Below, piece by piece: positions 1 through 64,000 of a DNA stretch of 64,000 nucleotides. The position numbers and the translations under genes were made by a program. Below the pieces are notes generated by a model, which was given only the letters and a program-made list of their open reading frames with translations, was not told the DNA's origin and did no database searches. Where the stretch lies: contig NZ_CP020814.1 of assembly GCF_002109385.1 (NCBI RefSeq), forward strand, positions 3,991,501-4,055,500. Direction: 5' to 3'. Source of the DNA: Halalkalibacter krulwichiae (GTDB lineage Bacteria; Bacillota; Bacilli; Bacillales; Bacillaceae_D). Each line of letters begins with the position of its first letter. Position 1 is the first letter of the stretch.

Positions 1-882
1 TCCAAGGCACGTCACTGTCTAGCACTAAAATGACATCGGCTTGTTCGAGCCATTTGTTTTGTTCCGGTGTGTTCCATTGATAACCGATGTGCATCGCGTG
101 ATCAGCCGGGAAGTTCACATAGTTCGGGCATGATTCCAATACGGGAATGGCCAATTGTTCTGAGAGACGGATTAACTCATTCACGGCTGCTTCGTTTCGC
201 CCTAAATAAGAGGTAACGATCAGCGGGTTTTTGGAGTTTCGTAAATCATTGGCTATTTCTGTGACTTGTTTTGGCGGGAGTGCACTTGGAGCGATCGGCT
301 CCCACAAGCTCGGATCGATCGTAACCTTTTCTTCCAGCTGTTCTTCCATTACTTCCCGTGCCCCATTAAATAAACCGGGCCTTTCGGTTCGCTTTTCGCA
401 AATTGCATCGCACGGTGGACAAGTTGTTTGACATTTTTTCCAGAGCGGATTTCGTGATTGTATTTTGTATAGCCACGCATGATGCCGCGTTGGTCGAAGA
501 CATCTTGAATCCAGTGAATGAATTCATTGCGACTTCCGGTCAGTTCCCCTTCTTGTGTGAACGGCGACGCCCCAGCGAATATTAGGACAGGCACTCTTCC
601 TTTAGCTGCATTGTGGATCGCACCGCCTAAGTTTTGCGTACCGCATTCGACGTGGATGATGACCGCTTGTGGGATGCCTGTTTTTTGAGCGTACCCGTGA
701 GCTGCGCTTAAGGCGACCATTTCATTCGGGCAGACGATAACCTCAGGTAGTTCCCGGTTATCTCGTTGTGCTTTCGCTAAACTTTCAATCATCGCTGGAT
801 GGTCACTGCCTAAATTTGCAAAAATATAAGAAACATTTGCTTCCTGTAACGCTTCTAAAAAAGCGGTGCTTGTCGTATACAT
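1..882 (-). pseudogene. Thiamine-diphosphate-dependent 2-oxoacid decarboxylase-like protein, frameshifted and cut by the window edge
   Basis: N-terminal and central parts of a COG0028 enzyme (acetolactate synthase/benzoylformate decarboxylase superfamily). The start at 882 follows GAGGGAGA. Residues 1-175 form the pyrimidine-binding domain, with Glu54 in CPNEMVALSAAHGYAQ, Ser26 in ANLGSDH and His77 in IHVECG. These three line up with Glu47, Ser26 and His70 of Pseudomonas benzoylformate decarboxylase as I recall that sequence. The frame stops at 349 after GPVYLMG, but another frame continues AREVMEEQ... to base 1 and ends in a typical middle-domain LVLDSDVPW. Adding one base to the C4 run at 361-364 rejoins the two. 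The gene is last in a minus-strand set after the PanE-like and LDH-like dehydrogenases. Family assignment is firm; substrate is inference. It could be a sequencing error rather than a pseudogene. Confidence 0.8.
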
Positions 883-903
883 TAGATCTCCCTCTTTCTT
901 CTA

Positions 904-1824
904 TTATAAAAAGTACGCTTTGTTTTCCACGATCATTGCCTGAATCGTTTTGGCTGATTGGGTAAGCGCCTTCGTTTCTTGATCACTTAAATCCCACTCG
1001 ATGATTTGTTGAATCCCGTTTCGATTTACCTTGATTGGAACACCGAAACTCATGTCATCGAGCCCATAATGTCCAGAAACAATCGCGGACCCAATGGTCT
1101 CCATTGGCTCGTCTTTTGAAAGCTTGGCAACGAGCTTGCTCATCCCTACTCCCGTTGTCCATCCTGTTGTTCGCGGTACATTGAGCTCATTAAAGCGGAC
1201 GAACCACGTCTTAAGCTCTGCTCGGATCTGTTCCTCTTGCTGCGGTGTTACCGAAAGCTGCTCACCGCTTTTTCGAACGTGGCTAAAAAGTGGCACTTGA
1301 GACCCGCCATGCTCCCCGATCACAGGGCTTACGACATGCTCCTTCGCCTCAATGCCTAACGTGCTGCGCAGAGCCCATTCAAATCGGTACGAATCATTTA
1401 ATGAATAGCCGATTAACTGTTCACGCTGAAAATCAAATGCTTTGTAAAGATAATAATTTAAAAGGTCAACCGGGTTTGAAGCGGTTACAATAATGGCGTT
1501 AGGCACATACGTTTCAATCACTTGACCTATTTTCCGGAAAATCGAGATATTCTCTTGTAAATAAGCATTTCTTGATTTAACATCGCTGCGATTCGGAACA
1601 CCGGCTGTAATAATGACAATCGATGAATCCTTTAAGTCCGGATAGCTCCCTCGATACATTCGCTTGTGTGGAAAAGCATTTTCAAAATCCATCACATGAT
1701 TATCTAAAAACGTTTCATTGACATCAATTAAGCAAAGTTCATCAGCTAACTCGTTCATCGCTAACGTCATGGCACAGGCTGCACCTAACGTACCGGCTGC
1801 TCCTATGATCGATATTTTTTTCAT
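904..1824 (-). CDS. Lactate/malate dehydrogenase family NAD-dependent 2-hydroxyacid dehydrogenase
   Basis: A 306-residue LDH/MDH superfamily enzyme that should interconvert an L-2-hydroxyacid and its 2-oxoacid with NAD. The Rossmann motif GAAGTLGA is at residues 8-15, SNPVD at 116-120, a substrate-carboxylate Arg in LNDSYRF near 148, and the catalytic His172 in GEHGGSQVP. The specificity loop (PNRSDVKSRNAY) matches neither classical lactate nor classical malate dehydrogenase, so the substrate is open. The ATG at 1824 has GAGGGAGAAG upstream. The gene overlaps the 3' end of the PanE-like gene by 83 nt and is followed 21 nt later by the TPP enzyme. From context it may be the L-specific 2-hydroxyacid dehydrogenase of the cluster. 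Confidence 0.85.
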   Translation of the reverse strand: MKKISIIGAAGTLGAACAMTLAMNELADELCLIDVNETFLDNHVMDFENAFPHKRMYRGSYPDLKDSSIVIITAGVPNRSDVKSRNAYLQENISIFRKIGQVIETYVPNAIIVTASNPVDLLNYYLYKAFDFQREQLIGYSLNDSYRFEWALRSTLGIEAKEHVVSPVIGEHGGSQVPLFSHVRKSGEQLSVTPQQEEQIRAELKTWFVRFNELNVPRTTGWTTGVGMSKLVAKLSKDEPMETIGSAIVSGHYGLDDMSFGVPIKVNRNGIQQIIEWDLSDQETKALTQSAKTIQAMIVENKAYFL

Positions 1825-2743
1825 TGTCTTCTCCCTCTAACATGCGAATAAGATGGTAAATGAGTTCATTCGTTGGAACCGCTATGTTATGTCGCTTTGC
1901 TTTTTCAACAATCGCTCCATTTAAGTAATCAATTTCCGTCGGTCGACCACTATGAAGATCTTGTACCATTGACGGCAAATGATTTCCGGACATTTTCGGA
2001 TCAAACACATCGACGATCATCTTCACAATCACTTCTTTATTGAGGTTGATTCCTTCCGCCTCTGCGACGACAATGATCTCATCAACAATCGCATTGATCA
2101 CCTCATCAATTTGCTGATAGCTTCCAACGGCACTAACGGTGTCATTGATGATCGTACAAAGCGTATTTAATACGGCGTTAAAAGCAACCTTGTTCCAGAT
2201 GCTAATCAAAACATCTCGCGAGACCTCCACATTCATCCCTGCCGCATTCATCACGGCACAAATCTCTTTAACTGCTTCTGACTCTCCGCCGTCAACTTGC
2301 ATAATGTGAACATGCCCCGTACCAAGCGCTTGAATATGACCCGGGCCAAGGAGCTCCGTACCAAAAGTCGTCACACCTGCTAACAGTCGGCTTTTTGGTA
2401 CATATGTTTCAAGCGTTTCAATATTGCCTAAGCCATTTTGAAGAGTTAGCACTCGGGTATGATCTCCAATTAAGTGACGACAGCTTTTCACCATCTCATC
2501 TGTCTGCATCGATTTCGTAAAGACGATCACTAAGTCGAATGTCCCCTCGCTTTCTTCTGGCAACGAAGCATCCATATAAAGCACTTGATTACGATCTTCC
2601 TTTTTGATAGCTAGTCCGTTCTCTCGTATTTTCTTCACATGCGTCTCCCAACGATCGACTAAGAGCACCTCATTTCCAGCCTCAAATAACATGGACCCAA
2701 AGCGACATCCCATTGCGCCCGAGCCGGCGATTGCTATTTTCAT
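1742..2743 (-). CDS. PanE/ApbA (ketopantoate reductase) family 2-hydroxyacid dehydrogenase
   Basis: About 333 residues. Starts with the NADP/NAD-binding motif MKIAIAGSGAMGCRFG and has LTLQNGLGN and the conserved Lys in ISIWNKVAFNAVLN, all typical of ketopantoate reductases. The ATG at 2743 is preceded by AAAGGAGG; an in-frame upstream ATG at 2797 lacks a site. The last 30 or so residues lie inside the next gene and look like read-through sequence rather than domain. Known members of this family include D-mandelate-type D-2-hydroxyacid dehydrogenases as well as true PanE. The location beside an LDH-type enzyme and a decarboxylase favours a catabolic D-2-hydroxyacid dehydrogenase over pantothenate synthesis; that is inference. 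Confidence 0.8.
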   Translation of the reverse strand: MKIAIAGSGAMGCRFGSMLFEAGNEVLLVDRWETHVKKIRENGLAIKKEDRNQVLYMDASLPEESEGTFDLVIVFTKSMQTDEMVKSCRHLIGDHTRVLTLQNGLGNIETLETYVPKSRLLAGVTTFGTELLGPGHIQALGTGHVHIMQVDGGESEAVKEICAVMNAAGMNVEVSRDVLISIWNKVAFNAVLNTLCTIINDTVSAVGSYQQIDEVINAIVDEIIVVAEAEGINLNKEVIVKMIVDVFDPKMSGNHLPSMVQDLHSGRPTEIDYLNGAIVEKAKRHNIAVPTNELIYHLIRMLEGEDNEKNIDHRSSRYVRCSLCHDVSDERVS

Positions 2744-2949
2744 AACCCGTTCCTCCTTTAGAAGATTGATTAGTAACTTATATAAGCTTTCTATCATTTT
2801 TAGAACAATCTACTAGAGATTTCCAACTAACAAAAAAAGATTCAACCGGTATATAGAATAAGGAAACAACTAGGAGATCAAATATTTTTTAAAAAAATAG
2901 TTAATATTTCACTCATCTTAGCCATACAGTTTAGTAAAGCCTTACGAAC

Positions 2950-2996
2950 AAGGCACCTTGCCTTTCTTCGTGAACAATAGTGAACACGTCGTTCAC
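2950..2996. promoter_or_regulatory. Two palindromes in the divergent promoter region, likely IclR operators
   Basis: The 291-bp gap between the minus-strand dehydrogenase operon and the iclR-type gene holds two perfect inverted repeats: AAGGCACCTTGCCTT (2950-2964, arms of 6) and GTGAACACGTCGTTCAC (2980-2996, arms of 6). Extra GTGAAC/GTTCG half sites lie nearby. Position between divergent transcription units and next to an IclR gene makes them candidate operators; binding is not shown. Confidence 0.45.
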
Positions 2997-3034
2997 ATAT
3001 CGAACAAAAAATCTAAAAAAAAGAAGTGATACTA

Positions 3035-3805
3035 GTGAGCGATCAATACGTCCTAAAAACTCTAGTAAACGCGATTGATGTGTTGTCCATTTTTGAAGAA
3101 GAAGTAGAGCTGACACCAAGTGAAATCGAACATAGAGTCAAAATGAACCGAACCAATTTGTTTCGAATCCTGTATACACTACGGCAAGGAGGCGTTTTAG
3201 AATGTGATCCAGAAACCGGAAAATATCGCATTGGCATGAAACTTGTACACCTATCCTCCCTTTACTTAAAACGATTAGACATTCGCACGATTAGTCATCC
3301 GCACTTAGTTGAGTTGCGAGATTCGTTAAATGAAACGGTCCATCTCGTTGTGATGAATAATGAGCGAGCTACCTTTGTTGACAAAGTAGAATCAGGCGGA
3401 GAGCTCGATATAAATATGGGCTCCTATGTTGGATGGAGTGCTCCACTCTACTGCACCGCCTCTGGAAAGCTACTACTAAGTTTTGAATCTGATGAAAAAG
3501 TCGTGCAGTATGCATCAACAGAAACGATGAAACGTTATACTCACAACACGCTTACAACGAAAAAGGAATTTCTTGATAGCATTGCAGAAATTCGCGAGCT
3601 CGGATATGCGATGGACAAAGAAGAAATGGTAGAAGGCTTAACATGTATCTCCTGTCCGATCGTCGATGAAAATCAAAAAGTTCTAGCAGCGATTAGTGTC
3701 TCAGGCGCGACGACCCGAATGAAAAGCAAGCATGACTTTGTTCTTACACAACTATTTGAAACCGCTACCAAAATAGCTGAGATAAAAAAGAAAATACCGA
3801 ATTAA
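3035..3805 (+). CDS. IclR family transcriptional regulator (2-hydroxyacid/TRAP cluster)
   Basis: About 256 residues: an N-terminal winged helix-turn-helix (LTPSEIEHRVKMNRTNLFRILYTL) and an IclR effector domain (ETVHLVV, FVDKVES, YCTASGKLLL, GYAMDKEEMVEGLTCISCPI). I chose the GTG at 3035 because AAGAAGTGAT lies four bases upstream; a GTG at 3026 would sit inside that site. It is divergent from the dehydrogenase operon and 17 nt upstream of dctP, so it probably controls both arms in response to the transported acid or a breakdown product. Confidence 0.88.
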   Translation: MSDQYVLKTLVNAIDVLSIFEEEVELTPSEIEHRVKMNRTNLFRILYTLRQGGVLECDPETGKYRIGMKLVHLSSLYLKRLDIRTISHPHLVELRDSLNETVHLVVMNNERATFVDKVESGGELDINMGSYVGWSAPLYCTASGKLLLSFESDEKVVQYASTETMKRYTHNTLTTKKEFLDSIAEIRELGYAMDKEEMVEGLTCISCPIVDENQKVLAAISVSGATTRMKSKHDFVLTQLFETATKIAEIKKKIPN

Positions 3806-3822
3806 TCGAGGGGGAAAATTGT

Positions 3823-4863
3823 ATGAAGAAGATTTTATCGCTAGGATTTGTGTCGCTATTGTTTCTCTTTTTGCTTGCTGCCTGTGGCAGTGGCACGAGT
3901 GATAACGGACAGTCAGAAGCTTCCGATCCAGAAGAAGCAACGAGTGAAACGGATGGCGAAGTGTACGAACTACGTCTTGGACATATTGCAACCGAAACGA
4001 ACCCATATCATCTACTAGCACTTGAGTTCAAAGAGTTAGTTGAAGAGAGATCAGAGGGCCAAGTGAAAATCAATGTATTTGCGAACGGCCAGTTAGGCCA
4101 GGAAAGAGAATTACTTGAGTCGATGCAATTTGGAAATATGGATTTAGCGGTTATTACTAGTTCACCTGTTACAAACTTTGTACCAGAGTTCGGGATTCTT
4201 GATGTTCCTTACCTTTTTGAAGATTGGGATCATGTCGAACGTTTCCTAGATTCTGATGTTGCCGAAGAGCTTTTAAAAGAAACAGACAATGTCGGCATTA
4301 ACACATATGCCTTCATCCCACGTGGCTTTAGAAGCGTGACCAACTCGAAGCACCCTGTTCACACACCAGACGATATGAAAGGCTTGACATTGCGCGTTAT
4401 TGAAAGCGGTGTTTACTTAGATACGATTAATGAAATGGGTGCAACGGCAACTGGAATGCCTTGGTCCGATGCCTTCACTGCCATGCAGCAAGGAGCGATT
4501 GACGGACAAGAAAATGACTACTCAATCAACTACACACAAAATGTGTTCGAAGTGCAAAAGTACCTTTCGTTAACGGAGCATATTTTCGCGATTAATACGA
4601 TCATGTCTAGTCAAACAACGATGGAGAAATTACCTGAAGACCTTCAACAACTAATCGCCGATGCAGCTGTTGATGCGGCCAAAACTATCGCTGAGCACAA
4701 CCGCGAGCAACAAGATGTCCTAAAAGCAAACTTGCTTGAAAAAGGCATGGAAATTAACGAAGTCGACAAAGAACTATTTATGAATGCCGTTCCAAACACA
4801 CAAGAGAAATACAGCCAACAATTTGGCGAAACGTACTTTAAAGGTATTACTGATCTTAGATAA
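3823..4863 (+). CDS. dctP: TRAP transporter substrate-binding protein DctP
   Basis: A 346-residue extracytoplasmic receptor. A lipoprotein signal ends in LLAACGSG (lipobox Cys near residue 21), followed by an acidic Ser/Asp/Glu-rich linker. The DctP fold is shown by LGHIATETNPYH, FANGQLGQERELLESMQFG, the ligand Arg in MKGLTLRV and GAIDGQENDYS. It delivers an organic acid to the DctQM permease. The strong GAGGGGGAAA site precedes the ATG. The 228-bp gap to dctQ is filled by a repeat element, unusual for a TRAP operon. The substrate cannot be read from the sequence; the neighbours suggest an aromatic or aliphatic 2-hydroxyacid. Confidence 0.92.
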   Translation: MKKILSLGFVSLLFLFLLAACGSGTSDNGQSEASDPEEATSETDGEVYELRLGHIATETNPYHLLALEFKELVEERSEGQVKINVFANGQLGQERELLESMQFGNMDLAVITSSPVTNFVPEFGILDVPYLFEDWDHVERFLDSDVAEELLKETDNVGINTYAFIPRGFRSVTNSKHPVHTPDDMKGLTLRVIESGVYLDTINEMGATATGMPWSDAFTAMQQGAIDGQENDYSINYTQNVFEVQKYLSLTEHIFAINTIMSSQTTMEKLPEDLQQLIADAAVDAAKTIAEHNREQQDVLKANLLEKGMEINEVDKELFMNAVPNTQEKYSQQFGETYFKGITDLR

Positions 4864-4876
4864 AACGAGACAACTT

Positions 4877-5000
4877 TAGCGGAGGAAAGATACGTAGACT
4901 CCTGCGGGATGAAAGGCAAGGGTGAGCCCTACAGTGCGTTAGCACGAGGAGGCTCACCAGCCGCCCGCGGAATGCGAAGTATCTTTTCGGAGCGGATGCT
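4877..5000 (+). repeat. Dispersed long-hairpin intergenic repeat, copy 1
   Basis: About 124 bp starting TTAGCGGAGGAAA and ending TTTTCGGAGCGGATGCT. Nested complementary arms (AAAGATAC/GTATCTTT, CTGCGGG/CCCGCGG, GTGAGCC/GGCTCAC and GTGC/GCAC around the apex) would let it fold into one long hairpin. A second copy lies in opposite orientation at 17384-17510. Elements of this style (CTCCTGCGGGA ... GAGGAGGCTCACC ... GGAGCGGA) recur in Bacillaceae intergenic DNA as far as I recall. It separates dctP from dctQM and could act as a partial terminator or RNA-stability element. Confidence 0.75.
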
Positions 5001-5091
5001 ACGCTATTACATTCAGACTCTTCGTTAATTAAAACTCTTTTGTTCCGGCCTCAATTAAAAATGTTTTCATAGAAAGAGGGGAAGCATCTCT

Positions 5092-5577
5092 ATGAAACTA
5101 GCAAATCGGATTAGTTCAGCCATTGATAAAATCTGTCAGCATGTGATTACGATCCTGCTTGTGACCGTTTCAGTTGTATTGTTTATTCAAGTGTTCTCTA
5201 GATTTGTATTAAATAGTGGGACGTTTTGGACAGATGAACTTGCTCGATATGCGACCGTATGGCTTGTTTTCTTAGGAGCGGCCATCGCAACTAGAGATAA
5301 ATCTCTCATGAGTGTCGACATTTTCGAAAGTCTCTTTCCGAAATCGAAACGTTATCTCAGAATCTTTCAAACCGTTATGATGCTCATCTATGCAGGCCTA
5401 ATAGCGAAAATCAGTTACGGCACCTTAACTTTAGTGAAAAATCAGCTCTCACCGAACATGTCCGTACCAATGACGGTCCTTTATGCAGTTCTTCCGTTAT
5501 CAGCACTTATTATGGTCATTCATCTTGTTGTCCATCTGCTCCCTACCAAATCCGGCCAAGGAGATGATCAAACATGA
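5092..5577 (+). CDS. dctQ: TRAP transporter small permease DctQ
   Basis: 161 residues with four predicted membrane helices. The family signature FIQVFSRFVLNSGTFWTDELARY and VFLGAAIATRDK is clear. It pairs with DctM to form the membrane part of the TRAP carrier. The ATG at 5092 follows AAAGAGGGG. Its stop overlaps the dctM start by four bases, so translation is coupled. Confidence 0.92.
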   Translation: MKLANRISSAIDKICQHVITILLVTVSVVLFIQVFSRFVLNSGTFWTDELARYATVWLVFLGAAIATRDKSLMSVDIFESLFPKSKRYLRIFQTVMMLIYAGLIAKISYGTLTLVKNQLSPNMSVPMTVLYAVLPLSALIMVIHLVVHLLPTKSGQGDDQT

Positions 5578-6839
5578 TTACGATTCTACTACTTGCCGCT
5601 CTTTTGCTAATGGCAATGGGGCTTCCAATTGCTGTCACGATCGGTCTTGTCTCCATTGGCTATATTTTCATCAATGAGATTCCTGTGAACATCATCACCC
5701 AGCAAATCGTCGGCGGGGTCGATGTCACCTCTTTGCTTGCAATTCCCCTTTTCATCTTAGCTGGTGACTTAATGAGCAAAGGTGGACTGGCTAAGCGGAT
5801 GATTCGACTCGCCAGTGCTCTTGTTGGGAAAGTAAGTGGCGGCCTAGGTCTCGTCACCGTTCTTGCTTGTATGTTCTTTTCGGCGATTTCTGGAAGCGGG
5901 GTCGCAACCGCCGCTGCACTTGGTAGTTTAATGATCCCTGCCATGGTAAATAAAGGCTATGACCGCGGCTTTGCGAGCTCAATTGTGGCAACCGCAAGTC
6001 CGTTAGGGGTCATCATCCCACCAAGTATTTCCTTTATCATTTACAGCAGCTTAACAGGCGTTTCAGTTGCGAACCTATACAAAGTCGGGATTCCCGCAGG
6101 CCTATTAATTGGCTTCGTCTTAATGATCTTGTTTTATTTCTTAGCACGAAAACATGGTTACAAAGCAGAAAATACTCCTTTTGACCGCAAAGAATTTTGG
6201 TCAGCGTTAAAAGACTCGCTTTGGGCGTTAGGGACTCCGGTTATCTTAGTCGGAGGGGTTTTCGGCGGCGTGTTCACGCCAACAGAATCGGCTGTTGCCG
6301 CTGTCTTTTATGCATTAGGTGTTGGTCTGTTTATTTATAAAGATTTGAAGTTCAAAGACATCCTGCCGATCTTTTACGGATCAGCCAAACTAACAGCTAA
6401 CATCATGTTTATCATTGCGAACGCCTCCTTACTTGCATGGGTATTAACAGCAGAAGGAATTCCGCAAAGCATCGTTGCAACGTTTCTTTCTTTCTCTGAC
6501 AACCCAATTGTCATATTGTTAATCATCAACTTAATCATTTTGATTATTGGCTTGTTCATGGAAACGTCGGCTACGTTAGTGATTCTCGTTCCATTGTTTT
6601 TACCGATTGTCACAAGCCTTGGCATGGACCCGCTCCACTTTGGCATTGTTGTCGTCATCGGTACAGCGATTGGCCTTGCGACTCCGCCTTTTGGCGTCTG
6701 TCTATTTACCGCTGCAAGCGTTGGAAAAGTAAGCATTCAAAAACTATCAAAACATATCGTTCTTCCGATTCTCGTGATGATTGCCGTCTTGTTATTCATC
6801 ACGTTCGTACCAGAAGTTGTCATGTTTTTAGTCAAATAA
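5574..6839 (+). CDS. dctM: TRAP transporter large permease DctM
   Basis: 421 residues, about 12 membrane helices, the ion-coupled transport subunit. Recognisable blocks are LLAIPLFILAGDLMSKGG, FFSAISGSGVATAAALG, SPLGVIIPPSISFIIY, FTPTESAVAAVFYAL and GTAIGLATPPFGVCLF. Length is normal for DctM. Overlaps dctQ by ATGA and is followed 24 nt later by the aldehyde dehydrogenase gene, which fits co-transcription. Confidence 0.93.
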   Translation: MITILLLAALLLMAMGLPIAVTIGLVSIGYIFINEIPVNIITQQIVGGVDVTSLLAIPLFILAGDLMSKGGLAKRMIRLASALVGKVSGGLGLVTVLACMFFSAISGSGVATAAALGSLMIPAMVNKGYDRGFASSIVATASPLGVIIPPSISFIIYSSLTGVSVANLYKVGIPAGLLIGFVLMILFYFLARKHGYKAENTPFDRKEFWSALKDSLWALGTPVILVGGVFGGVFTPTESAVAAVFYALGVGLFIYKDLKFKDILPIFYGSAKLTANIMFIIANASLLAWVLTAEGIPQSIVATFLSFSDNPIVILLIINLIILIIGLFMETSATLVILVPLFLPIVTSLGMDPLHFGIVVVIGTAIGLATPPFGVCLFTAASVGKVSIQKLSKHIVLPILVMIAVLLFITFVPEVVMFLVK

Positions 6840-6863
6840 TATGGAAAAGGGATGGGATTTTTT

Positions 6864-8330
6864 ATGCAAACTACAACTACCTTTCGTGATTGGTCAAGAC
6901 AATACATTGGAGGCCAATGGAAAATAGGAAACAGTGAAAATACGTACTTAAACAAAAATCCATTTGATAAATCGATTCTCGTGAAAATGCCGCTTGCTAA
7001 CCTAGAGGATGTTAACACCGCCTATCAAGAAGCAAAGGCCGCACAGAAAAAGTGGCAGGAAACATCCGCCTATGAGCGCTCCGCTCTGTTAAAAAAAGCA
7101 GCTGAACTACTTGCCAATAAACGCGATGAGATCGTTGGGATCTTAGTCTCGGAAACAGGGAGCAGCTTTGCGAAAGCACAAGCGGAAGTAGACCTTTCCA
7201 TTGCTGATTTGACCGAATTTGCCTCGTTGCCGATTCGGATGACAACTGAAACCGTCCCTTCTGTCGTCCCAGGAAAAGAAAACCGAATCTACCGGCTTCC
7301 TGTTGGGGTCGTCGGCGTCATTAGCCCGTTTAACTTCCCGCTTTACCTATCAATTCGCGCCATCGCTCCAGCCCTTGCTGTTGGAAACGGGGTCGTCGTC
7401 AAACCAGATTTGCAAACGTTCATTTCAGGCGGGCTATTTATCGGGAAGCTCTTTGAAGAAGCTGGCTTGCCAAAAGGACTGCTAAACATCGTCGTTGCTG
7501 ACATTGCTGAAATCGGCGACGCCTTTGTCGAACACCCTGTTCCAAAAGTGATTTCGTTCACTGGCTCAACGGCAGTCGGACGCCACATCGCCCAGCTTTG
7601 TGCGAAAAACTTAAAACGCGTTGCACTCGAATTAGGCGGCAACAACGTCATGATTGTCCTTGATGACGCCGATGTCGAGCAAGCTGCAAGCGCAGCTGTG
7701 TTCGGAAAGTTTCTACACCAAGGTCAAATCTGCATGTCCTTAAATCGAATCATCGTCCACCGCAATCTTTACGACGAGTTTGTGAAAGTCTTTTCTGAAA
7801 AAGTTGCCGGCCTCCGCGTTGGAAATCCGGTAGATCCTAATGTCTTTATCGGACCAATCATCAATCAGAATCAAGTCGATAAAATCCAACAATTAATCGA
7901 CCAATCGATTGAACAAGGGGCCAACGTCGTCACACGCGGCAACGTTACCGGAACACTCATGGAGCCTGTCATCCTCACCGATGTCACAAATGACATGGCA
8001 ATCGCTCAAAACGAAATCTTTGGCCCAGTTGCAGCGATCCTCCCTGTCTCGAGCGAAGAAGAAGCAATCCGCATTGCCAATGACAGCGACTACGGCCTCA
8101 GCGGATCGGTCTTTTCCGGAAACCTCGATCACGGCATCAACGTCGCCTTACAGATCGAAACCGGTATGATTCACGTCAACGACCAAAGCATCAACTGCGA
8201 ATCCATCATCCCGTTCGGCGGCGAGAAAAGCTCAGGCCTCGGGCGCTACGGCGGCGACTGGTCCCTCGAGGAGTTCACAACGCTCCGCTGGGTATCTGTC
8301 CAAAGAGAACCACGACCATTTCCATTTTAA
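6864..8330 (+). CDS. Aldehyde dehydrogenase, benzaldehyde/vanillin dehydrogenase-like
   Basis: 488 residues from the ATG at 6864, which has AAGGGATGGG seven bases upstream; the in-frame ATG at 6852 lies inside that site. An NAD(P)-dependent ALDH with Asn157 (SPFNFP), Glu256 (ELGGNN) and nucleophile Cys290 (GQICMSLNR). The GQICMSLNR version of the active-site block is what I recall from the Bacillus YfmT/benzaldehyde dehydrogenase group rather than from betaine or succinate semialdehyde enzymes. Last gene of the iclR-dctPQM operon and followed by a terminator. Probably oxidises the aldehyde made by the TPP enzyme across the divergent promoter. Confidence 0.88.
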   Translation: MQTTTTFRDWSRQYIGGQWKIGNSENTYLNKNPFDKSILVKMPLANLEDVNTAYQEAKAAQKKWQETSAYERSALLKKAAELLANKRDEIVGILVSETGSSFAKAQAEVDLSIADLTEFASLPIRMTTETVPSVVPGKENRIYRLPVGVVGVISPFNFPLYLSIRAIAPALAVGNGVVVKPDLQTFISGGLFIGKLFEEAGLPKGLLNIVVADIAEIGDAFVEHPVPKVISFTGSTAVGRHIAQLCAKNLKRVALELGGNNVMIVLDDADVEQAASAAVFGKFLHQGQICMSLNRIIVHRNLYDEFVKVFSEKVAGLRVGNPVDPNVFIGPIINQNQVDKIQQLIDQSIEQGANVVTRGNVTGTLMEPVILTDVTNDMAIAQNEIFGPVAAILPVSSEEEAIRIANDSDYGLSGSVFSGNLDHGINVALQIETGMIHVNDQSINCESIIPFGGEKSSGLGRYGGDWSLEEFTTLRWVSVQREPRPFPF

Positions 8331-8338
8331 TGTTGAAA

Positions 8339-8380
8339 GCTCAAGACTAGGGTCAGTGATCCTGGTCTTGAGTTTTTTTA
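8339..8380 (+). terminator. Rho-independent terminator of the TRAP/ALDH operon
   Basis: CTCAAGACCAGG-type stem (CTCAAGACTAGG / CCTGGTCTTGAG) with loop GTCAGTGAT, followed by TTTTTTT, nine bases after the aldehyde dehydrogenase stop. Confidence 0.88.
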
Positions 8381-8402
8381 CGGTACAGGGCTCAGTTGGA
8401 CT

Positions 8403-8443
8403 AAAAAAGCCATCACCCCACTTCACACAAGGAGCAACGGCTC
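8403..8443 (-). terminator. Rho-independent terminator of the germination operon (repeat-type)
   Basis: Read on the minus strand, AGCCGTTGCTCC pairs with GGGGTGATGGCT (with G-U pairs) around a short loop, then T6. It begins four bases after the gerA-type stop. The same sequence with few changes terminates the UPF0316 gene at 12657-12699. Confidence 0.7.
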
Positions 8444-8446
8444 TAC

Positions 8447-9973
8447 TCATACATCAGATTGTCTAGTGTTATCTTGCGTTTCAGGTTCTACCGATCTTTT
8501 CCTCAATATTGAAGTTGGCGCTCGCCAAATGAGATCAAGCCAGCTCGGAAAATCGTAAGGAGCAATCGGTGCTGTATAATAGCTGCCAAAGCTTCGTAAT
8601 CCAACAAGATGAATGTTAATCGCAATATAAAAAAGAATCATCCCATATAAACCTAATATTGATGCGGCGATCATCATGCTAAAGCGAAGAATCCGAATCG
8701 AGATACTAATGCTATAAGCAGGTAGGGCAAAGGAAGCAATCGCTGTTAGGGCTACGACAATAACCATAACCGGGCTCACAATCCCCGCTCGTACAGCCGC
8801 ATCACCGATAACCAAACCACCGACAATCCCAATCGTTTGTCCAACCGGTCGCGGCAGACGAACCCCAGCTTCTCGCAAAAGTTCAATCGTAAATTCCATT
8901 AGGATTGCTTCAATAAAAGCAGGGAACGGAACGCCTTCTCTCGTCCCGGCAATGGAAAGGGCCAGTGTCGTAGGAATCATCCCTTGATGGAAAGACACAA
9001 CCGCGATATAAACACCCGGAAGAAGTAAAGCGATGATCGCTGCAATCGCACGTAGGCTACGAATAAGTGTCCCAATAAACCAGCGTTCATAATAATCCTC
9101 AGGCGATTTGAATAATTGTTCTAATACGACCGGAGCAATTAAGACATAAGGGCTCCCATCGATCGCAATGAGAACTTGTCCATTCATCAGTGCCCCTGCT
9201 GCTTTATCCGGTCTTTCTGTATTCCCTAATTGCGGAAAGGGAGAAAATACATTTTCCTCAATTAATTGTTCTACCGTGCCAGATTCAAGAACCCCATCAA
9301 GGTCAATACAAGAAATCCGGAAACGGACTTCTTCAATTAATTCATTAGGTGCAATGCCTTTCATATAAAGTAAAGCAAAATCCGTTTTCGATCTTCGTCC
9401 AATTTTGCCTTGTTGGACAACTAAATTCGGATCTTTTATTCGTCTTCGTATCAACATAATATTCGATTGCAGAAGTTCAATAAAGCCATCTCTAGGACCT
9501 CTTACGACAATCTCACTTTGAGGTTCCTGAATCGATCGTTTATCCATTTGCCGAGTATCTAACGTTATTAACTTCTCATACCCGTCAATAACGAGTAAGG
9601 AGTCTCCGCTCATTACCGGAAGAATCGCATCATCAAAATTATCAACGATTGATATATTAGAGACACTAACGACTTCGTTCACTACTCGTTCAATTGGCTG
9701 ACCTCTCAATATTTGATTACTAGAGTCGGTCAATGGCTTAATAATATTTTGTTCGATGTGATCAATACCGGAAAGGCCATCTATATAAAATAGGGACGCT
9801 CTAATATAATGATTAATCGTAAAGTCGCGTTGAATAACATCCGTGCTTTCCCCGATCACTTTACGAATGGAGTCTACGGTCTCGTTCAAATTTTTTGAGA
9901 GGGTCACTTGATATTCCTCTTTTTTCCGGGCGGTGTTCGAGTGTAGCGTTTTAAACAACTTCTTCTTAAACAT
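8447..9973 (-). CDS. GerA family spore germination protein, A subunit (GerKA-like)
   Basis: 508 residues. A large N-terminal cytoplasmic region is followed by a cluster of membrane helices (from about residue 295) and a short charged tail. Typical blocks: RDFTINHYIRASLFYIDGL, DGFIELLQSNIMLIRRRIKDPNL, DKAAGALMNGQVLIAIDGSPY and TREGVPFPAFIEAILME. With B and C subunits it forms an inner spore-membrane nutrient receptor. Last gene of the minus-strand D-B-C-A operon, 13 nt after the C gene. Confidence 0.93.
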   Translation of the reverse strand: MFKKKLFKTLHSNTARKKEEYQVTLSKNLNETVDSIRKVIGESTDVIQRDFTINHYIRASLFYIDGLSGIDHIEQNIIKPLTDSSNQILRGQPIERVVNEVVSVSNISIVDNFDDAILPVMSGDSLLVIDGYEKLITLDTRQMDKRSIQEPQSEIVVRGPRDGFIELLQSNIMLIRRRIKDPNLVVQQGKIGRRSKTDFALLYMKGIAPNELIEEVRFRISCIDLDGVLESGTVEQLIEENVFSPFPQLGNTERPDKAAGALMNGQVLIAIDGSPYVLIAPVVLEQLFKSPEDYYERWFIGTLIRSLRAIAAIIALLLPGVYIAVVSFHQGMIPTTLALSIAGTREGVPFPAFIEAILMEFTIELLREAGVRLPRPVGQTIGIVGGLVIGDAAVRAGIVSPVMVIVVALTAIASFALPAYSISISIRILRFSMMIAASILGLYGMILFYIAINIHLVGLRSFGSYYTAPIAPYDFPSWLDLIWRAPTSILRKRSVEPETQDNTRQSDV

Positions 9974-9986
9974 TGTTTTAACCCTC

Positions 9987-11181
9987 TCAGTTCAATTTTT
10001 CATTCAGCATATAGTGTCTAATTTCTACCTTCGCGTTCACTGTCACTTCCGCTTTTGAAAACACTCCACCTTTTCCATCCCAATCATCTTCGACCGTCTT
10101 CCAATAGCGATTTTCTTTTTGTCTTACTTTCCGGTTAAATTCAAAAATATCAGCTCCAAATTCTTTTTGCATTTTTTGGATGATATCGTTTGCTCTTAAC
10201 CTTATTTCTTTTTCAAAAGCTTCACCAAGCTGCTCAAACATCTTCATATCATTAATTGCTTTTTGGCGAATCCAGCTCTCTCCTAACGAACCCTCTACCT
10301 TAATCTCCACATTAAAATGGTTTACCCCTCTTTCCGCTCGTAGTCAACCACCGCATCCGCAGTAAAACTTTCAAGCACGATCGGTTCATCTTCAAATTTT
10401 GTTTCGATCGTACCATTGCCATACTCTCCTATCACTAATTTATATCCTCTAACATCCTCTTCCCCTAACAAACCGATTAGATGATTAGATTTCCCTAGAA
10501 AAATGGCGGCTCCCGCCATTTTCAGATCTTTTTCTGGTCCTTTTACAATTCTCGGCAATAGAAAACTTGCTTCCTCCATTACATAGGCTTGAATCGTTCC
10601 AAGCATTTGTTGAGGTAACATTTGAGCTACATTTTTCTCATTTTCACCAATGTGCATGATGCTTATTGACGGCATTTCTTCCAGTGGTAACTTGTCTTGT
10701 AAGATCTCTGATGCCTCCCCCTGTGAAATGATCACATTCGTTCGTCTACGAACTTCGTGATCCCGCAAGAAAAAGTCCAAAATGTACTCTAATACATGTT
10801 CTTCTCGCACTAACTCCTCATTAATAATGATGTTTTTCATATGCTCTAAATTTAATTTCCGGCTTCTCTTTGAAGCTATTTGCCGCATCATTGTGAAATT
10901 GGTCAAACCAGTCGTTTCAATATTAAAAAAAGGATCACCTGTCCCTCCCCCTCTTGTTGGATAAGACGACTAGGGATAGCTACTTGGTATGTACCATTAA
11001 TTAAGTGGTCAAAGCTTTGCTTCTTTTCCTTTTCGATTTTTTTCATTTCCTTTTTAAATTCTTCTCCAGGATCTAAGCCTACCCCTATTAAAAAACCGAC
11101 TTCTTCAATTTCGGTTCGGTCCCAGCATCCTATTAGAAAACAACTAGCAACTATAAGAGAACATACTATTACGGCCTTCAA
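9987..11181 (-). pseudogene. Ger(x)C family germination lipoprotein, interrupted by two frameshifts
   Basis: Three consecutive reading frames together make one full-length GerC-type protein. The first (11181 down, TTG start after GAGGTG) has a lipoprotein signal ending FLIGC and the family start WDRTEIEEVGFLIGVGLD. The second (MMRQIASKRSRKLNLEHMKNIIINEELV) is the middle domain. The third (GESWIRQKAINDMKMFEQLGEAF) is the C-terminal domain. Break 1 lies near the A7 run at 10925-10931. Break 2 is at the C4 run at 10325-10328. One added base at each restores one frame (for example PFFNIETTGLTNF and EGVNHFNVEIKVEG). Between the B and A subunit genes. Either the receptor lacks a working C subunit or the sequence has two missing bases. 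Confidence 0.85.
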
Positions 11182-11196
11182 CTCTACACCTCGAAT

Positions 11197-12315
11197 CTAC
11201 ATGCCAGCTTCATGAGTCGTTTTACTTTGTTGTTTCTTTTTACGCATAACCGCAATCCAACCGAATAACAGTATTGAGCCTGTAGCGATACTGGCTACAT
11301 AGGCCGACCAGTCTCCCACTTTCGCAACCTCATCCATTGAATTGGGAATGAAGGTTATGATAAAAAGAAAAAAAGCCATTGCACTAGAGAGCCAAGGTAC
11401 TGTTTCCTTTTTAAGAATGACATCTTTAATTAAGATTTGAGCTAATACAGCATTAATTGTTAAAGTAGTAAAGACGCTCATTATATAAATCGTCAAAAAA
11501 AGCGATTCGATCCGTTCGAAAAAACCTCCAGGAACCTCAATTTCTTTCGCTAGTTCAATCGTAGGAAAGGTGATTGTCTTCAAAGGTTCTAATGAAAAAA
11601 CAGCTACCTCGACCACAAAGTAAAGAGTATGAATCAAGATAACAATGACAAGACCAATGTAATAAGGCCAAGCCTTAAACTTGTTATCTTTCACCCTTCC
11701 AAGAAAAAAGAAGAGAATATAAACACCCATATACGAATACACCGTCGGCAAAATCCCATTCGCCACTGGATAAAACCCTTCAGACAAAACAGGCACAAAG
11801 ATTGTCAGATCTACATTTCCTATGTTAAAAACAATACCTAACATTAAAACGATCAAAATAATGGGTACAAACATTAAACTAATATGCACAATTCCTTGTA
11901 CTCCTTTTGAGACCGCATAAAAAACAAGAAGTAACATCGAACCAACTATAACTTCTATTGGCGTTTGATCTAGTAAATACATTTTTACCGCTAATCCAAT
12001 AATCCGCGAAATAAAAGAAATGACTAAAACAAGAAAGATTAGGAATTGAATGCTAATAAACAAGGTTATCCATTTACCATATTTACCTGTACTAATAAAT
12101 TCAAAAAAATTTTGTCCAGGAAAATGGCGTTGAATCAGGATACAGAAAAAGATGATGCCAATTTGAACTCCCCCGCCCAGAATCATTGAAATCCAGCCAT
12201 CTGCCGTTCCAACATCTTGAGCCACAGACCTTGGCATAATCAAAATTCCAACCCCAAAAATGAAAGAGATCATTAAAATACTTAATTCGGAAGATGACAT
12301 CTTGAAATTGTTCAT
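11197..12315 (-). CDS. GerB family spore germination permease (GerKB-like)
   Basis: 372 residues, ten predicted membrane helices, APC-superfamily fold. Starts MSSSELSILMISFIFGVGILIMPRSVA, the usual GerAB opening. The ATG at 12315 is 13 bases from GGGGAGG; a closer ATG at 12327 is out of frame and gives MKYEQFQDV, so the exact N-terminus is uncertain and another base error is possible. Forms the integral B subunit of the nutrient receptor. Ends next to the C gene. Confidence 0.9.
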   Translation of the reverse strand: MNNFKMSSSELSILMISFIFGVGILIMPRSVAQDVGTADGWISMILGGGVQIGIIFFCILIQRHFPGQNFFEFISTGKYGKWITLFISIQFLIFLVLVISFISRIIGLAVKMYLLDQTPIEVIVGSMLLLVFYAVSKGVQGIVHISLMFVPIILIVLMLGIVFNIGNVDLTIFVPVLSEGFYPVANGILPTVYSYMGVYILFFFLGRVKDNKFKAWPYYIGLVIVILIHTLYFVVEVAVFSLEPLKTITFPTIELAKEIEVPGGFFERIESLFLTIYIMSVFTTLTINAVLAQILIKDVILKKETVPWLSSAMAFFLFIITFIPNSMDEVAKVGDWSAYVASIATGSILLFGWIAVMRKKKQQSKTTHEAGM

Positions 12316-12339
12316 ATTTCATTGTTCGCCTCCCCAATT

Positions 12340-12540
12340 TTAATCGCCACTTTTTTCCTTACTCAAATTCGTCTTACGCATATGTTGATTTTCCTGCTTT
12401 TGCCAAGGCAACAGAAAGATTTCTGATAAAGTATGGTATACATATTGAGCAGTCCCAATACTAAGTGCCAAAATGATTGCTGACCATATCGTTGATCTAT
12501 GTGGTAAAAACCCTAGTACCCTGTCTATAATCTCTTCCAT
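12340..12540 (-). CDS. Small membrane protein, GerKD-like D subunit
   Basis: 66 residues from the ATG at 12540 (AAAGGGAG upstream). One long hydrophobic segment (STIWSAIILALSIGTAQYVYHTL) and a hydrophilic charged tail. Small D proteins encoded in ger receptor operons modulate germination; size, topology and first position in this operon agree. Identity rests on context rather than sequence signature. Confidence 0.6.
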   Translation of the reverse strand: MEEIIDRVLGFLPHRSTIWSAIILALSIGTAQYVYHTLSEIFLLPWQKQENQHMRKTNLSKEKSGD

Positions 12541-12656
12541 TACTCGACTCCCTTTCATTTATTCCCTAGTATTTTCTAATGTTTTCAAATATATGAATAC
12601 ATTTAGACTGAAAATGGAAAAGGCGTGCGAGAGGTGGATTTCCACATCCCCACACA

Positions 12657-12699
12657 AAAAAGCCATCACCCCACTTCACAGCGGAGCAATCGCTCTTTT
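12657..12699 (-). terminator. Rho-independent terminator of the UPF0316 gene (repeat-type)
   Basis: On the minus strand AGCGATTGCTCC pairs with GGGGTGATGGCT (one mismatch, several G-U) then T6. Near-identical to the terminator at 8403-8443: both share TGTGAAGTGGGGTGATGGCT. It sits 14 nt past the stop of the gene at 12713. Confidence 0.65.
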
Positions 12700-12712
12700 T
12701 TTCTGGCACAAC

Positions 12713-13270
12713 TTAAGCTGATGCCTCAATCTTTTTCTTGTCGCGCTTTGCTTTTCTCTTTTTCATCGCTTTTGTTATATAACCGCCTTTAAAGTTACGC
12801 GGCTCATACGATACGATAAATGCATTCGGCTCATATGTGCTGACGATCTTCATAAATTCTTCTTCACGGTCACGCCTCGCTGTACAATCGAGCCTGTATC
12901 TGCTTGCTTGATTCATCCCTTCAACTTGTGAAGTCGACACACTGAAGCCCTCATCACGCAAATGTTTCGTTAATGGTTCATTTTTACTCATAATATTCAC
13001 TTCGAGTGAAACATAGCCGATCGCCAGTTTCTGCTCCACTAATTGACCAATATATACACCGAGCCCAAACCCTAAGGCATAGGCTACCATATTTAAATAA
13101 TTCGATAAATCACTAAACACAATTCCAAGTGCCACAACATAGATAAGCCCTTCGAGGATACCGAGAGCTGCCGCTTTTTCTTTCATCCCTTTGACCATCA
13201 AGATCGTTCGTAACGTTAACACCGGAACAAAAAGCAACTGGGCAAAGAAAATAATGAACGCCTGGAGCAT
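12713..13270 (-). CDS. UPF0316/DUF2179 membrane protein (YebE-like)
   Basis: 185 residues. Three N-terminal membrane helices ([60 protein letters not shown]) are followed by a C-terminal DUF2179 domain ([38 protein letters not shown]) and a Lys-rich tail. DUF2179 is thought to bind small ligands; the role of the family is unknown. Transcribed alone, with its own terminator. Confidence 0.85.
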
Positions 13271-13619
13271 GACCTCACCTTCCCCTTAAAAAAGTTCAAC
13301 TCGTGTAGTGTAACAGGGATCACCGGTAGAAATCTAGTCATTATCAAAATTCGCTATAAACGTCTCTTCTCCAAGACTTTCCGCCTATTTTTCTCTTTTA
13401 CAGTTTAGGCAATGACGATTTTTGACAAATCATGTAAACGCCTTCAAACGTGTTAACATGCTGATCGATGTTGTTTCATGGTAGGGCCCTTCCTTATTGC
13501 TGTAGAGGAACGTCGAGTTATGTAAAACGATTGAAAAAGGGGACTTGCTAACAATGTAGAAATTCTAAGTATCAGTTAAACGGAAACTTATAAAATGATA
13601 TAAATGGGGGTAAATTGGC
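13271..13619. other. 349-bp gap without a gene
   Basis: Carries the start regions of the two divergent neighbours. A TTGACA at 13432-13437 is a possible -35 for the plus-strand gene but has no convincing -10 at the right distance. GGGGGTAA at 13607-13614 is the ribosome site for the gene at 13620. No small ORF with a site and no obvious RNA structure was seen. Confidence 0.4.
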
Positions 13620-14096
13620 ATGTTTCAATTTTTCAAGTTATTCAAACCGTCAAATAACGAGCAAGTTTTATGTGAAAGAAGACTTTCTAGAATTATGAAG
13701 CACTTAAATGTCTCCTATTTCGACTATAACTGGGATCGCAGCAGCTGCTACATTAGCTTCCGCTACCAAGACATTTTGTACAAAATGGAACATTGTGTAG
13801 AACACGCGAATGCAAAAGGAGCCCAAGTACTAAGAAGCGGCCTCGACTGCCTAATTGAGTTGATCGAAACCCTTGAAGATCTCTGCCATATCATTGATAG
13901 AGGCACTTATAAATTAGAAGTATGGCTACACGGGATGAAGCAAACGACTTTGACTGAAACAGCGCCTTCCGCTTTTGAAGATGGCCCAACGAAAACAAAA
14001 TTCATCGAAAAGCAAAAACAGCAACAATCAAAATATGCTGAATATGGTCAAGCTGCCCCCATTTCTCTCTTGTCGATTTTGAACGGAGAAAGTTAA
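13620..14096 (+). CDS. Hypothetical protein
   Basis: 158 residues, soluble, no signal peptide or membrane segment. Cys-containing N-terminal half (CERRLSRIMKHLNVSYFDYNWDRSSCYISFRYQD) and a helical middle (GLDCLIELIETLEDLCHIIDRGTYKLEVWLHGM), then a polar Gln/Lys-rich tail. I do not recognise a family. It has a GGGGGTAA site and stands alone between divergent genes, so it is likely real. Confidence 0.6.
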   Translation: MFQFFKLFKPSNNEQVLCERRLSRIMKHLNVSYFDYNWDRSSCYISFRYQDILYKMEHCVEHANAKGAQVLRSGLDCLIELIETLEDLCHIIDRGTYKLEVWLHGMKQTTLTETAPSAFEDGPTKTKFIEKQKQQQSKYAEYGQAAPISLLSILNGES

Positions 14097-14120
14097 GCCA
14101 AGGGAGCAAGTGAACAGTTA

Positions 14121-14143
14121 GCCCCCGTCAATTTAATCGGGGC
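14121..14143 (+). terminator. Probable terminator hairpin
   Basis: GCCCCCG...CGGGGC stem with an 11-base loop 25 nt after the stop of the preceding gene, followed by an imperfect T-rich stretch (ATCTTATTCT). Confidence 0.45.
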
Positions 14144-14182
14144 ATCTTATTCTAGAGCAAACTTCAACAGAATCTTTTCAAG

Positions 14183-14494
14183 TTAAGAGAAATCTTTAAA
14201 CTCTTCCATGTCGGGATGCTCATCCATTAGTTCCTCTGCAAATTCCATTACAGCGACTGGGCTTAGGGGACCAGGAGAGCTGGGTTGATTATGTTTCATT
14301 ACACCAGCTTTCGGAAATCGATTTTCACTCGCTTTTATCGCATTATAAGCAACCGCGCCTATCCCTAGTCCCAATAAAGAAAACAGCAGGCCATTGCTGT
14401 TGTTATGTTTCGTTCCAAAGACTTGCTCCGCTTGTCTCCCTGAGTTAAATACAGCTTTGATCCAGCCAATATGATTGTACATTGATTTAATCAT
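14183..14494 (-). CDS. Hypothetical small protein with one glycine-rich membrane segment
   Basis: 103 residues. A central segment LLFSLLGLGIGAVAYNAIKAS could span or associate with the membrane; the C-terminus is acidic (MEFAEELMDEHPDMEEF). AAAGGGAGAC precedes the start. The glycine-rich AxGxGAxAY segment resembles small Bacillus proteins of the DUF3918/YrzQ type, but that is a weak resemblance. Function unknown. Confidence 0.5.
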   Translation of the reverse strand: MIKSMYNHIGWIKAVFNSGRQAEQVFGTKHNNSNGLLFSLLGLGIGAVAYNAIKASENRFPKAGVMKHNQPSSPGPLSPVAVMEFAEELMDEHPDMEEFKDFS

Positions 14495-14741
14495 GTTGTT
14501 GTCTCCCTTTGGTTATTCTTCATTCTTTTTTAGTATTTTTAGTCCTTCTTTAATTATGCACAAGCAGCTGTCACAACCTTTTCAACGCCCCCCAAAACCG
14601 ACAAAACCTCCCCTACCTTCTCCCTAAGTGCTCCATTCAGACAAATTCTGACAATAAAACTAATAGATAATTCAGTCTATTTCGATTATACTAGTTTAGG
14701 TTAGAAAAAATTAAATAGGTTAAGAGAGGATTGGATGTAGT

Positions 14742-16565
14742 TTGAAGAAGCTATCTTTTTTGTTCGTTGTCATGCTTTTAATTAGTACTTTTCTCTCATC
14801 TTTTGTACTCGCAGACGAAAATAATGAAGGCCAACTTAAGCTAGTGGCGCTTGGGGATTCGATTACTTTCGGGACCGGTCTTGAGCCGGGAGACGAACCA
14901 TTTCCTAGTTTAATAGGAGATGGGCAGTTAGAAGTGACGAATTTAGGGGTTCCAGGTGCGACATCAACAGATTTAGTCAATAGCCTTGGATCGTTTTCTG
15001 CCCACCTTCAAGACGCTGATGTTGTTACGTTAACAATCGGTGGAAATGATTTATTACAAAATGAAATGATGGCCACTATATTAAACACACAAGAAATACA
15101 CGTGACCAATGAGGAACTTGCTGCGGAAGTGCAAGCTATCGTTGCAACATATACGCAAAATTTACAAACGATCATAGCTGCAATCCGCGCTCAGACAGAC
15201 GCTCCGATTGTGTTATATACGATCTACAATCCTTTTGGTCCTAGCGAAGATCCATTCGCTCAAGCCCTCCATGGACTCGGTGAGCAAGTGATGACAGCGA
15301 TGAACACGGCCATCCATGCTGTAAGTGGACCTTCTGGTTCTCTTGTTGCGAACGCTTATGCGAGTTTCTCAACTCAACAAGCAACTTTGATATCAGCAGA
15401 TCGCATTCATCCAAATGCTAATGGCCATCAAATTCTTGCAGCGTTAGCGGACCAACTGTTAGCCGATCTTCTTGTCCCACCAGCTCCTCCGGAAGAGGAA
15501 GAACCGGTTGAGGAAGAAGAAGACCCCGTTGAAGAAGATCCGAATGAAGAACCACCATCAGAGGTACCGCCAACGGAATCGTCCATTCTTGTCGCTCTCG
15601 GTGACTCGATAACATACGGACTTTACCTTGATGCCGATGTTACCAAACCTTCAACTCTTGCCTTCCCTCATTTAATCGAAGCCGGCAAGCATGAGGTAAT
15701 AAACCTAGGAGTTCCTGGTTTAACATCAGCTCAACTGCTACAACTTTTGCAAACAAATGAGGAGTATCTCACAGCTGTTCAACAAGCAAGCATCATCACT
15801 GTAAACATCGGAAACAATGATTTATTGCAAGCGGCCGGAATTGCTGAAGCCATTGAAAACGGGGAGCCAATCATTATTGATGAAGAGCTTCAAAATAAAC
15901 TTGACGGAGCTGTACTTGAAATGGCTCAAAATCTTCAAGCGATCATGGGAATGATTCGTCAACAAAGTGACGCACCAGTTGTTTTGTACAATCTATATAA
16001 CCCATTTGGTGAAAACGAAGATCCATTTTTACAGTCTCTTCATTTGCTAGGTGAGGAGCTCATCCCAGCGATCAACAGTCAAATCATTCATCCAATCGCA
16101 AATCAATCAGCAGCTGTCGTAGCTGATGCCTATACTGCTTTTAGCGGAAAACAATCCGTCTACATTACGTATGACTTTGTTCACCCGAATGCCCTTGGTC
16201 ATGAAGCACTCGCTGCCGCTGGAGTAGCTGCCCTACGCGGTGTTGAGCCGGAACAACCAATCATTGTACACCCGCCTGAGGAGGAAGAAGTCGAAGAGCC
16301 TGAAGAATCCGAAGAAGAAAATGAAGTTATTATCACACCAGTTAAAAAAGAAACTACAAAGAAAGAACCACCTAAAAAACAACCAGTCAAACAAACAACG
16401 ACAGACAAAAAACAAACATCCGAACAAACTGGCAAAAAGCTTCCGAATACCGCTACTCAGACTTACACCTATATGGCAATCGGTGCAGCATTGCTCGTTT
16501 TAGGAGCCATCCTTCTCATCATTCAATATCGTCGACAAAGAGGGATAGAAAATCTCCTGTCATAA
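14742..16565 (+). CDS. Secreted tandem SGNH/GDSL hydrolase with LPNTA cell-wall sorting signal
   Basis: 607 residues from a TTG start (AGAGAGGA 11 bases upstream). Signal peptide cut after ...FVLA near residue 24. Two SGNH hydrolase domains each keep all blocks. Domain 1: GDS Ser40, GVPGATS, GGNDLL and DRIHP with Asp220/His223. Domain 2: Ser289 in GDSITYG, GVPGLTS, GNNDLL and DFVHP with Asp478/His481. A Glu/Pro-rich linker (about 247-280) separates them and a second charged linker (about 510-560) precedes LPNTA (567-571), a hydrophobic helix and an Arg-rich end. That is a sortase substrate; LPNTA/LPDTA-type signals are those of class D sortases. It probably deacylates a cell-wall or extracellular ester. 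Single gene with its own terminator. Confidence 0.9.
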   Translation: MKKLSFLFVVMLLISTFLSSFVLADENNEGQLKLVALGDSITFGTGLEPGDEPFPSLIGDGQLEVTNLGVPGATSTDLVNSLGSFSAHLQDADVVTLTIGGNDLLQNEMMATILNTQEIHVTNEELAAEVQAIVATYTQNLQTIIAAIRAQTDAPIVLYTIYNPFGPSEDPFAQALHGLGEQVMTAMNTAIHAVSGPSGSLVANAYASFSTQQATLISADRIHPNANGHQILAALADQLLADLLVPPAPPEEEEPVEEEEDPVEEDPNEEPPSEVPPTESSILVALGDSITYGLYLDADVTKPSTLAFPHLIEAGKHEVINLGVPGLTSAQLLQLLQTNEEYLTAVQQASIITVNIGNNDLLQAAGIAEAIENGEPIIIDEELQNKLDGAVLEMAQNLQAIMGMIRQQSDAPVVLYNLYNPFGENEDPFLQSLHLLGEELIPAINSQIIHPIANQSAAVVADAYTAFSGKQSVYITYDFVHPNALGHEALAAAGVAALRGVEPEQPIIVHPPEEEEVEEPEESEEENEVIITPVKKETTKKEPPKKQPVKQTTTDKKQTSEQTGKKLPNTATQTYTYMAIGAALLVLGAILLIIQYRRQRGIENLLS

Positions 16566-16574
16566 CCTAATCAC

Positions 16575-16611
16575 AAAGAGGCACGAAGAAACCATTCTTC
16601 GTGCCTCTTTT
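16575..16611 (+). terminator. Rho-independent terminator
   Basis: Perfect 16-bp stem AAAGAGGCACGAAGAA / TTCTTCGTGCCTCTTT with a four-base loop, ten bases after the SGNH hydrolase stop. Confidence 0.9.
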
Positions 16612-16709
16612 ATTAATCAAAGACACTGCCACTAAACACCATTCCCTTCTATGCATATCCTGTTTAGTTTCTTCAAAAAGTAAAAAGGGTACTCAAAAAG
16701 GAGGAAAAA

Positions 16710-17363
16710 ATGGCGGACAAAGAAAAAAACAAGAAGAATGCTAAGAGAGGTTGTTTAGGTTGCTTAGGTCTTATTCTCTTCTTTATCATACTCGGATCAT
16801 GCGCTGCCATCTTCTCTGGAGATGAAGATGGAGATCAAACCGACGAAACAACTGAACAAGTGCAAGAAGAAGAAGCAACTGAGACAACTGATGAAGGAAC
16901 CGGAGAAGACCTTGAACAAGAGGAAACAGAACCTGCTACCGTAGAGGATCAAGTTGAGAGAACAATCTTAGATACGCTTGGGGAAAACACGAATATGGAC
17001 GAACCTCGCATGATTGAATTAGCGGTAAATAACCATGCTGGAACGGATGACCCTGATGACAAAATTGTCATTGCTCGTATGAATGCAAATGAAAACTTAA
17101 CGACCAATATGACGAGAACGAGTATTTTACGAGACTCTGCCGAAGTATTTGAAGAACTGTTTCTAATAGATGAAGTGGAACAAGTTTCTTTAATGTGGTT
17201 TTTGCCTTTAACGGATACGTATGGCAATGTCTCACCAGGTGAAGTGCTACGAGTTGAAATAGACCGTGAAATTGCAGAGCGAATCAATTGGGATAACTTT
17301 GATACAGCTAATTTCAGGTCGATTGCTTTGCAGTATACAGAGCACCCTGCTTTTCAAAATTAA
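16710..17363 (+). CDS. Membrane-anchored hypothetical protein with acidic linker
   Basis: 217 residues. Lys-rich start, Cys-rich membrane segment (GCLGCLGLILFFIILGSCAAIF, about 14-35), then an acidic Glu/Thr/Gln linker (about 37-75) and a folded domain (VERTILDTLGENTNM ... HPAFQN). AAAGGAGG precedes the ATG. The last domain probably lies outside the membrane, but I do not recognise it. Followed directly by the inverted copy of the long-hairpin repeat. Confidence 0.65.
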   Translation: MADKEKNKKNAKRGCLGCLGLILFFIILGSCAAIFSGDEDGDQTDETTEQVQEEEATETTDEGTGEDLEQEETEPATVEDQVERTILDTLGENTNMDEPRMIELAVNNHAGTDDPDDKIVIARMNANENLTTNMTRTSILRDSAEVFEELFLIDEVEQVSLMWFLPLTDTYGNVSPGEVLRVEIDREIAERINWDNFDTANFRSIALQYTEHPAFQN

Positions 17364-17383
17364 TGAATTAATATCGGTACATC

Positions 17384-17510
17384 GCATCCGCTCCGGAAAT
17401 ATACTTCGCTTTTTAGCAGGCGGCCGGTGAGCCTCCTCGTGCTAACGCACTGTGGGGTCTCACCCTTGCCTTTTGATCCCGCAGGATTCTTCGTATATTT
17501 CCTCCGCTAA
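17384..17510 (-). repeat. Dispersed long-hairpin intergenic repeat, copy 2 (inverted)
   Basis: Reverse complement of the element at 4877-5000, with the same order of blocks: TTAGCGGAGGAAA, CCTGCGGGAT, AAAGGCAAGGGTGAG, CAGTGCGTTAGCACGAGGAG and GGAGCGGATGC. Where the two copies differ, several changes fall in the stem arms, e.g. AAAGATAC/GTATCTTT becomes AAATATAC/GTATATTT, so pairing is kept by compensating changes. Confidence 0.78.
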
Positions 17511-17554
17511 GGCTGATTTTTCAATAAACACTTTCGTTATGGTCCCAGCCTCGG

Positions 17555-18082
17555 TTATAATCTAAGCTTCAACTTTTGATAAAACACGGCGGCAGCTGTC
17601 ATAATAGCTGGCACGGTTAAGGCGGCTACACCGATAAAAAATAGCTTCGTGATCGTTTGCAAAGTTCCAGTCGTTAAAAGGCTAATCGCCAATAAAACAA
17701 CAGCAATTGCGAACAATACTCCTGCTATTCCATTAATGAGCTTCCCCTGACTATTATGCTTTTCAGTCTTTGACTCCTTTTCACTGTAAATCGGTGCTGT
17801 GTTTGGAAGTGCTTTAAACAAATGCATATTGGCTTCTGAACAGACGTGTGTCCATCCTGCCGAGTCAAAGAAATCAACGTATTCTTCTCTCTCATCATCA
17901 TGCAACGAGCGATAATCTATGCTGTACGTAACATCTTCTTTTTGGCCACGCTCCAACCGATACCCCATAAAGGCAAACGACTTTACATGCCATCCTTTCA
18001 AAGATTGTTTACGAAGCTTATTCATATCTTTTTGTTCAGAAAAAGCTAACCCACCCGACATCATATATTTGCTTTTTTTCAT
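17555..18082 (-). CDS. DUF2812 domain membrane protein
   Basis: 175 residues. N-terminal DUF2812 domain (MSGGLAFSEQKDMNKLRKQSLKGWHVKSF, RLERGQKEDVTYSIDY, FFDSAGW) and two C-terminal membrane helices (GIAGVLFAIAVVLLAISLL and TKLFFIGVAALTVPAIMTAAAVF). Start overlaps the PadR stop by four bases. In Firmicutes DUF2812 genes typically follow a PadR regulator and are thought to be part of a stress-responsive membrane unit; the function is not known. Confidence 0.85.
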   Translation of the reverse strand: MKKSKYMMSGGLAFSEQKDMNKLRKQSLKGWHVKSFAFMGYRLERGQKEDVTYSIDYRSLHDDEREEYVDFFDSAGWTHVCSEANMHLFKALPNTAPIYSEKESKTEKHNSQGKLINGIAGVLFAIAVVLLAISLLTTGTLQTITKLFFIGVAALTVPAIMTAAAVFYQKLKLRL

Positions 18083-18396
18083 TTCTTCCCCTCCTTTAAA
18101 CCATCAACTGCTATTTGGATCATGACTTTTCTACGTTCAATATCTTCTGTTAGTACTTCACGTCCTTTATCCGTTAAGAAGTAAGTCTTCCTGCGTGAAT
18201 CTGATTCATCGTATAAGTATATAAGCTCTTGCTTCAGTAATTTTTTAATAATCGTATACATTGAAGCCGGACCTATCTTTACAGCCCCTTTTGTCGCTTC
18301 TTCAATTACATTCATGACAGCGTAGCCGTGCCGTGGTTTCGTGAGAGCTGCCATAATGTAAAAAACAGAATCAGTCAATTGTTCAAGTTGTTTCAC
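18079..18396 (-). CDS. PadR family transcriptional regulator
   Basis: 105 residues with the PadR winged helix: DSVFYIMAALTKPRHGYAVMNVIEEATKGAVKIGPASMYTIIKKLL, the wing GREVLTEDIERRK and the usual acidic-aromatic motif. Represses its own operon with the DUF2812 gene. Two palindromes lie just upstream (18411-18457). GGAGGG precedes the start. Confidence 0.9.
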   Translation of the reverse strand: MKQLEQLTDSVFYIMAALTKPRHGYAVMNVIEEATKGAVKIGPASMYTIIKKLLKQELIYLYDESDSRRKTYFLTDKGREVLTEDIERRKVMIQIAVDGLKEGKK

Positions 18397-18410
18397 GTTT
18401 GCCCTCCTTT

Positions 18411-18457
18411 ATATCATATTATGATATATCTATAAATAATATATCATAATGTGATAC
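18411..18457. promoter_or_regulatory. Tandem PadR operator candidates
   Basis: ATATCATATTATGATAT (18411-18427) is a perfect palindrome with arms of eight; ATATCATAATGTGATAC (18441-18457) is a near copy. The centres are 30 bp apart, about three helical turns, immediately upstream of padR. ATAT...ATAT dyads of this kind are usual PadR sites. Confidence 0.7.
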
Positions 18458-18630
18458 ACCTTTCAAAAATTTTCTTGCCAATGATTAAAAGTTGAGTTTA
18501 TAATCAGTAATATCAAAATTATTACACTAATATGATATTTAGTTCACTATTATTATAATATTAAATGTATATTTTTAAAAACAACATTTGGTAAGCGCTG
18601 TTATAGCTATTTTTTTAGGGGGGATTTAAC

Positions 18631-19992
18631 GTGGCAATGATTAACACAACAGAAGTGATTGCTAAAAGTAAATTTAACCGCTTTCACTCTATGTTACTAT
18701 TTTGGTGCACCTTTATTATTGCGTTTGATGGTTATGATCTAGTTCTGTACGGTTCAGTTGTTCCTTTTCTTATTGAGGAATGGTCTTTATCGTCGGTTCA
18801 AGCAGGAGCAATCGGAAGTTATGGCTATATCGGGGTTATGATTGGTGCCATTACTTTTGGAATATTAGCCGATCGAATCGGAAGAAAAAATGTTATTTTA
18901 TTATGTATTATTTTATTTAGCTTATTTACCGCCTTGTGTGGTTTTGCACCTAATCCAGAAGCCTTTTCTATTTACCGATTTATTGCTGGTTTAGGTCTTG
19001 GTGGGATTATGCCTAATATTATTGCTCTAATGACAGATTATTCACCTAAAACAAGTCGAAGCACGTTGGTTTCTATTGTCCTTTGTGGATATTCAGTAGG
19101 AGGAATGATGGCACCTACTTTAAGTATTTTCCTCATTCCGATGTTTGGCTGGGAAGTTATCTTTTGGATTGCTGGAATCCCGCTTTTGCTTCTCCCGATT
19201 ATGTATAAACAGATTCCAGAAACACCTAATTTCTTGATCGCACGAGGCCAAAACGAACAGTTAAGCAACATCCTTACAAAAGTAAGTCCAAGCTTTTCAT
19301 ACCAGAAACATGATCAGTTCGAAAAGAAAACGATTACTGAAAGCGGTTCCTCTGTTGGTCAGCTATTTAAAAACAACCGTGGACTAAGTACGAGCATGAT
19401 TTGGGTTGCCTTTTTCATGAGTTTGTTAATGATCTACGGTTTAAATACGTGGCTTCCTAAATTAATGTTTGAAGCTGGATATGCTCTTGATTCAAGTCTT
19501 ACATTTTTAATTATTCTTAATTTCGGTGCGATCGTTGGCACACTCATTATTGGAAGATTAGCAGATAAATGGGGAGCCAAAAAACTGTTAATCCCGATGT
19601 ATGTAATCGGAGGGATTTGTATCATCTTGCTAGGTTTCAGAAGCAATTTGGCTGTCCTTTACCTGCTCGTTGCGATTGCCGGAGCGTGTACAATTGGGTC
19701 ACAGAACATCGTCAATGCTTATGTATCACAATATTATCCTCCTCGTATTCGTTCAACCGCTCTTGGCGTGTCTTCTGGAGTCGGACGAATTGGTGCGATT
19801 GTCGCTCCAACGTTTGGGGGAATCTTACTTGCTGCTAGCTTACCTATTCAAATGAACTTCCTTGCCTTTGCAATACCTGGAATTATCGCAGCAATCGCAT
19901 TATCATTTGTACAAGAAAAATATGCTTATTATAAGCAAGAAGAAAAAAAGAATTCTCAAGACACTCCACTAGATAAAGCAGCAGGAAGCTAA
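18631..19992 (+). CDS. MFS transporter, aromatic acid:H+ symporter (AAHS) family
   Basis: 453 residues, twelve membrane helices. The AAHS hallmark FDGYDLVLYGSVVPF is in helix 1. Other marks are GILADRIGRKNVIL in loop 2-3, RFIAGLGLGGIMPNIIAL in helix 4 and GRLADKWGAKKLL in loop 8-9. Members import benzoate, 4-hydroxybenzoate, protocatechuate or shikimate-like acids with protons. GTG start after AGGGGGG; a second in-frame ATG two codons on is possible. Alone in its transcription unit. The substrate is not readable; given the aldehyde dehydrogenase cluster upstream, benzoate is one possibility. Confidence 0.88.
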   Translation: MAMINTTEVIAKSKFNRFHSMLLFWCTFIIAFDGYDLVLYGSVVPFLIEEWSLSSVQAGAIGSYGYIGVMIGAITFGILADRIGRKNVILLCIILFSLFTALCGFAPNPEAFSIYRFIAGLGLGGIMPNIIALMTDYSPKTSRSTLVSIVLCGYSVGGMMAPTLSIFLIPMFGWEVIFWIAGIPLLLLPIMYKQIPETPNFLIARGQNEQLSNILTKVSPSFSYQKHDQFEKKTITESGSSVGQLFKNNRGLSTSMIWVAFFMSLLMIYGLNTWLPKLMFEAGYALDSSLTFLIILNFGAIVGTLIIGRLADKWGAKKLLIPMYVIGGICIILLGFRSNLAVLYLLVAIAGACTIGSQNIVNAYVSQYYPPRIRSTALGVSSGVGRIGAIVAPTFGGILLAASLPIQMNFLAFAIPGIIAAIALSFVQEKYAYYKQEEKKNSQDTPLDKAAGS

Positions 19993-20013
19993 CTTTCTTA
20001 ATGTGATAAATGA

Positions 20014-20045
20014 AAGGCCATAACATGTCAAATATGTTATGGCCT
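20014..20045. terminator. Bidirectional terminator-like hairpin between convergent genes
   Basis: Perfect 13-bp stem AAGGCCATAACAT / ATGTTATGGCCTT with a six-base loop between the MFS gene and the convergent phzF-like gene. No long T-run on either side. Confidence 0.65.
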
Positions 20046-20082
20046 TCCCTATACAACTACTTAATATATCACACAAAATTTT

Positions 20083-20871
20083 CTATACATTTATAAACCC
20101 TTCTAAATAAGATACTGCTTCTCCAGCTATTTTGACCGTTTCACCTACATCCGTACAATATAGTTTTCCGCCTCTTTCTGATAATTGCCATGCGACAAAT
20201 TGATTTTTATTCAATTTATTCTTCCAATACGGGACTAACGTACAGTGAGCAGAACCCGTAACCGGGTCCTCATCTATTCCTGCCTTTGGTGCAAAAAACC
20301 TCGATACGAAATCGACGTCTTCCCCTTTAGCTGTCACGATTACACCAAACCCATCTAGTTTCTTTAGTTCATCGATATTTAGTTCAAGATCTAGGATATC
20401 TTGTTCTGTATCAAATACCGCCAAATAGTCTCTTGATTTATAGACCTCTATAGGTGCCTTTCCTAAACCTTTAATCAGTTCCTCTGGAGTATCGCATTTT
20501 GCTCCTTCTCTAGAAGGAAAACTTAATGTAAAGAGACCGCCATCCTTAGATACCTCCAAAAGTCCACTCTTTGTCTTAAACGTTATCTTTTTTACATTCT
20601 CTTCTATATAAGTGCATATGACATAAGCAGCCGCTAAGGTTGCATGTCCACATAAATCAACTTCTCCTTTTGGCGTGAACCACCTCAACTCATATGCATC
20701 ATCTTTTTTGACGAAAAAAGCTGTTTCAGATAAATTATTCTCCGCTGCAATCTTTTGCATTACATCCTCTTTAATCCAGTCTTGTAATGGACATATTGCT
20801 GCCGGATTACCTTTAAATTGTTCATTTGTAAACGCATCAACCTGGTAAATTGGGATTCTCATTCTCGTCAT
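20083..20871 (-). CDS. PhzF family isomerase/epimerase-like protein
   Basis: 262 residues from the ATG at 20871 (AGGAGG just upstream; ATG 20862 is an alternative). PhzF fold: MRIPIYQVDAFTNEQFKGNPAAICPL, the catalytic Glu49 in NNLSETAFF, DLCGHATLAAAYV and DEDPVTGSAHC. The paralogue that makes phenazine is only one member; most Bacillus homologues (YfhB/YddE type) have no known substrate. No neighbours point to a pathway. Confidence 0.88.
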   Translation of the reverse strand: MTRMRIPIYQVDAFTNEQFKGNPAAICPLQDWIKEDVMQKIAAENNLSETAFFVKKDDAYELRWFTPKGEVDLCGHATLAAAYVICTYIEENVKKITFKTKSGLLEVSKDGGLFTLSFPSREGAKCDTPEELIKGLGKAPIEVYKSRDYLAVFDTEQDILDLELNIDELKKLDGFGVIVTAKGEDVDFVSRFFAPKAGIDEDPVTGSAHCTLVPYWKNKLNKNQFVAWQLSERGGKLYCTDVGETVKIAGEAVSYLEGFINV

Positions 20872-21014
20872 CTCTCCTCCTGTTTTAAGTAAATTATACA
20901 CGATCTCCCTCACGAAAAATCAGTATCAATTCCTCATACACGCATACTGGAAAATGCTGTATGATAATAAATGGTCTAATATGATCATGACGAACAATAC
21001 GGGAGGAAGATACG

Positions 21015-22103
21015 TTGACCAACCAACCTTGGGAAATTGAAAACATTCAAAATACAGTGAAATACTTAACGAACGGAAAACTCATTTTGACTGATCCAGA
21101 AGCTGAGATTTGCCTTGTCTTTTTAGAAAAAGAAGGAGAAGAGATTAATGCAATTGTCGAAGCAAAGTATTATTTTGAACCTGAGAGCAAAACGTACGAA
21201 GGGCTATTAATGTTCAGTGATTATCGAATTGTCTTTTTCTCACGGATCGCTGATGGCGAGGATGAGCTGGATTATTTACAAACCTATGAATACCCTTTTA
21301 TTTCGCACGCTTCATCCACTTTCGAAACCGACTCTCATTCCAAGCTATCACTTGATTTTAAAAGTCGCAAACAGGAAACCGTTCATTTCACCAACATTGA
21401 TCGCTCCAAAATAGAAACGCTCGTGAGAATGACCAATCACTTCGCCCAGACTCGAACTCGAAAAGACTATAAGCAAAATCAAAAAGGGAGCAGCTGGGTT
21501 GGAAAATTATTCGGTGCTGTAGTAGCCGCACTGCTTTTCTTCGGCATCATCGGTTATTTTACAGTCGATGAGTATAGTGAGGAGTACGAAGTCGTTGATG
21601 TGTTTGATGAGTACGATGAGTATGATAACGATTGGGTGCAATTAGATTTTGAAATTGCGATTGACGATCAACGCATTACCGTGCCTGATATGTTCGAGTA
21701 CACGATGCACGACTCTTATTTTACAAATGTGATTGAGCCAGAAAATTATCACGGAGAGTATCCGTCCATTTTTTATAAAACTTCTCAAGACAACACCATT
21801 TACTATGTCTTTGAGTTTACTGTAAAGAACTTGACGGACGATCCGCTTGATCTCATTATGGACGTTCCCATTGGTTTCACCTTACTGGAAGACGGCTTCT
21901 ATGAATTCTTTGCGAGTACGGTTTATGTGAATGACGATCGGAGTGATTTTGATTTCAGCCGCGAACTCGACGGAGGAGAAGAAAAAGAAATGTATATCTA
22001 CTTCGAAGTACCTCCAAAATTAAAGGATGACGATAATCGCCTCGATTTACAAATTGAAAATTTCCATGATTATGAAGACAGGCAACTTATTCACTTGCGT
22101 TAA
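21015..22103 (+). CDS. Hypothetical membrane protein with PH-like N-terminus and DUF4352-like C-terminus
   Basis: 362 residues from a TTG (GGGAGGAAGAT upstream). Residues 1-150 look like a pleckstrin-type beta domain (YEGLLMFSDYRIVFFSRIADGEDELDYLQTYEYPF). One membrane helix at about 163-182 is followed by an acidic Asp/Tyr/Glu stretch (EYEEVDVFDEYDEY-like). An external beta domain (YYVFEFTVKNLTDDPLDLIMDVP ... EEKEMYIYFEVP) resembles DUF4352 telokin-like modules. Function unknown. Followed by a terminator shared with the convergent gene. Confidence 0.65.
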   Translation: MTNQPWEIENIQNTVKYLTNGKLILTDPEAEICLVFLEKEGEEINAIVEAKYYFEPESKTYEGLLMFSDYRIVFFSRIADGEDELDYLQTYEYPFISHASSTFETDSHSKLSLDFKSRKQETVHFTNIDRSKIETLVRMTNHFAQTRTRKDYKQNQKGSSWVGKLFGAVVAALLFFGIIGYFTVDEYSEEYEVVDVFDEYDEYDNDWVQLDFEIAIDDQRITVPDMFEYTMHDSYFTNVIEPENYHGEYPSIFYKTSQDNTIYYVFEFTVKNLTDDPLDLIMDVPIGFTLLEDGFYEFFASTVYVNDDRSDFDFSRELDGGEEKEMYIYFEVPPKLKDDDNRLDLQIENFHDYEDRQLIHLR

Positions 22104-22112
22104 GCCTGATTG

Positions 22113-22151
22113 AACAACCAATCTTCCTGACGAGGAAAATTGGTTGTTTTT
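22113..22151. terminator. Rho-independent terminator, usable from both sides
   Basis: AACAACCAAT...ATTGGTTGTT stem with an inner CTTCC/GGAA pair and T-run TTTTTG on the plus strand; it overlaps the stop region of the convergent DUF2798 gene. Confidence 0.82.
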
Positions 22152-22153
22152 GC

Positions 22154-22636
22154 TTACACGTTTACTTCAAGCTTTTGCGTTGCCAGCTTCACGTATTTTG
22201 TTAAGAGCCAACGTGAAATTGGTCCAACAATGAGTAGCTGTGCCGGGAGTGCAACGATAATGTTCAGACCGATCGTTTTCAGATATGCAGTGAAAATGGA
22301 GCCTTCTATTCCTATCGTGACCGACTGTAACAGCACTCCGTATCCCGACATAATAAGAACCATCATCGGAACCATACAAAAAGCAAGGGCCAAAATGATG
22401 TTCATTCTTTTTGAACGATCAAAAGGCACTGAGAAAGCAAGCTTACGCGCGATTGGTTCAACGAGAGACTCCGCGATAAAAGCCACAATAAACGTTACGG
22501 CGAATATGATCACGACGCTCCATACGGTAAACGCTGAAAATCCTTGTAAAGCGGTGTTGTAAACCGACATAATGAGGACCATCCCAAAACACATGAATAA
22601 CCCAAAAATGATCCCTTCCTTTTTGTTCGTTGGCAA
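22154..22636 (-). CDS. DUF2798 membrane protein (internal duplication)
   Basis: 160 residues, four membrane helices made of two related halves: FGLFMCFGMVLIMSVYNTALQG and ALAFCMVPMMVLIMSGYGVLLQS share the MVLIMS.Y core that marks DUF2798. I prefer the TTG at 22636 (MPTNKKEGIIFG), which has AAGGAAGG nine bases upstream; ATG codons at 22645 and 22699 are less well placed. Function unknown. Confidence 0.72.
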   Translation of the reverse strand: MPTNKKEGIIFGLFMCFGMVLIMSVYNTALQGFSAFTVWSVVIIFAVTFIVAFIAESLVEPIARKLAFSVPFDRSKRMNIILALAFCMVPMMVLIMSGYGVLLQSVTIGIEGSIFTAYLKTIGLNIIVALPAQLLIVGPISRWLLTKYVKLATQKLEVNV

Positions 22637-22806
22637 AATAACCATCCTTCCTTTTTTAAGAGCATAAATTCGATTATATAGATGGAAAATTTTTTTCATA
22701 AGTGACGATTTTGTGAAGGTTAGCAGAATGACGGTTTCATTGAGGAACGTTGAGCAAGGGGCTTGAAAGAGTTGCAGAAGAGGTTATTTGCCTCCAATCA
22801 TCGTAT

Positions 22807-22843
22807 AAAAAACCGATCTTCCAACGAGGAAAATCGGTTTTTT
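22807..22843. terminator. Rho-independent terminator of the chrA gene
   Basis: AAAAAACCGAT...ATCGGTTTTTT stem with inner CTTCC/GGAA, ending at the chrA stop. Same inner sequence (CTTCC..ACGAGGAAAAT) as the terminator at 22113-22151. Confidence 0.82.
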
Positions 22844-22845
22844 CT

Positions 22846-24024
22846 TTAGAGAAGCGATAGCAAAAATCCACCCAATGCCCCTGTCAACACAATCACCCAT
22901 GGTGGGAGCTTCCAGAACACGAGCATGCTAAATAAAATCGCGGCAAACGCAAAATCCACCGCTGATAAAATCGAACTCGTCCAAATCGGATGATAAAGCG
23001 CAGCGATTAATATACCGACAACCGCAGCGTTGACTCCCATTAACGCCCCTTTTACGTTGCGGTTACGGCGTAGCGAGTTCCAAAAAGGCAATGTACCTAA
23101 AATTAATAAAAAGGCAGGTAAGAAAATCGCAACGGTCGCAAGTAGTCCACCTTGCCAGCCGTTAATGACCGCACCGATATAAGCGGCAAACGTAAATAAC
23201 GGTCCTGGCACCGCTTGTGCAGCCCCGTACCCTGCAAGGAATTGCTCTTCTGTGAGCCAGCCAGCTGGTACGAATTCCCTTTCAAGCAATGGTAAGACAA
23301 CATGGCCTCCTCCAAACACGAGCGAACCGGCGCGATAAAAGCTATCAAATAAAGCAACCCAATTCAGGTTAGTCGCTTCTCTCATGATTGGCAGAGCAAT
23401 GAGCAACCCGAAAAACAACGTGAGACAAACTACAGCAAAACGGTGCGAAAGTGGAAATTTCACTTCGTCTGACGAATCCTCTACGGTTTGATGTTTGTAT
23501 AGAAGAAATCCGACGAAGCCAGCAAGCAGAATGACACCGACTTGTGTGAATGCCGTTTGCCACAGCAATGTCACGACAATCGCAAATAAGGCAATCGTTT
23601 TCCGCTTTACATCAGGAGTTAAATTTTTCGCCATTCCTAAAATTGCATGGGCGACGACGACGACGGCCACAATTTTCAATCCATGAATCCAGCCCGCATC
23701 GGTAAAGCCAAAGCTATTTAGTAACAACGCAAAAATAATTAACGCGATCACCGATGGCAACGTGAATCCTAAAAAGGAGACGATCCCTCCGATTACACCC
23801 GCTCGCATGACACCAATACCTATGCCCACTTGGCTGCTCGCAGGTCCAGGTAGGAACTGACAAAGAGCCACTAAGTCGGCATAACTCTTCTCATCAAGCC
23901 ACTTTCTTCTTCGGACATATTCAGTGTGAAAGTACCCTAAATGGGCAACTGGTCCGCCAAACGACGTGAACCCAAGTCTTGTCGAAACAATCAAAATTTC
24001 AAGCAGAATCTTTAGTTTATTCAT
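22846..24024 (-). CDS. chrA: Chromate transporter family protein (ChrA, two-domain form)
   Basis: About 392 residues, two homologous CHR halves. The N half has TRLGFTSFGGPVAHLGYFHTEYV, LVALCQFLPGPASSQVGIGIG; the C half has AGSLVFGGGHVVLPLLEREFV and YGAAQAVPGPLFTFAAYIG. Characterised members export chromate in antiport with sulfate or act as anion carriers. The ATG at 24024 follows AAGGTGAT; a GTG at 24033 lies in that site. Single gene, bounded by terminators. Confidence 0.9.
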   Translation of the reverse strand: MNKLKILLEILIVSTRLGFTSFGGPVAHLGYFHTEYVRRRKWLDEKSYADLVALCQFLPGPASSQVGIGIGVMRAGVIGGIVSFLGFTLPSVIALIIFALLLNSFGFTDAGWIHGLKIVAVVVVAHAILGMAKNLTPDVKRKTIALFAIVVTLLWQTAFTQVGVILLAGFVGFLLYKHQTVEDSSDEVKFPLSHRFAVVCLTLFFGLLIALPIMREATNLNWVALFDSFYRAGSLVFGGGHVVLPLLEREFVPAGWLTEEQFLAGYGAAQAVPGPLFTFAAYIGAVINGWQGGLLATVAIFLPAFLLILGTLPFWNSLRRNRNVKGALMGVNAAVVGILIAALYHPIWTSSILSAVDFAFAAILFSMLVFWKLPPWVIVLTGALGGFLLSLL

Positions 24025-24116
24025 GATTATCACCTTCTTTTATTGTTAAAATCGTACCAAAGCTTCTTTGAAAACACAATCAAGGCAAACACATCTTAAT
24101 CAAAACTTTACAAACG

Positions 24117-24142
24117 AAAAAAGCATCGGTTTCCCAATGCTT
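24117..24142 (-). terminator. Terminator of the small membrane gene
   Basis: On the minus strand AAGCAT.GG pairs with CC.ATGCTT around GAAA, followed by T-rich TTTTCG; lies five bases after the stop at 24147. Confidence 0.65.
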
Positions 24143-24146
24143 CCTG

Positions 24147-24335
24147 CTAAAAAAACAACACCCATACGAGCACTAATAAAATAGCAATAACCGGAATAAG
24201 TCCAAGGTACATAATGAGTTGATTGTTAATGCTTCGCTTGCTGTTATAATTTGTGTCTTCTGCTTTTGTCAGTAATAACGTAATGACAAGCGCCGCTACA
24301 CAGACGAGCGCGACTAAAATAATTAATATAGTCAT
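24147..24335 (-). CDS. Small two-helix membrane protein
   Basis: 62 residues: helix 1 MTILIILVALVCVAALVITLLL, a polar loop TKAEDTNYNSKRSINNQ and helix 2 YLGLIPVIAILLVLVWVLFF. GAGGAGG precedes the ATG and a terminator follows, so it is likely expressed. No family recognised. Confidence 0.62.
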   Translation of the reverse strand: MTILIILVALVCVAALVITLLLTKAEDTNYNSKRSINNQLIMYLGLIPVIAILLVLVWVLFF

Positions 24336-24432
24336 AGTTCCTCCTCTTTCATGAAGTTCTTTTATATTTAATTAAAGGTGAAGTTCCATCCAATGTGACC
24401 ATCCAATTTTCATTTATTTTCCTCATCCACTT

Positions 24433-25872
24433 TTAACGTAAGTTGGTCGCATCAAGCGCCTCTTTAAATCGCTTAATGCCCTCACGAATTTGATGTTCAT
24501 TTCCTCTGCCATAAGTAAAGCGGACATACCCTGACTGTGAGCCTAGTATTCGTCCCGGAGTATAAACGACACCTCTCTTAATCGACTCTTCCATTAAGAG
24601 GTTTTCATTCTTAAGTCCTTTTATTTTGCACCATAAATGAATGCCACCTTGAGGTTGAACAAATTCTACTTGATCGGAGAGGAACTCTTGCAAACTGTTG
24701 ACGAGTTCCTTTTTCCGCTCTTCAAGTTTTTTTCGAAGGGTCTGAATATGCTCATCGAAATAAGAGGAACGGAGAAACTCTTTTGCAACCCATTGCGGAA
24801 AGACACTATGACCAAAGTCAACTTGCTGCTTTATATCTGCAAGGCGCAAAATGACAGGGGCAGGCCCTATGATCCAACCAATTCGCAGGCCTGAGGCAAC
24901 AGTTTTTGATAAGGAACTAATATACAAAACGTTGCCATTTTGATCACTTGATTTAAGTGGCGGCAACCCGCCTCCTGAAAACGCCGTTAAACTGTATGGA
25001 TCGTCTTCGATAATCGGAATCCCGAACTGAGCAGAAATATCTACTATTTGTTTACGGCGCTCTTCACTTAAAACAGCACCTGTAGGATTTTGAAAAATAG
25101 GATTTAAAAACACCATCCGAATGCGGTGCTTCTTATGTAGCGCAACAAGATCGGAAGGATTCACTCCATCATTGTCTACTTTCAAATGAAATACCTTTAA
25201 GCCGGCTGACCGAAAAAGAGGCAACGTATAACTATAAGATGGATCTTCTATCGCAACGGCATCACCTTGTTGCAGCAAGCCTTGGACGATCAGATGTAAC
25301 GCTTGCTGTGCTCCTGATGTGATTAAGATGGATGAGGCAGTCGTATCGATTTTTCGGTAATCGCGGACATGATCTTCAATTGCCTCGCGCAATTTCAAAC
25401 TACCTTGAGGGTCATCATAACCAAGATGCTCTCGAAATGGGCGCTCAGAAAGGATCGTTTGAAATTGCTCGTTCGGAAACAACTCGTCCGATAACTCTCC
25501 ACTCATTAAATTAATAACGTTTTGACCCTTTGTTTCCTCTCTCAACCTTTGCACAATTGGAACATTAGGCAAAAACGAACCAACATCAACGTATTGATTC
25601 CAATTAGGAATACGCTTATTCAGCCGCCCCCAAATGTTGCTGCTCACAATCGTGCCGCTTCCTTTCACTCTGTTGACAAGCCCCATCGCCTGCAGCTCAT
25701 CATAAGCAGCCACAATAGTACTCCGGTTCACAGAGTATTTCGTCGCTAACGCTCTTTCCGAGGGCAAAGTGCTACTAGGAGGAAGATTCCCAGATGAAAT
25801 CTGCCTTTCAAAGTACTCAGCAATCTGTTGATATAAAGGCTTCTTGTCTTCGCGACTTGGCTTCCATTCCAT
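24433..25872 (-). CDS. MocR/PdxR-type transcriptional regulator (GntR domain fused to aminotransferase fold)
   Basis: About 479 residues from the ATG at 25872 (AAAGGGGGATG upstream). N-terminal GntR winged helix (YQQIAEYFERQISSGNLPPSSTLPSERALATKYSVNRSTIVAAYDEL) and a class-I aminotransferase-like domain with the PLP Lys in SSLSKTVASGLRIGW and HLGYDDPQGS. Such regulators sense PLP, amino acids or amines and often control a divergent or adjacent gene. Here the intergenic side holds only a repeat array, so the target is unclear. Nearest known relatives are YdeL/YdfD-type proteins. Confidence 0.88.
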   Translation of the reverse strand: MEWKPSREDKKPLYQQIAEYFERQISSGNLPPSSTLPSERALATKYSVNRSTIVAAYDELQAMGLVNRVKGSGTIVSSNIWGRLNKRIPNWNQYVDVGSFLPNVPIVQRLREETKGQNVINLMSGELSDELFPNEQFQTILSERPFREHLGYDDPQGSLKLREAIEDHVRDYRKIDTTASSILITSGAQQALHLIVQGLLQQGDAVAIEDPSYSYTLPLFRSAGLKVFHLKVDNDGVNPSDLVALHKKHRIRMVFLNPIFQNPTGAVLSEERRKQIVDISAQFGIPIIEDDPYSLTAFSGGGLPPLKSSDQNGNVLYISSLSKTVASGLRIGWIIGPAPVILRLADIKQQVDFGHSVFPQWVAKEFLRSSYFDEHIQTLRKKLEERKKELVNSLQEFLSDQVEFVQPQGGIHLWCKIKGLKNENLLMEESIKRGVVYTPGRILGSQSGYVRFTYGRGNEHQIREGIKRFKEALDATNLR

Positions 25873-25957
25873 CGCACATCCCCCTTTCATGCTCGTTACT
25901 GCAACTATACCGAATGAACGGTTGCTTTTCCAATAGTAACTATAATCGGCTTTGATG

Positions 25958-26402
25958 TCGCCGATAAATAGTGCGAAGTCGCCGATTTATGCTCTAGGTT
26001 CGCCGATATATATGGAATGTCGCTGATATGCCCTCTGAGGTCGACGATAAAACGACGGTCGCTGATATATACTCTTGGCTCGCCGATATATCACAAAGGT
26101 CGACGATATATCCTCTGAGATCGCCGATAAAACGAAGGTCGCTGATTTATGCTCTTGGCTCGCCGATAACACGACGGTCGCTGATTTATCCTCTTGGCTC
26201 GACGATATATAACAAAGGTCGACGATATCTCCTCTGAGTTCGCCGATATATAACGAAGGTCGCCGATATCTCCTCTGAGTTCGCCGATAACACGACGGTC
26301 GCTGATTTATGCTCTTGGCTCGCCGATATATAACGAAGGTCGACGATATATCCTCTGAGTTCGCCGATACATCAAGCAAAGTCGCCGAATCTTGAACCGA
26401 AC
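25958..26402. repeat. Tandem array of about 22 short TCGCCGAT units
   Basis: Each unit starts TCG(C/A)(C/T)GAT and runs 18 to 22 bp with no unique spacers. Two unit types tend to alternate: a 20-21 bp form (TCGCTGATTTATGCTCTTGGC, or with CCTCTGAGT) and an 18-20 bp form (TCGCCGATAACACGACGG, or ATATAACGAAGG), giving a higher-order period near 40 bp. The array fills the gap between the MocR-type gene and the transporter that stops at 26406. A reading frame across it encodes only repeat-derived residues and is not a gene. Confidence 0.9.
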
Positions 26403-26405
26403 CGA

Positions 26406-27350
26406 CTAATTTTGTCTGAAAAACAAGAGTAGCTGAGTCACAACCGCCAAAATCGGTAATTCCAACAGAGGACCTACTACTAACGTTAGAGCAAGTAATG
26501 GCTCGTCTGGGAAAGCAGTCATCGCAATCGCTAAGGCGATCGGTGAATTTCGCGCCAAAGTCGTTAAGCTCAAGCTCACCCTATCTGACTGACTGAACGC
26601 TAGGAGCCGACCAACTTTCTGACTGACCAAAAAATTGATCACGAAAAAGAGCAAAATAGGAATCGTAATAAGCCACATGTAATCCAAATGCTCCAGTAAC
26701 AATTGACCTTGTGACGCAAACATGGCCATAATCGCAAAGCTTAGTAAGAAAATCGGCCACACACTGATCTTGGCAAGCCATTTTTCTCTAAGCGGCTGCT
26801 TGCCTTTTAGCAGCGCTTTGGTCAAAAAGGCTAGCAGAAACGGTAACCCTAAGACGAGCAACACACTTTCTACTAAAAACGATAACTCGATCACCCCTGT
26901 CGCCCCACCGAATACGAGTAAATAAACCGGTAACAACAGCACTTGCAACAGCAAATTCAACGGCAAAATCGCCGTTGATAAGGCAATATTCCCTTTTGCC
27001 ATTCCAGTAAATATCAAATACCAATCCGTACAAGGTGTCACCATCAGCATTATAAAACCAATATACAAAGCAGGATGATCCCCTAAGAAAAGCATTGCCA
27101 AAAGCCACGCCAACAGCGGCGCCCAAACAAAATTAATGACAACGGTCGTGAAAGTAAATCGAACATTTTTAAAAGCCTTTCGAACATCCTCGACGGGGAT
27201 TTGCAAAAAAGTCAAATAGAGCATCGCAATCAACAATGGAACAATCAAGCTTTCAGCATTTGCCGGAATCCATTCAACTTGCCCGATCCCAATACCTATA
27301 ACCACCGCCAACAAAATAATGACGGTATACCATTTTTCAACTAGATTCAT
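26406..27350 (-). CDS. BASS/ArsB-ACR3-type transporter
   Basis: 314 residues, about ten membrane helices, of the bile acid:sodium symporter/arsenite permease superfamily. The helix-4 region MLMVTPCTDWYLIFTGMAKGNIALSTA carries a Cys placed as in ACR3-like carriers (APC-type motif), and LTTLARNSPIALAIAMTAFP is the second broken helix. There is no arsR or arsC nearby, so arsenic is only one possible substrate. The gene ends at the edge of the repeat array. Confidence 0.75.
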   Translation of the reverse strand: MNLVEKWYTVIILLAVVIGIGIGQVEWIPANAESLIVPLLIAMLYLTFLQIPVEDVRKAFKNVRFTFTTVVINFVWAPLLAWLLAMLFLGDHPALYIGFIMLMVTPCTDWYLIFTGMAKGNIALSTAILPLNLLLQVLLLPVYLLVFGGATGVIELSFLVESVLLVLGLPFLLAFLTKALLKGKQPLREKWLAKISVWPIFLLSFAIMAMFASQGQLLLEHLDYMWLITIPILLFFVINFLVSQKVGRLLAFSQSDRVSLSLTTLARNSPIALAIAMTAFPDEPLLALTLVVGPLLELPILAVVTQLLLFFRQN

Positions 27351-27470
27351 TTATCTCTACACACCTTACGAACCTTTTTATACGTATTTTATCATAGCAG
27401 TCGATCTTTTTTGTCCGAATGAAGAAAGGATTATGTTATGGTAATGGAAAAATATTCAAGGGGCGTACGA

Positions 27471-27674
27471 ATGAAGACACCATTAATGCTCATTAGTCTT
27501 TCCCTCCTCCTCTTATCAAGTTGTCAAACAGAACAGCATTATGTGTATTGGACCGACCTAAGCGAGAACCAACTTGAACGACTAGATGACGCCAACATTT
27601 CTTATCAAGTTCGAAACGGTGAAATATGGGTGAAAGAAAAAGAAATGATGCGCGTCGTCGCATGCTGCTCTTAA
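27471..27674 (+). CDS. Small lipoprotein
   Basis: 67 residues from the ATG at 27471 (AAGGGGCG upstream). Signal MKTPLMLISLSLLLLSSC with lipobox LSSC; mature part QTEQHYVYWTDLSENQLERLDDANISYQ... ends in VVACCS. No family recognised. It is 19 nt upstream of a second lipoprotein gene, so the two are probably co-expressed. Confidence 0.6.
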   Translation: MKTPLMLISLSLLLLSSCQTEQHYVYWTDLSENQLERLDDANISYQVRNGEIWVKEKEMMRVVACCS

Positions 27675-27693
27675 ATTGAAGCGAGGAATCGTG

Positions 27694-28113
27694 ATGAATT
27701 TACAAAAACTAGCTCTGTTCCTATTCATGAGCACCCCCCTAGTCGGATGCCTTTTGGAAGGAGAAACGATGGTATTATTGGATGAAAAAATTGAAAACAT
27801 TGAAGTCGCCGCATCAAACGGAGTTGGCGACATTAGCGAGTATGTCATTATGACTATTGACGACCGAGCAGCGATCACCATAACCGAACAAGCAATTCGT
27901 CAAGCGATCATGAAAAAAGTTGACACTACTCGCGACCCTGACTTTGATTTGATCGTTTCATACGGAGACGATTTCCCTCTGCACCCGATCCACCTTTGGG
28001 TTGGCGATGAAAACGAGGAAAGCATTTTAATGTATGCGGTAGGCGAAGGTGAAACGTACACGACGACAGTGGCTGATACAAAGCAGTTACGTGAGCTGCT
28101 TTTGGTTGATTGA
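27694..28113 (+). CDS. Hypothetical lipoprotein
   Basis: 139 residues from the ATG at 27694 (GAGG seven bases upstream). Signal peptide with lipobox LVGC. The mature domain (MVLLDEKIENIEVAASNGVGDISEYVIMTIDDRAAITITEQAI ... HLWVGDENEESILMY ... DTKQLRELL) resembles the small beta domains found in Bacillus lipoproteins that carry a conserved W near the centre. Function unknown. Confidence 0.65.
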   Translation: MNLQKLALFLFMSTPLVGCLLEGETMVLLDEKIENIEVAASNGVGDISEYVIMTIDDRAAITITEQAIRQAIMKKVDTTRDPDFDLIVSYGDDFPLHPIHLWVGDENEESILMYAVGEGETYTTTVADTKQLRELLLVD

Positions 28114-28156
28114 GAGAATCGCCCCTGGTGTAGCTGAACTATTAGACCATCGTCAG

Positions 28157-28280
28157 GGACACTTCCTCCGATTTTCTCATCCCACTTGTCCTTTAGAACC
28201 TTCCTCTCGGACACTTCCGTCGACTTTCTCATCCCACTTGTCCTTAAGATCTCGATCACGGACACACTCTCTCATTTCCT
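28157..28280. repeat. 52-bp tandem repeat family, array of about 2.5 units
   Basis: Units begin GGACAC at 28157, 28209 and 28260, with TTGTCC 33 to 38 bases into each unit, so the unit ends are inverted (GGACA/TGTCC). The spacing is 52 and 51 bp. The same family forms a longer array at 60100-60338. Confidence 0.78.
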
Positions 28281-28394
28281 CCTTTAATCAACACTATGCT
28301 CCCCTTCCAAAATGGTAATTCATTCCCATAACTCTTCCTCCCTATGTTATCGTAGGGACAGATAAGAGAACTGAACAAGAGGTGGAAATCAAAC

Positions 28395-28544
28395 ATGCTA
28401 TTTATTATTTTACTAATCATTTTACTAGTATTTGTCTGGGACTTTGCGAAGTTACGCCAGCAAAACGAAAAGCTGATTAATCAAAACTATCATATTATTA
28501 GTCTTTTGGATGAGATTAAGAATCAAAATAAAAAGGACGAGTAG
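28395..28544 (+). CDS. Small single-helix membrane protein
   Basis: 49 residues: an N-terminal helix MLFIILLIILLVFVWDFAKL and an amphipathic tail RQQNEKLINQNYHIISLLDEIKNQ that could form a coiled coil. AAGAGGTGG lies upstream of the ATG. The layout (short helix plus coil with Asn/Gln/Glu) is common in small Bacillus membrane proteins. Function unknown. Confidence 0.6.
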   Translation: MLFIILLIILLVFVWDFAKLRQQNEKLINQNYHIISLLDEIKNQNKKDE

Positions 28545-28596
28545 AAAAAGAGGCGTCTCATAATAAAATCATCAATGCGGGAGTTCACCCCAAAAA

Positions 28597-28625
28597 AAAG
28601 ACCACTGATGAATACAGTGGTCTTT
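28597..28625. terminator. Terminator between convergent units
   Basis: AAAGACCACTG / CAGTGGTCTTT perfect stem with a seven-base loop and, on the minus strand, T8. It ends the glycerate kinase operon. Confidence 0.85.
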
Positions 28626-28640
28626 CAATCTTCCAGCTTT

Positions 28641-29789
28641 TTATACCAATTTTCGCCCAGCTCCTAAAGCAAGAACGGCTCCAACGTTACGTGCTGAACC
28701 TTTCATATTTTCATAAGCTGAAGCTAGGGCTTCCTCTAGGCTTACAGCTCCAGGAACGATGCTGAAGACTGCGTCGATGCCGTGGTCATACACATTTGTG
28801 TAATCATGAGTGAGGCTACCGGCTAAGGCGATCACAGGAACGTCATGTTTTTTTGCGACGGACGCAACACAGATTGGTGTTTTGCCATGGATCGTTTGGT
28901 GGTTAATGCCACCTTCTCCTGTAAGGACAAGGTCAGCGTCGCGAACTGTTTGTTCGAGACCGACCGCTTCGATCACTAAGTCGCCGCCGCGCTTTAATTG
29001 CGCTGGCAAAAAGGCAAGAAGTCCTGCACCTAACCCACCGGCAGCCCCGGCTCCTGGGACATCGCGAATGTCTTTGCCGACATCGCGCTTGATGATGTCC
29101 GCATACTGAGTCAAATAGCCATCAAGCAGCTCGACTTGCTCAGGAGTGGCTCCTTTTTGTGGTCCGTAAATGGCTGATGCACCTTTAGGACCAGTTAATG
29201 GATTGTTGACGTCGCAAGCGACATCAATGGCGACGCCATTTAGACGGGGATCAAGCTCCGACAAATCGATGCGGGCAAGTTCACGAAGCCCAGCGCCACC
29301 AAATGCAATCTGGTTTCCAGCGCCATCTAACAACTTTCCACCTAACGCTTGAACCATACCGGCACCGCCATCATTCGTTGCACTTCCGCCGATGCCAATG
29401 ATGATTCGCTCGACGCCTTGGTCTAGAGCGACCTTTATTAACTCGCCTGTGCCGTACGTCGTTGCCACCATCGGATTTCTCTTTGATTGCGGCACAAGCT
29501 CAAGGCCAGATGCCGCAGCCATTTCAATCACTGCTGTTTTCCCGTCACCAAGTAACCCGTAAAACGCATTGACTTTCTCTCCTAATGGACCGGTCACTTC
29601 TGCATATTGAATCGTTCCTTCTGTTGCATCCACTAACGACTGAACTGTTCCTTCTCCGCCATCTGCCATTGGCACTTTGACATACTCCGCCTCGGGGAGC
29701 ACTTCTTTTAACCCTTCTTCAATCGCGTTCGCTGCTGCTAATGCAGTTAAACTCTCTTTAAATGAATCTGGTGCAATCACAATTTTCAT
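28641..29789 (-). CDS. glxK: Glycerate kinase (GlxK/GarK type)
   Basis: 382 residues, full length. Family start MKIVIAPDSFKESLTALAAANAIEEGL, then VPMADGGEGTVQSLV, GTGELIKVALDQGVERIIIGIGGSATNDGGAGMVQALG and DLVLTGEGGINHQT. Phosphorylates D-glycerate with ATP and feeds lower glycolysis. GGGGAGG site at the start. Directly downstream of a GntP-type permease and a CdaR regulator, the usual glycerate utilisation set. Confidence 0.93.
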   Translation of the reverse strand: MKIVIAPDSFKESLTALAAANAIEEGLKEVLPEAEYVKVPMADGGEGTVQSLVDATEGTIQYAEVTGPLGEKVNAFYGLLGDGKTAVIEMAAASGLELVPQSKRNPMVATTYGTGELIKVALDQGVERIIIGIGGSATNDGGAGMVQALGGKLLDGAGNQIAFGGAGLRELARIDLSELDPRLNGVAIDVACDVNNPLTGPKGASAIYGPQKGATPEQVELLDGYLTQYADIIKRDVGKDIRDVPGAGAAGGLGAGLLAFLPAQLKRGGDLVIEAVGLEQTVRDADLVLTGEGGINHQTIHGKTPICVASVAKKHDVPVIALAGSLTHDYTNVYDHGIDAVFSIVPGAVSLEEALASAYENMKGSARNVGAVLALGAGRKLV

Positions 29790-29807
29790 GCCTCATGTCC
29801 TCCCCAT

Positions 29808-31076
29808 TTATAAAAATAACTTGAATACGCCAAAGATCAATGTCGAAACAATCGCAATCGTTAACCCAACAAGCGACTCATATGGAATCAACTTCAAGCG
29901 TTCTTGGAAATTCATTAACACACTTCCTGCTGTCGCGTGGAAGAAGCTTCCGTGTGGCAAGTGGTCTAATACGGTTGACCCCGCATGGATCATTGCTGCT
30001 CCCGCGAGACCCGCTACTCCTAACTCGATCAACGTCGTACTGAATACACTACTTGCTACAGCTGCCCCAGCTGTTGTCGAAGCTGTCGCTGCTGACATGA
30101 AAATCCCTGAAACTGGTGCAAGCACGTATGACGGCAAGCCGAGCACATCGATTCCATCAATTAAAACGTTACGAAGTCCTGAATTGGAGATGATCCCAGC
30201 AAGAGTACCCGTACCAAGTAACAATACCGCGACACCTGACATTTTGTTTAAACCAGAAATGATAAACTTGTTTACTTGTGAGAATTTCCCCATCACTAAC
30301 GCTCCAATTAATCCTCCGGCAGGAAGCGCAAGCATCGGATCGATCACAATATCAAACAACGGACGCAGCGCAAGAAGCACAATCGTTACAAGTGGAGCAA
30401 TGATCGCTAGCCCAAATGCCGGTAGCTTTTGCTCGTTGTTTTGCGTCAACTCTTCTAACTTCACCATCGAACCTTTGTTAACAAGTCTTTTTGCAATTAC
30501 ATACGTCACAAAAAGTCCAGCGATTCCTGGGATAATCCCCGCTGCCATGACAGACGTTAATGGCACTTCAAACGCCTCAGCAACGGCAATCGAGTTCGGG
30601 TTTGGTGACATAATGTTACCTGCTTTACCGCCCCCGATCATCGCTAACAAAATCGCCGTTTTCGATAAGTTTGCACGACTTGCAATCGCAAGCGCAATTG
30701 GTGCAACTGTAATAACGGCAACATCGACGAATACCCCAACTGCGGTTAAAATCATCGTCGCAATCGCGAGCGCGAACAATGCTTTTTTCTCACCGATTTT
30801 TTTCACAATGCTTTCGGCAATCGATGCAGCCGCTCCTGACTCAATTAACACACCAGCGAGTACACCCGCTGCTAAAATCCGTAGCACCGCTGGAATAATT
30901 CCTTGCGCGCCACCCATCATTAAATCTACGGTTTCGACGACAGACGCCCCACCGACTAACCCACCAACCATTGCTCCTCCAACAAGAGCGTAGACTGGCG
31001 GAACTTTTCTAAATATAAGAACAATCGCTAATACTAAACCAACAATAGCACCTAAAGCGCTTACTTGAATATCCAT
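29808..31076 (-). CDS. GntP family permease, probably for glycerate
   Basis: 422 residues, about 12 membrane helices. GntP/ArsB-type landmarks are VPPVYALVGGAMVGGLVGG, AAGVLAGVLIESGAAASIAESIVKKIG, GVFVDVAVITVAPIALAIA, GGGKAGNIMSPNPNSIAVAEAF and ALPAGGLIGALVMG. The family imports gluconate, glycerate or similar hydroxyacids with protons. Coupling to glycerate kinase 18 nt downstream favours glycerate. AGGGAGG precedes the ATG. Confidence 0.9.
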   Translation of the reverse strand: MDIQVSALGAIVGLVLAIVLIFRKVPPVYALVGGAMVGGLVGGASVVETVDLMMGGAQGIIPAVLRILAAGVLAGVLIESGAAASIAESIVKKIGEKKALFALAIATMILTAVGVFVDVAVITVAPIALAIASRANLSKTAILLAMIGGGKAGNIMSPNPNSIAVAEAFEVPLTSVMAAGIIPGIAGLFVTYVIAKRLVNKGSMVKLEELTQNNEQKLPAFGLAIIAPLVTIVLLALRPLFDIVIDPMLALPAGGLIGALVMGKFSQVNKFIISGLNKMSGVAVLLLGTGTLAGIISNSGLRNVLIDGIDVLGLPSYVLAPVSGIFMSAATASTTAGAAVASSVFSTTLIELGVAGLAGAAMIHAGSTVLDHLPHGSFFHATAGSVLMNFQERLKLIPYESLVGLTIAIVSTLIFGVFKLFL

Positions 31077-31104
31077 CTGAATACCTCCCTAGATGTAACT
31101 GACA

Positions 31105-31125
31105 CTTACATTGTAAGCGCTTTAT
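31105..31125. promoter_or_regulatory. Overlapping palindrome and cre-like site upstream of the permease
   Basis: CTTACATTGTAAG (31105-31117) is a perfect palindrome with arms of six. It overlaps TGTAAGCGCTTTAT (31112-31125), which matches the CcpA cre consensus TGWAANCGNTNNCA at all but the last defined positions. Together they suggest CdaR or another specific regulator plus catabolite repression of the glycerate operon. Confidence 0.55.
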
Positions 31126-31156
31126 ACGATAAGATCATTGTTCAAACGAACAAAGA

Positions 31157-31180
31157 AAACCGCTACCAAATAGCGGTTTC
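31157..31180 (-). terminator. Terminator of the cdaR gene
   Basis: AAACCGCTA / TAGCGGTTT stem with a five-base loop; minus-strand reading continues TTCTTTG. Confidence 0.75.
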
Positions 31181-31203
31181 ATTGTGCAACTGACCAATTA
31201 GTT

Positions 31204-32340
31204 TCATTCATTTGTAAACTGATCAATGATTAACGAGAGATACAGCTCAAATAAATCATTGTATCTCCGCGGGTCCTTTCCGGTAATTTCTTTTATTTTT
31301 TCTAAACGATACTGGAGCGAATTACGGTGGATAAATAACGCATTAGCCGTATTGCTCGCTTTGCCATCCTCCTTAATGTACGCTTCAAGCGTCCGCTTTA
31401 GATCACCAAGTTCATCTTCCTTCTTTAACTTATTCATAATCTCGATAAAAGGATTGTCTCGTGAATGGGCAAGTTCATGAATAAAAACATAGACTGAAAA
31501 CTCATCATACGACAACAATAGCTGCTCGACTTTAAGCTTCTCACCGACAACAAGTGTATCCTTCGCTTCTTTATATGATAGATGAAGTTGATCAAAATTG
31601 GGATAAAAGCGCCCGATTGCGACTTTGACAGACGAATCAATTTTGTGTAGCTGATTGAGCCAAATCCGAACAGCACTTAACGTACGCTCTTGGTCCCAAT
31701 GCCCGTCTTTTACATGCACTCTTTTTAAAAGGACGATCTCGCCTGTATAGGTCGTAACCATCAAGTCATCCTGCTCTTTCATCTCAAGCAGCTTCTGTTC
31801 GAGCTTTTGGTTGCGGTCGACTTTCGGCAAACGGCTTTTTAACACCATAACGACCCGCGGCACCGTTAGATTAATCTGCAGCGAACGAGCGCGCTCATAC
31901 ACGAGTCCATCATTTAGTGGCAAGCCATTAATGAGCTGATGTACGAGCTCTTCTTTAATTCGTTCATCGAGCTGTAACTGCTTTTGCAAAAATGCCTGCT
32001 CCAAAATCATTTCCGTCGTCATCTTTACAAGCTGACCATACCCCCGCGTTTCCTTAAGATCACCAGTAATTCCGACGACGCCCACAACTTCCCCTTGAAA
32101 GACGATTGGCAAATTTATTCCTTCTTTGACCCCGTCCCAGTTCAACGTATGATCACGGTCAATTTCAATTGGTTCACCTGTCTGCAAAACTCGTACCGCG
32201 ACCTCATGCTTCGTTGCAATCCGGCCACGATCGCCTGAACCAATGATCCGCCCCTCTTGGTCCATGACATTAATGTTATAAGGAAGAATTGCCATCGTAC
32301 GGTCGACAATCTCCTGCGCGATTTGTTCTGTAATGTACAT
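31204..32340 (-). CDS. cdaR: CdaR family (sugar-diacid/glycerate) transcriptional regulator
   Basis: 378 residues. N-terminal sugar-diacid recognition domain (MYITEQIAQEIVDRTMAILPYNINVMDQEGRIIGSGDRGRIATKHEVA, GEVVGVVGITG), a GGDEF-like middle and a C-terminal PucR-type helix-turn-helix (LKRTLEAYIKEDGKASNTANALFIHRNSLQYRLEKIKEITGKDPR). Activates garate/glycerate genes in relatives. Same strand and 127 nt upstream of the permease, with its own terminator between. Confidence 0.9.
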   Translation of the reverse strand: MYITEQIAQEIVDRTMAILPYNINVMDQEGRIIGSGDRGRIATKHEVAVRVLQTGEPIEIDRDHTLNWDGVKEGINLPIVFQGEVVGVVGITGDLKETRGYGQLVKMTTEMILEQAFLQKQLQLDERIKEELVHQLINGLPLNDGLVYERARSLQINLTVPRVVMVLKSRLPKVDRNQKLEQKLLEMKEQDDLMVTTYTGEIVLLKRVHVKDGHWDQERTLSAVRIWLNQLHKIDSSVKVAIGRFYPNFDQLHLSYKEAKDTLVVGEKLKVEQLLLSYDEFSVYVFIHELAHSRDNPFIEIMNKLKKEDELGDLKRTLEAYIKEDGKASNTANALFIHRNSLQYRLEKIKEITGKDPRRYNDLFELYLSLIIDQFTNE

Positions 32341-32505
32341 GCTTTTCGTTCCTCTCTTACTCCGATGATTGTCCTTCTATTTTATAGGAATTTAAGAGAG
32401 AGAGAAAGCAGACAGTAGGGCGTCCAAAATTCTAGCATATTTCTCTTAAACCAAGCATATCTATTAAGAAATAATAGAATGCCTTTTTAGAGGAGGTGCT
32501 GCGGT

Positions 32506-33543
32506 ATGCTTTCCCAAAAAGAAGTAGAATCAGTGATGAGTACACTAAACGACGAGCAAATCTATTTTTTACAATACCGAACCAAACAAAGAAAAAAGAG
32601 CCGATGGTTGCAAACACTCGCTACGTACAAAGGACTCGACATCGATGAGAAAATGAGTGAACAGGAAATCGAAGAAATGCTAGAGGATTGGGTGTTAGTC
32701 GATATTAAGGACGGCGGCTATCAAAAGCGCCCTTACAAATGCGACTGCGGACAAGCACTCCGCTTTCAATATATCATTCAAAACAAAAAGGAATGCGCGA
32801 TTCGCTCCCTCGGAGAAAACTGTTTTGAAAACTATCTTCAGCTCCCTCCTGCTATCATTAAAGACATAAAAAAAGGGATGTATCTCATCGACCTCGAACG
32901 CGATGAGATTCTCGTAAAATACAAAAAGAAACTCTACTACCCTTTGCAATCATTCCTGCACCTAGCAATCCCACAAGACTTCATCGATCAACACGAAGTC
33001 GGGCTGCCTTTAACCGATAACCAGATTGCCACTGTCGAACGCCTTCACAAACAATATGAAGAAGAAAAGAAACTAGCATCGCTATTCTTGCGTCTCACCA
33101 TTGAGCAACAACAATTCATCTCCAAATGGAGCCAAGAGGACCGAAGAGAATTGCTGCTTATGATTGAGGAAGGCCATGCAGAGTGCCTCTTCCAGACAGA
33201 TGAAGCTTCCATCTATCATCCATTCATTAAAAGACAAATGGAACTCAAACTACCACTACTAGAAAAACAAAAACAGCAACTAAACGAATCACAAATGAAG
33301 CAAAAAAGAGCGAAACAATTCCATGCCTTAACCGTGGAACAACAACAATTTCTACTCACCTTTGATCACGAAGACCAAGCTGCATTGCTAGACCGAATAC
33401 ACAAGCCTCTTTATTACAATCACCAAAGCATCGAACACTTGCCGCTCGATGCTCGTATCAAAAAACAAGTCGAATTGCAGCTCCCTTTGTTAAAGGAGCA
33501 AATATACGAAATTCAAGTCGCGTTAAACCGAGTCGTGACTTGA
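32506..33543 (+). CDS. Hypothetical protein with a Cys cluster and repeated helical segments
   Basis: 345 residues, soluble. A Cys-rich patch (KCDCGQALRFQYIIQNKKECAIRSLGENCFENY, about 83-115) may bind a metal. After it come two similar stretches: RLTIEQQQFISKWSQEDRRELLLMIEEG and ALTVEQQQFLLTFDHEDQAALLDRIHKP, each followed by a basic helix ending in QMELKLPLLEKQ or QVELQLPLLKEQ, so the C half is an internal duplication. AGGAGGTG precedes the ATG. The overall layout reminds me of Bacillus DUF3895 proteins, but I am not sure. Function unknown. Confidence 0.68.
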   Translation: MLSQKEVESVMSTLNDEQIYFLQYRTKQRKKSRWLQTLATYKGLDIDEKMSEQEIEEMLEDWVLVDIKDGGYQKRPYKCDCGQALRFQYIIQNKKECAIRSLGENCFENYLQLPPAIIKDIKKGMYLIDLERDEILVKYKKKLYYPLQSFLHLAIPQDFIDQHEVGLPLTDNQIATVERLHKQYEEEKKLASLFLRLTIEQQQFISKWSQEDRRELLLMIEEGHAECLFQTDEASIYHPFIKRQMELKLPLLEKQKQQLNESQMKQKRAKQFHALTVEQQQFLLTFDHEDQAALLDRIHKPLYYNHQSIEHLPLDARIKKQVELQLPLLKEQIYEIQVALNRVVT

Positions 33544-33636
33544 TCAGACACTCTTACTCCGTTGAAAAAACATTTGAACAGTCAGCGCCAACAACATCAT
33601 AATCCCTGGGTTTCTCAATTTCTTTGTTCTCATCAT
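33544..33636 (-). CDS. Possible 30-residue membrane peptide
   Basis: Two adjacent ATG codons (33636) follow GGGAGGGTG. The peptide is basic at the start (MMRTKKLRNPG), hydrophobic in the middle (IMMLLALTVQMFF) and ends QRSKSV. Its stop abuts the stop of the convergent gene. Too short for family evidence; the ribosome site and basic-hydrophobic pattern are the support. Confidence 0.42.
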   Translation of the reverse strand: MMRTKKLRNPGIMMLLALTVQMFFQRSKSV

Positions 33637-33725
33637 TAAAACACCCTCCCGCTTCTTGTTACAACCATCTTATCAACAAGAAAACGACTTGTATCGAAGT
33701 GCGTGAGGTTTTGTGACAGAGAAAT

Positions 33726-33742
33726 ATGTATTTAAAATACAT
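33726..33742. other. Perfect 17-bp palindrome
   Basis: ATGTATTTAAAATACAT has arms of eight around one base. It lies in the gap between the small peptide gene and the gene at 33827-34078, near a TTTGAGGTTT direct repeat. It could be an operator or a short hairpin; no partner is apparent. Confidence 0.35.
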
Positions 33743-33826
33743 CTTTTAGGTTTTGAGGTTTCCGGGGGTTTGAGGTTTTTTTAATCAGAAGCTAAGCGAC
33801 CCGAAAGAATGACTCTGCTTCAACCG

Positions 33827-34078
33827 TTAATCCACATCAAAGAAGTTCTTCAAAAAACGCACATACCTCTCTTTATGCTCGTTTTCAGCTTGTCCGAAAG
33901 CTTCGATCGTATCAATCATTTCCTTGTACGATTGATTCACTTCTTCTTCAGTGATGATTCCTTTTTTCACAAGCAATTCCGTAAGCGCGATCACTTTCAT
34001 ATCAATGGCGGCACGGTGCATCGCTTGGCCTTCGCTTACATCGACCTCTTCTTGCCTACACTCATCGAATTTCTTCAT
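33827..34078 (-). CDS. Hypothetical small protein
   Basis: 83 residues from the ATG at 34078 (GAGGGACG upstream). Helical and charged: AMHRAAIDMKVIALTELLVKKGIITEEEVNQSYKEMIDTIEAFGQ. The ELLVKKGIITEEE stretch is a common helix-turn element and not diagnostic. No membrane segment. Function unknown. Confidence 0.58.
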   Translation of the reverse strand: MKKFDECRQEEVDVSEGQAMHRAAIDMKVIALTELLVKKGIITEEEVNQSYKEMIDTIEAFGQAENEHKERYVRFLKNFFDVD

Positions 34079-34202
34079 CGTCCCTCTCCCTTCCTTGCAA
34101 AACGACTTCAAGATCCTACCCACATTCTTACAAAACAAATCTGTATTCAAACCGATTAAAATAGAATATTATTATTCTAACACGATTTTAGGAGGGTACT
34201 AG

Positions 34203-34532
34203 ATGAAAACAGCGGTGAAGCTTGTTTCGTTTCTCGTCTTCTTTTCGATCATCGTGTCTCATCATTACTCTCCATTTAGCACTCATTCGTTTGAGCATCA
34301 AGCGACGATCACACCTCAGCTTGCAGCCGGTGAGTGGCTCGATTTTAATGGGTTCGATTACGGATCTTCAAAGAGCTTCTTCTTCACCACGCTCCTTGTT
34401 CTAACAGCCACCGTTTTAGCTTATGCTTGCTGCCGATCGATCCCACCGTGGTATTACGAGCGAGTTACAGCTTTGTTGAATCCTGTCTTTTACCGGTCAA
34501 GTTATCTCATCAAACCATCTCTTACATTATGA
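34203..34532 (+). CDS. Hypothetical membrane protein
   Basis: 109 residues: an N-terminal signal-like helix (VKLVSFLVFFSIIVSHHYSPF), an external stretch and a second helix (FFFTTLLVLTATVLAYACC) followed by an aromatic tail. AGGAGG lies seven bases before the ATG. 32 nt upstream of another tiny membrane gene. Not recognised. Confidence 0.6.
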   Translation: MKTAVKLVSFLVFFSIIVSHHYSPFSTHSFEHQATITPQLAAGEWLDFNGFDYGSSKSFFFTTLLVLTATVLAYACCRSIPPWYYERVTALLNPVFYRSSYLIKPSLTL

Positions 34533-34564
34533 AATCACTTCATAAGATAGGAGGAGGTTCGAAC

Positions 34565-34666
34565 ATGTTGATTCGATTTCTCATGATTGGGATGCTTTCA
34601 TTGTCCGCTTTAAGTGTATTTGCTTACCAAGCCTTTGAATTTGTCATCGCGTGGCAGATGTTATGA
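34565..34666 (+). CDS. 33-residue membrane peptide
   Basis: ATG at 34565 follows AGGAGGAGG. Almost entirely hydrophobic (MLIRFLMIGMLSLSALSVFAYQAFEF). Lies just after the 109-residue membrane protein and just before a terminator, so the two small genes likely form one transcript. Confidence 0.5.
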   Translation: MLIRFLMIGMLSLSALSVFAYQAFEFVIAWQML

Positions 34667-34684
34667 AAAATAAATAATCACAAC

Positions 34685-34723
34685 GAAACGATTGCTTCTT
34701 CCAAACAGAAGCAATCGTTTTTC
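34685..34723 (+). terminator. Rho-independent terminator
   Basis: AAACGATTGCTTCT / AGAAGCAATCGTTT stem with a small loop and T5, 18 nt after the small membrane gene. Confidence 0.88.
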
Positions 34724-34755
34724 TATGTTACACTAAATCAAAAAAGGTGCACTCT

Positions 34756-35142
34756 ATGAAACTAAACAAAATCCACCACATCGCCATCATATGCTCAGAC
34801 TACGAAAAGTCAAAACACTTTTACACCGATTCACTCGGGCTGACTGTCATTAAAGAGACGTATCGTAAAGAAAGAGATTCATACAAACTCGATCTCGCCA
34901 TTAACGATGACTACCAAATCGAGCTGTTCTCCTTCCCAAACAGCCCGGAACGACCAAGCTATCCGGAAGCACGAGGTCTTAGACACATCGCTTTTGAAGT
35001 AACGGACATCGAAGAAGCTGTGAGAGAACTTGAAGCAAAAGGCGTTGCCGCAGAACCGATTCGCGTCGACGAGATCACCGGCAAAAAGTTCACCTTCTTC
35101 CCCGATCCGGATGAGTTACCGATTGAATTTTACGAAAAGTAA
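34756..35142 (+). CDS. VOC family protein (glyoxalase-like, YwkD/GloA2 type)
   Basis: 128 residues from the ATG at 34756 (AAAAGGTG upstream). One full VOC domain made of two beta-alpha-beta-beta-beta modules. Metal-ligand candidates are His6/7 in IHHIAIICSDYEKSKHFY, the Glu in YQIELFSFP, the His in GLRHIAFEV and the Glu in LPIEFYEK. Closest to Bacillus YwkD and the streptococcal SMU1112c group, lactoylglutathione-lyase-like proteins of unsettled substrate. Single gene flanked by terminators. Confidence 0.87.
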   Translation: MKLNKIHHIAIICSDYEKSKHFYTDSLGLTVIKETYRKERDSYKLDLAINDDYQIELFSFPNSPERPSYPEARGLRHIAFEVTDIEEAVRELEAKGVAAEPIRVDEITGKKFTFFPDPDELPIEFYEK

Positions 35143-35187
35143 AAAGATCGAGTGATCACCGAGCAAGGTGATCATTCGATCTTTTTT
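35141..35187. terminator. Bidirectional rho-independent terminator
   Basis: AAAAAGATCGA.TGATCACC / GGTGATCA.TCGATCTTTTT long stem with a six-base loop, between the VOC gene and the convergent AGCS symporter gene. Confidence 0.9.
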
Positions 35188-35192
35188 CTTTC

Positions 35193-36661
35193 TTACTTCA
35201 CCTTCTCGACCTTCGAAGGCTCATCCTTTTTATCGTCATAAAAAACTTTAAAATTCGGATCGACCGTGCCGATTCCTAAGTGACGCGCATTGAAATCCTT
35301 CAACAGTGAGATAAACTTCGGAGCTAAGATCAACAGCGCTAAGATGTTAGCAAAAATCGGCAGTGCTGTTGTCATATCGGCTAATAACCACACAGCCGTA
35401 CCTGGCATTCCTAACGAAACAGCTATTAATACAAGGAGAAATCCCGGAATTGGATAGGTCCATTTGTAAAAAGTAAGAACCCTCTCCTTGTACTTTCCCT
35501 CTCCCAACAAATACCGGAGAATGACTTCAATTTGCGCATAAATCCCTGAAGAGGTCGTGAGCCCAAATAAGAGAATACCGACGACTAGGATCACCCTTCC
35601 AATCATGCCGAGTTCTGTTTCAAATGCACTTAATGTAAGCGATGCACCATCTAGCCCCGAGGACCAAGCACCGGTCACAATAATAACCAATGACGTGATC
35701 GAACAAATGATGAACGTATCTACGAATACTTCAAATACGCCTAGAAGTCCCTGACGAACCGGATGATCGGTTTTCGCTGACGCATGAATCATCGGTGAAG
35801 AACCCCAACCTGCTTCGTTGCTAAACACAGCACGTGACATTCCGACTTTAATGGCCTGAGCGACCGCTGCCCCGGCGAAGCCGCCGACTGCACTCGTTCC
35901 GTTAAAGGCACTGTCAAAAATCAGCGCAAACGCAGCAGGAAGGAGCGGGAAGTTTACAAGCAGAATGTAAAGGCCACCAAGCAAATAAAAAAGAATCATA
36001 AAAGGCACGATTTTTTTCGCTATTTTTCCTAACCCAGCTAGCCCTCCGCTAATGAAAATGTAAAGCAAATTAAGTATACGAAACTGACAAGCACTTGGTT
36101 AATTTGAAAGGTTGAAGAAACGGCTTCTGATACCGTGTAATTTTGAATCGTTAAGAAAAAAACTGTCCCAAAACCTAAAATAAAAATAAAGTTCAACACT
36201 TTGTATAGTTTTTTGCTTTTTCGTTCTTCATGGAGGCCCTTTTTAATGTAATAGGTGGGACCACCATATGTTTCACCATTTTTGTCTGTAGAACGATAAT
36301 GAACCGCTAGTGTAACTTCAGCCATCTTGATAATTTTTCCAAATAACCCCGCGACCCACATCCAAAACACTGCTCCCGGTCCACCAAAAGCGATCGCTGT
36401 TGCGACACCCCCAATATTCCCAACTCCAACCGTCGCTCCAATCGAAAGACTAACACTTTCAAGTGGTGAAAGGACACCATCTTGGTTGTCTTTATTTTTC
36501 GCGCGAAACAGCCGATCGAAACTGTCTTTTAAAATATAAGGGAGCTTGATCACTTGAAAGAATTTCGTTCGAATCGAATAATAAATACCGACGGCTAAAA
36601 TCGTAAATATTAGCGGCATTCCCCACAAAAATTCCCATACGATAAGCTCAATCATTTCCAA
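35193..36661 (-). pseudogene. AGCS family sodium:alanine/glycine symporter, frameshifted
   Basis: Two overlapping frames together encode one normal-length AGCS carrier. The N-terminal frame (from 36661) has VSLSIGATVGVGNIGGVATAIAFGGPGAVFWMWVAGLFG and GETYGGPTYYI. The C-terminal frame has SGGLAGLGKIAKKIVPFMILFYLLGGLY, MSRAVFSNEAGWGSSPMIHASAKT and the usual DMTTALPIFANILALL end. The frame is lost after INQVLVSFVYLICFTF; adding one base to the A4 run at 36055-36058 (T4 on the coding strand) gives ...FTFFISGGLAG. The gene is last in the arginine-type cluster, after the RocB-like gene. Probably a sequencing error, otherwise a recent inactivation. Confidence 0.85.
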
Positions 36662-36691
36662 CCTAATCCCCTCCCTCGTTCTTCACAAAGC

Positions 36692-38305
36692 TTAAGCTGA
36701 CACAACCTGAAACAGGCTTTTTACCAAGCTCTCAAGCATGACCGGTGTTTGAATAAAAGCACTCTCTATATGAAGACGCTCGGTTTTCTTGTGGGCATCT
36801 TTTCCAAATGGACCGACATTGAGTACCGGTGCTTGTAGCTCTTGCATTGCTTCAAATGGAATGCTATAGCAACTGCCCCAAACCGGAGTGTTTCGTTCAA
36901 ACACTTCCCAATCTTGTGTTGTGCCTTGGTAGTTCACATAGCTTAAATCACAGATTCCGTTAAAATAATGAATTTGGTTCATTTCAATCTGATGTGTATC
37001 AGCTACTTTTTGCAGCAATGTGACAGACTTCTTGATGTGAGGATCGGTGGAGGAATTGACTGCAGGATAGTAAGGTGGTGCAAACAACAGGATGATAGCA
37101 GGAGCTAATTCCTGGCATTGAGTCATTAATTTATCTGCTAACCGTATCGATTTTTCACGTTCATCCCATTGAATATTGGCCTCAACTTCATTTTTCAAGT
37201 TCGCAATAAAGGCTTCTCCATACTTTTTCTCAGCATGGACGAGGAGTTCTTCATACTTCAGGACTTTTACCGAACCGACTCCTTGCATATGCTCGCGCTT
37301 GCAAAGCTCGGAATAAGCTTTGTTACAATGGTTTGCCGCTTCGTTTGCGACTTGTTCAAACACATTCATAATATCAGCAGCACTGCGTTTCATTAGAAAA
37401 ACGTTATACAAAGCGGCAGCCCTGTACGGAGTTTGTGCTGAATACTGCAATTGTAAATCTTTCTGCTGCAATGTCACTGGTAGCGGTGTCGCTTCGCCAA
37501 GATCTATTTCACGAAATGCCTCATTCCACTCCATTAACTGAGTCATGTAGGAGGCTATATAGTTTGCAGTTATTCCCGATAATGATTCGCCAACATGGGT
37601 TTCCTTGCCATAAAACAATGCTGCAGGCATGATTTTCCCCATCGTTCCCGTGTAAATATATCGCTTTTCGTCACCCGGCTTTTGTGAAAAGGACGGCTCG
37701 CTATTTAAAAACAGTACGTATGAAAGGTCAAAGGTCTCTTTCATTTTGACCAATTCTTTAACACACACCCGCATTCCTGCTGAGCTTACTTCCTCATCGG
37801 GAACTGTTGCAAGCAACAGGTTGATTGGCCAATTTTCAACTGTCGCTTTTTCCAATAATGCCATATGAAGGGCAAGGCCCATCTTCATATCCATTGTTCC
37901 TCTGCCAAATAGATACTGACCCGATTCAAGGTCGGTGCGTGCATCCAGAGGTAGCTCGTTTTTACGACTGTGCAGTCGTGCAGTCAGCTTTTCCGGTTGG
38001 CATGCATACGGCTCTAAGTCCCCATATTCCTCCGTTTGCACCGTATCAAAATGACTGATTAACACAATGGTCTCTTTCGCCTCTTGATGCTTATATAGGG
38101 CGGTGACGACGTTTCTACCTGAGCCAGCATCGTGTAACGTGAGATACTGCGGGTGTTGATTAAAGTATTCGAGCTCCCTAAGTTTTTCTTCAACTTTATA
38201 GGCAAAAGCACATTCGCCTTCTGTGAACGTCCGACTTTCCCAACTCACAAGCTCACACAACAAAGTCCTGAGCTGATCAGGAGTCGCCCATTTTAACTGT
38301 TCCAT
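36692..38305 (-). CDS. rocB: M20 family peptidase, RocB-like
   Basis: 537 residues from the ATG at 38305 (AAAGGAGATG upstream; an ATG at 38353 has none). Metal-site motifs of M20/ArgE-type hydrolases: LISHFDTVQTEEYG, LFGRGTMDMKMGLALHMALL and TVPDEEVSSAGM. It is longer than DapE/ArgE enzymes and matches the RocB group, linked to arginine use but without a proven reaction. Neighbours are a DDAH-type gene upstream and the AGCS symporter downstream. Confidence 0.85.
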   Translation of the reverse strand: MEQLKWATPDQLRTLLCELVSWESRTFTEGECAFAYKVEEKLRELEYFNQHPQYLTLHDAGSGRNVVTALYKHQEAKETIVLISHFDTVQTEEYGDLEPYACQPEKLTARLHSRKNELPLDARTDLESGQYLFGRGTMDMKMGLALHMALLEKATVENWPINLLLATVPDEEVSSAGMRVCVKELVKMKETFDLSYVLFLNSEPSFSQKPGDEKRYIYTGTMGKIMPAALFYGKETHVGESLSGITANYIASYMTQLMEWNEAFREIDLGEATPLPVTLQQKDLQLQYSAQTPYRAAALYNVFLMKRSAADIMNVFEQVANEAANHCNKAYSELCKREHMQGVGSVKVLKYEELLVHAEKKYGEAFIANLKNEVEANIQWDEREKSIRLADKLMTQCQELAPAIILLFAPPYYPAVNSSTDPHIKKSVTLLQKVADTHQIEMNQIHYFNGICDLSYVNYQGTTQDWEVFERNTPVWGSCYSIPFEAMQELQAPVLNVGPFGKDAHKKTERLHIESAFIQTPVMLESLVKSLFQVVSA

Positions 38306-38394
38306 AGAACATCTCCTTTCTACATCACCCGTATTATTCAATATCAGCAGCAATCGGTCCGACTTTGCTCGTCAGACCGTGCCACATTCTACTA

Positions 38395-39162
38395 CTAAAA
38401 ACGTAAAGACAAGCAACTTAACCCACCATCTTGTTTTTGGAACTCTGACATTTCAAGCTCAATCGTTTCGTAACCCGCTTCGTTAATTTTACGATTTGTT
38501 TCTTCATAGCCCTTTGGAATGATTACGTAGTCATTCACAAGAATACAGTTCGCTGAATACTCATCCGAATCTGACACGACAATTTTGTCATAGTGCTCAA
38601 AATCTGGATGATCAACAAACTCACCAGCTACGACAATGAGGTTATTCTGTAAATATGCGATCCCTGTTTTCAAATGGAAAAACTCTTTTAATGGAACGAT
38701 TGTCGCCTGATACGAATTCGCTTCAAGAATGTCTTTCAACTGCTTAGCTCCTGCTTCATTTGTTCGTTCCGATATTCCAATGTAAAAATGATCATCCACT
38801 TGGAGAACATCTCCACCATCTAGTGTGCCTGGAGCGTTGATATAATGGAACGTATTGTAAAATGATTTAAGCGTTTGTTCAATCTCAACAATTTCTCCAT
38901 TCCTTGAATCAGCACCTGGATTGGTAATAACCGCAAATTCAGGAGTCAGCACTGCTGCATCCTCAACAAAACAAGAGTCTGGAAATTCCTCACTCGCTTC
39001 AAGTTCTGTTACACTAACGCCACAAGTTTTCAGTGCCTCGATGTAAGCCGCATGCTGCTTGAGCAAAAGATCATAATCTGCCTTTCCTAGATTAGAAGTC
39101 GTTAAACCATTGACATAGCTCTTTCCTGGCTTCTTCACAATCACATTTTTAAACATGTTCAT
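38395..39162 (-). CDS. ddaH: Dimethylarginine dimethylaminohydrolase (DDAH)-type enzyme
   Basis: 255 residues, guanidino-modifying enzyme superfamily. Catalytic Cys250 is five residues from the end in GGLSCLSLRF, His163 is in FFHLKTGIAYL, Asp115 in GTLDGGDVL and acidic residues in SEEFPDSCFVEDAAV. These positions are within one residue of the catalytic Cys249/His162 of Pseudomonas DDAH as I recall it, and the TLDGGDV block is also found in mammalian DDAH. Expected reaction: N-methylated arginine to citrulline plus methylamine or dimethylamine. 14 nt after the partner guanidino enzyme. Confidence 0.86.
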   Translation of the reverse strand: MNMFKNVIVKKPGKSYVNGLTTSNLGKADYDLLLKQHAAYIEALKTCGVSVTELEASEEFPDSCFVEDAAVLTPEFAVITNPGADSRNGEIVEIEQTLKSFYNTFHYINAPGTLDGGDVLQVDDHFYIGISERTNEAGAKQLKDILEANSYQATIVPLKEFFHLKTGIAYLQNNLIVVAGEFVDHPDFEHYDKIVVSDSDEYSANCILVNDYVIIPKGYEETNRKINEAGYETIELEMSEFQKQDGGLSCLSLRF

Positions 39163-39176
39163 TCCCCCTATTAACT

Positions 39177-40055
39177 TTAATTATTTATTCGAACAACAGG
39201 ACATGTTAAACAAGTCGGGCCACCTGTTCCTTTATAACTAATCTCTTCACCTTTATACTCAAAGACCGTTGCACCAGCATCAACAAGCTGCTGTTTTATA
39301 AGCGGATTGCCTGCCACAACAAGACAAATACGCGGAGCTAGTGCAAGTACATTACTGCCTAAGCGCTCATACTCTTCTTTTGTTACTTCAAGTAGCCGGA
39401 AACCCCGTTCGATTAAAAGATTTCTGAAAAACACTGGCATGAGTGGAGAATAGACAACGGCTAGGTCATGGTCAACGATGCTGATTAACGACATTAGATG
39501 CAAGCACTCTTCAACGCCTCTGTCATGTGGCAATTGAACAACGATAAACTCGTCGACATAAGGAGCAGTCATTTCTTTTAACTGCTGGATCGCCTCCGCG
39601 TTCGTTCGATACCCAAGACCGACAGCAAGAGTGCGATCATCAAGCCAAACCAGATCACCGCCATCAGCGACTGCATCCCCTTGAAGTTCACCGATAATAG
39701 GAATGCCGCGTTCGATTAAAAACTCCCTATACACCTCAACCTCAGGCTGTCTTGCTTTTTTCCCTGATTTTAAAAGAATCGCACCTGCATGTGTAAATTT
39801 AACTGGATCATGTGCATATAAAGAATCAAGTCCGACGGATGACGATTGCGGCAAAAATTCAACGTGTGGAACATGTTGTTCAAGGATGTGAAGAAAGTTG
39901 TGATATTCAGATATCGCTTCCTCTAAATTCGGCTCTTCCACATAATTAAACACCTTCCACTGCTTTGATAAATGCTCTTGACTGATAAATGCCTGCTTTG
40001 GATGTTTAACAATTACATGCTGCATTGGTTGAAACATTGATGAACAATATGACAT
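39177..40055 (-). CDS. Arginine deiminase/amidinotransferase-like guanidino-modifying enzyme
   Basis: 292 residues from the ATG at 40055 (GGAGGGGAGAAG upstream). A second member of the same superfamily with its own active-site pattern: SLYAHDPVKFT, GDAVADGGDLVWLDD, His in VEECLHLMSLISIVD, and nucleophile Cys in GGPTCLTCPVVR. The GG.TC...CP end is that of arginine deiminase/DDAH-like hydrolases and amidinotransferases. Which guanidino compound it uses is unknown. First gene of the operon behind a two-palindrome promoter (40073-40161). Confidence 0.8.
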   Translation of the reverse strand: MSYCSSMFQPMQHVIVKHPKQAFISQEHLSKQWKVFNYVEEPNLEEAISEYHNFLHILEQHVPHVEFLPQSSSVGLDSLYAHDPVKFTHAGAILLKSGKKARQPEVEVYREFLIERGIPIIGELQGDAVADGGDLVWLDDRTLAVGLGYRTNAEAIQQLKEMTAPYVDEFIVVQLPHDRGVEECLHLMSLISIVDHDLAVVYSPLMPVFFRNLLIERGFRLLEVTKEEYERLGSNVLALAPRICLVVAGNPLIKQQLVDAGATVFEYKGEEISYKGTGGPTCLTCPVVRINN

Positions 40056-40072
40056 CTTCTCCCCTCCTAACA

Positions 40073-40161
40073 TTTCCGTTCAACGGAAACCTATTCCATT
40101 AATCGGAAAACTTAACCTCACTATATAAAACCCTTCACTCCCTTGTCAATAATATTCTGAA
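40073..40161 (-). promoter_or_regulatory. Promoter with paired IclR-type operators and upstream conserved box
   Basis: On the minus strand: TTGACA (complement 40144-40149), 18-bp spacer, TATAGT (complement 40120-40125). Just downstream lie TTCCATTAATCGGAA (40094-40108) and the perfect 8-1-8 palindrome TTTCCGTTCAACGGAAA (40073-40089), centres 20 bp apart. Plus-strand TGTCAATAATATTCTGAA (40144-40161) covers the -35 and recurs with one change at 43145-43162. Confidence 0.75.
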
Positions 40162-40186
40162 ATTTTAAATAAAAATAAAATCGAAT

Positions 40187-40213
40187 GAAAAAAGCAAGCC
40201 ATCACAGCTTGCT
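40187..40213 (-). terminator. Terminator of the YfcC/M20 operon
   Basis: On the minus strand AGCAAGC / GCTTGCT stem, seven-base loop, then T6; 15 nt past the amidohydrolase stop. Confidence 0.8.
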
Positions 40214-40227
40214 CTTCTTGCTCGTCT

Positions 40228-41403
40228 TTACTTGCTAGCCAATTGTTCGGCAAGGCCTACAAAATATTTCACCCCATAGATTAAACTATCTTCATCAACA
40301 CGAAACTTAGGGTGGTGCAAAGGATAGGCATCGCCCCATTGCGGGTTGTGAACACCGATAAATTGCATCGAAGAAGGGACACGCACAGAAAAAGCAGAAA
40401 AGTCCTCTGTCCCAAACATCGGCTCCTCAATCTCCACGACATGTTCTTTCCCAAAATGGGCTTCTCCAACCTCACGGGAAAACGCAACAGCTTGATGATC
40501 GTTAACGATCGCCGGATAGCCATATTCCCAACTGATTTCATAGCTCGCCCCGTGTGCAGCCGTTATCCCTGCAACAATTTGCTCGAGCAACTCTCTTGCC
40601 TTTACACGCGATTCTTCATTTAACGATCGGATCGTTCCTCCAAGCTCTGCTGTATCGGCAATCACATTCAAAGCAGAACCACATTGAAACTTTGTAACAG
40701 AAACTACCGGAGCTTTTAAGACAGAGATTTTTCGCGCGACGATTTGTTGCAAATTCGTCGTAATTTCAGCCCCTATCATCAACGGATCTATCGTTAATTC
40801 TGGTGTAGACGCATGTCCTCCACTCCCGATTATCTTAATCTCAAAATCATCCGCCGCTGCACAAAATGCCCCTTCACGAATGCAGATAGTCCCCTTTTCA
40901 TAATAAGGACTGACATGTAACGCAAAGGCATAGTCAACGCCATCAATGATCCCTTTTTCCACTAGTTCACTTGCTCCACCAGGGAAAGCCTCTTCAGCAT
41001 GTTGGAAGACAAAGCGAATTTCTCCACTAAGATCCTCCTTTTTTGCAGCAAGCACTTTCGCAGCCCCTAATAACATCGCAGTATGAGCATCATGCCCACA
41101 TGCATGCATAACTCCTTTGTTTTTAGATCGGTATTCAATCTCGGCTTCTTCTTCAATTGGCAAAGCATCCATATCAGCCCGAAACGCAATCGTTAAGTTT
41201 GAGCCTGTCTTCCTCATTCCTTTTAAAACAGCAACCACACTCGTTTCAGTTGGTCTACTCACTTCTAGCCCTGACATCTGAATCAATTGTTGGTAAATAA
41301 AATCCGACGTCTCCTTCTCCTGATAAGACAGCTCTGGGTGTTGATGCAAATGTCTTCTCCATGATAAGACTTCCTTCTCGATTTCTACTAATGTCGTATT
41401 CAA
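40228..41403 (-). CDS. M20 family amidohydrolase (N-acyl amino acid/hippurate hydrolase type)
   Basis: 391 residues. Family blocks: WRRHLHQHPELSYQEKETSDFI, FRADMDALPIEEE, GVMHACGHDAHTAMLLGAAKVL, FVFQHAEEAFPGGASELVE, GGHASTPELTIDP and MFGTEDFSAFSVRVPS. Cys-Gly-His-Asp and the distal His supply the metal ligands. Expected to cut an amide bond of an N-acyl amino acid. Its pairing with the YfcC transporter under an IclR operator suggests the imported substrate is an N-acylated amino acid, perhaps of the arginine family. Confidence 0.88.
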   Translation of the reverse strand: MNTTLVEIEKEVLSWRRHLHQHPELSYQEKETSDFIYQQLIQMSGLEVSRPTETSVVAVLKGMRKTGSNLTIAFRADMDALPIEEEAEIEYRSKNKGVMHACGHDAHTAMLLGAAKVLAAKKEDLSGEIRFVFQHAEEAFPGGASELVEKGIIDGVDYAFALHVSPYYEKGTICIREGAFCAAADDFEIKIIGSGGHASTPELTIDPLMIGAEITTNLQQIVARKISVLKAPVVSVTKFQCGSALNVIADTAELGGTIRSLNEESRVKARELLEQIVAGITAAHGASYEISWEYGYPAIVNDHQAVAFSREVGEAHFGKEHVVEIEEPMFGTEDFSAFSVRVPSSMQFIGVHNPQWGDAYPLHHPKFRVDEDSLIYGVKYFVGLAEQLASK

Positions 41404-41428
41404 TACATACGCCTCCTACCTTTAATCA

Positions 41429-42856
41429 TTAGAAAGGTCCATACGAAATGCTTTGAGCAATAATTAAAAAGATAATCGCAACCGCAACTTGAATCAAAAA
41501 GTACGGCATGACCCACTTAAACCACTTTGTGAAAGGAATGCCAACAATCGCTAAGCCCGCTAGTAAAACACCTGATGTCGGAATCACCATATTTGACAAC
41601 CCATCACCTAACTGGAAAGCCAGAACCGCAGTCTGCCTAGTCACTCCTACTAAATCCGCAAGTGGCGTCATAAGTGGCATTGTCAAAGCAGCCTGCCCAC
41701 TCCCAGAAGGAACGATGAAGTTTAGAAATAATTGAACAATGAACATTCCAACCGCATTAAACGTCGGAGGAAGTTGACCAACTATGGCTGCTGAATAATA
41801 TAAAATTGTGTCAAGCAATCCCCCATTTGAAATCACGACTAGAATCGTTTGGGCGAAGCCAATAATTAACGCGCCTGCAACCATTTCTCTCGTTCCAGAA
41901 ATGAAACTATCTGCGATTTTATTAGGAGATAAGCGTCCAATTAATGCCATAATGATACTCGCAAATAAGAACAAACCAGCAATCTCGCTAATGTACCAAC
42001 CTAACTGAATTACACCATAAACTAAGACGAGAAAGTTCACGAGTAAGATAAGCAACTGCAGGCGATGTCTTCCACTTATTTTAAAATCTTTATCAACGAC
42101 AAGCTCCGTTTGACGCTCAAATTTTCCATACAAGCCTAATTCGGGATTTTTCCTTACTTTTACAGCATGAAAATATATATATAGTACAGTCACAATGAAG
42201 AAGACGGCGAACATCGCAATCCGTAAACCCATTCCTGAATACACAGGCAGTTCTGCGATCGTTTGCGCGACCCCGACATTAAATGGGTTCGTAATTCCTG
42301 CAACAAATCCAGTCGCAAGCGTTCCTAACATGACAATTGCAAAACCAGTAATCGCATCAAAACGCAAAGCAATCGTCATTGGTACAATGATCGCAATATA
42401 GACGAGTGTATCTTCAGCCGATCCAATTAATGCTCCTAAAGAAGCAAACACAAGCACCATAATCGGAATCAAAATCTTCTCGCGATTGCCAAAACGGTAG
42501 GCAACAAATTTAATAAATGAATCGAGCGCTCCAGTGGCTTGCATAATCCCAAGTGCTCCTCCAAACAAGAAGACAAATAATATAATTGATGCTCCATCAA
42601 TCATCCCTAAATGAAAACTATTGAACATATCCATTAAACCGACTGGACTCGACTCAACAAACTGAAACGACTCAGGATCGACAACACTTCGACCATCGAC
42701 TTCCGTCCTCTCAAATTGCCCTGCAGGAACAAGGTACGTTAAGATTGTCGCAGCAACAATAACAAAAAACATTAAAGCAAATGGATTAATTCCCTTGTTA
42801 ATTGGTGATTCAAGCTTTGGCTCAGCTCTCATTTCGTTCTTTGGTAAATTACTCAT
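41429..42856 (-). CDS. YfcC family basic amino acid/organic anion transporter
   Basis: About 475 residues, about 12 membrane helices. I prefer the second of two adjacent ATG codons (42856), six bases from AGGGGGAAT. YfcC/DcuC-type motifs are FALMFFVIVAATILTYLVPAGQFER, FVFLFGGALGIMQATGALD, GSAEDTLVYIAIIVPMTIAL, GFVAGITNPFNVGVAQTIAELPVYSG and LNFIVPSGSGQAALTMPLMTPLADLVGVTRQTAVLAFQLGDG. Relatives sit with arginine deiminase genes. Divergent from iclR at 43222, with the operator pair between. Confidence 0.87.
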   Translation of the reverse strand: MSNLPKNEMRAEPKLESPINKGINPFALMFFVIVAATILTYLVPAGQFERTEVDGRSVVDPESFQFVESSPVGLMDMFNSFHLGMIDGASIILFVFLFGGALGIMQATGALDSFIKFVAYRFGNREKILIPIMVLVFASLGALIGSAEDTLVYIAIIVPMTIALRFDAITGFAIVMLGTLATGFVAGITNPFNVGVAQTIAELPVYSGMGLRIAMFAVFFIVTVLYIYFHAVKVRKNPELGLYGKFERQTELVVDKDFKISGRHRLQLLILLVNFLVLVYGVIQLGWYISEIAGLFLFASIIMALIGRLSPNKIADSFISGTREMVAGALIIGFAQTILVVISNGGLLDTILYYSAAIVGQLPPTFNAVGMFIVQLFLNFIVPSGSGQAALTMPLMTPLADLVGVTRQTAVLAFQLGDGLSNMVIPTSGVLLAGLAIVGIPFTKWFKWVMPYFLIQVAVAIIFLIIAQSISYGPF

Positions 42857-43076
42857 CATATTCCCCCTATGATTAAAGTCACCCTTTTTCAGAATAAACA
42901 GAAAACTAAATCCATTCCTCTCCACTTTCCATGCTTTTCTCTCTAGGAACGGTTTATCAAAAAGGCATCATAAAACTAGGGAGCTTTCTACTTGTCGAGT
43001 TTGATGACTTTTCTGCCGTTCAAATTGGCTGAACAAACTCAAGTACTTTAGACGAATTTAAAAACACCTCCAATCT

Positions 43077-43162
43077 TTCCGTTGAACGGAATTAATTTTC
43101 GATATTCGGAACTTAATTCCATCATAAAGAAATTCATGTTATAATGTCAATAATATTCAGAA
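43077..43162 (-). promoter_or_regulatory. Second copy of the paired-operator promoter (YfcC side, shared with iclR)
   Basis: On the minus strand TTGACA (complement 43145-43150), 17-bp spacer, TTATGA (complement 43122-43127), then TTTCGATATTCGGAA (43097-43111, imperfect) and the perfect palindrome TTCCGTTGAACGGAA (43077-43091), centres 20 bp apart. TGTCAATAATATTCAGAA (43145-43162) repeats the box at 40144. A plus-strand TATAAT at 43140-43145 may serve iclR itself, so the regulator could control its own gene. Confidence 0.75.
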
Positions 43163-43221
43163 TATTTACTAGCAAATAATCTCCCCTTATGGAGGTTGTG
43201 AAAGATAGGTGATCTAACTCC

Positions 43222-43956
43222 ATGCAAGGTATCGATAGAGCAATGAGTGTGATAAATGTCCTTCGGGTCCATCCTGATAAGTCTCTTTCCATTTCTGAAT
43301 TAGCCAAGCAGTGCGAGCTCCCACTTAGCACGATGCACCGCTTACTCTCCTCTCTATTGGAGCACGGACTAATTCAACAAGAAGAAGAAACAAAGAAATA
43401 CCACCTCGGCTATTTATGGCTTGAACTCGGATTGCAAATGTACGATACAATCGACTACGTAAGCAAAATCAGACCAGAGCTTGAAGCCCTCATGCAAAAG
43501 GTCGAAGAGAATGTCTATTTAAGCAAACCGATGCAAACCGACTCTCTCATCATTGAACGGATCGACAGCTTATCCAATAACATTCGCGTTTACGACCAAA
43601 TCGGCTTACGAATCCCCCTACATATCGGAGCATCCAACAAAGTGATGGTCGCTCATTTTCCAGAGGAAAAAGCGACAGAGATCATTCACGAACTCGTGCC
43701 CGAAGAAGAACAAGCCGCTTTTAGAGAGCAATTAACAGAAATCAAACAACAAGGCTACGCCGTCAGTCACGGTGAACGAACAGAAGGAACCTCCTCTGTC
43801 GCGGCTCCCATCTTTAATCATTTTGGCGAAATTCATGGCGCAGTAAGCATCGGTTTTGTGAATTATCATTTAACCGATAGGCGGCTTGATGAGCTCCTTT
43901 CTGCAATTATTGAAAGTGGGCGGAAGATTTCGTTGTTGTTGGGGTATAAAGGGTAA
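43222..43956 (+). CDS. IclR family transcriptional regulator of the guanidino/N-acyl amino acid cluster
   Basis: 244 residues. Winged helix SLSISELAKQCELPLSTMHRLLSSLLEHGLIQQ and effector domain ENVYLSKPMQTDSLIIERID, GLRIPLHIGASNKVMVAHFP, GYAVSHGERTEGTSSVAAPIF. It is divergent from the YfcC-M20 operon. The TTCCGTTNAACGGAA palindromes occur only at its own promoter region and at the amidinohydrolase operon promoter, so it is the likely repressor of both. Confidence 0.9.
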   Translation: MQGIDRAMSVINVLRVHPDKSLSISELAKQCELPLSTMHRLLSSLLEHGLIQQEEETKKYHLGYLWLELGLQMYDTIDYVSKIRPELEALMQKVEENVYLSKPMQTDSLIIERIDSLSNNIRVYDQIGLRIPLHIGASNKVMVAHFPEEKATEIIHELVPEEEQAAFREQLTEIKQQGYAVSHGERTEGTSSVAAPIFNHFGEIHGAVSIGFVNYHLTDRRLDELLSAIIESGRKISLLLGYKG

Positions 43957-43958
43957 AC

Positions 43959-44010
43959 AAAAGCCAGCTGTTTTAGTGTTTATGAGCGCACTGGAACAGC
44001 TGGCTTTTTC
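43959..44010. terminator. Bidirectional rho-independent terminator
   Basis: AAAAGCCAGCTGTT / AACAGCTGGCTTTT stem with a longer loop and T5C on the plus strand, between iclR and the convergent endonuclease gene. Confidence 0.85.
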
Positions 44011-44038
44011 TTTTTAGCCAGGAGTGTCAGAAGAGCAC

Positions 44039-44947
44039 TCATCCCTTTGCAATCTTCTGCACATCCTTCACAATCCTCACACGATCCTCCACACGATAAT
44101 ACCTCACACAATTTTCATCTTCAGGGGAAAGACCCGCACTTTGAAAAACCCCAACAAATCGATAGCGATTAAATCCGAGATTGTCCTTGTATTTCGCAAA
44201 TACCGCTCTTTTTCGATTCAAGTTCATTTCTTCAAGGTGGTTTGCTTTTCTCTGTTCTACGATTGTTTCATCCTGATGGGATTCGTCAATATAGGACCAA
44301 TCCTCTGCCAAATAATTAAGCCAACCGTTAGCTACAGATTTCGTATTTCCATCGACAATGATAGACAACTTTGGGCACCACAACCACGTATGATCCAGCA
44401 CCCGAAACCAACTGCGTTGATAGCTCTTTGCATTCTTGCCAAATACCGTATTGACAATGTCTTTAATGTCCTTAAAAGACACTTCATCATGAATCGATAA
44501 ATAGTCTTGTTGTTTTATTTCATCGAGCTCTTCCTCATATGTGAGCCACCTTAAAGGCGTTTTTACTTCCTTCTCTTGTATAATCGACACGACTTCGTTA
44601 ATGCGGTGATGGATTTCGTCAATCGTTCTAGTTGCATCAATACGAAGACAGACAAAGTCGTCAATCGACTCTTCATTAACAGCTGAAATAATGTCATCCA
44701 TTCGAAGGTTGTCTGCTTCTTGATTTCCCAAATGATAGGCTTCATCGACCTCTATTCCAATATGTAACTGTGGAAAATATAAATCCATTAACGCATGGCT
44801 ACCATTTTTTCGTTTCACGTATTGCTGACTCACCGGCTTTATATTCACATTGTCTATCTTATGCCAAATGGCCGTTAAAATATAATTCTCGTAATCTTTT
44901 CTTTTCGTTCTTGAGAATGTTTTTACTAGATAATCACATTTATTCAT
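44039..44947 (-). CDS. AbaSI/PvuRts1I-like modification-dependent restriction endonuclease
   Basis: 302 residues. Starts MNKCDYLVKTFSRTKRKDYENYILTAIWH and carries a Vsr-like nuclease core (ALMDLYFPQLHIGIEVDEAYH, with Asp and Glu-Val-Asp-Glu residues, and LRIDATRT). The C half (about 155-302: QRSWFRVLDHTWLWCPKLSI ... NRYRFVGVFQ ... CVRYYRVEDRVRIV) fits an SRA-like reader domain. Such enzymes cut DNA holding 5-hydroxymethylcytosine or its glucosylated form, a defence against T-even-type phages. No methyltransferase lies nearby, as expected for a type IV enzyme. Assignment comes from remembered family pattern. Confidence 0.75.
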   Translation of the reverse strand: MNKCDYLVKTFSRTKRKDYENYILTAIWHKIDNVNIKPVSQQYVKRKNGSHALMDLYFPQLHIGIEVDEAYHLGNQEADNLRMDDIISAVNEESIDDFVCLRIDATRTIDEIHHRINEVVSIIQEKEVKTPLRWLTYEEELDEIKQQDYLSIHDEVSFKDIKDIVNTVFGKNAKSYQRSWFRVLDHTWLWCPKLSIIVDGNTKSVANGWLNYLAEDWSYIDESHQDETIVEQRKANHLEEMNLNRKRAVFAKYKDNLGFNRYRFVGVFQSAGLSPEDENCVRYYRVEDRVRIVKDVQKIAKG

Positions 44948-45008
44948 TGATAGTCTCCTCTGTTATGTCCGAAATATCCTATCACTTGTATTCTCAAACC
45001 CTTCACCA

Positions 45009-45356
45009 TTATACACGCCCCAAATGCGTATCTTTAAAACTAGATGGATACTTCAAACCATATCCGAGCATTCTGTCCATGCCTATATGAGCAGATAAAA
45101 TAAGGCCAAATGCTACTAACATTGAGCTAGATATCAACACTCCACTCATAATAATGAAAATCGCTAAGCTATACGTATGAACTATGTTATATAAAATAGC
45201 GCCTACTTTCTGATTGATCAAATAGCCGATCATTGAGATATCTGGTGCCAATAACAGCACAAAGAATAATAGCCAGCTAAATTGAAAGGATGAGTACAAA
45301 TAAAGACTTAGGATGAGGACAGCTGCTCCCTCTACATGCAATAAAATTTTATTCAT
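45009..45356 (-). CDS. DUF4260 family membrane protein
   Basis: About 115 residues, four hydrophobic segments. Family marks: LHVEGAAVLILSLYLY, LLAPDISMIGYLINQKVGAILYNIVHTYSLA and SAHIGMDRMLGYGLKYPSSFKDTHLGRV. The His-Asp-Arg in AHIGMDRMLGYGLKY is the DUF4260 hallmark. Function unknown. The ATG at 45356 is preferred over a GTG nine bases earlier. Confidence 0.85.
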   Translation of the reverse strand: MNKILLHVEGAAVLILSLYLYSSFQFSWLLFFVLLLAPDISMIGYLINQKVGAILYNIVHTYSLAIFIIMSGVLISSSMLVAFGLILSAHIGMDRMLGYGLKYPSSFKDTHLGRV

Positions 45357-45446
45357 CACGTCCACTGCCTTTCATTTTTTATAAATACATATTCGGCATT
45401 TACGTCAAAATTCCTCATCCAACGAGATGTTATTTCAGCACGTTTT

Positions 45447-46337
45447 CTATTCACCTATCTCACTTACCGTCCGAATCTCCTCAATCAGCTCAACCACAGC
45501 TGGTGGCAGCATTCGAACGTTTGAAAAAGCTACGTACACCGGTCTTTGAAGGTGTTTAGAACGTATTCTGCGTGTGATTAGGTTTGGGTTCGCGTTGTAG
45601 CGAGTATAGCTTTCTGGCAGGATCGAGATGCCAAGGTCTTGTTCGATTAAGCTACATGCCGTTTCGAAGCGTTCGTACTCAAACATGATCGATGGTTTCA
45701 GCTCTTCTTTCGCAAATGCTTCAAGTATGTTTTCTCTTGTTTGAAAGCCTTTTGTGCTAATGATGAATTCTTCGTTGATCATGTCGCTTAATGAGACCTT
45801 GGGTTGTTTGGCAAGTCTGTGATCTTTATGAACGACTAACACGAATTCTTCGACATATAATTCCGATACGCTGATCTCATCCGATTCAATCGGTTGATTC
45901 GTAATGGTCAGGTGGACATCATAGTTTTCGATCGCTTGGATGACATTTTCATGGCCGAGTGTTTCCTTTAAATCTAAGCAAATGTCAGGGTATTTCTCTT
46001 TGAATGTTTTAATCCTTCCTAGCAACCAAAACTTTGATGATTCAATAAATCCAATCGATATCGTTCCTCTTCCTACTTGCTTAATTTCATGTAATTCCTT
46101 TGCCATGTTGTCGTATTTCTTCATTAATTCTTGCGCCTTCGTGTAGAAGGCTTGTCCCGATTCTGTGATCGAAAAGCTTCTTGTGTTTCTTTCTAGCAGT
46201 TGAAACCCGACTTCTTTTTCCAGCTTTTTAATGGCGTTGCTTAAAGAAGGCTGCGAGATATGAAGGGCCTCTGCCGCTTTTGAGAAATGCTTTAAGTTTA
46301 CAACGGTAATAAAATAACGAAGCTGCCGGAGATCCAT
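45447..46337 (-). CDS. LysR family transcriptional regulator
   Basis: 296 residues. Helix-turn-helix MDLRQLRYFITVVNLKHFSKAAEALHISQPSLSNAIKKLEKEVGFQLLERN, then a periplasmic-binding-like effector domain. GGAGGGG precedes the ATG. Divergent from hutG-gltS, so it probably activates that operon in response to a histidine- or glutamate-related ligand. Confidence 0.9.
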   Translation of the reverse strand: MDLRQLRYFITVVNLKHFSKAAEALHISQPSLSNAIKKLEKEVGFQLLERNTRSFSITESGQAFYTKAQELMKKYDNMAKELHEIKQVGRGTISIGFIESSKFWLLGRIKTFKEKYPDICLDLKETLGHENVIQAIENYDVHLTITNQPIESDEISVSELYVEEFVLVVHKDHRLAKQPKVSLSDMINEEFIISTKGFQTRENILEAFAKEELKPSIMFEYERFETACSLIEQDLGISILPESYTRYNANPNLITRRIRSKHLQRPVYVAFSNVRMLPPAVVELIEEIRTVSEIGE

Positions 46338-46355
46338 TTTTCCCCTCCTTCATTT

Positions 46356-46370
46356 ATAGTTTTAAACTAT
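46356..46370. promoter_or_regulatory. Perfect palindrome between lysR and hutG
   Basis: ATAGTTTTAAACTAT has arms of seven around one base, 20 bp upstream of the lysR start in the divergent promoter region. Its T-N11-A form fits a LysR-type box. Confidence 0.5.
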
Positions 46371-46466
46371 TATTTTATATTTTTTTGATATTGGTAATTA
46401 TATATCGACTCCATTATACTTTTCAATAATCACAAATAATCAGAATTTTAAGAGGAGGGCGAACCA

Positions 46467-47444
46467 ATGTATGTAAAACCGACTCAAGACTATTGGCACG
46501 GAAGAATCGATGATCCAACAGATCGTAGGAGTTTTCGCTTTCATCAAATGATTAAGCTAGCCAACCTTGATCAACTGATAGAAAAAGGAAAGACTGACCG
46601 CAAAGCATTCGCATTCCTTGGCTTTCAATGTGATGAGGGTGTAAGAAGAAACAAAGGGCGTACCGGCGCGAAACAAGGACCGATTGCAATTCGAAAGGCA
46701 CTATCATCCCTGCCTTGGCATTTCGATGAACAGACAGATGTCTTTGATGTTGGCGATGTCGTTTGTGAAAAGAAAGAGATGGAACAAGCGCAAGCCGAGT
46801 TAGGAGATGCGGTTCATACTCTATTGAGAAACAACGTACAACCGATGATTCTTGGCGGAGGCCATGAAACATTGTACGGTCACTATCTCGGTGTTCGTAA
46901 AACACTTGGGCCATCAGCCAAGCTTGGAATCATTAATATTGATGCACATTTTGATATGCGTTCATACGATGTCGAAACATCCTCTGGAACCATGTTTAAG
47001 CAAATTCTTGACCATGATGACAAATGCGGCTACTTCTGTGTGGGCATCCAAAAGCTCGGCAATACCGCTTTGTTATTTGATTTAGCTGACGAGCACCACG
47101 TTCAGTATGTCTATGATGAAGAAGTAAATGATAATGAGATCACCACTACTTTCAAGAAGCTTGATGCCTTTATCGACCGCTATGATCAAATCCTTCTGAC
47201 TTTATGTACCGATTCGATCAATTCAGCGTTTGCACCTGGAGTAAGTGCACCAACGCCTTTTGGCTTAGAACCCAAAACCGTCCGTCAACTACTCCGTCAT
47301 ATTCAGTCACACGAAAAAACGAAATCCTTCGATCTATGTGAAGTCAATCCATCTCTAGATGAACACAACAAGACCGCTAAACTTGCGGCCCAGTTCATAG
47401 CTGATACAATGATGCACGTAGAACAGCGGGAAAAACAATACTAA
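46467..47444 (+). CDS. hutG: Formimidoylglutamase
   Basis: 325 residues of the ureohydrolase (arginase) family. Mn-site motifs GGGHETLYGHY, NIDAHFDMRSYD and LCTDSINSAFAPGVSAP, with the Ser-Ile-Asn replacing the Asp-x-Asp of arginase as in many HutG. Converts N-formimidoyl-L-glutamate to glutamate plus formamide, the last step of histidine breakdown. No hutH, hutU or hutI is in the window. 15 nt upstream of gltS. Confidence 0.88.
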   Translation: MYVKPTQDYWHGRIDDPTDRRSFRFHQMIKLANLDQLIEKGKTDRKAFAFLGFQCDEGVRRNKGRTGAKQGPIAIRKALSSLPWHFDEQTDVFDVGDVVCEKKEMEQAQAELGDAVHTLLRNNVQPMILGGGHETLYGHYLGVRKTLGPSAKLGIINIDAHFDMRSYDVETSSGTMFKQILDHDDKCGYFCVGIQKLGNTALLFDLADEHHVQYVYDEEVNDNEITTTFKKLDAFIDRYDQILLTLCTDSINSAFAPGVSAPTPFGLEPKTVRQLLRHIQSHEKTKSFDLCEVNPSLDEHNKTAKLAAQFIADTMMHVEQREKQY

Positions 47445-47459
47445 CAGGAGGTATGTTCC

Positions 47460-48665
47460 ATGAGCATTGAATTGAATCAGATTACTACTTTATTTTTAGC
47501 CGTTATACTTCTTTTAATTGGAAGCGTTCTCGTAAAAAGAGTTCAATTCCTTAGCCGCTTCTGCATCCCGGCTCCTGTCGTTGGAGGATTGCTTTTTGCT
47601 CTTATTATCGTTTTAGTTAGACAGACAGGAATCACGATTACGATGGACACGTCCCTTCAAGGGTTATTCATGCTTACGTTCTTTACAACAGTTGGTCTTG
47701 GTGCCAGCTTTAAGCTCGTGAAGCTTGGAGGTAAGCTGCTACTCATTTACTGGATCGCTTGTGGATTTTTAGCTTTATTCCAAAGTGTAATTGGGATCTC
47801 ACTTGCTAGTGTATTCGGGTTAGATCCATTGTTAGGGGTTATGTTTGGAGCGGTATCGATGGAAGGTGGCCACGGAGCTGCTACAGCTTTCGGTGGAACA
47901 ATTGAAGAACTCGGCATTGAATCAGCCTTGTCGATTGGTCTTGCTGCAGCGACATTTGGATTAATAGCCGGTGGATTAGTCGGTGGTCCAACGGTGAAGT
48001 ACTTAATTACGAAACACAAATTGAAAGCTACTGAACCGAAACAAGAAAATGAGATTGCCGCAACAAGTGAACATGTACAGGACTCTTCATCAATGAAGCT
48101 TAACTCGCAAACATTTATGGTCCAAATTTTAATTATCACATTTTGTATGGCTATAGGATCTTATTTAGGCGAATTATTCTCAACGGCAACAGGATTCGTC
48201 CTTCCGAATTACGTTGGAGCGATGTTTGTAGCGGTTATTACCCGAAACGTCATCGACCACTTCAACAAAAACACCGTCGATATGAAGAGCATCTCCTTTA
48301 TCGGCGACGTGACACTCGGACTATTCCTGTCAATGGCTTTAATGAGCATCAAACTATGGGAAGTTACAGCGCTTGCGCTTCCGATGTTCGTCATCGTATT
48401 CGTTCAAGTAGTCTTCGTTGTCCTTCTAGGCATCTTCGTCTTATTTAGATTATTCGGTAAAGACTATGACGCTGCCGTTATGGTCGGAGGCTTTGCAGGT
48501 CACGGACTCGGCGCAACGCCTAATGCAATGGCCAACATGTCAGCGATCACAGAAAAATACGGCCCTTCTCGAAAAGCCTTTTTAATCGTCCCAATCGTAG
48601 GTGCCTTTCTTATTGATGTATTTGCGATGCCAATTATTATTACGAGCATTAATTTATTGCAGTAA
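47460..48665 (+). CDS. gltS: Sodium/glutamate symporter GltS
   Basis: 401 residues, ten or more membrane helices in two inverted repeats. GltS marks: FLSRFCIPAPVVGGLLFAL, FFTTVGLGASFKLVKLGGK, MEGGHGAATAFGGTIEELG and GGFAGHGLGATPNAMANM. Moves glutamate with sodium. Co-operonic with hutG, whose product is glutamate, so it may import glutamate or release the excess. AGGAGG site upstream. Confidence 0.92.
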   Translation: MSIELNQITTLFLAVILLLIGSVLVKRVQFLSRFCIPAPVVGGLLFALIIVLVRQTGITITMDTSLQGLFMLTFFTTVGLGASFKLVKLGGKLLLIYWIACGFLALFQSVIGISLASVFGLDPLLGVMFGAVSMEGGHGAATAFGGTIEELGIESALSIGLAAATFGLIAGGLVGGPTVKYLITKHKLKATEPKQENEIAATSEHVQDSSSMKLNSQTFMVQILIITFCMAIGSYLGELFSTATGFVLPNYVGAMFVAVITRNVIDHFNKNTVDMKSISFIGDVTLGLFLSMALMSIKLWEVTALALPMFVIVFVQVVFVVLLGIFVLFRLFGKDYDAAVMVGGFAGHGLGATPNAMANMSAITEKYGPSRKAFLIVPIVGAFLIDVFAMPIIITSINLLQ

Positions 48666-48675
48666 ACGAACATAC

Positions 48676-48706
48676 AAAAAGGAGCTTGGCTATCAAGCTC
48701 CTTTTG
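48676..48706. terminator. Rho-independent terminator
   Basis: AAAAGGAGCTTG / CAAGCTCCTTTT stem with a five-base loop, 11 nt after the gltS stop. Confidence 0.88.
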
Positions 48707-48731
48707 CTATGATTTGTTATTCAAAAGTTAC

Positions 48732-49184
48732 TTACCTACTTTCTTTTGAATAAACGTTCTTAAACCGTTCACATACAACTAACATCTTTGGTGAAAATTC
48801 GATGCCGTATTCTTTTAACATAGCAGTAAAAAACGTTTCGTGTGCCTCCCACCAAAACTGGTAATCTCCTTCGCCTTCTGCTAGAGCAAATTCCTCTGTT
48901 ACCTCATTCATCGGAACAACTTCTACCGATTGAATTTGAATGACTGCAGCAGGCTCACCCTGACTATCTAAAACAATATAATATTCCCCCGTTTTAGGTA
49001 AAGCTGCTTCTTCCAATTCATAAAATATGAAACCAGAAGTAGTCGCTGTTTTCTTTCCTTCAACAACTAAACGAGCTAACAAATCAGCAGAAGCTCCAAA
49101 TTGAAAAGCATCTTTGTATTCTATTCCTTCCTTATGAACTGCTGTACAAAACTCATCCCAAAATTTTTTCATTCTATTATTCAT
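48732..49184 (-). CDS. ASCH domain protein
   Basis: 150 residues from the ATG at 49184. ASCH fold signature: KDAFQFGASADLLARLVVEGKKTATTSG, a charged core GKKT, GEPAAVIQIQSVEVVPMNEVTEEFALAEGEGD and WWEAHETFF. ASCH proteins bind RNA or modified nucleosides; some hydrolyse N4-acetylcytidine. Similar to Bacillus YhfF. Single gene. Confidence 0.86.
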   Translation of the reverse strand: MNNRMKKFWDEFCTAVHKEGIEYKDAFQFGASADLLARLVVEGKKTATTSGFIFYELEEAALPKTGEYYIVLDSQGEPAAVIQIQSVEVVPMNEVTEEFALAEGEGDYQFWWEAHETFFTAMLKEYGIEFSPKMLVVCERFKNVYSKESR

Positions 49185-49245
49185 CCTTATCATCCTTTAA
49201 CCTTACGTTTTTCTTCCTCTTTTATCCTACTCTTTACATGAATAG

Positions 49246-49279
49246 AAAAAAAAGCAATCCCTGCTTATTCAAGGATTGC
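49246..49279 (-). terminator. Terminator of the SRPBCC gene
   Basis: GCAATCC / GGATTGC stem and T8 on the minus strand. Confidence 0.75.
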
Positions 49280-49339
49280 ATCCGCACTTTTTATCCTTCA
49301 TTATACTTATCGAGCACTCTTTTGATGTGCTCTAGTTCT

Positions 49340-49782
49340 TTATCCCTTATGTTGTTCCGCCAATTGCTTAATGACCTTTTTCGATTCCGCCGCAAATTCT
49401 ACTGAAGCATCATAGTAAGGTTGGCCATCTTTTATAAGTGAAAAGTCGCCAATTTTTATTTTTAATAATGTACAACCATGTAGATCTTCTAATTGATACA
49501 GATAGGCCACGTCCCCCTCCTGCGGTTGTACTTCCCACTTCGACAAGGACAAGGCAATTTTTAATTCTTTCTCTTCTTCTGCTTTTATAATGGTTGTCAC
49601 AGTCTCTCCTCCGTTAGGATTTTCCCAAACCACTTTGCTACCCTTCGTCATCTTTTCACTCGGATAACCTTCTGGAAGAGCATCCCACTTCGCTACATAT
49701 TCGGGGTAATAAGAACCTCCCAAACCGTTGATGGAGTTGCCTCGATCAAGATCTCATCTGTTACAATCAACTTTTCTGCCAC
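49340..49782 (-). pseudogene. SRPBCC/AHSA1 domain protein, frameshifted
   Basis: A GTG at 49782 after AGGAGG starts MAEKLIVTDEILIEATPSTVWEVLITPNM and then stops. The next frame continues EYVAKWDALPEGYPSEKMTKGSKVVWENPNGGE ... QLAEQHKG. One added base in the G4 run at 49703-49706 gives TVWEVLITPEYVAKWDALPEG, the usual AHSA1 beta-sheet opening. Ligand-binding hydrophobic-cavity proteins of this type are often paired with an ArsR regulator; none is intact here. The break may be a sequencing error. Confidence 0.78.
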
Positions 49783-49875
49783 TTTATTTACCTCCTATTT
49801 TTGAAGCGCCTTACTCAATACCGTAAAGCTAAGTTTCCCTGTTTCTAGAGCTAAATGCAACTCATCGTTGCAGCC

Positions 49876-50781
49876 CTACCTTCTCACCACGCTATTTCTC
49901 ACCAAAAACTTCCCAGCAAAGCGCATCGGTACTCCAACTCCATCCTTCTCAGCATGGATGTGCAAATGAGGCTCTGTTGTATTGCCTGAGTTCCCGATCA
50001 ATCCAAGGAAGTCACCTACTTCAACAGACATCCCTTCCTCTACTTGAACCGTGCCCTCCTGCATATGAGCGATGAAGACGATCGCCTCTGATCCTACGCA
50101 ACTAAGGGCAACATAGTTGCCTTCTGGATGAGTCGGGTCTGACTCTGGTGGTGTGTAATCAGGAAGGTCATTTCTCGCTTCAAGTACTTCCCCTGTGCAC
50201 GGACTATAGAGCTCAGCCCCATAGATTTCATATTTCTCTAACTCACTTGGATAGATTCCTTTCGTGCGAAAACCAAAGGCATTCAGCTGAGTTACATCTA
50301 GAGCATACTGTTGCGGCAAATAAGCATTATGGTAGTTCATCATTGGATGATTGCCACCTTGACCGACATAATAGTGGCCATCCTCTAACGGAAACACAAG
50401 CTCAATCGCCTCATCCTCTGTCGTTAAACTACTAAGAGCAAACAGTGAATACAAACCAAAAACCGTAAGCAAAAAGCCATCCAACGCGAACGACCATTTC
50501 TGACTACGCGTAAACCCTGATCTAAAAGGCAAGTGCCTAACCTTCCTCCACGAAAGGTAAAAAACAACCAACGGCAGCACGACCCATAAATAACGGAAAT
50601 AATAGCCAAGCCAATCCCAGCGCCCCGTTAAGAAAATCCATGTCATATACATCGAAAGCGCCACCACATGAACAAGCCAATGCAGCTTACAATGATGCGT
50701 CCCCTTCCAGAGCAAAAGCGAAAGTAACGTCGCCGGTAAAACAAATTGAAAAACGATTAATTGAATAATAGCAAGTGTCAT
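49876..50781 (-). CDS. Membrane-anchored M23 family metallopeptidase
   Basis: 301 residues. Four N-terminal membrane helices (about 1-125), then an extracellular M23 (LytM-type) domain: NYHNAYLPQQYALDV with His and Asp, YSPCTGEVLEARNDLPD, GNYVALSCVGSEAIVFIAHMQEGTVQVEEGMSVEVGDFLGLIGNSGNTTEPHLHIHAE with the HxH pair. Likely a cell-wall endopeptidase or a degenerate peptidase with a regulatory role. Transcribed alone. Confidence 0.85.
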   Translation of the reverse strand: MTLAIIQLIVFQFVLPATLLSLLLWKGTHHCKLHWLVHVVALSMYMTWIFLTGRWDWLGYYFRYLWVVLPLVVFYLSWRKVRHLPFRSGFTRSQKWSFALDGFLLTVFGLYSLFALSSLTTEDEAIELVFPLEDGHYYVGQGGNHPMMNYHNAYLPQQYALDVTQLNAFGFRTKGIYPSELEKYEIYGAELYSPCTGEVLEARNDLPDYTPPESDPTHPEGNYVALSCVGSEAIVFIAHMQEGTVQVEEGMSVEVGDFLGLIGNSGNTTEPHLHIHAEKDGVGVPMRFAGKFLVRNSVVRR

Positions 50782-50925
50782 TGCTCACCCTCCAAATATT
50801 GATCCTCTCTTATACGATATCTATGCGCGTGAAGTTTCGTAAAGAATAAATTTGGCTTTCACACCTATTCTCTCCTAAAAGGTGCTCTATCAAAACTCAG
50901 ATTAAGATTAATAGCTAAGCTCACT

Positions 50926-50968
50926 AAAAAGGAACCCGCTCTCTAATCAGAGATGCAAGGTTCCTTTC
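50926..50968. terminator. Terminator of the BCCT gene
   Basis: AAAAAGGAACC / AGGTTCCTTT stem with a long loop; T5 on the minus strand. The 235-bp gap 50782-51016 otherwise holds only the TGGTGCCAGGCAC palindrome at 50998-51010. Confidence 0.72.
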
Positions 50969-51016
50969 TCTTCGACAAGATTCGAGGAAATTCGGGTGGT
51001 GCCAGGCACGCCACAC

Positions 51017-52537
51017 CTACGCCACCTTCTTCCCTTTCCCCTTAGCTGTTCCATGACGCTCTTCTTTTAAATCCTGATTCAGCCCTTTAATCAATCCGTA
51101 GCACATGACTAGGACGATAAAAGTAAGGGGCAGCGCACTAACGATAATCGCCGTTTGCAATCCAGCAAGCCCTCCTGAAGCCATTAAGACGATCGTCGAT
51201 GCCACTAAAATAATGGCCCACGTTATTTTTACTCGATTCGGTGGGTTTAAATCTCCACCAGTCGTCTGCATGCCTAACACAAATGTTGCAGAATCAGCTG
51301 ACGTAATGAAAAAGGTAGTAATCAATGCTACCGTCAAAATCGATAGAATAATCCCAAATGGCAGCTGTTGATAAACGTAAAACAACGCAGTTTCAAGCCC
51401 TTGCCCTGATACGTTTAGCCCTTGAATTAATTCTAAATAAATTCCTGTTCCTCCAAAGACCGTGAACCAAAGAGCACAAACAAGTGTCGGGACAAGTAAT
51501 ACAGCGATCATAAACTCTTTGATCGTTCTACCTTTGGACACGCGGGCAATGAACATCCCGACAAATGGTGTCCATGATACCCACCATGCCCAATAAAAGA
51601 CCGTCCAACCTTGGGTAAAGGCTGCTTCATCACCATCAAACGGTGATAGTCTCAAGCCCATTAAAGCAACATTTTGCACATAGCTGCCTAAGCTTGTCGT
51701 GAACATATTTAGTAGAAATAAAGTTGGACCAAGGATGAGCATCGCAAAAAAGAGTAAGGTTGCTAGGGACATATTAACATTACTTAATAGTTTAATCCCT
51801 CGCGAAATACCTGTGTTTGCTGAGATGATGAAAAGAACTGTAATGATACTCATGATGATCATTTGTACCATAAAGTTATTAGGAATACCGAAAAGATATT
51901 CTAAGCCCGCGTTTATTTGTTGAGAACCAAGCCCTAAAGAGGCTGCTACTCCGAACAAAGTTGCAAAAACAGCGACGACATCGACCGTTTGGCCGATTGG
52001 ACCTTTCACCTTTTCACCAAGCACAGGATAAAGCGTTGCACTCATTAAACCTGGTGCACCTTTACGAAACTTTTGATAAGCAAGAGCTAACGCAACAACC
52101 GCATAAATCGCCCAAGCATGTAAACCCCAGTGAAGCCACGTATAACGCATTCCAACTATGGCTGACTGTTCGGTACTACCCTCTCCCATTGGAGGTGAAG
52201 AAAAATGAGCAATTGGCTCAGATACTCCGTAGAAAAGTAGACCAATTCCCATTCCTGCAGAGAATAACATCGCAAACCAAGTCGGTCGATTAAACTCTGG
52301 CTTGGAATCTGGCTTACCAAGCTTTATTTTCCCATACTTACTAAAGATCAAGAAGATCGCAAACACAAGGAAAAAAGTAGCAACTAACTGATAAAACCAC
52401 CCAAACGACTCAAGCATAAACGCTTGCGCGACAGACATCGCTTGACCGAGTTGATCAGGGATCAAAACCCCTATTAACACGAAAAGACTAGCAATACCAA
52501 CAGATATTTTAAAAACCGACCTATCACTTTTATCCAT
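51017..52537 (-). CDS. BCCT family glycine betaine/choline transporter (OpuD-like)
   Basis: 506 residues, twelve membrane helices. BCCT motifs: FLVFAIFLIFSKYGKIKLG, FAMLFSAGMGIGLLFYGVSEPIAHF, and the substrate box WTVFYWAWWVSWTPFVGMFIARVSKGRT. TSADSATFVLGMQTT lies near the end. Imports glycine betaine, choline or carnitine with sodium for osmoprotection. Basic C-terminal tail may sense ionic strength. Single gene. Confidence 0.92.
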   Translation of the reverse strand: MDKSDRSVFKISVGIASLFVLIGVLIPDQLGQAMSVAQAFMLESFGWFYQLVATFFLVFAIFLIFSKYGKIKLGKPDSKPEFNRPTWFAMLFSAGMGIGLLFYGVSEPIAHFSSPPMGEGSTEQSAIVGMRYTWLHWGLHAWAIYAVVALALAYQKFRKGAPGLMSATLYPVLGEKVKGPIGQTVDVVAVFATLFGVAASLGLGSQQINAGLEYLFGIPNNFMVQMIIMSIITVLFIISANTGISRGIKLLSNVNMSLATLLFFAMLILGPTLFLLNMFTTSLGSYVQNVALMGLRLSPFDGDEAAFTQGWTVFYWAWWVSWTPFVGMFIARVSKGRTIKEFMIAVLLVPTLVCALWFTVFGGTGIYLELIQGLNVSGQGLETALFYVYQQLPFGIILSILTVALITTFFITSADSATFVLGMQTTGGDLNPPNRVKITWAIILVASTIVLMASGGLAGLQTAIIVSALPLTFIVLVMCYGLIKGLNQDLKEERHGTAKGKGKKVA

Positions 52538-52781
52538 AAATAACTCCCTTTCATTCTGAATGCACAGTTGATTTAACCATTAAACCATAATACTCATAAA
52601 AAGGAAAAACGCATACGTTGCGATATTTCATGAGTTTTCACGATTCTTTTCGATAGGCAAAAATGAACTTGTAGTATTTCTTTAATTGCTCTTAAATAAG
52701 TGAATATCCTTCCATTTCCTATTCTGCGACACTTCTTCTACACTTTTGACCTAGTACATAGTCAATTGTCCTACTCACAAC

Positions 52782-52809
52782 AAAGAGACTCTATGACAAG
52801 AGCCTCTTT
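52782..52809. terminator. Terminator of the SDR gene
   Basis: AAAGAG.CTC / GAG.CTCTTT stem with an eight-base loop just after the SDR stop (minus strand). Confidence 0.7.
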
Positions 52810-52815
52810 ATAGCG

Positions 52816-53589
52816 TTATCTTTTAAATCCACCTTCTGCATGAATCACTTGTCCTGTTATCCAATCTGCATCTTCACTCACTAGGAATTTAATTGTTTTG
52901 GCTACATCCTTTGGTTCACCTATTCGACCGAAAGGAAACAGTGGTTGTAATTGCGTTTTTATTTCGTCGGTCATCCAACCGGTATCGGTTGGACCTGGGT
53001 TTATGGCGTTGACTGTTATGCCTAACGGAGCAAGTTCAGCCGACAATGTAATAGTTAGGGCATCAACAGCTCCTTTTGTTGTAGCATATGCTAATTCACC
53101 AGGCATTGGTCCTTGAAACTGCCCTGAAGTAATATTAACGATCCTCCCGCCAGATTTCTTATCAAATCTTTGAGCAAATAAACTACTTAGTAGTGTCGTA
53201 GCTCGCACATTTACGAGGTAATGCTTATCTAATATTTCGGCAGTCACATTAGAGAAGTCGTTGTTCGTTGAGTAAGCTGCGTTATTAATTAAAATATCTG
53301 GAACACCTAGTTGTTCAGAAACAATATTAATCAGTTGTTCTGGTGCATCAGATTGGGTTAAATCCAATTCCATGCATGATACTTTCACACCTTTTCTCAA
53401 TAGTTCCTCTTTTAGTTTCAGCGGCTCCTCTACATGAATGTTCCAAGGCATTTGTTTATCATATTCCGTCCAATAAGTGAAAAAGATATGATAGCCCGTT
53501 TCAGCTAACTCCTTACAAATAGCAGCTCCAATTCCTTTTAACCGGCTTACCCCTGTAACAATGGCAATTTTATCTTTAATTTGGTTCAT
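52816..53589 (-). CDS. SDR family oxidoreductase
   Basis: 257 residues from the third of three adjacent ATG codons (GGAGG seven bases upstream). Classical short-chain dehydrogenase: IAIVTGVSRLKGIGAAICKELA, NNAAYS, NITSGQ with catalytic Ser, YATTKGA with Tyr-x-x-x-Lys, and INPGPTDTGWM. The Gly-rich loop has an insertion (GVSRLKGIG). Similar to Bacillus YkvO-type proteins and to 3-oxoacyl reductases; substrate unknown. Single gene. Confidence 0.88.
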   Translation of the reverse strand: MNQIKDKIAIVTGVSRLKGIGAAICKELAETGYHIFFTYWTEYDKQMPWNIHVEEPLKLKEELLRKGVKVSCMELDLTQSDAPEQLINIVSEQLGVPDILINNAAYSTNNDFSNVTAEILDKHYLVNVRATTLLSSLFAQRFDKKSGGRIVNITSGQFQGPMPGELAYATTKGAVDALTITLSAELAPLGITVNAINPGPTDTGWMTDEIKTQLQPLFPFGRIGEPKDVAKTIKFLVSEDADWITGQVIHAEGGFKR

Positions 53590-53652
53590 CATCATTCCTC
53601 CAAATGAAGCACAGGCAAATAACCCTCACTGAAATCTATTCGCCTATCATTC

Positions 53653-54003
53653 TTAAGCCCGCAAAATCTTCTCCATCGTTTTCCCTTTTGCTAACTCATC
53701 GATCAGCTTATCCAAATAACGAATTTCCTGCATCGTTGGCTCTTCGATGTCTTCCACTCGGACACCGCAGATCACACCTTTGATCAAAGCGCGTGAAGGA
53801 TTCAGTAGAGGCGCTTTTGCAAAGAAAGTCTCAAAGTCTGTTTGCTCTGCAAGGTGCTCTTCTACCTCTTCCTGGCTATACCCAGTCAACCAACGGATAA
53901 TCTCATCGACTTCTGTTTTCGTCCGTCCTTTTTTCTCCGCCTTCGTCACGTAGTGTGGATAGACCTTTGCGAAACTCATTGTATAAATCTTGTGTTTTGT
54001 CAT
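53653..54003 (-). CDS. DUF2200 family protein
   Basis: 116 residues from the ATG at 54003 (GAAAGGAAGGA upstream). Family blocks: [91 protein letters not shown]. The conserved ICGVRVE..E motif is intact. Function unknown. Confidence 0.88.
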
Positions 54004-54066
54004 GATATATCCTTCCTTTCTTTCCAAGGCCTATGTAACCTCTAGCTTTCCCTGGTAACAGTTTGC

Positions 54067-55089
54067 TCATTTTATCTTTTTAATCATTTCGATCATCATT
54101 TTTGCCGCGACACTGTGCCCGTAAAATTGGTTGACTGTTCCTGTAAAGTATAGGTCCGTTCTCGGATGATAAAATGAAAACGCACCTGTCTGTCCCCAAT
54201 GTCCAATTAATCCATTTTTAAATTCTTTCAGCGAGAGCGGTTGACTCGCAATCCCAACGCCATAAAAGAATAATCCAGGACCAAAAAGAAGTTTCCAGTC
54301 TTTCAGCTCCTTGAAATCTTCTTTAGGAAAGAAATGCCCATTGAAAAAGGCTTTTAGAAAGGTCATCGACTCCTTTGCCGTTGAGACAATGCCACCTTCT
54401 GGTCCTATCGATGCCATATAGTTAGGCAAGTACAATTGCTGGTCTTTGTAATAAAAAGAAGCTGGTCGTTGATCATTCACATCTTCATACAAGTACGTAT
54501 CCTCTAATTTTAGCTCATCAAAAATAAACTCCTTGAATATCGTACGAATGTCTCTATTTGTGATCGTCTCAATTATCTTCCCTAACAGTTGAAAATTTGT
54601 ATCTGAATATTGCGCCCTTTTACCAGGTGCGAATTTGGGTTTCTTTTCCTTGGCACTAGCTATCGTTTTTTCAAAACCCCAACCTTGATCGTTTCCTGAT
54701 GTTAATTGCCTTATCACATCAGAGGAAAAATAATCAGGTATTCCTGACGTATTGGACAGTAAATGTTTGATTGTGATGTCTCTCGCATAATCCTTCCCTT
54801 TGAATACATGGAGGTCACGTAGAAGATCATCAGAAAGGTATTTCGAAATTTTATCTTCTAGCTGTAAACGACTTTCGTACCTTAATTTCAGTAACACAGC
54901 TGTGACGTATAATTTGGTGACACTTGCGATAAAGTAGGGTTGATCAAAAGATACATTTCCAACTCCAGATATGTGCGAAAACGTTTGGTCTCCCCTCTCG
55001 ACACATAACACAGCGCCATAGATGTTTTTCTTTGATCCAGCCCTTGACACAACTTCATCAACAAATGATGCCTCAATGGTTGTTGCCAA
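54067..55089 (-). CDS. Beta-lactamase-fold serine hydrolase (class C/esterase type)
   Basis: 340 residues, no signal peptide, so cytoplasmic. Ser-x-x-Lys motif ASVTKLY, YSDTN as the Tyr-x-Asn element and HWGQTG as the third box. Probably an esterase or peptidase rather than an antibiotic-resistance enzyme. Upstream and divergent from the sigY operon. Confidence 0.85.
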   Translation of the reverse strand: MATTIEASFVDEVVSRAGSKKNIYGAVLCVERGDQTFSHISGVGNVSFDQPYFIASVTKLYVTAVLLKLRYESRLQLEDKISKYLSDDLLRDLHVFKGKDYARDITIKHLLSNTSGIPDYFSSDVIRQLTSGNDQGWGFEKTIASAKEKKPKFAPGKRAQYSDTNFQLLGKIIETITNRDIRTIFKEFIFDELKLEDTYLYEDVNDQRPASFYYKDQQLYLPNYMASIGPEGGIVSTAKESMTFLKAFFNGHFFPKEDFKELKDWKLLFGPGLFFYGVGIASQPLSLKEFKNGLIGHWGQTGAFSFYHPRTDLYFTGTVNQFYGHSVAAKMMIEMIKKIK

Positions 55090-55219
55090 TGATCATAGCC
55101 CCTCTCCTTATAATGGGTTTTACTCTTAGTTTCTATCTACTTTACTAGAAACCCTTCAAGAATCAATCGTATAAGATGTTATTCACAACTCTTTCCTTGA
55201 AAAAAATTTTAAAAAGAAA

Positions 55220-55245
55220 TGAACGATTTCGTAATCTCAAGCGTC
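55220..55245 (+). promoter_or_regulatory. SigY-type promoter
   Basis: TGAACG (55220-55225), 16-bp spacer, CGTC (55242-55245), 32 nt before the sigY start. As I recall, Bacillus subtilis SigY reads its own promoter with TGAACG and CGTC at this spacing, so the operon is likely self-regulated. Confidence 0.65.
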
Positions 55246-55277
55246 TTATAGCTGAATCAGATAGAAAGGGGCATCGT

Positions 55278-55802
55278 ATGGAACATGAGCAAGATTGGAG
55301 CTTAATAAAAAAAGCACAAACTGGAGATCATGGTGCATTCACTCAGCTTTTTCAGCGTCATTATTCCTTCTTATATAAATATCTCTTAAAACTAACACTT
55401 GATGACGAAGTGAGTGCGGACCTTGCCCAAGATACGATGTTAAAGTGCTACACGAACCTCTCATCCTTTAAAGGGGAAGGAAAGTTTTCCACTTGGATGA
55501 TCTCCATTTCAACGAGGCTGTATATGGACCTTCTACGTAAGCAAAAACGAGAAAAGACTTGGCTCAATCAGCTCAAGCGGACGCTTTCCCGACAGCTTTC
55601 CTGGCAAGCACGAGCGAAAGGGATGGAATGGAGCGATGTGTTTACAGACTTTAACCAATTGGAGGACAACATAAGAGTCCCGATTCTCCTACATCATTAT
55701 TATGGGTACTCGTATCACGAAATTGGTCAAATGATGGGAATTCCCTCAGGCACGGTCAAATCAAGAGTTCACACTGGATTAACACGATTGCGAAAGGAGT
55801 GA
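55278..55802 (+). CDS. sigY: ECF RNA polymerase sigma factor SigY
   Basis: 174 residues from the ATG at 55278 (GAAAGGGG upstream); an ATG at 55176 would include the promoter. Region 2 (FTQLFQRHYSFLYKYLLKLTLDDEVSADLAQDTMLKCYTNLSSF, with STWMISISTRLYMD) and region 4 (LHHYYGYSYHEIGQMMGIPSGTVKSRVHTGLTRLRKE). Followed by yxlC and yxlD-like genes, the usual SigY partner order. Confidence 0.9.
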   Translation: MEHEQDWSLIKKAQTGDHGAFTQLFQRHYSFLYKYLLKLTLDDEVSADLAQDTMLKCYTNLSSFKGEGKFSTWMISISTRLYMDLLRKQKREKTWLNQLKRTLSRQLSWQARAKGMEWSDVFTDFNQLEDNIRVPILLHHYYGYSYHEIGQMMGIPSGTVKSRVHTGLTRLRKE

Positions 55803-55806
55803 GTTG

Positions 55807-56133
55807 GTGAAGCAAAATGAAGAGCAAGTTCACATGAAAAAGCTACAACAAGATTGGAAACAACTAGATGAATTAGCAGAGAATCCGTCGGTTTCAACGA
55901 TCGAGATGAAGCAACAACTCGAAGTCTATCAGGAGAAACAGAAACAAAGATTTTACAAAGAATTGATAATCTTCTTCCTAACAGCTGTCTGTATGTTAAG
56001 TTTCTTCGTCATCAGCTTTGTTCAAGCTCCTCTCCTTTTTATCATCGTTGAGATTTGCGCAATCATTATCGGCCCGATTGTCTTTTATGTACTTGTGAAA
56101 AGAAAGAAAAAGGAAGGGAAGGTGCTTTTATGA
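55807..56133 (+). CDS. yxlC: YxlC family anti-sigma component
   Basis: 108 residues from the GTG at 55807 (AAAGGAG seven bases upstream). Coiled-coil N-terminal half (MKKLQQDWKQLDELAENPSVSTIEMKQQLEVYQEKQKQRF) and two membrane helices. YxlC with YxlD holds SigY inactive in Bacillus. Overlaps yxlD by four bases (ATGA). Confidence 0.82.
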   Translation: MKQNEEQVHMKKLQQDWKQLDELAENPSVSTIEMKQQLEVYQEKQKQRFYKELIIFFLTAVCMLSFFVISFVQAPLLFIIVEICAIIIGPIVFYVLVKRKKKEGKVLL

Positions 56134-56344
56134 CAACTTTAGAATTATACTTGCTCCCGGTTCTTGTCATCGTCTTACTTGTCCAAAGTACACTGCTATT
56201 TATTGATGCGAAAAAGAAAAACGGTTTTGCTTGGTTTTGGGGATTTGGGGATTGATCCAATTCCCATTGCCGACTTTGTTATATTTATTAGTAGTGATAT
56301 ATCCTCACAGGAAGAGACAAAAGCTCGATAAGACGGGGAGATGA
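56130..56344 (+). pseudogene. yxlD: YxlD-like anti-sigma membrane protein, frameshifted
   Basis: Starts MTTLELYLLPVLVIVLLVQSTLLFIDAKKKNGFAWFWGF and then meets a stop. A +1-shifted frame continues WGLIQFPLPTLLYLLVVIY and a basic tail (PHRKRQKLDKTGR) to the stop at 56342-56344. One added T in TTT at 56244-56246 restores AWFWGFWGLIQFPLP, the YxlD pattern with two helices. The yxlEFG genes seen in Bacillus subtilis are absent. If the break is real SigY could be deregulated; a sequencing error is equally likely. Confidence 0.8.
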
Positions 56345-56356
56345 CTCCCCGTTTTT
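56333..56356 (+). terminator. Terminator of the sigY operon
   Basis: ACGGGGAG / CTCCCCGT stem around ATGA, then T5; it overlaps the restored yxlD stop. Confidence 0.85.
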
Positions 56357-56378
56357 GTTAGTTCAATTGAATATCATG

Positions 56379-56891
56379 TTAACTTTGATACCATCTCAAT
56401 GCCTCGTGCTCGATTTTAGATACAAAAGTTTCCTTCCCTCTAATATAAGACTCAATATCATAAGGGAACTGTTGAGCTAACTGTTTCTTCAATTGCCCAT
56501 ATTCATTCGCTGCTTCTTTATGTGATTTAACATAATCACGAAAAGCAAGATGTCGTTCAATTTCAGGGCTACCAACTTGGTAAATATGAACATGATGAGT
56601 GCGGTCATTTCCGCCTTTTTCAAAGAACCTTCGTTGCGCTATTCCGTTTTCTCCCTTTGGTTTATATCCTAACTCGTACATGAGATGATTGTAGTTATCG
56701 ACTACTCGAATATCCTTAACGACTGGCATGATATCAATAATTGGTTTCGCCTCTAACCCTACAACAGATGTACTTCCAATATGATGAATATCGATAAGTT
56801 CTTCCCCGTAAATTCCAGTTAACTTCTCAGCTTCCTCTTTAAACAACGAAGCCCACTCTTCTTTATATTGTGATACCTCAACCCTACGCAT
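56379..56891 (-). CDS. GrpB/UPF0157 family protein (nucleotidyltransferase fold)
   Basis: 170 residues from the ATG at 56891; a GTG at 56906 lies inside the ribosome site. Family core: EEWASLFKEEAEKLTGIYGEELIDIHHIGSTSVVGLEAKPIIDIMPVV with the HIGSTSVxGLxAKPxIDI box of GrpB, and HVHIYQVGSPEIERHLAFRDYV. Nucleotidyltransferase-like fold, function not established. Confidence 0.9.
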   Translation of the reverse strand: MRRVEVSQYKEEWASLFKEEAEKLTGIYGEELIDIHHIGSTSVVGLEAKPIIDIMPVVKDIRVVDNYNHLMYELGYKPKGENGIAQRRFFEKGGNDRTHHVHIYQVGSPEIERHLAFRDYVKSHKEAANEYGQLKKQLAQQFPYDIESYIRGKETFVSKIEHEALRWYQS

Positions 56892-56908
56892 CTGATGTTT
56901 CCCCACCT

Positions 56909-57106
56909 TTATTTATTACTTACCTTTCTATAACGAAACGCTGCTATTACAGCTGCAGATGCGAATAATAATGATGAAAGCAATATAGAAAGAAGTGTAA
57001 ATTCATTTGACGTTAAACCTATCATTAACAGAAGTATGCCAATAATCAATAAACCAACAATCATACAAATCCACTTCTTTAAGAAAATGATAATAAGTAT
57101 TTTCAT
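56909..57106 (-). CDS. Small two-helix membrane protein
   Basis: 65 residues: ILIIIFLKKWICMIVGLLIIGILLLMIGL and LLSILLSSLLFASAAVIAAFRY, ending RKVSNK. It ends 18 nt before the GrpB start, so it may share its transcript. No good ribosome site is visible before the ATG. Not recognised. Confidence 0.45.
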   Translation of the reverse strand: MKILIIIFLKKWICMIVGLLIIGILLLMIGLTSNEFTLLSILLSSLLFASAAVIAAFRYRKVSNK

Positions 57107-57140
57107 ATATTTTTTTCGTCTTAAAGCAAACCTGCCTTAT

Positions 57141-57293
57141 TTATACAATAAAGAATGATATTGTGCAGACTATGACTATGGAAATGGCAATCGCTTGTTG
57201 GCTTTTGTCCCTTGAACTCCTTTTTATTGAGAGAATGAACGAAATAAGCCCATAAATGATTCCTAATACAAAGATAGTTTGTAAAATGCCCAC
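57141..57293 (-). CDS. Possible 50-residue membrane protein
   Basis: GTG at 57293, about ten bases from AAAGGG. Helix 1 GILQTIFVLGIIYGLISFILSIK and helix 2 QQAIAISIVIVCTISFFIV, separated by a basic polar loop RSSRDKS. A longer frame over the same bases gives a Cys/His-mixed sequence that looks random. The two-helix pattern is why I favour this frame. Confidence 0.45.
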   Translation of the reverse strand: MGILQTIFVLGIIYGLISFILSIKRSSRDKSQQAIAISIVIVCTISFFIV

Positions 57294-57737
57294 TGATTAA
57301 CACGCCCTTTACTAAAAACAACCCACACTTAAACTGTACCATAAATTGGTAAACCCCTCATAGCGCCCCCTCTAACAAAAACAGTCCATCTCAATCAACA
57401 TTTCTACTTCAGCCTTTAACTTCCCATAAGTAATCTTATCCTTTTACCTATCCCCATCTCCTTCCCCCAACAGCACTAAACCCTTTCACAACCATACCAA
57501 ATGTAAAATATTCAAAAAAATCATCCCGTCCTATATTGACTATTGAAATTTCTATAATACATTTAAGATAGATAGAAAGAACTATAAAAAAGGAGGTTCT
57601 AAAAGCGAATTAACTAGTAAAAATGGTCTACAAACCCTTACACCGTCGTACCAAAAAAGAGGAAACCATCATCGTATTTCAAAGCAAAAAACAATGTTTC
57701 TATGAAAACTAAATTAAAGTGAGAGAAGGAATGAAGC
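57294..57737. other. 444-bp gap with an orphan Shine-Dalgarno inside a hairpin
   Basis: Upstream region of the surface-protein gene. AGAACTATAAAAAAGGAGG then TTCT (about 57581-57601) holds a perfect AAAGGAGG with no start codon at a useful distance, flanked by the short arms AGAAC/GTTCT. A TATAAT lies at 57553-57558. A 29-codon frame from 57626 lacks a site. No other feature was seen. Confidence 0.35.
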
Positions 57738-58526
57738 GTGAAAAAAGGAATATGGGCAAAAATATTTGTGATGATGCTGCTGTTTGTATCAATCGGATTT
57801 GGCGGGGGTTCAGCAGAAGCGACAACAACAACTTCGCTGAAAACTGGTACATATGTCGTAGGGAAAGATCTTTCTACTGGTTTAACTCAATTTAGTATCT
57901 CAAAAGGGCAAGCTTCTATCTATATTTCTCGAGCGTCTGAATGGATCGTGTATGAAGACATTCAAAGCAGCCGATTTCTTTACCCAAATCAATTCACTGT
58001 CAACTTAAAAACAGGCGATGAAGTCAATATCGACTTATTTTACGGTTCAGGAAATGTCACAGCCAAACCAGCACCGAAGATAGAAGTAACGAAACTCGCA
58101 GCCGGCTATTACGAAGTCGGGACCGACATTCCAGCAGGAACGTATACTCTTAAACTAGATCGCCCGTATGCCTACGATGATTACGCATACATCGAAATTC
58201 ATGATAGCAAGTACAATTTAAAGGATTACTATACCATTTGGTCAGATGATAAAGCCTTCGAAATAAAGCTCGTTAAAGGCCATAAAATCTATGTATCTGA
58301 GCTACTCGGAACAATTCGTTTAAAAGAAAAAACCTTTGTTCCCCAAAGCTTAACCGTCAATAAATCAACCTATAACATTACGAAAAACCAAACGGTCAAA
58401 CCAACGGTCACCGTCTCACCATCTGATGCGACGAATAAAAAGATCATATGGAAAAGCTCGAATCCAAAAGTCGCGACCGTCGACTCAAAAGGGAACATTT
58501 TATACCGCACAAGCTTTTATTATTGA
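57738..58526 (+). CDS. Secreted protein with repeated beta domains and a truncated Big_2 domain
   Basis: 262 residues from a GTG (AAGGAATG upstream). Signal peptide cut after AEA near residue 28. Two related beta units follow: LKTGTYVVGKDLSTGLTQFSI and LAAGYYEVGTDIPAGTYTLKL. Then a bacterial Ig-like Big_2 domain (FVPQSLTVNKSTYNITKNQTVKPTVTVSPSDATNKKIIWKSSNPKVATVDSKGNI) that stops short: the last residues LYRTSFYY are out of pattern, and Big_2 normally continues with a TAV..G strand. The DNA from about 58499 belongs to a DUF421 gene in another frame, so the gene has lost its 3' end. Confidence 0.75.
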   Translation: MKKGIWAKIFVMMLLFVSIGFGGGSAEATTTTSLKTGTYVVGKDLSTGLTQFSISKGQASIYISRASEWIVYEDIQSSRFLYPNQFTVNLKTGDEVNIDLFYGSGNVTAKPAPKIEVTKLAAGYYEVGTDIPAGTYTLKLDRPYAYDDYAYIEIHDSKYNLKDYYTIWSDDKAFEIKLVKGHKIYVSELLGTIRLKEKTFVPQSLTVNKSTYNITKNQTVKPTVTVSPSDATNKKIIWKSSNPKVATVDSKGNILYRTSFYY

Positions 58527-58698
58527 TGGTCAAATTCTTTCAACCAGCTTAAAGCTGTTAGGAAAAGATACTACCTGGATTAGACAAGTCCTCCAAGCAA
58601 ACAATATCGCAAATATAAAAGACGTTTTTTTTGCACAAATTGATGAGCAAGGCAACATTTACATTGATAAAAGAAAAGATGATCACAATATTGAATAG
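58499..58698 (+). pseudogene. 3' remnant of a DUF421 (YetF-like) gene
   Basis: The frame encoding QAFIIDGQILSTSLKLLGKDTTWIRQVLQ and NIANIKDVFFAQIDEQGNIYIDKRK is the C-terminal domain of DUF421 membrane proteins (IVDGxIxxxxLKxxGKDxxWL, then DVFYAxID..G.xYID). Its membrane helices and N-terminal half are absent; the sequence joins the truncated Big_2 gene around 58499-58515. Confidence 0.72.
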
Positions 58699-58811
58699 CG
58701 TTTATCCAGGGCGCAATAATTTCGTCTCGAATTTCCCCTTCCATTTAGCTGTCAACTCAAGTTAAAATTCTCTTGAAAAAGGACATGCACAAACCTTCAA
58801 ACTAATGAGAA

Positions 58812-58838
58812 AGCGATGCCCGGTTATCAAGCATCGCT
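58812..58838 (-). terminator. Terminator hairpin of the downstream minus-strand gene
   Basis: AGCGATGC / GCATCGCT stem with an 11-base loop; minus-strand reading continues TTTCTC. Confidence 0.6.
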
Positions 58839-58871
58839 CTTCCCTATTGCACAAACAAAAAGGCAGGGCCC

Positions 58872-59363
58872 TTAACGATTCTCAACCGCCAAGCTCGACC
58901 TTTTTCTGTTGACTTTCTCTATCAAATACTGCACCCCATACAACAAATAAGCTTTGTAATGAATATAAACAAAAAATTGTAAATAAGATAACCGATTTAA
59001 GCGGATGATTCCGATTCTTTTAAGAAAAGGCATGAAAAGAAACGCAAAAAACCCATTAGCAAGTGCATTCATTAATGCAAACTTTTTAAAGTTCCCATAT
59101 GATAATTTAAGGATCCACATAGAAAGCGGCATGTAAGGACCAATATCAAAAGGTAGTTCATCCCTCAAAAAATTTCTCGGCCTATCATAGAACACCCACC
59201 ACTTTCGTTTTTGCCCAACCATATGACTAATCATTTCATAAACACCAATAATCGCACTCGATAAAGAGTATCGTTTAAAAGTACGCCTCCCTAAAAAAAG
59301 GACCGATAACCATGGAACGATGATCATAATTAAATTAAAATACACGTGCCTTCTTGATGCCAT
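58872..59363 (-). CDS. Hypothetical membrane protein (CBO0543-like)
   Basis: 163 residues, about four hydrophobic segments and several basic residues. Blocks such as RRTFKRYSLSSAIIGVYEMISHMVG, KWWVFYDRPRNFLRDELPFDIGPYMPLSMWILKLSYG are shared, as far as I recall, by a Bacillaceae membrane family of unknown function. GAGGTG precedes the ATG. Confidence 0.65.
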   Translation of the reverse strand: MASRRHVYFNLIMIIVPWLSVLFLGRRTFKRYSLSSAIIGVYEMISHMVGQKRKWWVFYDRPRNFLRDELPFDIGPYMPLSMWILKLSYGNFKKFALMNALANGFFAFLFMPFLKRIGIIRLNRLSYLQFFVYIHYKAYLLYGVQYLIEKVNRKRSSLAVENR

Positions 59364-59385
59364 AAGGATTTCACCTCAACTTGGA

Positions 59386-59413
59386 ATTGGATACTTTTCT
59401 TAAAGTATCCAAT
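59386..59413. other. Perfect 12-bp inverted repeat
   Basis: ATTGGATACTTT / AAAGTATCCAAT with a four-base loop, 23 nt upstream of the start at 59363. No T-run follows, so it may be an operator or structured leader rather than a terminator. Confidence 0.5.
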
Positions 59414-59441
59414 TTCAAATAAAAAAATCCACAGATTTTGG

Positions 59442-59480
59442 CTAAAGGTGTAACCTTTCTAACAAATCTTACACCTTTAG
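59442..59480. other. Second perfect 12-bp inverted repeat at the end of the DUF4256 gene
   Basis: CTAAAGGTGTAA / TTACACCTTTAG with a 15-base loop that spans the DUF4256 stop codon. Possible transcript end or stabilising hairpin; no T-run. Confidence 0.5.
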
Positions 59481-60035
59481 CGACCCACGAAATCCCCTTG
59501 CTGCATAGTAAGAATCTGCGCCATTATGGTACATAAAAACAGTATCGTAGCGACGATCACAAAAAATAGCCCCGCCAAGTTTTCGAATTGGAGCAGGCGT
59601 TTGCACCCAGCTCGAAGTTTTCAAGTCGAAATTCCCAAGTTCTTGTAACTCCCTGTATTGTTCCTCCGTTAACAATTCTATACCCATGGCAGTTGCTAGA
59701 TCAATCGCACTATTTTCAGGCTTATGTTTCTTCCTTGATTCGAGCGCTTCACGATCGTAACAAACACTCCTGCGTCCTTTTGGACTTTCCGCAGAACAAT
59801 CATAGAAAAGATACTCTTCCGTCGTTTGATCCCATCCAACAACGTCCGGTTCACCGCCCGTTTTCTCCATTTCATTGAGCGACCATAACTTCTCAGGATT
59901 CGCTTCGAGCTTAGCTTGCACTGCAGCCCAATCAAGTCCTTGGTGGCGGACCATATTTTTCTCAAATCGGTCATGCAACGTATTGAGCAATTCTTCTCTT
60001 TGTTCTGATGATAACTCTTTATTGCTGTTGGTCAT
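59469..60035 (-). CDS. DUF4256 family protein
   Basis: 188 residues from the ATG at 60035 (GGAGG eight bases upstream). Family blocks: LLNTLHDRFEKNMVRHQGLDWAAVQAKLEANPEKLWSLNEMEKTGGEPDVVGWD, FYDCSAESPKGRRSVCYDREAL and FCDRRYDTVFMYHNGADSYYAARGFRGSL. Soluble, function unknown; similar proteins are widespread as single genes. Confidence 0.88.
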   Translation of the reverse strand: MTNSNKELSSEQREELLNTLHDRFEKNMVRHQGLDWAAVQAKLEANPEKLWSLNEMEKTGGEPDVVGWDQTTEEYLFYDCSAESPKGRRSVCYDREALESRKKHKPENSAIDLATAMGIELLTEEQYRELQELGNFDLKTSSWVQTPAPIRKLGGAIFCDRRYDTVFMYHNGADSYYAARGFRGSLKV

Positions 60036-60099
60036 ATTTGTATCCTCCATTTTTTAATTGATTTTATATCGACTGCTTTTTATTTACAAATGGTATGAA

Positions 60100-60338
60100 G
60101 GACATCTCCCTCGGGATTCGGTCTGTTTAGCACTTTTCTATAAGACATTCCTTTTAAGATTCCACCTTCTATTGTCCTTTAACACCTGGTTCTAGGACAC
60201 TTCCCTCGTAATTCCGTCTGCTCTTGTCCCTTAGCGCCTTCCTCTTGGACACTTTCCTCGAGATTTCGCCTCCTCCTGTCCTTTAGCGCCTTTCTCTTGG
60301 ACACTTTCCTCGGGATTTCGCCTGCTTTTGTCCTTTTG
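60100..60338. repeat. 52-bp tandem repeat family, array of about 4.5 units
   Basis: Units start at 60100 (short), 60143, 60195, 60247 and 60299; the last four are exactly 52 bp apart. Consensus opens GGACACTTTCCTCG, has TGTCCTTTAG 33 bases later and ends CGCCTTTCTCTT. Same family as 28157-28280. A minus-strand frame through it yields only Arg/Lys-rich repeat translation. Confidence 0.85.
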
Positions 60339-60372
60339 ACCTCAAACCACCCGTAACCCCAACTCAATCCAA

Positions 60373-60942
60373 CTAGCTAGGATTACTCAAAGTATAAGTC
60401 GTACAATTCCAATGCTTCGCGCCTGTCTTCCTTTTGCCTTTCCAGCCCTTTTTCTGTAGTTCTTTAGCGATCAACATGTTAAAAAAGCCATGTCCGATTA
60501 GAGCGACCGATTGATGTTCTTTTGCATAATTGATTAGCTGTTCGGCTGCCTTGTTTGCTCTTGCTTTTGCGTTCCTCATTGACTCACACTGGTGGGAATA
60601 TCCGCAGAACCACACTAGTCTTAACAGAATCGCCCAGATACTCGGTCGTAATTTAACTTTCGTCATCGATGGAGCTGGTAGTTCTGTTTCTCGGAAGATT
60701 GGACTGGAGATGGCTTGTCCTTTTGGTCTGAGTAGAGTAGCTGATTGAACAGCTCTTTTTAAATCACTTGTTATTATAATGTTTGCATTTGATACTTTTT
60801 CTATCGTTTCAAAAGGGTAAGTCGATGGTTCCAATACCCCGTGATCATTATATTTCTCGACCCATTTCTGAAACTCGACACAAGTGACTTGGGCGTTTTC
60901 CATAAGTAGTGACTGGCCATGTCTTATCAATGATATTTCCAT
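60373..60942 (-). CDS. Histidine phosphatase superfamily protein
   Basis: 189 residues from the ATG at 60942 (GAGGAGATT upstream). RHG motif LIRHGQS with the phospho-His, a conserved Arg in SDLKRAVQSA, Glu in RETELP and the second His in ALIGHGFFNML. Phosphoglycerate-mutase-like fold; small-molecule or protein phosphatase of unknown target. First of several small minus-strand genes. Confidence 0.85.
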   Translation of the reverse strand: MEISLIRHGQSLLMENAQVTCVEFQKWVEKYNDHGVLEPSTYPFETIEKVSNANIIITSDLKRAVQSATLLRPKGQAISSPIFRETELPAPSMTKVKLRPSIWAILLRLVWFCGYSHQCESMRNAKARANKAAEQLINYAKEHQSVALIGHGFFNMLIAKELQKKGWKGKRKTGAKHWNCTTYTLSNPS

Positions 60943-60974
60943 ATTGAATCTCCTCAACCTCCCTTCCCATTTAA

Positions 60975-61289
60975 TTAAAATGGATTTTCTCCTTTGACAA
61001 AAGGAACGAAAATAATATAAATAGAAACGACAAATGCAAGCCAAAAAATCTTTGACTGAAGAAATGCCTTATAATATTTTACCTCTTTAAAGAGAGCCCC
61101 CATAATCATTGCATAAACGACAAAGAGAAAGAACGAAATTCCAAACCAATTGACCCAAACATTCCCCGTAAAAACAATACCATAACTGCCATAAATAGTT
61201 GCAGCTAGATTGGTCGTTAGAAAAAAACCTACTATTAAAAACAACAATATTTCAATTGACCTTCCAAGATCTTTAATAAAAATTTGCAT
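60975..61289 (-). CDS. Hypothetical membrane protein
   Basis: 104 residues from the ATG at 61289 (AAAGGTGG upstream). Three to four hydrophobic segments: SIEILLFLIVGFFLTTNLAATIYG, WFGISFFLFVVYAMIMGALF and IFWLAFVVSIYIIFVPFV. Lies 20 nt after another small membrane gene; probably co-transcribed. Not recognised. Confidence 0.6.
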   Translation of the reverse strand: MQIFIKDLGRSIEILLFLIVGFFLTTNLAATIYGSYGIVFTGNVWVNWFGISFFLFVVYAMIMGALFKEVKYYKAFLQSKIFWLAFVVSIYIIFVPFVKGENPF

Positions 61290-61309
61290 AAAATCATCCA
61301 CCTTTACAG

Positions 61310-61597
61310 CTAAAAAGAATACACATATGGATAAATGAGCAACATAACCACTAAGAAGACGGCGATAAATAGGAAACTTCCAATCAATACGATCTTCCAA
61401 TTGTTCTTTTTAAGCTGGAAGTAATAAGTTGCAAACAAAATAATTAGCAAGAAAATTACAACGCCGATGTTCACAGGATTGAAAGGAGATCCGGCCCCAT
61501 CTGATGGATTTGAGAACATCCCAACTGTGACAAACCCAATGATAACTAGAGATAACAAATGAATAGCATGTATTGTTATTCGATAAATGTTCCTCAA
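61310..61597 (-). CDS. Hypothetical membrane protein
   Basis: 95 residues from a TTG at 61597 (AGGAG eight bases upstream; a GTG at 61606 touches the site). Three helices: IHLLSLVIIGFVTVGMF, VNIGVVIFLLIILFATYYF and IVLIGSFLFIAVFLVVMLLIYPY. Part of the small-gene run 60975-62016. Function unknown. Confidence 0.58.
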   Translation of the reverse strand: MRNIYRITIHAIHLLSLVIIGFVTVGMFSNPSDGAGSPFNPVNIGVVIFLLIILFATYYFQLKKNNWKIVLIGSFLFIAVFLVVMLLIYPYVYSF

Positions 61598-61611
61598 AAA
61601 GACCACTCCTT

Positions 61612-62016
61612 CTAACGTAACTCTAAGGCGATATCGCTCAACCTACTGCGTATCACCAATTGCACCTTCCTTGCTCGATCATCTAGATCTTTTATATCCT
61701 CGGTTTGTTGTTGCCAACTTAACTTTGTTTCTGTTTCAAGCTTACACACTTCCTCTTCTATCCATTTGGCGTATTGACGATATCGTTTGATCGCAAGAAA
61801 TTCATCCTGAAATTCCTCTGGCAATCTATAATGGAGTTCACTGAACCACTTTTGAAATGCCTTCTCTCCATCTTCGTTTATTCTATCTTTAAAAGTATTC
61901 ATGATTTCTTCCGCAAATTCTCTATCAAACTTCATTTCTGCCATCTTTTTATTAATAGCTTCCAATGTAAAATGACTCACGTTCCTATTTCGAAAACCTA
62001 GTACTTTCCTAATCAT
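61612..62016 (-). CDS. Hypothetical helical protein
   Basis: 134 residues, soluble and strongly helical: NVSHFTLEAINKKMAEMKFDREFAEEIMNTFKDRINEDG, KWFSELHYRLPEEFQDEFLAIKRYRQYAKWIEEEV and a coiled-coil tail QQQTEDIKDLDDRARKVQLVIRSRLSDIALEL. GAGG upstream. It starts the run of small minus-strand genes. Not recognised. Confidence 0.6.
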   Translation of the reverse strand: MIRKVLGFRNRNVSHFTLEAINKKMAEMKFDREFAEEIMNTFKDRINEDGEKAFQKWFSELHYRLPEEFQDEFLAIKRYRQYAKWIEEEVCKLETETKLSWQQQTEDIKDLDDRARKVQLVIRSRLSDIALELR

Positions 62017-62116
62017 TGGTCCTCAACCTTTCACTCGGTTTCTCTTTATAAACATACCACAAAATGGTAAATGGTTAGAACCACCTTAGCTTATTCTCTC
62101 ACCACTAACGTAACGC

Positions 62117-62150
62117 GAAAAAAATGCGCCCCTTATGAAAGGAACGCATT
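62117..62150 (-). terminator. Terminator of fabI
   Basis: AATGCG..CCTT / AAGG..CGCATT stem with loop ATGA and T7 on the minus strand. Confidence 0.82.
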
Positions 62151-62160
62151 AAAACATAGC

Positions 62161-62940
62161 CTAGCCAATTATATTGTATCCTGCATCGACATAGATGATT
62201 TCACCTGTTACTCCTCTAGATAGATGACTCAGCATCGCGATCGTCATATCGCCGACTTCTTCTTTTGTCACATTTCGTTTAAGAGGAGCCGTTTCTTCAA
62301 CTTTATGAAGGATCTCATTAAACGAGCCCACTCCTTTAGCTGCAAGAGTTCTGATTGCTCCAGCAGAAATCGCATTAACACGAATGTTGTCTTTTCCTAA
62401 ATCTGTTGAAAGGTACTTTACGGAAGACTCAAGAGCTGCTTTTGCGACTCCCATCACATTATAGCCACGCACAGCCTTTTCCGCTCCAAGGTAACTCATC
62501 GTCACGATCGAACCACCTTCAGTCATAAATGGTTTTGCTTCTCTAGCAACCGCTATTAACGAGTACGAGCTCGTATCTTGCGCAAAAGCATAACCAGATC
62601 TTGAAGTATTAATAAAATCACCTTTTAAATCTTCTGCATTGGCAAAGGCAACTGAATGCACAATTCCGTGGATCGTGCCTACCTTTTCACCAATTTGTTG
62701 AAACGCATCTTTAATGCTATCATCATTGTTGACATCACATTGTACGACTAATTCAGCAGGATAGTCATTTTCCTTTAATAACTTAGTTAACTTTCCAAAC
62801 GAACGCTCTAGTCGATATGTAAAAATAAGATTCGCACCAGCTTGATAAAGTGACTGAGCTACTCCCCAAGCAAGACTACGCTCATTGGCAACACCCATAA
62901 TGACAACATTTTTCCCTTTCAATTTAAGCAAATCTTCCAT
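62161..62940 (-). CDS. fabI: Enoyl-[acyl-carrier-protein] reductase FabI
   Basis: 259 residues. Divergent SDR: KNVVIMGVANERSLAWGVAQSL with the FabI cofactor loop, SVAFAN, FAQDTSSYSLIAVAREA, and the catalytic Tyr-x(6)-Lys in GYNVMGVAKAALESSVKYLS. Reduces trans-2-enoyl-ACP with NAD(P)H in the last step of each fatty-acid cycle; target of triclosan-type inhibitors. A FapR-like box lies in its promoter region. Confidence 0.94.
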   Translation of the reverse strand: MEDLLKLKGKNVVIMGVANERSLAWGVAQSLYQAGANLIFTYRLERSFGKLTKLLKENDYPAELVVQCDVNNDDSIKDAFQQIGEKVGTIHGIVHSVAFANAEDLKGDFINTSRSGYAFAQDTSSYSLIAVAREAKPFMTEGGSIVTMSYLGAEKAVRGYNVMGVAKAALESSVKYLSTDLGKDNIRVNAISAGAIRTLAAKGVGSFNEILHKVEETAPLKRNVTKEEVGDMTIAMLSHLSRGVTGEIIYVDAGYNIIG

Positions 62941-62986
62941 CTCGTCCTCCTACATTAACGTATAATCAATATATTTATATGTGGTT

Positions 62987-63003
62987 ATATTACCAGGTAC
63001 TAA
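62987..63003 (-). promoter_or_regulatory. FapR-like operator upstream of fabI
   Basis: On the minus strand TTAGTACCTGGTAATAT, close to the FapR box TTAGTACCTRNTAnTAA as I recall it. Sits 47 nt before the fabI ATG, where FapR represses fatty-acid genes and is released by malonyl-CoA. Confidence 0.65.
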
Positions 63004-63060
63004 TTTAAAGTATATCATATTTTCTTTTTAAACTAAATTAGATTGAGAAAAAGCTTCCCC

Positions 63061-63567
63061 TTACTCATGAATGTCGTAGATTAAAATATCAAATAGCTCA
63101 CCATTCGTATAGAGAAGAAAGGCCCATTCCCCTCTTTCTGGCAATGTAATAGAAGACGGCATGTGGGCATCTGCACCGTTGTTTTCTCCAATCGCTTGTC
63201 TTGTCCAATAAGGCTCTCCACCAGGTCCGTTATAGAGAACTTGATGAACCGTTTTCGTTTCTTTATGGAAACCAACAACGGTTAGTTCCACATCATCCAC
63301 ACCCCATAAATGCCACATCCATTTTTGACCGTTTAATACGGGCATATCTGCACCAATGACACCAGATTTGTTCTCATTCCCTTTCATTCCTCGGTCTCCA
63401 AAGTCAACTGCTTTCCTCTCCCAATCAACTTGATGAAGATCAGTTTCCTGAACAAATGAAGGGATACTTTCTGGTAAAAGAATAGCAATTTCACCAGTTT
63501 CCTCCGAACTGCAAGCAACCGAAAAGAGAACACTGCCTAACATCAAAATAAATAACAGCTTTTTCAA
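63061..63567 (-). CDS. DUF4871-like lipoprotein
   Basis: 168 residues from a TTG (GGAGATGGAG upstream). Signal MKKLLFILMLGSVLFSVAC with lipobox SVAC. The domain GADMPVLNGQKWMWHLWG, VDDVELTVVGFHKETKTVHQVL and ITLPERGEWAFLLYTNGELFDILIYDI resembles DUF4871/YhfM-type Bacillus lipoproteins. Function unknown. 51 nt downstream of another small gene. Confidence 0.75.
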   Translation of the reverse strand: MKKLLFILMLGSVLFSVACSSEETGEIAILLPESIPSFVQETDLHQVDWERKAVDFGDRGMKGNENKSGVIGADMPVLNGQKWMWHLWGVDDVELTVVGFHKETKTVHQVLYNGPGGEPYWTRQAIGENNGADAHMPSSITLPERGEWAFLLYTNGELFDILIYDIHE

Positions 63568-63617
63568 TCACTCCATCTCCTAACATTTATTTCAGACCAA
63601 GGAAAAACGTAGAATGT

Positions 63618-64000
63618 TCAATATCCCCAATCATCGACTCGCCATTTATCTGTTTTTCGATCTCTGACCAATATCCACTTCCAATCGGATTGCGTTGAGT
63701 TCGGCTCAAAACTCCCATCACCACCAGAAGAGTTCACATCAAAATTTGATAGTAAAACAATTACATTTCCATCATTATCCTCATTTAATGAACCATTGCC
63801 ATACTTTAAATAGTCCTCACTATACTGGTTAGAATGACTTTCCGAATACCAAAGATCGGTAAGCTCACAACCCCTAAACCCCATAAACTTTCTCTTCACA
63901 ACAGCAATCGCTGCATTAATTTCCTCCTCAGAAAATTTAGTAGACTCTTCAATACTCACTTGAACATTATGAGTCTTCCCAACTTGGCTATAAAACACAA
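63618..64000 (-). CDS. Hypothetical protein, 5' end beyond the window
   Basis: The frame stays open to base 64000, so the start is probably outside. Visible part: VQVSIEESTKFSEEEINAAIAVVKRKFMGFRGCELTDLWYSE, a central polar stretch and WKWILVRDRKTDKWRVDDWGY. The end is like DUF4829 beta domains of Bacillus secreted or lipoproteins. Followed by the DUF4871-like lipoprotein gene. Confidence 0.6.
   Translation of the reverse strand, partial: VFYSQVGKTHNVQVSIEESTKFSEEEINAAIAVVKRKFMGFRGCELTDLWYSESHSNQYSEDYLKYGNGSLNEDNDGNVIVLLSNFDVNSSGGDGSFEPNSTQSDWKWILVRDRKTDKWRVDDWGY

Follow-up and report, generated by a model that had tools for sequence, protein, structure and literature searches.

The locus reported here resembles several described systems. 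The methylarginine system of Pseudomonas aeruginosa has one hydrolase and a regulator of another type, and AbgT/AbgAB-type systems pair a carrier with an M20 hydrolase. The roc regulon of B. subtilis (RocB, RocC/E, RocD and RocF) is not known to contain a dimethylarginine dimethylaminohydrolase (DDAH) or the arginine deiminase (ADI)-like enzyme that we call ADIL. Regarding substrates, DDAH-1 converts asymmetric dimethylarginine (ADMA) and monomethylarginine (NMMA), but not symmetric dimethylarginine (SDMA), as stated in the accessible part of a review (PMC6273216).

The window, i.e. the whole stretch of 64,000 nt that we analysed, comes from Halalkalibacter krulwichiae (NZ_CP020814.1, 3,991,501 to 4,055,500 of the forward strand; feature coordinates below are window positions). 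All genes named in the first-pass annotation were found, encoding an AGCS symporter, a RocB-type M20 hydrolase, DDAH, ADIL, an M20 amidohydrolase, a YfcC/DcuC-family carrier and a divergent IclR-family regulator. The cluster is one regulated unit of real genes. By sequence it divides into the operons YfcC-M20 and ADIL-DDAH-RocB-AGCS, both of which have their own promoter-like site and tandem operator. A terminator-like hairpin (40188..40218, minus strand; one of 14 hairpins in the stretch versus a shuffle mean of 8.1) separates the two, and a 20-pair terminator-like hairpin lies at the end of the ADIL operon (35141..35186, printed on the plus strand). GC content does not mark the cluster out (0.42 versus 0.41). 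From the gene set, its operators, its conservation and the separate clade formed by ADIL we infer, with a probability of roughly 0.6, that the locus is an inducible regulon through which N-omega-modified arginine, methylarginines being the likeliest candidates, would be catabolized; all substrates and reactions are predicted. The earlier proposal of a modified-arginine system would stand, by comparison, for the dedicated gene set, for DDAH as a source of citrulline and for RocB acting on a later product, but not for its view that both guanidino enzymes are of the DDAH type.

The IclR gene (43222..43956, plus strand; PF01614/PF09339) is divergent from both operons. The YfcC operon is preceded by the promoter-like site TTGACA-18-TATGAT (43121..43150, minus strand, 11/12 match), one of the two best among 26 matches in 34700-44000 (shuffle mean 17.3), and the ADIL operon by TTGACA-18-TATAGT (40120..40149, minus strand, 11/12 match). 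Downstream of the -10 of the former lie two TTCCN7GGAA palindromes 20 bp apart (43077..43111, 0 and 1 mismatch), with a third, weaker copy extending to 43131, and between the -10 of the latter and the ADIL start lie two exact palindromes, also 20 bp apart (40074..40108). When up to 2 mismatches were allowed, such tandems occurred genome-wide at 40074-40108 and 43077-43111 only. Tandem TTCCN7GGAA operators were also present in 72 of 73 IclR-ADIL intergenic regions, for which 100 plain letter shuffles served as control. The single palindrome TTCCGN5CGGAA with at most 1 mismatch was not enriched genome-wide (77 sites versus 103 for the reversed pattern). Exact single-palindrome sites elsewhere in the genome are located at 1043970 and 3738515. 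Judging from the layout, IclR would bind the tandem operators just 3' of the -10 of the two promoters and repress them until an inducer appears. The operator could also serve as a ready-made sensor for this inducer. The accessible part of a paper on IclR regulons (PMC8222616) does not mention arginine.

Neighbourhoods of ADIL were compared in the best 80 of 132 relatives. Among these, DDAH and a RocB-type M20 gene lie within 8 kb of ADIL at 77 and 71 loci, respectively, while IclR is found nearby at 78 and an APC permease at 76. In a sample of 249 genomes from the order, 4 had DDAH, and 3 of these were also the only ones with ADIL (hypergeometric P 1.6e-6). That DDAH is rare in bacilli, as initially remarked, is borne out by this sample (4/249) but not by the named ADIL loci, 77/80 of which carry it, many of them from Lysinibacillus, Sporosarcina, Psychrobacillus and Peribacillus. 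For a different class of the same phylum, 17 of 249 genomes carry ADIL; GntR lies near 14 of these, DDAH near 12, AGCS near 11 and a RocB-like gene near 10, several contigs ending nearby. One of these loci (L173) reads DDAH-YfcC-M20-ADIL-RocB. Sought in other genomes, the gene set stays together in two classes and with two different regulators, with genes missing at some loci. Among the papers listed by literature searches, none dealt with this gene set.

DDAH (38395..39162, minus strand, 255 aa) matches the structure 3rhy with an E value of 1.5e-80, and the 12 DDAH rows of our tree, including Pseudomonas DDAH, fall on one side with 100/100 support. The protein carries L20, D62, E67, D68, R87, D115, R133, H163, K165 and C250 at the catalytic and substrate positions known from the Pseudomonas enzyme. 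Across 78 bacillar orthologues, Pseudomonas L18, D60, E65, D66, R85, R132, H162, K164 and C249 are kept in 77-78, E114 is replaced by Asp in 76, as in human DDAH-1, L161 is replaced by Phe in all 78, and I243 is variable. On the basis of these conserved residues, we infer that DDAH would hydrolyse ADMA and NMMA to citrulline and (di)methylamine. It is quite unlikely that the DDAH label misleads and that the locus serves another N-omega-modified arginine, such as N-hydroxyarginine, a glycation adduct or a plant or microbial guanidino amino acid. The 320.4 bits of DDAH, below the 450-bit cut-off of NCBIfam NF045658, and the Phe in place of L161 would fit this idea, as would the ADIL clade described below, which has no member among the matches to solved structures and whose His82 and Met188 differ from both known relatives. 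On the other hand, the catalytic and most substrate residues are unchanged not only in the 78 bacillar but also in 12 distant orthologues, save Leu18, Leu161 and partly Lys164, which argues against it.

ADIL (39177..40055, minus strand, 292 aa; the ORF opens at 40073) has its catalytic set intact. By sequence it groups with neither DDAH nor arginine deiminase and constitutes a clade of its own within the guanidino-modifying superfamily. The clade was supported by 98/98 in a final tree from which four of eight PF19420 rows had been removed (very long branches, thought to reflect wrongly chosen reading frames). ADIL keeps Cys282, His186, Asp/Glu131 and Asp83 as well as the head-group positions D77, R102 and R150. 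It lacks the DDAH Glu and Lys: His82 (14/15 ADIL rows) stands where DDAH has Glu, before the substrate Asp, and Met188 (15/15 rows) where DDAH mostly has Lys and all 6 ADI rows have Asp. With these differences and its own clade, ADIL does not bear out its earlier assignment to the DDAH type. The alternative that ADIL and DDAH duplicate a single activity was considered and rejected, since they form separate clades and are kept together in 77/80 loci. Because the DDAH positions that presumably hold the free amino-acid head (D60, R85 and R132) are kept in ADIL, an alpha-N-acylated arginine is an unlikely substrate for ADIL itself.

Another reading is that the locus conducts ordinary arginine breakdown, with ADIL as a short arginine deiminase and DDAH as a helper or drifted relative, turning arginine into citrulline and ornithine. 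We regard this as unlikely. ADIL is shorter than the six ADI rows by 106-154 residues and reaches 61 bits versus the 489-bit cut-off of the arcA model. Its invariant Met188 replaces the Asp at ADI residue 280, which we take to be important and whose D280A mutant is, by title, structure 2abr; moreover, the ADI Asn corresponds to Asp77 in ADIL, and most of the DDAH residue set is retained.

Genomic context points in the same direction. In G279, the only genome with ADIL among 3 in its order sample, the gene order is argG-ADIL-NhaC-type transporter-argH, and this single context suggests citrulline as the ADIL product. As such citrulline could return to arginine, a futile cycle would arise in this one genome if plain arginine were the ADIL substrate. 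That ADIL is instead a citrulline ureidase acting downstream of DDAH, with RocB in another role, is highly improbable. The superfamily members CtlX and ArgZ do take arginine/citrulline on to ornithine, and ArgZ/AgrE is among the fold matches of ADIL, but citrulline destruction between argG and argH would oppose the operon, and RocB is a frequent partner (71/80 loci).

The RocB-type M20 hydrolase (36692..38308, minus strand; PF01546; the ORF opens at 38353) has residues of M20 ligand type that are retained in 70-72 of 72 sequences and 10/10 distant relatives. Its assignment follows the names of homologues: 8 of the best 120, at 66-69% identity, bear the source name 'arginine utilization protein RocB', and the other named ones are mostly M20/M25/M40 only. 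No RocB model was among its NCBIfam matches, and no solved structure matched significantly. Homologues with 60-61% identity lie among roc-type genes at three loci (L116-L118, neighbours named by eye). As B. subtilis RocB is termed a probable citrullinase in the accessible part of a review (PMC4813224), the putative reaction would split citrulline into ornithine, CO2 and ammonia, whereupon RocD, encoded in the host genome with a score above cut-off, would channel ornithine towards glutamate. For RocB, a protein of unsure function, the locus provides a recurrent neighbour that would generate the substrate proposed for it.

For uptake, most bacillar loci would rely on an APC permease, those of the other class on AGCS and the window on YfcC. 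The YfcC/DcuC-family carrier (41429..42859, minus strand; PF03606, 325 bits; ORF from 42925, with 42859 the likely start) scores above the DcuC family cut-off and, at 339 bits, below the 500-bit cut-off of the YfcC basic amino acid antiporter equivalog. Its partner is an aminoacylase-like M20 amidohydrolase (40228..41403, minus strand; TIGR01891, 379 bits, above cut-off; closest solved chain YxeP). The pair is present in 12/80 ADIL loci, the same 12 for both genes; YfcC/M20 genes of lower similarity (41-45%), located on the opposite strand in L046, L047 and L049, are left out of this count. Within 300 bases upstream of YfcC, 11 of these 12 loci have no operator and one has a single site with one mismatch, so YfcC there would need a longer operon. 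A chance neighbourhood of YfcC-M20 was considered and rejected in view of the operator common to both operons in the window and the identical 12 loci. Where the pair occurs, the M20 enzyme would probably act first and cleave an N-acyl or peptide-like conjugate to release the amino acid, a possible and optional step.

The AGCS symporter gene is present, as first annotated, but not as a single intact reading frame. It reads as broken by a frameshift in the assembly, with two overlapping frames (36661-36038 and 36068-35193) encoding the N-terminal part (36038..36661, minus strand; TIGR00835 positions 1-177) and the C-terminal part (35193..36068, minus strand; positions 177-424), the latter 59% identical to the AGCS adjoining ADIL/DDAH in L141. 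Its being a chance neighbour was considered and rejected: at 45% identity or more, AGCS lies near ADIL in 0/80 bacillar loci but in 11/17 loci of the other class. An APC permease encoded elsewhere in the host genome was also considered and discarded, the best match being only 28%.

Beside DDAH, ADIL would convert to citrulline a second modified arginine that DDAH refuses, for which SDMA is our best guess, thereby supplying an activity that DDAH lacks. We offer tentatively, and hold as doubtful, the further idea that ADIL is the first family specific for SDMA (or a like N-omega,N'-omega-substituted arginine) and that, joined by DDAH and by RocB as the citrullinase, it would complete a bacterial route for all methylarginines from eukaryotic proteins. 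The analysis defines a recurrent module and a distinct enzyme clade, a second enzyme type beside the known DDAH.

Compared with known systems, the locus shares with P. aeruginosa a DDAH of the same family (3rhy, 1h70) with most residues in common, but has two hydrolases, RocB, and IclR or GntR. ArcA and ADIL have in common the fold and the catalytic Cys-His-acid, although ADIL is shorter, has no Asp at position 188, branches as a separate clade and remains below the arcA cut-off. In the mycobacterial rocE-rocD-Rv2323c cluster a DDAH-like gene adjoins roc-type genes, as here, whereas the accessible part of its description names no ADIL-, RocB- or IclR-type gene and gives plain arginine as the tested substrate (PMC4569260). 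The likeness to the B. subtilis roc regulon lies in the RocB-type enzyme and the ornithine end point, but the regulator is IclR with tandem operators rather than RocR, and the proposed route to ornithine would pass through citrulline rather than arginase. Finally, a carrier and an M20 amidohydrolase are encoded together as in AbgT/AbgAB-type pairs, and the L173 carrier also matches AbgT (31 bits), yet here the pair belongs to an arginine-type locus and lies under its IclR operator.

We found the genes that the first-pass annotation had grouped under an IclR regulator to be present, recurrent in relatives and regulated, but the AGCS symporter that it had listed among them is split. On the minus strand, the window (bases 3991501-4055500 of a single-contig, 4.61-Mb genome) encodes a YfcC carrier (41429-42859, open reading frame from 42925), an M20 amidohydrolase (40228-41403), an ADI-like enzyme for which we coined the short name ADIL (39177-40055), a DDAH (38395-39162), a RocB-type M20 enzyme (36692-38308, open reading frame from 38353) and AGCS as two overlapping frames (36661-36038 and 36068-35193), with the IclR gene (43222-43956) divergent from them. 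Because the AGCS protein of L141, a locus from another class of the same phylum, aligns successively to both frames (59% and 48% identity), the symporter gene carries a frameshift in this assembly. Directly adjoining the IclR gene, 44039-44947 (minus strand) encodes a PvuRts1I-like endonuclease with an SRA domain (PF21598, PF18491), by family a predicted modified-cytosine-dependent restriction enzyme, and a CdaR-like sugar-diacid regulator (Diacid_rec plus PucR-type HTH) lies at 31204-32340 (minus strand).

Between 34700 and 44000 (9.3 kb) there are 26 promoter-like sites, versus a shuffle mean of 17.3; the top two, each matching at 11 of 12 positions, lie on the minus strand ahead of YfcC and of ADIL. 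Immediately downstream of the -10 element, both promoters carry the palindrome TTCCN7GGAA in two copies spaced by 20 bp; the position relative to the -10 suggests that these putative IclR operators act by repression. Among the 73 of 80 relatives with an excisable IclR-ADIL intergenic region, 72 contain the palindrome two or more times when up to one mismatch per copy is allowed (letter shuffles, 0.05). All three exact palindromes in the window fall at the YfcC and ADIL promoters, and tandem operators with up to two mismatches occur only there in the whole genome, such that YfcC-M20 and ADIL-DDAH-RocB-AGCS look like one regulon of two operons. With three mismatches allowed, the genome holds 29 tandem sites versus 31 for the reversed pattern, and the lone palindrome, when one mismatch is tolerated, shows no enrichment genome-wide (77 versus 103). 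Single exact palindromes lie outside the cluster at C1:1043970 and C1:3738515 (same contig). The exact operator is absent from 45447-48665, which encodes a LysR regulator, an arginase-family protein and a GltS glutamate symporter.

The first-pass annotation had also proposed looking for the gene set in other genomes, and the grouping indeed recurs, both in bacilli and in a second class. Of the 132 loci recovered by scanning with an ADIL alignment, we retained the best 80 for study; in these, genes within 8 kb of ADIL encode IclR (78/80), DDAH (77/80), an APC permease (76/80), RocB (71/80) and YfcC (12/80, the same 12 having M20), AGCS being found in none, and the most frequent order is IclR / ADIL-DDAH-APC-RocB (41/80). 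In 249 genomes of the order, picked independently of ADIL, the RocB family occurs in 199, DDAH in four and ADIL in three, all of them among the four (P 1.6e-6). The fourth, G236, has a DDAH (60%; L131:2085-2849) with no ADIL or RocB in the fetched 12 kb. Some ADIL match occurs in 49 genomes of a 60-genome sample that included 12 from the window's genus and 23 from its family, the best outside the window's genome being only 36% identical; the set was therefore probably acquired, of which GC content of the cluster gives no sign.

ADIL occurs in 7 of 398 genomes of the phylum sample and in 17 of 249 from the order of G300, one of these seven, which belongs to the second class (same phylum as the window's genome, different class). 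Neighbours of these 17, counts limited by some contigs ending close by, are GntR (14), DDAH (12), AGCS (11), RocB-like (10) and YfcC (2); the first four occur together in five loci (L141, L176, L177, L178 and L180), and L173 reads GntR / DDAH-YfcC-M20-ADIL-RocB. The different regulator and a RocB part only 31% identical argue that the grouping is maintained for function.

ArgG consumes citrulline. Since one genome, G279, carries ADIL in an argG-ADIL-NhaC-type transporter-argH context, ADIL would most simply form citrulline from a substrate other than arginine. An additional PF19420 guanidino-enzyme gene of the window's genome, outside the window (C1:2336574-2337383, L192), falls in a separate group. 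Similarity of the M20 amidohydrolase to enzymes hydrolysing N-acyl amino acids is consistent with its cleaving off some acyl group once YfcC has imported the substrate. For the relatives' APC permease the top model is S-methylmethionine permease, scoring below cut-off.

The name RocB is borrowed, being carried by 8 of the best 120 homologues, most remaining named ones being M20/M25/M40 hydrolases only. A review assigns B. subtilis RocB a probable citrullinase function (PMC4813224), and its frequent adjacency to a putative citrulline-forming enzyme type fits such a role. Homologues 60-61% identical lie among roc-type genes, named by eye, at three loci (L116-L118), and the window's genome encodes an ornithine aminotransferase (551 bits). 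Counting against a single role, a 63% identical homologue (L114:6276-8509) has a four-base overlap with a gene for arylformamidase (TIGR03035, 276 bits, above cut-off), which hints that RocB-family enzymes may also serve tryptophan breakdown.

The gene system stands as real, regulated and recurrent. Among the papers listed by our literature searches, none deals with the ADIL clade or the full gene set; the protein families of its parts are already known.
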